DNA from: an uncultured Gammaproteobacteria bacterium
GTDB lineage: Bacteria > Pseudomonadota > Gammaproteobacteria > Steroidobacterales > UBA11654
Direction of reading: 5' to 3'
DNA: 32,364 nt
Assembly (NCBI GenBank): GCA_902634075.1
Contig: CACPJA010000013.1
Span: 1 to 32,364, forward strand
Position 1 is the stretch's first letter, and every line of letters starts with the position of its first letter. A model generated the notes under the pieces. The model had not been told where the DNA came from, searched no databases, and saw only the letters and a list, made by a program, of their open reading frames with translations. Below, piece after piece: positions 1 through 32,364 of the stretch. The position numbers and the translations under genes are program-made.

Positions 1-327
1 AACTAAAGCCCCAGATACTTTCAATTCATTCGTCTCAAAACCTTTACCTATATCCCACATTAAATGCCGAATACCGTTCAATGAGTGGTAAAAGAAAGCA
101 AAACTTAAGGCTAGAAAGAAGAGCTTTATAATAATGTGATTTGAGAATCTAACAAATAATGTATAAGCAGAATCACCTAAACCTAAAGAGATTAACCATA
201 TTGAAAGAAATACCCCGCCAAAACAAAGGGTGAACCCAGAAAATCTATGCATTATCGATAAGGTGTTAGTAACCTGCCACTTGTATATAGTCAAGTGAGG
301 AGATAAAGGTTCATTATTTTTGCTCAT
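1..327 (-). CDS. sdhC: Succinate dehydrogenase cytochrome b556 subunit (partial; C-terminus runs off the window)
   Basis: Manual reverse-strand translation from ATG at 327: MSKNNEPLSPHLTIYKWQVTNTLSIMHRFSGFTLCFGG...FYHSLNGIRHLMWDIGKGFETNELKVSGALV. It has the SdhC signatures 'PLSPHLTIY' and 'H.LNGIRHLMWD'. Absent from the ORF track because it is truncated. Confidence 0.93.
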   Translation of the reverse strand, partial: MSKNNEPLSPHLTIYKWQVTNTLSIMHRFSGFTLCFGGVFLSIWLISLGLGDSAYTLFVRFSNHIIIKLFFLALSFAFFYHSLNGIRHLMWDIGKGFETNELKVSGALV

Positions 328-420
328 ATCTTGGTAAGATTTTTATTGATGAATTATACTTTATCTGGAATAACGGAACAGTTACTTTTTACAATTCGAG
401 CATAATATTTAGAAAGATTT

Positions 421-1209
421 ATGAAAACATTAGAACATCTATCAGTATTAAAAATTAGTGGAGATGATGCTACCGAGTTTCTGCAAGGTCAAATGACACA
501 AGACACCGGCGAACTAAATGATGATCAAATACATCTGACATCCTTCTGCAATCCGCAAGGCAGAATCATTGCAACTTCTTTAATACAATATTGGAATGAA
601 GCCTACTATCTTATTCTAAGTTCTGATCTAATTGATGATCTTGAAACCCATCTTCAGCGCTATATTCTCAGGTCAAAAGTCACTGTAGAGCAAAGCGAGA
701 GAATGGTATTCGGCATTTATACAAATAACTCTGTCAGCAATCAACAATTGTTTAAATCACTTTCGAATGATTCAGAAAGAATGTTAGCACTTGCAAATCA
801 AGTGCCTGAAAACATTGATGACTTTATTGCAAGCGAAGAATGGATTCAGTGTGATATTAAAAAAAAGATACCAATAATTACCAAGGAGAGCTCTCAAAAA
901 TTTATTCCTCAAATGCTCAATTTGGATATTTTAGATGCAGTCAGTTTTTCAAAAGGTTGCTACACGGGTCAAGAGGTTATAGCAAGAGTTCAACATAGAG
1001 GTAAAATTAAACAACGAATGTTTATAATAAATGATGAGAACCAAAGTCATATTCCAATTGGTTCAGAAATTCAAAATGAATCAAAGAAAGTTGGAACTGT
1101 TGTTATTTCTGCATTGATCAATGAAAAATCTACTAGTCTTGCTGTAATTAATACTTCTGATTCTGGGAATCAATTGAATATAAGGAATAAAGGAATCGTC
1201 CTCTTATAA
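421..1209 (+). CDS. ygfZ: Folate-binding tRNA-modifying/Fe-S maintenance protein YgfZ
   Basis: Contains the YgfZ/GcvT-like motif KGCYTGQEVIARVQHRGKIKQRM; length 262 aa. Confidence 0.9.
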   Translation: MKTLEHLSVLKISGDDATEFLQGQMTQDTGELNDDQIHLTSFCNPQGRIIATSLIQYWNEAYYLILSSDLIDDLETHLQRYILRSKVTVEQSERMVFGIYTNNSVSNQQLFKSLSNDSERMLALANQVPENIDDFIASEEWIQCDIKKKIPIITKESSQKFIPQMLNLDILDAVSFSKGCYTGQEVIARVQHRGKIKQRMFIINDENQSHIPIGSEIQNESKKVGTVVISALINEKSTSLAVINTSDSGNQLNIRNKGIVLL

Positions 1210-1220
1210 AAGTTGATTGC

Positions 1221-1838
1221 TTATTTTGTTTCCTGATTTTCTTCACAAATATAATATCTTCCCCAGTCACCATATATAGACTGATGCTCATAGATTATCT
1301 TCCTGGCATAGTTTCTATTTTCAATGATGGCCCAATCTGCCCTTTGGCTAAAATTCTCAACATTATTCCACCATTTTTGTGGGTTACCTCCACGTGACTT
1401 TGTTAGTTTTTTATCTCTATTTAACCAAGTAAGACCTCCATTATATGAACTCAAAACCATTGCCCATTGTTCACATTCATTTTCAGATGAAATCCTCTCA
1501 TACAACCAATTGTCATAGAGCAACATTGCTCTCATGGACCATTTCGGATTGTATACATTAGCTCTTTTTAACTCTGGATAGACATCCACTATCCAATCAG
1601 CTGTACTTCGAGTAAATTGACTTAGGCCTTCGGCATACTTACTTTTCGCAAGATGATTCCATGAACTTTCTTGGTGTATTTGAGATGCAAATAAAGGAAT
1701 CGGAGCATTTAAGCCCCAAACAATTCGAGAATGCCTAATTAAGTCTCTTTTGTATTTAAGACTAGATCTTGGTGCTTCAGCATTGAGTTGAGGAATAATA
1801 AGAAAAAAAATAAGAAAAGTGACAAACAGTCTTATCAC
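1221..1838 (-). CDS. Lytic transglycosylase (SLT domain), endolysin-like, with N-terminal signal/anchor
   Basis: Hydrophobic N-terminus MIRLFVTFLIFFLIIPQLNA, then IHQESSWNHLAKSKYAEGLSQF (E-S catalytic motif and GLxQF) and LSSYNGGLTWL (AYNGG-like motif). GTG start overlaps the upstream stop (GTGA). Confidence 0.8.
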   Translation of the reverse strand: MIRLFVTFLIFFLIIPQLNAEAPRSSLKYKRDLIRHSRIVWGLNAPIPLFASQIHQESSWNHLAKSKYAEGLSQFTRSTADWIVDVYPELKRANVYNPKWSMRAMLLYDNWLYERISSENECEQWAMVLSSYNGGLTWLNRDKKLTKSRGGNPQKWWNNVENFSQRADWAIIENRNYARKIIYEHQSIYGDWGRYYICEENQETK

Positions 1839-2119
1839 AATGCCATGGAGATACCCAATATGGTACCAAAAATAATAATCGCCCTTCTAATTGCAATTGA
1901 AGCCCTAATAATTGGGTCCTTTTCTATTTTATCAATCACTCCTGGCCTCATATGTGGAAATAACAAATAGTCTATCCAATAGCCAAGGATTGCCGCCAAT
2001 GAAACTAAACTTGCTTTGAATATAATCACGGGAATCTGAGCTGGGCTGATTATGAAAACCATCCCTAAGAGTAATAATGTAACTAAAACAAATAGAGATC
2101 TATTAATTGGATTTTGCAT
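1835..2119 (-). CDS. Small membrane protein resembling putative 2/3-TM phage holin family
   Basis: 94 aa with 2-3 hydrophobic segments and the motif 'KASLVSLAAILGYWIDYLLFPHMRP'. Directly precedes and overlaps the lytic transglycosylase gene. AGGAG ribosome-binding site upstream. Confidence 0.6.
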   Translation of the reverse strand: MQNPINRSLFVLVTLLLLGMVFIISPAQIPVIIFKASLVSLAAILGYWIDYLLFPHMRPGVIDKIEKDPIIRASIAIRRAIIIFGTILGISMAL

Positions 2120-2136
2120 GGGTTACTCCTTTAAAA

Positions 2137-3627
2137 CTATTTATTTCTCATATGAGGGAATAACAAAACATCTCTTATTGAAGGTTTATCAGTGAAAATC
2201 ATCGTTAACCTATCGATCCCCACCCCGAGACCTGAAGTTGGCGGCATTCCATATTCTAATGCTTCTATGTAATCTTCATCGTAAACCATAGCCTCATCGT
2301 CTCCACTATCTCTTTCCTTGACCTGATCCTTAAAACGTTGTGACTGATCATCGGGGTCATTTAATTCATGAAATCCATTTGCCAATTCTCTTCCTGCTAT
2401 AAAGAACTCAAAACGATCAACCAACCAAGGGTCCTCATCATTAGCTCTTGATAAAGGAGAAACATCTTTTGGATAAGCTGTAATAAATGTGGGTTCAATC
2501 AAATGCTCTTCAACTGTTTTCTCAAAGATCTCTAATAGTAGTTTTCCAGCTGGCATGTCTTTACTGTTTTTGATCTTAAGTTTCTTACAAACTCCCAATA
2601 GATAGTGCTGATCTCTTAATTTTTCTCGATTCATATCGGGATTAAATTCCATCACTGATTCCTCTAGAGTAATTCTTTTATATGGACCCGATAAATCATA
2701 CTCCTTATCCTGATATGTAATTGTTGTAGAGCCATATAGACCTTTAGAAATTTCTATAACCATTTCCTCAACCAAGGTCATGATCTCCTCATAAGAGGCA
2801 AATGCTAAATAAAGTTCTAGCATTGTAAACTCGGGATTGTGTTGGGTGGAAACGCCTTCGTTCCTAAAGGAACGATTGATTTCATAAACTCGATGCATAC
2901 CCCCGACAACCAAACGCTTCAAATAAAGCTCAGGTGCAATTCGAAGATAAAAATCCTTATCCAGAGTATTGTGATGAGTAACAAATGGTCTAGCAATAGC
3001 ACCGCCTGGGATTGGCTGCATCATTGGTGTTTCAACTTCAAGGATTTCTTGTTCGTTTAGATACTTTCTTATGGTAGTAATAATTTTTGATCGATTTTCA
3101 AAAACATCCCTACTCTCATCAGACATAATCAAATCGAGATATCTCTTGCGATATCTGGTTTCGGTATCTGTGAGACCATGGTATTTCTCCGGCAAGGGTC
3201 TTAACGATTTTGTGAGCAACTCAATTTCATTAGCATTAATAGTTAGTTCATCGGTTTTAGTTTTAAATAATGTTCCTTTGACCCATAAAATATCGCCGAC
3301 ATCATAGGTTTTAAACTGTTCATAGAGTTCTTCAGAAACATTCTTTGAATTAATAAATATCTGAATAGAGCTTGTTCCGTCTTTAATTTTAGAGAAACTG
3401 GATTTACCCATAATCCTCTTAGCCATCATTCTTCCAGCAATGGCTACCTCTTTATTAAGATTTTCAAGATCCTCTTTACTGGATTCTTCGTGGTTGTTAT
3501 TTAAGTCAATACAATAACTATCAATGGGAATGGGTTTAGGAAAATTAAATCCTGACTCTCTAAGTGAGCTAAGTTTAGATCGCCTTTCTTTAATGAGTTT
3601 ATTCTGATCTTCTTTTTTTTCTGACAT
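2137..3627 (-). CDS. lysS: Lysyl-tRNA synthetase (class II)
   Basis: Class II motifs: RYRKRYLDLIM, FRNEGVSTQHNPEFTMLE, GLGVGIDRL; adjacent to prfB as in many gammaproteobacteria. Confidence 0.97.
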   Translation of the reverse strand: MSEKKEDQNKLIKERRSKLSSLRESGFNFPKPIPIDSYCIDLNNNHEESSKEDLENLNKEVAIAGRMMAKRIMGKSSFSKIKDGTSSIQIFINSKNVSEELYEQFKTYDVGDILWVKGTLFKTKTDELTINANEIELLTKSLRPLPEKYHGLTDTETRYRKRYLDLIMSDESRDVFENRSKIITTIRKYLNEQEILEVETPMMQPIPGGAIARPFVTHHNTLDKDFYLRIAPELYLKRLVVGGMHRVYEINRSFRNEGVSTQHNPEFTMLELYLAFASYEEIMTLVEEMVIEISKGLYGSTTITYQDKEYDLSGPYKRITLEESVMEFNPDMNREKLRDQHYLLGVCKKLKIKNSKDMPAGKLLLEIFEKTVEEHLIEPTFITAYPKDVSPLSRANDEDPWLVDRFEFFIAGRELANGFHELNDPDDQSQRFKDQVKERDSGDDEAMVYDEDYIEALEYGMPPTSGLGVGIDRLTMIFTDKPSIRDVLLFPHMRNK

Positions 3628-3638
3628 TCTCTATTTTT

Positions 3639-4734
3639 TTAGATACCTTCTTTGAGGCTCGCTTCTAGAAATTTATTTATATCACCGTCCAGTATAGCTT
3701 CTGGATTACTGGATTCAATTTGCGTTCTTACATCTTTGACTCTCGATTGATCCAAGACATAAGATCTAATCTGGCTTCCCCATCCAATATCTGCTTTTGT
3801 GTCTTCAAGTGCTTGGGCTTTTTCTAAACGTTTTTGATGCTCTAACTCAAAAAGTCTAGCCCTCATTTGTTTCATTGCTGTGGCTTTATTCTTATGTTGG
3901 GACCTATCATTTTGACACTGAACAACAGTTCCACTAGGAAGATGAGTTATTCTTACGGCTGATTCAGTGGTGTTGACATGTTGACCTCCTGCTCCACTGG
4001 CCCGATAAACATCAATACGAAGATCGCTAGGATCGAGATCAATTTCAAAGTTATCTTCAATTTCAGGTGAGACAAAGACTGCGGCGAAAGAGGTGTGTCT
4101 TCTATTACCAGAATCAAACGGTGATTTTCTTACTAAACGGTGCACACCAGTTTCAGTTCTAAGCCAACCGAATGCAAAATCCCCTGAAATATGAATTGTT
4201 GCGCTTTTTATTCCTGCTACTTCCCCCGCGGATGTTTCAATTAAATCAGCTTTGAAACCATTGGATTCGCACCAACGCAAATACATTCTTAAAAGCATGT
4301 TCGCCCAATCTTGAGCCTCAGTCCCGCCTGAACCTGCCTGTATATCAAGAAAGGCGTTCGAGGTGTCCATTTCGCCTGAAAACATCCTTTGTACTTCCAA
4401 TTGACCAATTTCTTGATCACAAACTTGTAACTCTTTGGTTAATTCTTTAAGGGTATCCTCGTCATCCTCATTAATAGCCAAGTCAAATAGCACCTCTGCA
4501 TCTTGAAGACGATTCGATATTAATTGAATAAGATTGAGTGTTTTCTCTAATGAAGACCGCTCTTGATTTAGTTTTTGAGATAGCTCCCTATCGTCCCAAA
4601 CTTCAGGATCATTTAAAGATTCCAGGATTGCATCAAGTCTAGATCTTTTAGTCTCATAGTCAAAGGTACCCCCTAAGTGAGGTAAACCGATCATTTAGTT
4701 CTGTTAATAATAATTTTATCTGTGCATCGTCCAT
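3639..4734 (-). CDS. prfB: Peptide chain release factor 2, expressed by +1 programmed frameshift at TGA (4662..4660)
   Basis: Zero-frame ORF 4734..4660 encodes [24 protein letters not shown]. The +1 frame continues [14 protein letters not shown]... to 3639, giving about 364 aa. Contains the SPF and GAGGQ motifs. The track ORF start ([11 protein letters not shown]) is the wrong frame before the shift. Confidence 0.96.
4654..4676 (-). promoter_or_regulatory. RF2 +1 programmed ribosomal frameshift site
   Basis: Reverse strand reads AGG GGG TAC CTT TGA C: internal SD-like AGGGGG followed by the CTT-TGA-C slip site, matching the classical RF2 recoding element. Confidence 0.95.
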
Positions 4735-4735
4735 A

Positions 4736-5422
4736 CTAATCTCTCGAATCACTGTTTATTATGTCATATGTTTTTCTCAAATCTATGAACTGCTGAATAT
4801 AGTCAGAAGGTCTTTTAATGAAGACTTGGGTTCCTAGATTTTCCAATGCCACTGCAATAACTATTTTATTAATGGTAATTTCTGTTAACTCCTCAAACAT
4901 CTGGGCGTATGCAGAGGATTGCATAAAGTAATTATCAATCCATTGTTCCTTTTTTGGTTTAGAGCTCGTTTTAAAGTCAATTACAGCTAATTCACCGTCC
5001 CATTCAGCAATCAAATCAACTCTACCTCCAACCCTTAAGTTATGACTGTATAAAGGCGCTTCAATCGCTCTTACCATGCCTACATTTTGATCTAGTACTT
5101 CTGATAAAGATTCGAACATTTGATATGAGTTACTTTTAGGTTCATCAAAAAGCTTTTCCTGCGAGAACAATTCGTTCTTTAAATATAATTCAGCTAACCT
5201 ATGAACCTCGTTACCTCTTGATGTTGCTGCTTTAGTGATTTGATCTGCCTTCTCTTCTCCAATTCTTTGGCGCCAAGCCAAGATACCATCTTTAGCTAAG
5301 ATGCCTGTCACAGAGGTCACAGAAGGATATGAATCCCCGTCAGGAGTTTTATAAAAACGCTTCCCATCTTCCATTGTCGTTTGGAGTTCTCGAAATTTTA
5401 TAAGCTCATGATTGAAAGACAT
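4736..5422 (-). CDS. PD-(D/E)XK superfamily exonuclease, phage/MGME1-like
   Basis: YPSVTSVTGILAKDGILAWRQRIGEEKADQITKAATSRGNEVH (N-terminal region typical of phage/MGME1-like exonucleases) and GGRVDLIAEWDGELAVIDFKTS (D-x(n)-D-F-K active-site motif). Confidence 0.75.
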   Translation of the reverse strand: MSFNHELIKFRELQTTMEDGKRFYKTPDGDSYPSVTSVTGILAKDGILAWRQRIGEEKADQITKAATSRGNEVHRLAELYLKNELFSQEKLFDEPKSNSYQMFESLSEVLDQNVGMVRAIEAPLYSHNLRVGGRVDLIAEWDGELAVIDFKTSSKPKKEQWIDNYFMQSSAYAQMFEELTEITINKIVIAVALENLGTQVFIKRPSDYIQQFIDLRKTYDIINSDSRD

Positions 5423-5489
5423 AGTTTTTTGGCTGAGTATGTATAAGGGGTCTATTTAATTAGATTGTTTATAGTCATAATGATTGTAT

Positions 5490-5855
5490 ATGAATGAAAT
5501 AAATAACTCATTAATAGAAGCCAGAGGCCCGAATAAAATTAAATTTAAAGGGAAATGGTTTACTAGCAGTTTTATAATTCTTAACAATGAGGTCATAGAG
5601 CCGTGGGAACATTCTGAAGTCATTGGTTTTGATATTGATGATTTTTCCTTAGCTTTAAAAAATCAATCTGAACTCGTCTTATTAGGCACTGGCGATCTGC
5701 AAATCTTTCCAAAAAACTCCATACTTACCCAATTACTTAAAGAAGGTATTGGAGTTGAGGTTATGGATACTGTGAGCGCCTGTCGAACATTCAATGTTCT
5801 TACATCAGAATATAGAAGTCCTATGGCTATGCTAATAATAGAAGCTAATCTTTAG
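5490..5855 (+). CDS. Mth938-like domain (DUF498/Xcc1710-like) protein
   Basis: Translation includes IIEPWEHSEVIGFDIDD-like and ELVLLGTGDLQIFP...GIGVEVMDTVSACRTFNVLTSEYR, characteristic of the family. The track start at 5484 is TTG; ATG at 5490 is the more likely start. Confidence 0.8.
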   Translation: MNEINNSLIEARGPNKIKFKGKWFTSSFIILNNEVIEPWEHSEVIGFDIDDFSLALKNQSELVLLGTGDLQIFPKNSILTQLLKEGIGVEVMDTVSACRTFNVLTSEYRSPMAMLIIEANL

Positions 5856-5922
5856 GCAATCTCGATATGAGGAAATAGAGAATTAACAAAACAGCAAAAA
5901 AGATTAATATTTTACTTAGCAT
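5845..5922 (-). CDS. Putative 25-aa single-TM microprotein
   Basis: Manual translation MLSKILIFFAVLLILYFLISRLPKD*. ATG lies 6 nt downstream of the yqaA stop; a hydrophobic helix is followed by a basic tail. Its 3' end overlaps the convergent Mth938-like gene by 11 nt. Confidence 0.4.
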   Translation of the reverse strand: MLSKILIFFAVLLILYFLISRLPKD

Positions 5923-5928
5923 CTCAAA

Positions 5929-6510
5929 TCACGATTTAAATAATAAATAGAGAAAGAATAAGGCAATTATAAAATAGCCAATCTTATCAATATTTCTAAC
6001 AATAGCATCCATACCTTTCTCGCCACCAATTTTTGCTGCATAAGCTACCAAATAAAATCTCGCGCCCCTTGAAATAGTCGCAGCGATTACAAAGACAAAG
6101 AAATTCATCTTCATTGCACCAGCCATGACTGTAAAGACTTTAAATGGGATAAGTGTAAAGCCAGCGATTAAAATGATTGCCGAACCCCAAGTTGAAAATA
6201 ATTCCACTGCCTGATTGTAATAGCCCATTAGATTGAAAGTATGCATCAAGCCCATAGCATAATCGATTGCAAACAAACCGATAAAGAAGCCTAGACAACC
6301 TCCTATAACTGAAGCAATTGTGGTTACATTAGCATAGAGAAATGCCTTATTAGGCCTTGCTAATGTCATTGGGGCTAGAATTACATCCGGCGGAATGGGG
6401 ATAATGAACCAAGCTTCGATAAAGCTCCAAAAAAATAAGAAATAAACAGCTAAAGGCTTTGCAGCTTGTTTAAGGACATAGTCCAGTGATGATGCAAAAA
6501 AACTTTTCAT
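5929..6510 (-). CDS. yqaA: YqaA-family membrane protein (DedA/SNARE-associated-like)
   Basis: Multi-TM protein with SFIEAWFIIPIPPDVILAPMTLA and FTLIPFKVFTVMAGAMKMNFFVFVIAATISRGARFY. Confidence 0.85.
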   Translation of the reverse strand: MKSFFASSLDYVLKQAAKPLAVYFLFFWSFIEAWFIIPIPPDVILAPMTLARPNKAFLYANVTTIASVIGGCLGFFIGLFAIDYAMGLMHTFNLMGYYNQAVELFSTWGSAIILIAGFTLIPFKVFTVMAGAMKMNFFVFVIAATISRGARFYLVAYAAKIGGEKGMDAIVRNIDKIGYFIIALFFLYLLFKS

Positions 6511-6513
6511 CTT

Positions 6514-7257
6514 CTAAAAATCAGCAATCCAATTTTGGAGACTTTTTATTTGTGTTTTATCTGTAAGATCAGTTGTCAATGGTGTGATTGAGACTAAATT
6601 ATTTTCTATGGCATGGAAATCAGTGTCTTCTTGGTTATCTTCTGCAGGAGGTGGTGGACCTATCCAGTGAATCTCATCACCATAAGCATCGATATTGCCA
6701 TTGGAAGGGTCTGGCATTGCCCTTCTACCTAGTTGCGTGATCGCATAACCTTGAATATCTTCTTTTGGGATATCGGGAACATTAATATTGAGCACTGCTT
6801 GATTCTTTAAATTTTTTATATGGTCCCTAACGATGTCTGACATAACCTCGATAGCTGTGTCCATATAATTGGGCTTTAGATTTGTCACTGAGGCAGCCAA
6901 ACAGGGTATACCACTAAACCGACCTCCCATTGCAGCCCCTACTGTACCTGAATAAAGAACATCATCACCTAAATTAGCTCCATGATTTATTCCACTAATT
7001 AAAATATCTGGTGTTTCATCTAGAACTCTTGTTAAGGCTAAGAACACACAATCACTAGGGGTCCCATTCACATAATAAGAATTATCTTCAAACTTTCTTA
7101 TTCTGAGAGGGTTTTTTAAAGTTAATGAACTGCTTGCACCACTGCAGTTGTTCTCAGGAGCTACAACTGTCACATCCGCAAATTGCCTAAGTGATTCAGC
7201 AAGGCCTGTTAAGCCCTTTGAATAGTATCCATCATCATTAGATAAAAGAATTTTCAT
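6514..7257 (-). CDS. surE: 5'/3'-nucleotidase SurE
   Basis: [55 protein letters not shown]-like motifs. Confidence 0.97.
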   Translation of the reverse strand: [247 protein letters not shown]

Positions 7258-8013
7258 TTATAAATAATTCTCTGCAATATATTTCATTCTCGACTGAACT
7301 TCATCTGAGAACCAGCCATCAGCAAATGATGTTGTAAATTGACCCAGTTCATTATCAAACCAATCATTGAGTTCTGATTTCGCGGTCAAACGAGTTAAAT
7401 TCATTGCGTTCGGAGGGAGTTGAACGAGTTCACTCAACCATTCAAAGGTTCTTTGAACAACTTGATCTTTTTCGACAATCTCATTCAGTAATCCTAATTG
7501 TTCTGCTTCCTGAAAACTGATCAAGCTACCTGTCACAGTAAGAGTTGAAGCCTTATTCTCTCCGACCAGTCTTGAAAGAGCCTTATATAAAATCATTGGC
7601 ACCGGTAGCCCTACAAAAACCTCATTCATCCCAATCTTATAATCCCCCTTAGCTGCAATCCTGTAATCACAAAAAATTGAGAGAACGGTACCTCCAGCTG
7701 GACTATGGCCTGTCATCGCAGCAACAAATGGGATTGGACTTTTGGAAATTTTTGCCATTAACCCCCAAAATGCTTTAAAAAAAATATCGATTTCATCTCT
7801 GGAAAGGGTTAATAATGTTTTAACATCAAGGCCGGCGGTAAATATGCCATCCATTCCACTAAGCATTAAGGCCTTTGCTCCCTGTCCTGTGTTCTCATCA
7901 ATTGCGTTGTGAATCTCCTCGAGTAGCTCTAGATTTAATGCATTCACTGGCTTTCTACACATTTGTATTTCTACTATTCCTTCTCTATCACTGGTTTTTA
8001 CTAAACCACTCAT
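7258..8013 (-). CDS. Enoyl-CoA hydratase/isomerase family protein
   Basis: Crotonase fold motifs: GIFTAGLDVKTLL and AAMTGHSPAGGTVLSIFCDYRIAA. Confidence 0.88.
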   Translation of the reverse strand: MSGLVKTSDREGIVEIQMCRKPVNALNLELLEEIHNAIDENTGQGAKALMLSGMDGIFTAGLDVKTLLTLSRDEIDIFFKAFWGLMAKISKSPIPFVAAMTGHSPAGGTVLSIFCDYRIAAKGDYKIGMNEVFVGLPVPMILYKALSRLVGENKASTLTVTGSLISFQEAEQLGLLNEIVEKDQVVQRTFEWLSELVQLPPNAMNLTRLTAKSELNDWFDNELGQFTTSFADGWFSDEVQSRMKYIAENYL

Positions 8014-8035
8014 TGTTTTCTCCTTGAGTTAGTAA

Positions 8036-8305
8036 TTATTTGGCAATCAAATAAAGTTCTTCGCCCTCTTTAATCATTCCCATTTCTGTTCTTGCTTTCT
8101 CTTCAAGCGCTTCTGTTCCGTCCTTTAAGTCCTTGATCTCCTGTTCTAATTCGCTATTTCTTATCATCATCTCTTTGTTTTCTTGCTGCTGAGTGCTAAT
8201 CATCTGATTCAATTCTTCAGTTCGTTTTTTGCCATCTTCCTTAAGCCAAATATCAATTTGCAATAAAATAAAGACAATAATTAAAATAAGAGTCAATATT
8301 CTCAT
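8036..8305 (-). CDS. ftsB: Cell division protein FtsB
   Basis: Short N-terminal TM (MRILTLILIIVFILLQIDIWL) followed by a coiled coil and KARTEMGMIKEGEELYLI. Located downstream of eno. The track start at 8341 lies inside eno; ATG at 8305 is preferred. Confidence 0.85.
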   Translation of the reverse strand: MRILTLILIIVFILLQIDIWLKEDGKKRTEELNQMISTQQQENKEMMIRNSELEQEIKDLKDGTEALEEKARTEMGMIKEGEELYLIAK

Positions 8306-8309
8306 GAAG

Positions 8310-9596
8310 CTATAAATCAATAACCGGTTTAAATGCCTCAATCCCTAAGAATCTTGAGTTTTCCCCGAGGATAGATTCGATCCTTAATAACTGGTTATAT
8401 TTCTCTACACGGTCTGAACGACACAATGAGCCAGTCTTAATTTGAGAAATATCCTTATGGATTGAAAGATCAGCGATTGTATTATCACCTGTCTCTCCTG
8501 AACGGTGAGATATAACGGTGGTGTAGTTATTTGATACCGCAAGTTCAATTGCAGCAGATGTTTCTGTAAGTGTCCCGATTTGATTTGGCTTAATTAATAC
8601 AGAATTAGCTACCCCGGTATCAATTCCTTTTTGAAGTATTGCTGGATTAGTTACAAATAAGTCATCGCCGACAAGCTGACAGGAATCGCCTAATGTATTT
8701 GTAAGCTCTCTCCATCCATCCCAGTCGTTCTCAGCCAAACCATCTTCAATAGATATAATTGGATAATTAGCAACTAAGTTTTGAAGATAATCGATAAATT
8801 GACTTGCATCAAATACTTTATTTTCCGAAGATAAATGATATTTTTGATCTTTGTAAAATTCACTACTAGCTACATCCAAACCTAGGTAAACGTCTGTACC
8901 TGCAGTCAGACCAACCTTCTCAATTGCTTCAAGGATAGTTTCTAAAGCAGCCTTATTACTAGGCAGATTAGGAGCAAATCCACCCTCATCACCAACAGCA
9001 GTATTCAAGCCCTTAGACTGGAGGACAGATCTTAGTGCATGAAATATCTCAACCCCTGCCCTTAAGGCATCACTAAATAGATTAAACCTGACAGGGAGAA
9101 TCATAAATTCTTGAATATCAATATTATTATCAGCATGTTCGCCGCCATTGAGAATATTCATCATTGGCACGGGAAAAGTATAATTACCATCTGCGAAATA
9201 TTGGAACAACTCGTTTTTATTATAGGCAGCTGCAGCATGAGCTGAAGCGAGAGAGACAGCCAAGATTGCATTAGCCCCAAGTCTCGACTTATTCTCAGTT
9301 CCATCGAGATCAATCATTAACTGGTCAATTCTTTTTTGATCTTCAATAGATTGTCCTAAAAGAGTACTTTGTATCTCCGTGTTAATATTTTTAACCGCTT
9401 TCTGAACCCCTTTTCCTAGGTATTTATCTTGATCTCCATCTCTTAGTTCCACTGCCTCCCTTGAGCCTGTAGATGCTCCAGATGGAACTGAGGCTCTACC
9501 TCTTACTCCATTCTCAAGCTCAACAGTAGCCTCAACTGTTGGGTTTCCCCTAGAGTCTAATATTTGGATAGAATGAATTGAGGTAATCTTTCCCAT
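8310..9596 (-). CDS. eno: Enolase
   Basis: [67 protein letters not shown]. Confidence 0.98.
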
Positions 9597-9622
9597 TGAT
9601 AAATCTATTTTCTATGCAGTTG

Positions 9623-10438
9623 TTATGTTTTAACTAAGTTATCAATTTTTACTAACTTTTCCATTAAAGGCTTAAGCTCATCCAATGGCAATGAATTTGG
9701 TCCATCACTGAGAGCCTTCTCAGGATCAGGGTGAGTCTCTATAAAAATTCCAGCTATACCGACTGCGGTTGCAGCTCTTGCTAAGGGGTTTATGTATTCT
9801 CTTTGCCCATCCGATGAACTACCCTTCCCACCTGGCAGTTGAAGTGAATGCGTGGCATCAAAAATAACTGGACATTGTGTTTCTTTCATAATCACAAGAG
9901 ATCTCATGTCTGAAACTAAATTGTTATACCCAAAACTGTAACCTCTCTCACAAACTAATATGTTCTGATTACCCTGAGACTTAGCCTTATTAACAACATT
10001 TTCCATATCCCAAGGAGATAAAAATTGCCCCTTCTTTATATTCACGGGAATATTCTGTGCCACAACTTTTAAAATAAAATTCGTTTGTCGACACAAGAAA
10101 GCAGGTGTTTGAAGGATATCAACAACTGATGAAACTTCATCCAATGGTGTGTCCTCATGAACATCAGTTAATACTGGAACGCCTATTTTTTCCTTGACGC
10201 TTTGTAGGATCCTTAAACCCTCTTCCATACCTGGGCCTCTATAACTGTCTATTGAGGTTCTATTGGCTTTATCAAAGGATGATTTAAACACATAAGGTAT
10301 TCCAAGATTTTGAGCAATCTCTTTAATATGTCCGGCCACATCTTGAGCTAACGTTTCATTCTCAATGACGCAAGTACCTGCTATGAGCAACAGAGGTGAC
10401 TCATTTGAAACTTCAATATTTGCAATCTTAACAGCCAT
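9623..10438 (-). CDS. kdsA: 3-deoxy-8-phosphooctulonate (KDO-8-P) synthase
   Basis: [55 protein letters not shown]; pyrG-kdsA-eno order. Confidence 0.97.
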
Positions 10439-10445
10439 AAATATA

Positions 10446-12092
<1,647 letters not shown>

Positions 12093-12188
12093 TCATATAT
12101 AATAATGTGGGAGTTTCTACAAAACTTCGGGAAATGTAAAACTGCTATCCCGGTATTTCAAGTTATCAGATTATGGCCTATCTAACAA

Positions 12189-13532
12189 TCATGAATTATG
12201 AATGATATCTATATTCCTGTCCCAAGAAATAAGAAATCCATCCTCTTGTTCTTTTGCTTTATAGTCCTGATTGAACCAAAGATCCCCAACAGATATGAGT
12301 TCCTCATCAAGATAGAATAATGGAATCTGATCTCTTACCCATGGTAGGACATTATTTTCTTGGAAAAGATTTTTTAAAGATTTTGTAATTTTATGACCTG
12401 AAGGTTTAATTTGTTCACCACCTTTGCGATATTTTATTTCTAGGCTTTTCGGGCATTTATTTAATGCTATTCCCTGACCTTTTATAAATCTAGCTTGTAT
12501 TGAACCTCTATTTCCCCCTAGATTAAGAGTCTCATCAATAAACCATTTCATCTTGAGAGGTCTAATTTCATCCTGTTTGAGATCAGGATTAAAGAAATAC
12601 AGTGTATTCTTATACCTTCTAATCGAGAATCCATCCCAAGTAATTATAGGAGAATCTGATTTAGCATTTATAAGTGTCTCTATTCCATTCTCTAAAACTT
12701 TTAAACTAGGTATTCCCATTTTGTTCTTAAGTATCAAAAATCTAAAAATGTTGTTAATTCTCAAACTAGATTTATTTGATAAGATCCCTATATCAAGTAC
12801 GTTACACTTTTCGATTTCACCAATATCTTCTTTAGCTAGCTCATGAAGAAGTTTCTGATTATTTTCTGCCAAAGAAGAAAGCCTGGTAATTGTTTTTTGG
12901 GCATTAGGCCATCTCTTCTTTATGGAAGGGACAATATTATTTCTCAAATAATTCCTATCAAAATCAATATTTTTGTTACTTGGGTCTTCAATCCATTTGA
13001 TATCGTTTAATTTTGCATATTGCTCTATAGCTTCTCTAGGAATATTAATTAATGGTCGACAAAGTAACCCCTTTCCAAACTTGGCTTTTTTTCTAATCGA
13101 TCTTAATCCATCAAGTCCCGTCCCTCTAAAAATTCTAAAGAGCGTAGTTTCTACTTGATCATCTAGGTGATGTGCAGTTAAAAGACATTCATTATCAAGA
13201 ATAATCTCTTTAAATTTCTTATATCTTTGTTCTCTTGCCTCAGCTTCGAGACCGAAGCCTTCTTGTTTGGGGTTAATGGACTCTATAATTAAAGGCAATT
13301 TATATTTTTTACAAGCATCTTTAACAAAATCTACCCATTCCTTAGAACTCTCATGTAAATTGTGATTAATATGGATTGCCTTAATTACATCAGAAGATCT
13401 CTTGGCTTTTGATAGAAGATCCAATAGAACCATTGAATCTACTCCTCCACTCAGTGCTATGGTAAATTTAGTCACGCCCAATGAAGTAATTTCATTAGTT
13501 ATTAACTCGTTCAAATTCTCATTAAAATCCAT
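12189..13532 (-). CDS. tilS: tRNA(Ile)-lysidine synthase
   Basis: PP-loop SGGVDSMVLLDLL, HINHNLH, LTAHHLDDQVETTLFRIFRGTGLDGL. Confidence 0.95.
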   Translation of the reverse strand: MDFNENLNELITNEITSLGVTKFTIALSGGVDSMVLLDLLSKAKRSSDVIKAIHINHNLHESSKEWVDFVKDACKKYKLPLIIESINPKQEGFGLEAEAREQRYKKFKEIILDNECLLTAHHLDDQVETTLFRIFRGTGLDGLRSIRKKAKFGKGLLCRPLINIPREAIEQYAKLNDIKWIEDPSNKNIDFDRNYLRNNIVPSIKKRWPNAQKTITRLSSLAENNQKLLHELAKEDIGEIEKCNVLDIGILSNKSSLRINNIFRFLILKNKMGIPSLKVLENGIETLINAKSDSPIITWDGFSIRRYKNTLYFFNPDLKQDEIRPLKMKWFIDETLNLGGNRGSIQARFIKGQGIALNKCPKSLEIKYRKGGEQIKPSGHKITKSLKNLFQENNVLPWVRDQIPLFYLDEELISVGDLWFNQDYKAKEQEDGFLISWDRNIDIIHNS

Positions 13533-13537
13533 AAGAA

Positions 13538-14503
13538 CTAGATTTCGTTGAATTGACCAATAGCCTTAAATCTTTTTCTTCTGTCTAAAAGAAGATCATC
13601 AATATTTTTATTCTTTAATGTAATCAAAGACTCTGTTAGGTGACCTCTTATTTGTAAAAATGTTTCTTTTGGATTTTTGTGGAAACCACCAAGAGGCTCT
13701 TCAATAATAATATCTACAAGCCCAAGCTGTCTTAATCTTGATGGTGAAATACCCATTGCATCTGCAGCAGCTTCAGTCTCATCAGGATTTCTCCAAAGTA
13801 TTGAAGAACATGCTTCAGGGGAGATAACAGAATATATGGAATATTGAAGCATAATTAATTCATCACCCATACCAATTGCTAGCGCTCCACCTGAACCCCC
13901 TTCTCCAATCACTAAATTTATAATCGGCACCTTCAAGGATGCCAAGGTAAAGAGATTTCTAGCTATAGCTTCACTCTGTCCTCGTTCTTCAGCGCCAATT
14001 CCTGGGTATGCTCCGGGTGTGTCTATGATTGTGATTATTGGGATTGAAAATTTTTCTGCCAATTTCATAATCCTCATTGCCTTCCTGTAACCTTCAGGTT
14101 TAGTCATACCAAAATTTCTATGCATTTTCTCTTTTGTGCTTACTCCCTTCTCTTGAGCGATAATCATTACTGGTAAATCTTTAACTTTACCTATGCCAGT
14201 AATAATGGAAGAATCATCCGCATACATCCTGTCTCCATGTAATTCCTGAAAATCTTCTGAGATGGATTTAATAACCTCTAATGACTTTGGTCGCAAAGGA
14301 TGCCTAGCAAGCTGTGCTATTTGCCATTCACTTAAATTATTAAATATTTTTTTTGTAAGTTCTTCGCATTTTTTTTCTAACCTTTTTATCTCATCGTCAA
14401 TTTCGACATCAACATGCTCTTCAGACAGATTATGCCTAAGGTCATCAATCTGTTTTTCTAACTCTACTATTGGTTTCTCAAAATCAAGGAAATCCATAAT
14501 CAC
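13538..14503 (-). CDS. accA: Acetyl-CoA carboxylase carboxyltransferase subunit alpha
   Basis: ARHPLRPKSLEVI, FQELHGDRMYADD, IDTPGAYPGIGAEERGQSEAIA, GEGGSGGALAIG. Confidence 0.97.
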   Translation of the reverse strand: MIMDFLDFEKPIVELEKQIDDLRHNLSEEHVDVEIDDEIKRLEKKCEELTKKIFNNLSEWQIAQLARHPLRPKSLEVIKSISEDFQELHGDRMYADDSSIITGIGKVKDLPVMIIAQEKGVSTKEKMHRNFGMTKPEGYRKAMRIMKLAEKFSIPIITIIDTPGAYPGIGAEERGQSEAIARNLFTLASLKVPIINLVIGEGGSGGALAIGMGDELIMLQYSIYSVISPEACSSILWRNPDETEAAADAMGISPSRLRQLGLVDIIIEEPLGGFHKNPKETFLQIRGHLTESLITLKNKNIDDLLLDRRKRFKAIGQFNEI

Positions 14504-14573
14504 TCTTACATTTAATATCTAATGATTAAATTATTCTATAAGTAAAGTTAAAAAGCTAATTAGCTATTAGAAT

Positions 14574-17500
14574 TCAATGGCTAATAAACTGGAAATTATG
14601 GGAACCTAATTCAGCTGTAAGGTCAGCTCTCAGTTCCTTAGTTGGACTCACAGTCCATTCTTCTCCTAATTTTAATTTGGTAGAATTAATATCAGTTTCA
14701 TAATTTAGCTGAATCTTACAACTTCCAGGAGTGTGGAGCTGAAGGATTTTTTGTAATCGCTGAGGATCAAATTTTGAATCACATTTGATAAGAAGAGTTT
14801 TAGCTTTTTTATTGATAACAGAATCAATTGTTACTGCATCTTCAACAACAAATTGCCATAAATCAGCAAATGAATCGAATCTCAACCTGCCTTTAAGAAA
14901 CAATAAAGAATTATTATTTAAAAGATCTCTAAAATTATCTCTTCTTTCACCAAAAATTATGCCTTCCAAGATTGCCGAACCATCATCTATCTTAAAAGTG
15001 TAATTGTTTCCTCTTCTTTTTAAGTTTGTTATCAGACCAGCCACTTGAATCATTGTTTCTTTATCGCTATATCCGTTACCATTTTTTTGAGAGTCCATCA
15101 TCTTCTTTAGAGTAGCTAAATTAGACTTTGTTAAGTGCTTGCAATCTTCTCGATATGCATCAAAGGGGTGGCCACTGAAATAGAAACCAAGACTTGTAAA
15201 TTCGTTTTTTAATAATTGACTTAATACCCACTCTTTTGATCTGTTAAGAGTGGGCAATGATTCTTGAATATTCTCATCAGAATAAAAGAGATTGCTTTGT
15301 CCTGTTTCTTTCTCAAGCGATAGACGATTTGAATAATTTAAAGCCATCTCTATAGATTGAAACAGAGTTGCTCTTGTCTCTCCAAAGCAATCGAAAGCGC
15401 CACTTGTTATTAGTGCTTCAATTGTTCTTTTTGAAATTTTTTCTGATGATAATCTTGAGCAAAAATCAAAAATACTTTGGTAGTTACCATTTTCGTTTCT
15501 TTCATTGCTAATCGCTTTAGAAATTGATTCGCCTAAACCTTTGATTGCTCCCAATGCATATCTAATCTGCTTCCCACTCTCAACAAAAAATTCATATCTT
15601 GAATGATTAACACATGGTCCCTTTATCACTATTTCAAATGACTCACAATCTTCCTTAAAAACAATTAGCTTATCAGTATTATCTAAATCCGCAGTCATAG
15701 ATGCTGCAAAAAATTCGGTCCTATAGTGAGTTTTTAGCCATGCAGTTTGATAGGCAATCATTGCGTAAGAGACAGAATGAGATTTATTAAATCCATACCC
15801 AGCGAACTTTTCTATCAAATCAAAAATTCTTTTTGCTGTGGGTTCTTTGACATCGTTTTCTAGGGCTCCTTTAATAAAAATATCTTTTTGTTTAGCCATT
15901 TCTTCAGGAATCTTTTTACCCATAGCCTTCCTTAAGATGTCTGCACTACCTTGCGTATAGTTAGCTAATTTCTGAGCAATCTGCATGACTTGCTCTTGGT
16001 AAACTATAACTCCATATGTTGGTTTTAGTATCGTTTCTAATGTCGGATGTAAATAGTCGATTATTTTTGTTTTACCCCCTTTTTTTCGCTCAATATAATC
16101 ATCAACCATTCCTGATTGCAAAGGTCCAGGTCGAAATAAAGCTACCAACGCTACAACATCATCAAACCGAGTGGGTTGCATTCTTTTGATCAAATCTCTC
16201 ATTCCAGTTGATTCCAATTGAAACACTCCAACAGTTCTTGCTGAAGAGAGAAGATTATAGGTGTCCTTATCCTCCAATGAGATATCTTTGATGTTTAATT
16301 TTTTGAATTTACCTTTGGTTTTTCTATCGTTATATGCATTGATTATATCTACGCTCTTTTGTATGACTGTTAAGGTTTTAAGACCAAGAAAATCAAATTT
16401 AATCAAACCGATAGATTCTGCATCGTCCTTGTCAAATTGAGTAACAGTCCCAACCTCGTCATCTAATTTATATAAAGGCATGAAGTTAGAGAGTTCTGAT
16501 GGTGCTATGACGACTCCTCCAGCGTGTGTTCCGGCATTTCTAACTAGTCCTTCTAGTTTTAATGACAAATTTATAATAGCTTCTACATCCTCATCCTCTT
16601 CATACCTTTCAGCTAATTCTGAAGATTTTTTTAAAGCATCATTTATTGTTATACCAATCTCAAAGGGTACTAATTTTGCAATTTGGTCTACCACTGGGTA
16701 AGGAAATCCAAGTATCCTTCCCACATCTCGAATGACAGCTTTAGCAGAAAGTGTTCCATAAGTAATAATTTGAGAAACCATATTTCTACCGTACTTACTA
16801 GAAACATAGTCAATAACTTCATCTCTTCCATTAACACAAAAATCGATATCAAAATCCGGCATCGAGATACGTTCAGGGTTTAAGAATCTTTCAAAGATTA
16901 AATCATGCTCAATAGGGTCAATATCAGTTATCCCTAAGCAATAGGCCACTAAAGAACCTGGTCCTGATCCTCGTCCTGGGCCGACAGGGATATTTTGCTC
17001 TCTGGACCATTTTACAAAATCAGCGACAATAAGAAAGTAGCCAGCAAATCCTGTTCTTTTAATTATCTCTAGTTCTTCATTTAATCTAGCTTCATAAATA
17101 GATTGATTAAAACCATCTTTATCAGCTAACTCAGCAAGCCCTTCAAGACCTTGCTGAGTTAAATATTCATCTATGGAATAATTTCCAGGTGTTGCGAATG
17201 CAGGAAGAGCGTGATCTATATTTTCAAAACCAAAATTACATTTCTTTGCTATTTCGACAGAATTATTAACTGCCTCAGGAAGATCTTTGAAAAGCATCTT
17301 CATTTCTTCTTGAGTCTTAAAATACTGTTGATCTGTATAGTCACGTTGTCTACTTTGATCCTCAAGTACTCTACCTTGATCGATGCAAGCTCTTGCTTCT
17401 AGAGAAATATAATCGTTCTCAGATAGAAACTTTGGATTATTTAATGCAACCAATGGAACATCATACTTTGTAGATAAAGAGACAATCCGATTTATCTCCT

Positions 17501-18050
17501 CTTCTTCTCCGGATAATCCTAACCTCTGAATACCGAGAAAGAAATTTTCTCCAAACAAATCAGATAACTGCTCTAAATCAAAATTAACCTTTTCCCTATC
17601 TTTTACTGAGTTGATCTGATGTGCTAAACCATCATTGTATGCAGAAATAACAATTAAACCTTCAGAAAAACCGGTTAACCAACTGATATTTATAGACGGC
17701 TGATCATTCTTGAAGCCCTCAATATATGATTTGGTAATCAGATGACAAAGATTCTTATAACCCTGTTCGCTCTTACATAGAAAAATTAATTTTTTTAGAT
17801 CACTTTGATGGTTCGTTTCTATAGAAACAATTGAGCCAATAATTAATTTAATTCCTCTTTTTTGAGTCTCTTTATAAACCTTGTAAGCAGAAAAAAGGTT
17901 GTTGTGATCAGTAACACCAACAGCTGGCATATTATACTGATCACATAAATCGACAAGGTTATCAATTCTTACAACACTCTGACCTAGAGAATACTGAGTA
18001 TTAACGTCCAAATGGATAAAATCAGAATTATTCATAGCCTCACTTTTCAT
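14574..18050 (-). CDS. dnaE: DNA polymerase III subunit alpha
   Basis: N-terminal PHP-like region, GPGRGSGPGSLVAYCLGITDIDPIEHDLIFERFLNPERISMPDFDIDF, YGFNKSHSVSYAMIAYQTAWLK. Start is either 18050 or MNNSDF... at 18035. Confidence 0.98.
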   Translation of the reverse strand: MKSEAMNNSDFIHLDVNTQYSLGQSVVRIDNLVDLCDQYNMPAVGVTDHNNLFSAYKVYKETQKRGIKLIIGSIVSIETNHQSDLKKLIFLCKSEQGYKNLCHLITKSYIEGFKNDQPSINISWLTGFSEGLIVISAYNDGLAHQINSVKDREKVNFDLEQLSDLFGENFFLGIQRLGLSGEEEEINRIVSLSTKYDVPLVALNNPKFLSENDYISLEARACIDQGRVLEDQSRQRDYTDQQYFKTQEEMKMLFKDLPEAVNNSVEIAKKCNFGFENIDHALPAFATPGNYSIDEYLTQQGLEGLAELADKDGFNQSIYEARLNEELEIIKRTGFAGYFLIVADFVKWSREQNIPVGPGRGSGPGSLVAYCLGITDIDPIEHDLIFERFLNPERISMPDFDIDFCVNGRDEVIDYVSSKYGRNMVSQIITYGTLSAKAVIRDVGRILGFPYPVVDQIAKLVPFEIGITINDALKKSSELAERYEEDEDVEAIINLSLKLEGLVRNAGTHAGGVVIAPSELSNFMPLYKLDDEVGTVTQFDKDDAESIGLIKFDFLGLKTLTVIQKSVDIINAYNDRKTKGKFKKLNIKDISLEDKDTYNLLSSARTVGVFQLESTGMRDLIKRMQPTRFDDVVALVALFRPGPLQSGMVDDYIERKKGGKTKIIDYLHPTLETILKPTYGVIVYQEQVMQIAQKLANYTQGSADILRKAMGKKIPEEMAKQKDIFIKGALENDVKEPTAKRIFDLIEKFAGYGFNKSHSVSYAMIAYQTAWLKTHYRTEFFAASMTADLDNTDKLIVFKEDCESFEIVIKGPCVNHSRYEFFVESGKQIRYALGAIKGLGESISKAISNERNENGNYQSIFDFCSRLSSEKISKRTIEALITSGAFDCFGETRATLFQSIEMALNYSNRLSLEKETGQSNLFYSDENIQESLPTLNRSKEWVLSQLLKNEFTSLGFYFSGHPFDAYREDCKHLTKSNLATLKKMMDSQKNGNGYSDKETMIQVAGLITNLKRRGNNYTFKIDDGSAILEGIIFGERRDNFRDLLNNNSLLFLKGRLRFDSFADLWQFVVEDAVTIDSVINKKAKTLLIKCDSKFDPQRLQKILQLHTPGSCKIQLNYETDINSTKLKLGEEWTVSPTKELRADLTAELGSHNFQFISH

Positions 18051-18612
18051 ATAATTCTGACTTAAAGGTTAATCGATGATGTGGCGTGGGTCCAAGCTTC
18101 TGGATAGCATAAATATGTTCTTTCGTTGGATATCCTTTATTCTTTTTAAAGCCATATTCAGGGTAAAGCTTATCTATTTCGTTCATATATTTATCTCGTG
18201 TCACTTTAGCAATTATAGACGCTGCAGAGATACATGGAAATAACTTATCGCCTCCAATTATAGGTTCATATTTGATTTTTTGTCCAAGCAGTTTTTTTGG
18301 AACATGAGGACCATCAATATAACCTTTAATAAAGTTAGATTTAAGCATTGCTATTGAATTTTCCATCGCTTCCAAAGAAGCATTGAGTATATTTAAATCA
18401 TCAATTTTTTTATTGTCTAAAGAAGCTACTGAGTATTCAAAAGAGTTTTCAATAATTAACTTAAATACCTCTTCCCGTTTCTTTTTAGTTAGCAATTTAG
18501 AATCCTTTAGGCCATCTATTGTTTGTGTTTCTTCCATAACAACTGCAGATGCATATACTGGTCCAGCTAAACAACCTCTTCCAACTTCATCTACACCAAC
18601 AATAAGCGCCAT
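18040..18612 (-). CDS. rnhB: Ribonuclease HII
   Basis: GVDEVGRGCLAGPVYASAV, DSKLLTKKKRE, ISAASIIAKVTRD. Confidence 0.96.
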   Translation of the reverse strand: MALIVGVDEVGRGCLAGPVYASAVVMEETQTIDGLKDSKLLTKKKREEVFKLIIENSFEYSVASLDNKKIDDLNILNASLEAMENSIAMLKSNFIKGYIDGPHVPKKLLGQKIKYEPIIGGDKLFPCISAASIIAKVTRDKYMNEIDKLYPEYGFKKNKGYPTKEHIYAIQKLGPTPHHRLTFKSELYEK

Positions 18613-18631
18613 AAGATCTATATTTTATTAG

Positions 18632-19774
18632 TTATGCAACTATATCCTCTATTGCCTCAGCTGCCTTGAGGGCTGAATTTTGTTTAAGTGAAAGATGCAA
18701 TTCTTTTAAATGATCGATAGTTTGATCTGTTACTTCTTGATGATTTAATATTTCTAAAGCTTCGTTGATTATGTTCTCAGAAGTAACTTCATTCTGAATT
18801 AACTCTGGGAAAATTTTTCTTCCTAATAATATGTTAGGTAAAGCTGCATATTGAGTTTTAACTATATTTAAAACTTTCAGAAAATAAAAAGTAAGATTCG
18901 GCATTTTGTAGACAACTATTGTGGGTTTTTTAAAAATAGCCGACTCGAGGGTTGAGGTCCCAGACTTTGTAATTACAAGGTCAGAAGCAGGAATAGCTTT
19001 AGTTGCATCATCTAAGAACATGTACTTTTCAATCTCATCTTTATGCTCCTTAATTAGCAAGTCTTGCAATTCAGGAAACTGTGTTGGAATAATGAATTTA
19101 ACAGTCCCTTGATCTTCATTATGTAACTCTTTTGATAACCTCTTTGCTGCTTCGAACATAATGCTAGCATGGTATTTCAATTCATTTCTTCGACTTCCCG
19201 GCATCAAAGTAATAACAATATCCTCTTGAATCTCTAGGGATTTTTTAGCGGCTTTTTTATCAATTTCTAAAGGTATTTTATCAGCCAGAGGGTGGCCAAT
19301 AAATTTTGAATTTACCCCATTTTTACGCAGTAATTTTTCTTCAAAGGGAAATAGGCAGAGCATGAGATCTATTTTACTAGAAAATGTTTTTACTCTATTT
19401 TCTCTCCAAGCCCAAAAACTTGGAGAAACCACATGAACTGTCTTAATTCCTCTTTGTTTCAACTTTGATTCAATACTTAAATTAAACTCTGGATAATCAA
19501 TCCCAATGAACGCGTCAGGCGGACGATTTAGGATTTTTCGCATCACGTGTTTTCTTATCTTGAGTAATCTGGGTATATGCTTTAATACATTAGCTATCCC
19601 CATGACAGATAAATCTTTAATATCGAACCAAGGTTCACATCCAGCTTCTATCATTTTAGGTCCAGCAATCCCTTTAAATTCGTGATTGGGATTCCTTTTT
19701 TTTAGCTCATGGATTATAGAGGAACCTATTGCGTCCCCAGAAGACTCGCCCGCTAGAATGACAAAATAGGCCAC
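18632..19774 (-). CDS. lpxB: Lipid-A-disaccharide synthase
   Basis: LAGESSGDAIGSSIIHELK, GIDYPEFNLSIE, LMPGSRRNEL, KSGTSTLESAI. Confidence 0.97.
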   Translation of the reverse strand: MAYFVILAGESSGDAIGSSIIHELKKRNPNHEFKGIAGPKMIEAGCEPWFDIKDLSVMGIANVLKHIPRLLKIRKHVMRKILNRPPDAFIGIDYPEFNLSIESKLKQRGIKTVHVVSPSFWAWRENRVKTFSSKIDLMLCLFPFEEKLLRKNGVNSKFIGHPLADKIPLEIDKKAAKKSLEIQEDIVITLMPGSRRNELKYHASIMFEAAKRLSKELHNEDQGTVKFIIPTQFPELQDLLIKEHKDEIEKYMFLDDATKAIPASDLVITKSGTSTLESAIFKKPTIVVYKMPNLTFYFLKVLNIVKTQYAALPNILLGRKIFPELIQNEVTSENIINEALEILNHQEVTDQTIDHLKELHLSLKQNSALKAAEAIEDIVA

Positions 19775-19782
19775 AATAAGAT

Positions 19783-20571
19783 TTAGTTTTTCCTGACAAT
19801 CCCGCGGGTTGTCTGTTTAAGGAATTCAATAAATAATTTAATTTCACCTGAAATATCATCAATTTTTTCTATTTGACTAATGGCTTCTTCCAACCTAAGT
19901 TCTGACATATACAGATTCTTATAAGCTGTCTTAATATTCCTTATCTGATCTGATGAAAAGTCTCTTCTTTTAAGCCCTTCAAGATTAATACCTCTTGGTT
20001 CAGCAGGTTGTCCCATAACCACCAAATAGGGTGGCAAATCTCTGGCAACACCAGAATACATGCCTAAAAAACTATGAGCACCAATTTTGCAAAATTGATG
20101 AGCTCCTGAAAAGCCTCCAAAAATCGCAAAATCACCCACGATCACATGGCCTCCTAGAGTGGTGTTATTTGCAAAAATAGTGTTATTCCCTACTTGGCAA
20201 TCATGAGCTATATGAACATAGGCCATAATCCAATTATCATCGCCTAAGCGAGTTGTTCCAACATCTTGGCTAGTACCTTTATTTATAGTCGTATACTCTC
20301 TTATTGAATTACGATTACCTATTTCCACTGCAGTGTCCTCTCCATCGTATTTCTTATCTTGTGGATCATCCCCAATTGATACAAAAGAATAAATATGATT
20401 ATCATACCCAATACTGGTCTTACCCTTGATAACCACATGGGAGTCTATGACCGTTCCATTACCTATTGAAACATCTGATTCGATAATAGAATAAGGTCCT
20501 ACAACTACATTCTCTGCCAGGTTAGCAGTTTCCGAAACAACGGCTGTTTCATGAATTTGTGTCATCTTCAT
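19783..20571 (-). CDS. lpxA: UDP-N-acetylglucosamine acyltransferase
   Basis: Left-handed beta-helix hexapeptide repeats, IHETAVV start, FGGFSGAHQFCKIGAHSFLGMYSGV. Start may be ATG at 20565. Confidence 0.97.
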   Translation of the reverse strand: MKMTQIHETAVVSETANLAENVVVGPYSIIESDVSIGNGTVIDSHVVIKGKTSIGYDNHIYSFVSIGDDPQDKKYDGEDTAVEIGNRNSIREYTTINKGTSQDVGTTRLGDDNWIMAYVHIAHDCQVGNNTIFANNTTLGGHVIVGDFAIFGGFSGAHQFCKIGAHSFLGMYSGVARDLPPYLVVMGQPAEPRGINLEGLKRRDFSSDQIRNIKTAYKNLYMSELRLEEAISQIEKIDDISGEIKLFIEFLKQTTRGIVRKN

Positions 20572-21592
20572 CCTCTGCTTTAATCTTAGAGATAAGTGAT
20601 TTCAATTTTGGTAAATTCCTAAAAATTGCAACGTTCTTTTGCCATATAGAAGCTTCTTGGTGAGGAAACAAGCTACTAGAATATACTCCAGGTTTTTTTA
20701 TAGATTTCATTACTGATGTTCTTCCTGTGATTGTTGTACCGTCAGCTATTTCAATATGTCCAGTTATCCCAACTTGACCACTGATTTTACAATGCTTACC
20801 AATGATAGTACTTCCAGCGATTGCGGTATTTGCAACAATAGCAGTGTGCTCGCCTATAACTACGTTATGCCCTATCTGAATGAGATTATCTAACTTAACT
20901 CCATTATGGATTTCCGTATTTGATATTGTCCCTCTATCAATAGTTGTGTTAGCTCCTATCTCAACATCATCACCTATGTTTACGCTCCCTGTTTGAGGAA
21001 CTTTAACCCAATTTTTCTCTTCGTCTTCTGAAAAACCAAAGCCGTCAGCACCGATAACAACTCCTGAATGGATGATTGCTCGTTTACCAATAGATGATTC
21101 ACTTAGGATCATTACTCCAGGATCTAGCCATGAATGAGAGTCTATAGAGCAGTTTGCAGTAATAACTGCATTAGTTCCTACAAATACTGATTCGCCAAGC
21201 TCGACACCTTTACCAATATAAGCTCCCGCCTGAATTGAGCAAGTAGAAGGCACTTTTGCAGAATCTTCAATTATAGCTGATGGGTGACAGCCTTCTTCGA
21301 AATCTCTTGATTTCTCAAAATAGGCTGCGATTCTTGCAAAAATTAAATAAGGATCATCAGTTATTAATGCGGATGATTGGCAATCTTTAAGATCTTCGGG
21401 CCTCAGTATTATTGCACCAGCGTTAGTTTCTTTAAGCAATCCTCTGTATTTATCATTTGCTAAAAATGTTATCGAATTTTTATTAGCCTTATCGAGTACT
21501 GCAACTTCAGTAATGATGACCTTTGGATCGCCACTGATTTCACAGCCAAACCTGGAGGCTAAATCTTCAAGATTAATAGAACTTTCAGCCAA
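20549..21592 (-). CDS. lpxD: UDP-3-O-(3-hydroxymyristoyl)glucosamine N-acyltransferase
   Basis: Hexapeptide repeats; HSGVVIGADGFGFSEDEEKNWVKVPQTGSVNIGDDVEIGANTTIDRG. Confidence 0.97.
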   Translation of the reverse strand: MAESSINLEDLASRFGCEISGDPKVIITEVAVLDKANKNSITFLANDKYRGLLKETNAGAIILRPEDLKDCQSSALITDDPYLIFARIAAYFEKSRDFEEGCHPSAIIEDSAKVPSTCSIQAGAYIGKGVELGESVFVGTNAVITANCSIDSHSWLDPGVMILSESSIGKRAIIHSGVVIGADGFGFSEDEEKNWVKVPQTGSVNIGDDVEIGANTTIDRGTISNTEIHNGVKLDNLIQIGHNVVIGEHTAIVANTAIAGSTIIGKHCKISGQVGITGHIEIADGTTITGRTSVMKSIKKPGVYSSSLFPHQEASIWQKNVAIFRNLPKLKSLISKIKAEDEDDTNS

Positions 21593-21624
21593 AATTTATC
21601 TCCTGCTGCAGATCAGAGACTAAC

Positions 21625-22191
21625 TTAACCTCCTGACTTACTATCTTGGAAATTCTTTTCCAAAACTTTGGCTATATCATTAGTGATGTCTACTGAAGCT
21701 CCCTTATATAGAGTTCCACCATTTAGAAGGGTGTTCTGACTGAGACGTCCTTCATTTATTATCAAATCGTAACCGTTGTCCCTGCCAAACTTATTGATAG
21801 CATTAATCATATCAACAAGGATTTTATTAGTTTCAATCTGAATACGGTTATTTCTGTCTTCTTGAAAAGAGTTTGCTAAATATTCAAGTTCCCTTTGATC
21901 AGAGGCAAGTTTCAAAGAAGCATTCTGTCTCTCATCGTTACTAAGTGCTAGATTATCTTGAGTTAGTTTATCCCTAGATTCCGTAAAAGCAGACTCTTTT
22001 GCTTCAATATCTCGAACCCTCGGAGCAAATTCCTCTTCAATAGCTGATTGCATATCTTGAAATTGCGGAGACTCTTGAAGGAGTTTATTCACATCTACCA
22101 CACCTATTTTCACAGTACCAAGCTCTTGTGAAAGAACAGGTTGGGCAATTATAAATAATGCCAATATTGAATATATATAGTTCTTTTTCAT
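21625..22191 (-). CDS. skp: OmpH/Skp-family periplasmic chaperone
   Basis: Signal peptide, KIGVVDVNKLLQESPQFQ and a coiled-coil middle; located between bamA and lpxD. Confidence 0.9.
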   Translation of the reverse strand: MKKNYIYSILALFIIAQPVLSQELGTVKIGVVDVNKLLQESPQFQDMQSAIEEEFAPRVRDIEAKESAFTESRDKLTQDNLALSNDERQNASLKLASDQRELEYLANSFQEDRNNRIQIETNKILVDMINAINKFGRDNGYDLIINEGRLSQNTLLNGGTLYKGASVDITNDIAKVLEKNFQDSKSGG

Positions 22192-22229
22192 TTTCTCATC
22201 CTTATTTATTTAATAACTAAAACCATTGT

Positions 22230-24620
22230 CTAAAATGCACCACCAATTGTAAATTGGAATCTCTCTGTTTCATCGCCCGGGTAAGTATCACTCCTAGGCT
22301 CATCGTTCAGAGGTATGGCGTAACTGAATCTAAATAATCCAAGAGGTGCCAACCATTGTGCTGCTAATCCAACAGATCTTTTAAGATTACCTGAGTCAAA
22401 TCCATAATCTATTGGGTTTCCTTCATAATCAAAAAAATCAATCTCGCTTGTTGAAAAAACATTACCAACATCAAAAAACAAACTAAACCGTGCTCTTGAT
22501 GCCCAATCACCTGGGATAGGTATTATCACTTCCATTTGACTTGAAATTAGCAAATTACCCCCATAAGGATTGCCGAAATTATCCTTGGGACCTAATCGGT
22601 GCTCTTTAAAGCCTCTAACTGTATCTGGCCCACCAGCAAAGAAGTTCTTATAAGGTGGTACCCCAATAGAATCTCCATAAGCATCATTAAAAGCAATATC
22701 TGCTTTTGCCATAAGAGTGAGTCTATTAACTAGAGGAAATGGAACATTGAAATACTGCTTATAACTATAATTAATTCCATAATACTCAACATCACTTCCA
22801 GGAATAGCAAGGTTAGCGACAAGCCTTTGAGACATTCCAGCATCAGCAAATAGAAATCTATTTCTTGAATCATAAATCCAACCTAAAATCAGCTCAGCAG
22901 AATCAAACTTAGTTTTACAAAAATCAAAAAAATCCTGATCAAAACACTCACTTTTTCCGTTGTTAGTCACCCATTGAAGCGCTTGATCAGCGCTATAATC
23001 GCCGGCTAGTAATTCTGAGCTTTGCAATGAACCACCGTAAATAAATCTTTGAAATTCACTTAACGGGTAAGAGTATTCCAATCCTGCAGAATAGGTTTTG
23101 GTTGAGAAATCAGAAGAAGCAGAAGTGAATTGATCAAAAGAAGAAAGCGAAAATCTGAGTGTCCTGGAAATTTCATCAATTCCAGTATAAGCACTGGTGG
23201 TAGAAACACTGTATAAGTCTCTAAACCTACTTGAATTTAAATCAACTGAAACTCGATTACCTGTGCCAAAAAAGTTAGTGTGAACAAAATTTCCATTTAA
23301 CATTAATTTTTGATAGCCCGAATACCCAACACCTCCTCCAAATTGCCCGGGAAGCCCTTCTTTAATCTTAAACTCAGCATCAATAAGGTCGTTTGTTCCA
23401 GATACAGGTATTGTGTCAAATTCAACTTCTTCAATAAAAGGCAATCTCTGAAGTCTTATTTTTGATCGCTCTAATCTGCTTTTTGAATAATAACCACCTT
23501 CTAACTGTCTTAACTCTCTTCGAAGAGTATTGTCATTGATTGAAGTTGTGTCTGTAAAACTGACTCGCCTTACATAGACTCTGCTTTTTGGTTGAATATA
23601 AAAAACAACCTTAACTTCTTTGTTGTCTCTATCGAGTTCAGGAATTGCTTCAACTTCAGCAAAAGAATAGCCTTCTTCACCAAGTTCATATTCAATCAAC
23701 TCTGATATTGATGTTAATAAGCCTTGAGAAAATATCTGGCCTGGTTGAGCAAAGACCAGATTCTCTATCCGCTCTCTTGGAATCACGAATTCTCCTGTCA
23801 ATTTAACATCAGAGAGAGTATAGACATCACCCTCTGATATATTGATAGTGACAAAAATTCCTGTTTTATCTTGAGAAATAGCAACTTGAGCAGAATCGAT
23901 GGAGAAATTTGCATATCCTTGGTCTTGATAAAAACTCTCTATGTTTTCGAGATCTCCTTGGAGGTCCTCTCTTGAATATCGATCATCTTGATTAATGAAA
24001 GATAGCCAATTTGGCATCTGCAATGTGAGTCTTTCCAAAAGGTCTTCATCTGAGAAAATAGAATTACCAACAATATTAATCTGCCTGATTTGCGCTCTAT
24101 CCCCCTCATTTACATCAACCCTCACTGAAACAGAGTTGCCTGGCAAATCTTCTACAGTGGTTTTAACATTTGCACTGTATTTTCCAAAACTAAAATATTG
24201 GTCGATAAGAGATCTTTCAATTTCATCCAAAATTGAAGGGTCATAATTACGGCCAATTTTAAAGCCTATATTATTCAGAGACTCTTGTAAGTCTTCTGTC
24301 TTTATATCCTTGTTACCCTCAAATGTAATCGAAGCTATTGACGGCCTTTCGAGTACTGAAATAATGAGTGTGCCTGAGTCATCCTTTCTAAATTCAATAT
24401 TCTTGAAAAAACCACTTGAATAAACAGAACGTATGGATTCTTTGATTCTTATGTCATCAAGCTCGTCACCAATATTAACGGGCAGATAATTAAGTAAGGC
24501 GCCTTCTGATATTTTTTGTAGGCCCTCAATCCTTATATCTTTAACGATAAACAGATCTTCAGCTTCTACAGATGCAAAAGATAGAACTGCCATCAATACG
24601 ATAAGGATCTTGGTTTTCAT
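22230..24620 (-). CDS. bamA: Outer membrane protein assembly factor BamA
   Basis: Signal peptide, POTRA repeats (FIVKDIRIEGLQKIS...), C-terminal barrel with FFAGGPDTVRGFKEHRLGP and terminal RFQFTIGGAF. Confidence 0.97.
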   Translation of the reverse strand: MKTKILIVLMAVLSFASVEAEDLFIVKDIRIEGLQKISEGALLNYLPVNIGDELDDIRIKESIRSVYSSGFFKNIEFRKDDSGTLIISVLERPSIASITFEGNKDIKTEDLQESLNNIGFKIGRNYDPSILDEIERSLIDQYFSFGKYSANVKTTVEDLPGNSVSVRVDVNEGDRAQIRQINIVGNSIFSDEDLLERLTLQMPNWLSFINQDDRYSREDLQGDLENIESFYQDQGYANFSIDSAQVAISQDKTGIFVTINISEGDVYTLSDVKLTGEFVIPRERIENLVFAQPGQIFSQGLLTSISELIEYELGEEGYSFAEVEAIPELDRDNKEVKVVFYIQPKSRVYVRRVSFTDTTSINDNTLRRELRQLEGGYYSKSRLERSKIRLQRLPFIEEVEFDTIPVSGTNDLIDAEFKIKEGLPGQFGGGVGYSGYQKLMLNGNFVHTNFFGTGNRVSVDLNSSRFRDLYSVSTTSAYTGIDEISRTLRFSLSSFDQFTSASSDFSTKTYSAGLEYSYPLSEFQRFIYGGSLQSSELLAGDYSADQALQWVTNNGKSECFDQDFFDFCKTKFDSAELILGWIYDSRNRFLFADAGMSQRLVANLAIPGSDVEYYGINYSYKQYFNVPFPLVNRLTLMAKADIAFNDAYGDSIGVPPYKNFFAGGPDTVRGFKEHRLGPKDNFGNPYGGNLLISSQMEVIIPIPGDWASRARFSLFFDVGNVFSTSEIDFFDYEGNPIDYGFDSGNLKRSVGLAAQWLAPLGLFRFSYAIPLNDEPRSDTYPGDETERFQFTIGGAF

Positions 24621-24637
24621 CGTTACTTAGTATTTTA

Positions 24638-25999
24638 TTAATTAAATATTCTTACTAGATCATTGTACAGGGCAAAAACCATGAGGAATAATAATGCGCC
24701 TACACCAATTTGTTGGAAAGCGAGCTGAATGTTCTCAGGCAAAGGTCTTCTAATTAACTTTTCAATTAATACAAAAACAATTTGACCTCCATCTAGTACA
24801 GGGATTGGAAGCAAGTTTAGTATTCCTAAGCTTATACTGATTATTGCCATGAATGATAAAGTTGCTATTAAGCCTCTTTTAGCTACTGTACCGGCATCTT
24901 TAGCAATGCCGACTGGACCACTTAAGTTCTTGCCAGAAATCTGTCCTGTAACCATCTTCCCAAACATATTCAGTGTTAATACTATCATCTGATTAGTCTG
25001 ATCAAATGCCATGGTGATATTTTCTGGGAATGAATATTTTTGGACCGCTAAATACTGACTGATCTTTTCTTGATCTATGGTTGTCTGTAAACCGATAAAA
25101 CCTTTTGTTGGGTCATCTTCTTTAATTCCTAAGTCTACTCGTGTTATATAGATTTGATTATTTCGCTCTAATTCAAGTTCAATCCTCTCTCCAGGTTTAG
25201 ACACTATTAGTTCAGCAAACTGATCCAAGTTCTCAATTTCAATATTATTTATCTTGATTAGAACGTCATAAGGCTGAACTCCCGAAAAACTTGCCGGACT
25301 TCCCTCTATAACAGAAACAACTACAGGATTGATTTTGGGTTGAAAGGGTTTAAAGCCTAAACCTGGAAAGAGTGCATTGGGGGCAGTTAATTCTTTAGTC
25401 CTGCCCTGAACATCAAGAATTATCTCTTTTTTCTGGTCAGACTCATCAATAAGAGACATTTCGATTCTTTCATCATTTAGAACCTCGCCAATCATTGATA
25501 TCAAAGAACCTTGCCATGTATCTACTGCTCTATTGCCAACGCTTAATATACGATCTCCACTACGAATATTGTTTTCCCATGCGATGGAACTATTATCAAC
25601 TTCTCCAATTATAGGCACTTGGCCGGGTATCCCAGAGGTGAACATAAGAATATAGGCAACTATAGCAAATAAGAAGTTAGCAAAAGGCCCTGCGAAAAGA
25701 ATAAAAATCCTTTTGGTTGCTGATTGGGTATTAAAGGCTCTATGCCTTTCTTCCTGAGGTACATCTTCACTTCTTTCATCTAAAAGTTGGACATAACCTC
25801 CGAGGGGTATAGCAGATAAGCAATACTCAGTTTGATCCTCGCCCCCTCTCCTGCTCATTAGTACTTTTCCAAAACCAATGGAATATCTCAAAACTTTAAC
25901 ATTGCAAAGTTTTGCTGCTATAAAATGGCCATATTCATGAATTGCAACAAGAATTCCAACCAAGACTATGAACGCTATTATTGAAAATAAAAAATCCAT
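24638..25999 (-). CDS. rseP: RIP metalloprotease RseP (site-2 protease)
   Basis: HEYGHFIAAKLCNVKVLRYSIGFG, PDZ regions, LNLLPIPVLDGGQIVF. Confidence 0.97.
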   Translation of the reverse strand: MDFLFSIIAFIVLVGILVAIHEYGHFIAAKLCNVKVLRYSIGFGKVLMSRRGGEDQTEYCLSAIPLGGYVQLLDERSEDVPQEERHRAFNTQSATKRIFILFAGPFANFLFAIVAYILMFTSGIPGQVPIIGEVDNSSIAWENNIRSGDRILSVGNRAVDTWQGSLISMIGEVLNDERIEMSLIDESDQKKEIILDVQGRTKELTAPNALFPGLGFKPFQPKINPVVVSVIEGSPASFSGVQPYDVLIKINNIEIENLDQFAELIVSKPGERIELELERNNQIYITRVDLGIKEDDPTKGFIGLQTTIDQEKISQYLAVQKYSFPENITMAFDQTNQMIVLTLNMFGKMVTGQISGKNLSGPVGIAKDAGTVAKRGLIATLSFMAIISISLGILNLLPIPVLDGGQIVFVLIEKLIRRPLPENIQLAFQQIGVGALLFLMVFALYNDLVRIFN

Positions 26000-26074
26000 T
26001 CTTCTAATTGTCTTTAAAGATTATGAAGGAATTATAAAGATTGAGAACTGTATTAAAAGAAATAAAGAAAGAAA

Positions 26075-26914
26075 TTACCTTATTACCCAACTGAAATCGT
26101 AATTAGAATTAAGGACTAATAGGGTTGAAAATGCAAAGAACGGAAGAACGGCGATAACCCCATCTAATAGATCAATAAACCCACCATGACCCGGTATAAG
26201 ATTGCTGGATTCCTTTATCCCACTATTTCTCTTTAAAAGGCTAAAAGTAATATCTCCAATAAATGAGATCAAAGTCACAACTACTCCAAAAAAGATAAAT
26301 TCCAGGAAATTTAAACCATAAATATAAGCGAATGTTGAAACAATCAAGGGTGTTGCTAATAATGCAGAGACTAAACCTTCTAGTGTTTTGCCTGGGCTGA
26401 CTTTAGGTAGAATTTTTGTTTTCCCTAATAATTTACCTCCAAAATAAGCAGTGGTATCCGCTATCGAGACAGTAGCCACAATAATTAATGGGTATAAAGG
26501 GTTTGATAAAACAATAAATAACGAATGAAAAGCAGGTATCAAAATTAATGACCCAAGAATAGAAACTCTCGTATCGCTCAGTTTTAAAGAGTCATATCTA
26601 AAGACCCAAATAGCAATAAGGCACCAAGTAATGCAATAAAGGGAAAAAACATATATTGGAAAATTATAATCCTGATCAAGGAATGCATTTAATTGCATTA
26701 GAGCTATAGGAAGAATCAAACTTATCAAAGTAAAAACAATAAGAAAAATTATTCTGTTTCTCTTATTTGCAATCAAAGATAAGAATTCCCATAGAATTAT
26801 AATAAAAACAAGATCAGCAGCAGCTACGCCTATATAAGAAGCATCATAAATAAGAAAACTAAATAGTGTTATTAGCAGAGTTGCTGAAATTAGTCTTTTA
26901 TTTAATTCTGACAC
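26075..26914 (-). CDS. cdsA: Phosphatidate cytidylyltransferase
   Basis: Multi-TM protein with DTTAYFGGKLLGKTKILPKVSPGKTLEGLVSAL and GDITFSLLKRNSGIKESSNLIPGHGGFIDLLDGV. Confidence 0.96.
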   Translation of the reverse strand: MSELNKRLISATLLITLFSFLIYDASYIGVAAADLVFIIILWEFLSLIANKRNRIIFLIVFTLISLILPIALMQLNAFLDQDYNFPIYVFSLYCITWCLIAIWVFRYDSLKLSDTRVSILGSLILIPAFHSLFIVLSNPLYPLIIVATVSIADTTAYFGGKLLGKTKILPKVSPGKTLEGLVSALLATPLIVSTFAYIYGLNFLEFIFFGVVVTLISFIGDITFSLLKRNSGIKESSNLIPGHGGFIDLLDGVIAVLPFFAFSTLLVLNSNYDFSWVIR

Positions 26915-27679
26915 TTAGGCTTTTTTCAGATCAAAGTCTTCTTCTATTGTCCCAAAACGTCGTTCTGAATTTGAATAACTCTGAAGTATCTCAATAAACT
27001 CTTGTTCTTCGAAGTTAGGCCATAGAGTTTCAGTAAAATGAATTTCTGAATAAGCTGACTCCCAAAGCATAAAATTACTTAGTCTGGTCTCACCAGAAGT
27101 TCTAATAACTAGATCCAGTTTCGGTAATTGATCAAAGGATAAGTATTTTGAGAATTTTGTCTCGTCAATTTCATTCTTTTCTATCATGCCGTTATCGATA
27201 TCATCAATAAGAAGCTTAACTGCTCGTATAATGTCCTGCTGAGCCCCATAACCAATAGCTAAAGTTAGTTTCAAGCCCTGATTCTCAGAAGTAATTGCTT
27301 CCATTTGATTTAATTTTCTCTGGAGCACTTCTGGCAATAGAGAACTGTCTCCAACCTGTTTAAAGCTGACCTTATTATCAATCAATAAACCTGTATATTT
27401 TTCTATTGATCTCTCAAACAGCTTCATCAAACCATTAACTTCGCTTAATGGTCTTGACCAGTTTTCAGAACTAAATGTGTATAGAGTAAGCGCTTCAATT
27501 TCTAACCTTACACATGTCTCGACTAGTTCTCTGACTTTAAGAACTCCAGCCTCATGACCAAAAATCCTTCTCTTGCCTCTTAATTTGGCCCATCTACCAT
27601 TGCCGTCCATTATTATTCCTAAGTGCTTCGGTAAATTAGGAATTAAAGGATATTTCTTGTCTCCCTTAGAAGTATTCAT
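26915..27679 (-). CDS. uppS: Undecaprenyl diphosphate synthase
   Basis: HLGIIMDGNGRWAKLRGKRRIFGHEAG, LTLYTFSSENWSRP, LDLVIRTSGETRLSNFMLWESAYSE. Confidence 0.97.
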   Translation of the reverse strand: MNTSKGDKKYPLIPNLPKHLGIIMDGNGRWAKLRGKRRIFGHEAGVLKVRELVETCVRLEIEALTLYTFSSENWSRPLSEVNGLMKLFERSIEKYTGLLIDNKVSFKQVGDSSLLPEVLQRKLNQMEAITSENQGLKLTLAIGYGAQQDIIRAVKLLIDDIDNGMIEKNEIDETKFSKYLSFDQLPKLDLVIRTSGETRLSNFMLWESAYSEIHFTETLWPNFEEQEFIEILQSYSNSERRFGTIEEDFDLKKA

Positions 27680-27682
27680 ATC

Positions 27683-28240
27683 TCAAATGGTCATTAATTC
27701 TTTTTGCTTTTCCCCACCAATAGACTCTATATTTCCTATCATTTGGTCTGTAATTTGTTGGATATCATTCTGGCCTTTGTGAAAATCATCTTCTGAGATC
27801 ATCTTTTCATTTAAGAAATCTTTTAAGTCCTGAATAGAGTCACGTCTAATGTTCCGAACAGATACCTTAGCTTGTTCTTCCTCTGTCTTAACTTGCTTGG
27901 TCAACTCTACTCTTCTTTCCTCAGTTAAAGGGGGTAAAGGTATGCGAATGATATTTCCTGAAGTAACTGGGTTTAGACCAATATTTGCCTTTGCTATTGC
28001 TTGTTCAATTTCAGGAATAAATTTCTCTTCCCAAGGAGAGATTGAAAGAGTTTGAGAATCCTCTACCGAAATATTTGATAACTGCTTTAAAGGGGTCTCG
28101 TTTCCATAATAATCTAGTGTAATGCTATCCAGAATATCAGGTGTCGCCCTACCGGTTCTAATTTTCGAAAGGTTTGATTTGAATGCATTTATAGATTTCT
28201 GCATCCTTTCCTTTGCTTCTTGATTAATTTCTTCGAGCAT
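27683..28240 (-). CDS. frr: Ribosome recycling factor
   Basis: KIRTGRATPDILDSITLDYYGNETPLKQLSNISVED, RIPLPPLTEERR. Confidence 0.97.
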   Translation of the reverse strand: MLEEINQEAKERMQKSINAFKSNLSKIRTGRATPDILDSITLDYYGNETPLKQLSNISVEDSQTLSISPWEEKFIPEIEQAIAKANIGLNPVTSGNIIRIPLPPLTEERRVELTKQVKTEEEQAKVSVRNIRRDSIQDLKDFLNEKMISEDDFHKGQNDIQQITDQMIGNIESIGGEKQKELMTI

Positions 28241-28248
28241 CCCAAAGA

Positions 28249-28962
28249 TTATTCTATCAGCGTTCCTACATTCTTACCTTGGACAATTTGTAATAAAGCA
28301 TTTTTTGATGAAATATCATACACTTGCACAGGTAAGTTATTTTCTTTACACATAACGATCGAGGTAGTATCCATGACTTTTAAGCCTTTTGATATAAAAT
28401 CATCATATGAAATCTTCTCAAAGTGCTCAGCTTTTTGATTAACCATAGGATCCTCAGAGAATACACCATTAACCCTTGTGGCTTTTACTAACAAGTCGGC
28501 CTCTATTTCTACAGCTCTTAAGGAAGCAGCAGAATCAGTTGTAAAATATGGATTACCAGTACCGGCAGCAAATATAGTCACTCTTCCCTTTTCGAGATGC
28601 CTTATAGCTCTTCTCCTAATGTAGTCTTCACATACTTCATTTACTTTTAAAGCTGACATAACTCTAGCAACAATATCTTCACGTTCTAAAGCATCTTGAA
28701 TGGCTAAAGCATTTATTATCGTCCCTAGCATGCCCATATGATCTCCAGTAACTCTATCTATTCCTGACTCTGCTAAGCCTTCCCCTCTAAAAATATTTCC
28801 AGCTCCGATTACAATCCCAACTTCCACTCCTTTATCGGTTACTGATTTGATTTCTTTTGCAAGATAAATAAGTACCTTTGGATCTACTCCAAATTGCTGG
28901 TCACCAAGTAGTGCTTCTCCACTCAGTTTTAATAAAATCCGTTTTATCTCTTTGCTATTCAA
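28249..28962 (-). CDS. pyrH: UMP kinase
   Basis: [59 protein letters not shown]. Confidence 0.97.
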
Positions 28963-28971
28963 ATTAATAAA

Positions 28972-29850
28972 TTACTTAAGAGCATCGACCTGAGCTTTTA
29001 CTTCATCTGCAAAATTTACTTGATCTAACTCTATTCCTTCACCAACTTCATACCTAATAAATGATTTGACACTGGCATCTTGATCCTTGAGGAACTTTTC
29101 AACGGTAATATCAGGATCTTTGACATACTCCTGTCCCATGAGAGTTAACTGGTCAAATTGTTTTTTTATTTTCCCATCAACAATTTTATCAATTATTTCT
29201 TCTGGTTTTCCCTCTTGCTCTAACTGAACTCTAAGGATTCTAGACTCCTCCTTAATAACTTCTTCCGGAATATCACTATTGCTAATATATTCTGGCCTAG
29301 ATGCTGCAACATGCATTGCTACATCTTTAGCTAATTCTGCTGAATCATGATGATCTAGTAAAACCAACGATGCTATTTTAGAGCCATGTATATATCTTCC
29401 TAAGATTCCATCAAGATGGATTCTTTTAAATCTTCTGATAGTAATATTTTCTCCGAGTTTGGATATTGCAAATTTCCTGTATTCCTCTACGGTATCAAAA
29501 TCATCTGTCTTTTGTTTATCAAGCTGTTCCATATCATCTAGATCATTTTGGAGAATAATGGAGGCTACCCTGTCCACAAATTCAGTAAATAAATCGTCTT
29601 TAGCTGCAAAATCTGTTTCACAATTAACTTCAAGGATTACTGCATGATCTTCATTTGATTGGATAACAACTAAGCCCTGTGCAGTCGTCCTTCCTGATTT
29701 GCTATCTGCCTTACTTTGTCCTTTTTCCTTAAGAATTGTTTTCGCCTTTTCAAAGTCACCATTAGATTCAATAAGTGCTTTCTTGCAGTCCATCATCCCA
29801 GCATTAGTGATCTCTCTTAACTTTTTTACGTCAATGGCTTTTATAGTCAT
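28972..29850 (-). CDS. tsf: Elongation factor Ts
   Basis: LREITNAGMMDCKKALIESNGDFEKA, LEVNCETDFAAKDD. Confidence 0.97.
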   Translation of the reverse strand: MTIKAIDVKKLREITNAGMMDCKKALIESNGDFEKAKTILKEKGQSKADSKSGRTTAQGLVVIQSNEDHAVILEVNCETDFAAKDDLFTEFVDRVASIILQNDLDDMEQLDKQKTDDFDTVEEYRKFAISKLGENITIRRFKRIHLDGILGRYIHGSKIASLVLLDHHDSAELAKDVAMHVAASRPEYISNSDIPEEVIKEESRILRVQLEQEGKPEEIIDKIVDGKIKKQFDQLTLMGQEYVKDPDITVEKFLKDQDASVKSFIRYEVGEGIELDQVNFADEVKAQVDALK

Positions 29851-29853
29851 AAG

Positions 29854-30756
29854 TCAGTCTTTTTTTACTTTTTTTGTGGTTTTCTTAGTCTTCTTTTTAG
29901 CTTTTGCTTCAGGTTCCTCAGCTTTTGCTTCAGGTTCCTCAGCTTTTGCTACTTTTTTTGTGTTCTGATTTATTACAATCTTCTTCTTACGCTTAATCTT
30001 TTTGGGAGAAATTTTACCCTCACTATCAACCTCTACGAAATCATCATCAATTTCCTCCAATATAGGAATTGTCTTTTTGCCTTCTAGGTAAGAATCAATA
30101 ATTATTGAAGTTATAAATTTAGCGGTTGACCTTGAATCATCGTTAGATGCTATAAGATAGTCAATACCATCCGGAGATGAATTTGTATCAACAACTGCAA
30201 CAATAGGGATACCTAAGACGAGCGCTTCTTGGACCGCATTTTTTTCATAATTAACATCAATTATGAATAACGCATCGGGCAGTTTTTTCATTTCCCTTAT
30301 GCCGCCTAAACCTTTTTCTAATTTTTCATGAGCTCTGTTTAAAGTAAGAACTTCTTTCTTAGTTAATCCAGAAGTATTCTCCTCCTTCAAAGCTTCTTCT
30401 AAATCCTCCATCTTTTTAATTGATTTAGAGATTGTCATATTATTGGTGAGAGTACCTCCGAGCCATCTGTTTGAAACATACGGCATAGAACACTCAGTTC
30501 CAGCTCTTTTTATTTCTTCTTTTACCGAAGGCTTTGTTCCAACAAATAAAATTGTCCCAGATTCTGCAGCAAGGCCCTTTATGAAAGAACATGCTTCTTT
30601 TAACTGAGGGATAGTTGTTTCCAAATTGATAATATGGATTCCATTCCTTTCACCATAAATATATGGTTCCATCTTTGGATTCCAATACTTGGTTTTGTGA
30701 CCAAAGTGAGCGCCAGCTTCAAGCATTTGACGCATAGATAATTTTTTCATTTTCAA
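29854..30756 (-). CDS. rpsB: 30S ribosomal protein S2 with extended Lys/Ala/Glu-rich C-terminal tail
   Basis: MRQMLEAGAHFGHKTKYWNPKMEPYIYGERNGIHIINLE, FVGTKPSVKEEI, RWLGGTLTNN; tail ...KAEEPEAKAEEPEAKAKKKTKKTTKKVKKD. Confidence 0.97.
   Translation of the reverse strand: MKMKKLSMRQMLEAGAHFGHKTKYWNPKMEPYIYGERNGIHIINLETTIPQLKEACSFIKGLAAESGTILFVGTKPSVKEEIKRAGTECSMPYVSNRWLGGTLTNNMTISKSIKKMEDLEEALKEENTSGLTKKEVLTLNRAHEKLEKGLGGIREMKKLPDALFIIDVNYEKNAVQEALVLGIPIVAVVDTNSSPDGIDYLIASNDDSRSTAKFITSIIIDSYLEGKKTIPILEEIDDDFVEVDSEGKISPKKIKRKKKIVINQNTKKVAKAEEPEAKAEEPEAKAKKKTKKTTKKVKKD
29900..29950. repeat. 21-bp in-frame tandem repeat (about 2.4 copies) in the rpsB 3' end
   Basis: gcttttgcttcaggttcctca occurs exactly at 29900-29920 and 29921-29941, then a partial gcttttgct at 29942-29950. 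Confidence 0.95.
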
Positions 30757-30828
30757 TCCTTGTTTGGGTTAAACTCCCATAAACCCCATGCAAAACTTAG
30801 TAAAAACTTAAGCACCCATTACATGTGT

Positions 30829-30871
30829 CGATTTATGTTCGATTTATTTATGCAAAATTGCCGACGATTTA
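30829..30871. repeat. Three CGATTTA direct repeats in the rpsB/map intergenic region
   Basis: CGATTTA at 30829-30835, 30840-30846 and 30865-30871; the last overlaps the predicted -10. Confidence 0.6.
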
Positions 30872-30896
30872 TAACATAATAATTATCTATCAACAA
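30868..30896 (-). promoter_or_regulatory. Predicted sigma70-type promoter for the rpsB operon
   Basis: Reverse strand: TTGTTG (30896-30891), 17-nt spacer, TATAAA (30873-30868); about 105-nt leader to the rpsB ATG. Confidence 0.6.
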
Positions 30897-30926
30897 TAAA
30901 AAGCTAAAAAATAAAAGAAACACACA

Positions 30927-31694
30927 ATGCCAATCAACATAAAAAATAAAGATGAGCAGGAAAAAATGAGAGTAGCAGGTCAGCTAGCATCTGAGGTACT
31001 CACAATGATAAGCAATCACATAAGACCAGGAGTATCAACTAAGGAGCTAGATGAGACATGTAATGATTTTATTGTTAATGAACAAAAAACTATACCTGCA
31101 AATGTTGGTTACAGAGGATTTCCAGCAACAATTTGCACATCTGTAAATCATGTTGTTTGTCATGGTATACCCAATGAAAAGAAGCTAAAAAATGGTGACA
31201 TAATTAATATTGATGTAACAGTAATTAAAGACGGTTTCCACGGAGATACCAGCAGAATGTTCATTGTGGGTAAACCCACCAAACAAGGTGAAAGAATTAG
31301 CCAGATTGCTTATGAATCCCTGTGTAAAGGTATTAAGGCAGTTAAACCAGGGAATAAGTTAGGTGATATCGGCTATGCAATTCAATCTCATGCTGAAAAA
31401 AATTATTTTTCTATAGTCAAAGAGTACTGCGGCCATGGTATAGGAGAAATTTATCATGATGAGCCCCAAATACTTCACTATGGAATACCAGATACAGGTA
31501 TAGAATTAAAAGAAGGCATGACCTTTACTATAGAACCTATGATTAATAGTGGGAAAGCCGACGTTCGGGTCCTCTCTGATGAATGGACAGTTGTAACTAA
31601 AGATCATTCATTGTCTGCTCAATGGGAACATACTATTCTTGTTACTCAAAAGGGTTATGAGGTTCTGACTTTAGCTCCAAATGAGATCATTTAA
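30927..31694 (+). CDS. map: Methionine aminopeptidase type I
   Basis: YRGFPATICTSVNHVVCHGIPNEKKLKNGDIINIDVTVIKDGFHGDTSRMF, CGHGIGEIYHDEPQI, MTFTIEPMI; divergent from rpsB as in many bacteria. Confidence 0.98.
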   Translation: MPINIKNKDEQEKMRVAGQLASEVLTMISNHIRPGVSTKELDETCNDFIVNEQKTIPANVGYRGFPATICTSVNHVVCHGIPNEKKLKNGDIINIDVTVIKDGFHGDTSRMFIVGKPTKQGERISQIAYESLCKGIKAVKPGNKLGDIGYAIQSHAEKNYFSIVKEYCGHGIGEIYHDEPQILHYGIPDTGIELKEGMTFTIEPMINSGKADVRVLSDEWTVVTKDHSLSAQWEHTILVTQKGYEVLTLAPNEII

Positions 31695-31707
31695 TCGATA
31701 GACTTAT

Positions 31708-31727
31708 TTGCTTAGTGTATTAAGCAA
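31708..31727. terminator. Candidate bidirectional terminator hairpin between convergent map and dsbB
   Basis: Perfect 7-bp inverted repeat TTGCTTA-gtgtat-TAAGCAA in a convergent intergenic gap. No strong poly-U tract. Confidence 0.45.
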
Positions 31728-31746
31728 TAAAACCCAATCAAAATAA

Positions 31747-32256
31747 CTAGGACTCAGGTCCGTAATTTATCCAGATAGCATAGGTAATAATAAAAAAAGA
31801 ACAAATAATAACCCAAGCGGGCATACTAAATGAAAGGAAAGACCAATCTACATTTGCGCATTCTCCTGAACCATTAAAAACCATCTCAAAAACTTCATTT
31901 AATGGAAAAGTAGCCATCATAAAATCTAATCCAGGACCACAACCGGGTACCTGATCACTTGGAAGATTTTGAAGCCATACATGTCTTGATGCGACAGCAA
32001 CACCAAAAGAACCAGAAATAACAAAAATTGTTGAGGAAATAAGTTTGGATAGATTTGACTTAGGCTCAAGTATTGAGCAAGCGAGGAAGGTAGCACCCAT
32101 TGCTATAACTGCAATACGTTGGAAAATGCATAGCGGACAGGGCTCAAGATTTAAAAAGAATTGTGCAAAAAGGGCATATCCTATTAAACCGGAACAAAAG
32201 AGGAAGCCTAGAAAATATTTTTGCCTCCTAGATAATTTTTGTAATTGTTTTATCAA
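31747..32256 (-). CDS. dsbB: Disulfide bond formation protein DsbB
   Basis: Four-TM protein with LEPCPLCIFQRIAVIAMG and a second periplasmic Cys pair region (VPGCGPGLDF...GECANVDWSFL). TTG start overlaps the upstream stop (TTGA). Confidence 0.9.
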   Translation of the reverse strand: MIKQLQKLSRRQKYFLGFLFCSGLIGYALFAQFFLNLEPCPLCIFQRIAVIAMGATFLACSILEPKSNLSKLISSTIFVISGSFGVAVASRHVWLQNLPSDQVPGCGPGLDFMMATFPLNEVFEMVFNGSGECANVDWSFLSFSMPAWVIICSFFIITYAIWINYGPES

Positions 32257-32364
32257 TTTGTGACCTGCTCTATTAAATAATTAGGCTGTATATTAAACGG
32301 GTCTATAAATTCTTTCATCTCAAATCTATTCTTGGCGAGGTCAATCATTTTTCTTGCGTCAGGA
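32253..32364 (-). CDS. C-terminal fragment of an unidentified protein (continues beyond the window)
   Basis: Reverse-strand open frame ...DARKMIDLAKNRFEMKEFIDPFNIQPNYLIEQVTN*, with the stop overlapping the dsbB TTG start. Confidence 0.5.
   Translation of the reverse strand, partial: PDARKMIDLAKNRFEMKEFIDPFNIQPNYLIEQVTN

Follow-up and report, generated by a model that had tools for sequence, protein, structure and literature searches.

We asked what a holin-like gene and a wall-cutting enzyme gene, arranged as in a phage lysis cassette, are doing between the housekeeping genes lysS and ygfZ of an uncultured gammaproteobacterium, and whether they are a relic, a lysis device or a working part of the cell. 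The pair lies near the start of the window, by which we mean the whole stretch of DNA analysed (32,364 nucleotides of contig CACPJA010000013.1). We conclude with high confidence that the pair is real, derived from a phage, fixed in its genus and under selection, and for its present function we weigh several readings below.

We found that the two open reading frames and their coupled overlap lie exactly where the initial annotation had placed them, both on the reverse strand. The first, at 1835–2119, starts with ATG and encodes a holin-like membrane protein of 94 aa, and the second, at 1221–1838, starts with GTG and encodes a lytic transglycosylase (LT) of 205 aa. The stop of the holin gene and the start of the LT gene share four bases, GTGA (1835–1838, reverse strand), through which the two are probably translationally coupled, and the corresponding junctions overlap or touch in relatives as well. 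Upstream on the same strand, lysS (2137–3627) ends 17 bases before the holin start; this gap (2120–2136, reverse strand) contains the Shine-Dalgarno-like AAAGGAG, no terminator-like site was called within it, and the gene order makes co-transcription of lysS and the pair probable. Downstream, ygfZ (421–1209, forward strand; GCV_T fold) converges on the pair.

Profile searches bear out the identities that had been read from the letters, namely a holin and a secreted, endolysin-like SLT protein. The 94-aa protein matches Pfam Holin_2-3 (PF13272; 67.2 bits with a cut-off of 27, E-value 1.7e-18) and the holin family phrog_1528 (E-value 5.3e-21, covering positions 17–116 of the 116 in the profile). 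Pfam matches to MerF (0.011) and CopD (0.044) fell below the cut-off, and we took them as composition effects. The predicted model has three long helices (residues 4–24, 26–53 and 69–93), and the residues conserved among phage holins (K, D, F, RP and RRA) are kept in an alignment with relatives, giving the protein both the 2–3 membrane helices and the conserved residues that characterise the family. Because these residues are retained, the predicted holin-like protein may still be able to make lethal holes. Foldseek returned nothing significant for its model against viral models, which is unsurprising for a small helical protein.

The LT is of the phage endolysin type, matching Pfam SLT (PF01464; 43.4 bits with a cut-off of 21.3, E-value 2.9e-11) and the endolysin family phrog_669 (E-value 8e-44). 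It has the SLT domain, catalytic Glu, GLxQF and YNGG motifs and fold of an LT, and the motifs IHQESSW, GLSQF and SSYNGG singled out in the initial annotation are all present. The candidate catalytic residue, Glu57, sits in HQESSW, and none of the 34 phage and bacterial homologues that we aligned departs from E57-S58 or Y132-N133-G134-G135. For the AlphaFold model (pLDDT 91.8), the top PDB matches in Foldseek are MltF, then MltE, MltC, MltD and Slt. A putative N-terminal Sec signal peptide identified by eye, MIRLFVTFLIFFLIIPQLNAEAP, makes export via Sec likely. The LT shares its fold and catalytic motifs with the cellular SLT-family LTs (MltF, MltE, MltC, MltD and Slt70), but unlike them it is a single small domain of phage ancestry, without accessory domains or a visible lipobox, and is coupled to a holin.

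Upon examining where the two families occur, we find the nearest annotated relatives of the pair in the holin/endolysin pairs of the Mu-like phages B3, JBD25 and PhiKM and of phage NCTB, with identities to B3 and PhiKM of 41–43% for the holin and 39–42% for the LT. The holin is adjacent to the LT in 79 of the 80 genome loci and 81 of the 84 viral loci searched, nearly all of them phage or prophage, and the same pair is described as BcepMu gp21/gp22 holin/lysin in the KS10 paper, which also predicts that the KS10 lysin carries a signal peptide (PMC2628397). In the trees, the sequences of the genus form a single clade apart from all sampled phage and prophage sequences, with branch support of 100% for the holin and 96% for the LT, and no close viral copy of the pair was found in IMG/VR, genus-specific scans of viral contigs included. 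With the cassettes of the BcepMu/B3/PhiKM type (holin, SLT endolysin, Rz/Rz1) the pair shares the two families, their order, their near or overlapping genes and, in the LT, an N-terminal hydrophobic or signal segment, whereas it differs in lacking Rz/Rz1 and phage genes alongside, in its chromosomal position behind lysS and in being fixed in one bacterial genus.

Holin_2-3 was found in eight of the ten genus genomes and in none of the 386 genomes sampled from the rest of the order; the two genus genomes without it are G003, which is 64% complete and has no lysS match either, and G006, in which the contig ends inside lysS. The pair stands between lysS and ygfZ in six of the eight (the source genome G000, G009, G004, G002, G008 and G005), with the holin starting 8–31 bases behind lysS and a Shine-Dalgarno-like site in most, and beside mscS in the other two (G001 and G007), where it is divergent from mscS and has its own upstream region. 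The survey of relatives that the initial annotation had asked for thus shows a pair which the genus keeps and a site, ygfZ–lysS, to which it is not tied. In G005, the LT and ygfZ are separated by a further gene (L055, 10132–11937), which from its sequence we named by eye as a BipA/TypA-like GTPase. Where the pair is absent from the site, in the sister-genus genome G010 and in G001, lysS and ygfZ meet at 12–24 bases, so that no other phage DNA accompanied the pair when it came in, or when it was lost.

The absence of phage neighbours, which had been remarked on from the window, extends to the genus: when the ORFs of its six loci in the genome scan were compared with our set of phage proteins, none but the two of the pair gave a match. 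Most other loci of that scan carry 5–18 phage-like ORFs. Phage structural or replication genes are absent beside the pair, and the window holds housekeeping genes. Outside the genus, the four phage-poor loci inspected (L077, L130, L109 and L111; a fifth, L139, on a short contig, was left out) gave no clean second phage-free case, with L077 and L130 carrying tail, head or other phage-like ORFs and L109 carrying phage-like ORFs; two of the four, at the least, are plainly of phage type.

Both genes are under purifying selection. Since many of the sequence pairs have saturated synonymous sites, we relied on the less saturated ones, in which dN/dS is 0.021, 0.028 and 0.057 for the holin and 0.084 and 0.164 for the LT. 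The GC content of the pair equals that of its neighbours and is host-like, and the frames are intact in the eight genomes, save for the LT of G007, which is cut by contig ends. Flags for an internal TAA in G001 and G007 were rejected as signs of decay, the frame in G001 being intact and the LT in G007 being cut in this way.

The initial annotation had also considered a relic of a prophage or gene transfer agent. Such a remnant, in decay and now functionless, would share the origin in a phage lysis cassette, but the intact frames, the dN/dS values well below 1, the lack of phage scraps around the pair, the short lysS–ygfZ gap where it is missing and the failure to find the HK97-type capsid family PF05065 in nine of the ten (incomplete) genus genomes, the source genome included, leave this reading unsupported and make it very improbable. 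An HK97-type capsid gene is present in one genus genome (G007:C79:3897-4715). Overall, the anatomy, monophyly, phage-free setting and selection support derivation from the lysis cassette of a Mu-like (BcepMu/B3-type) phage, captured and domesticated once by an ancestor of the genus.

Next, we considered which related enzymes the genus retains. The LT of the pair is the only SLT-domain protein found by a PF01464 search in six genus genomes; G004 has one further SLT protein, the copy in G007 is cut by contig ends, the sister-genus genome G010 has none, and five comparison genomes of the order have 1–5 each. MltG (YceG), which is common in gammaproteobacteria, was found neither in nine of the ten genus genomes nor in G010, and is present in all five comparison genomes; the sole match in the genus (G006:C24) may be contamination. 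MltB occurs in nine of the ten genus genomes, as does an RlpA-like DPBB protein; the source genome matches neither, absences that on their own mean little because it is only 77% complete. As the genomes are 64–92% complete, such absences hold collectively and not for any single genome. MltA was dropped as an informative marker, being absent from all 16 genomes tested. In Vibrio cholerae, LT activity is collectively essential, with at least one active LT needed for growth (PMC8820737). The LT of the pair need not be essential, since in G010 only MltB and RlpA were found, and not the pair.

That selection has kept the pair intact in genomes without most of the related wall-cutting enzymes suggests that a phage lysis kit is now part of normal wall upkeep or of controlled lysis. 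Because of the placement of the pair and the missing related LTs we favour wall turnover, and consider it somewhat probable that the LT now serves this purpose with the holin-like protein as a tolerated membrane partner or regulator. The LT would be exported by Sec into the periplasm and would cut glycan strands as one of the few LTs left to the cell, taking on the growth-related turnover done elsewhere by Slt70/MltC–F and MltG, and the coupled three-helix protein in the inner membrane would position it, or gate or time its action, without killing. Judging from gene order, expression would occur during growth, behind lysS; a position 8–31 bases behind that gene, in most genomes with a Shine-Dalgarno-like site, points to expression coupled to growth, and a lysis pair that kills freely should be incompatible with such expression. 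The complete scheme, in which the pair is the wall-turnover system of a streamlined marine genus (a label resting on record titles and isolate names), replaces the lost Slt/MltC–F and MltG, includes the holin as a partner of the LT, or a regulator of it, that does not kill the cell and is expressed with growth from the lysS operon, is put forward tentatively, at less than even confidence.

For a domesticated lysis module the initial annotation had offered programmed lysis, DNA or vesicle release and regulated wall turnover as possible roles; domestication is supported, whereas a lysis or release role is less favoured than wall turnover on the same grounds of placement and missing LTs. A module for programmed lysis would be low or silent in most cells until, in a subpopulation, triggering of the holin allows the LT to break down the wall, and DNA, vesicles or enzymes are set free. 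The holin and the LT do retain what is conserved among phage lysis proteins, and in the two mscS species the pair stands apart behind its own upstream region, but in six species it directly follows lysS, mostly with a Shine-Dalgarno-like site. Gram-negative phage lysis normally uses spanins, and no same-strand Rz/Rz1-like spanin ORF was found downstream in the genus loci. There is also no regulator or cargo gene beside the pair at the lysS–ygfZ or the mscS locus, where the neighbours are housekeeping or metabolic genes, and we regard programmed lysis as rather unlikely.

The missing cargo also bears on a type 10 secretion-like role, in which the holin and the wall hydrolase would open the wall without killing and a periplasmic protein would leave. 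There is precedent for holins and wall hydrolases in secretion (PMC9527704, PMC10109510), and the pair has both components; like Serratia ChiW/ChiX, the Salmonella ChiA operon, typhoid toxin TtsA and the Yersinia Tc lysis cassette, it is a phage-derived holin and wall hydrolase kept by a bacterium. However, it differs from these systems in having no regulator or linked secreted cargo (chitinase, toxin or nucleotidase) at either locus, in its hydrolase, which is an LT and not an endopeptidase or muramidase, and in the probable export of the LT by what seems to be its own Sec signal, where ChiX and TtsA need the holin. We therefore consider secretion of this type improbable.

The domesticated holin–hydrolase pairs known so far function in secretion or lysis, for the most part in pathogens, and have linked cargo genes. 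The pair described here has become fixed in a marine lineage with reduced genomes, where it apparently follows a housekeeping gene and supplies nearly the sole SLT enzyme. Literature searches found no published report of this locus. Routine turnover by the pair would mean that cells can tolerate a holin permanently as the partner of an enzyme that cuts their wall; a role in lysis would mean that these planktonic bacteria have lysis built in, through which dissolved matter and DNA would pass into seawater.

Finally, the pair has a history of exchange within the genus. The LT tree joins G000 and G009 with G004 (100% support), whereas the trees of prfB, eno, kdsA and surE group G004 with G002, G006 and G008 (100% support); the ygfZ tree resembles that of the LT and the lysS tree does not. 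Between G000 and G004, ygfZ, the LT and the holin are more alike than lysS, and ygfZ and the pair have apparently been exchanged jointly between species. The first 4.0 kb of the window are 99.7% identical to G009 (L228), compared with about 93% in the rest, and the identity changes abruptly near 4.0 kb, inside prfB; recombination is the likely cause, and a chimeric contig end may be an alternative one. This conflict with the species tree and the differing identities speak for a selfish or defensive cassette, spread by recombination among the species of the genus and, for example, stopping another phage by infection-triggered lysis, but the exchanged stretches also span the housekeeping genes sdhC, ygfZ and lysS and no sensor gene lies beside the pair, and we judge such a cassette quite improbable.

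The holin of the source genome is 89–94% identical to those of G002, G004 and G008, compared with 65–70% for lysS or eno; conservation above that of lysS and eno is unusual for a holin, and gene exchange is part of the cause. Elsewhere in the window, a t44 RNA (Rfam RF00127) lies at 30768–30859, in the position expected of this leader, 5' of a gene whose product resembles ribosomal protein S2.
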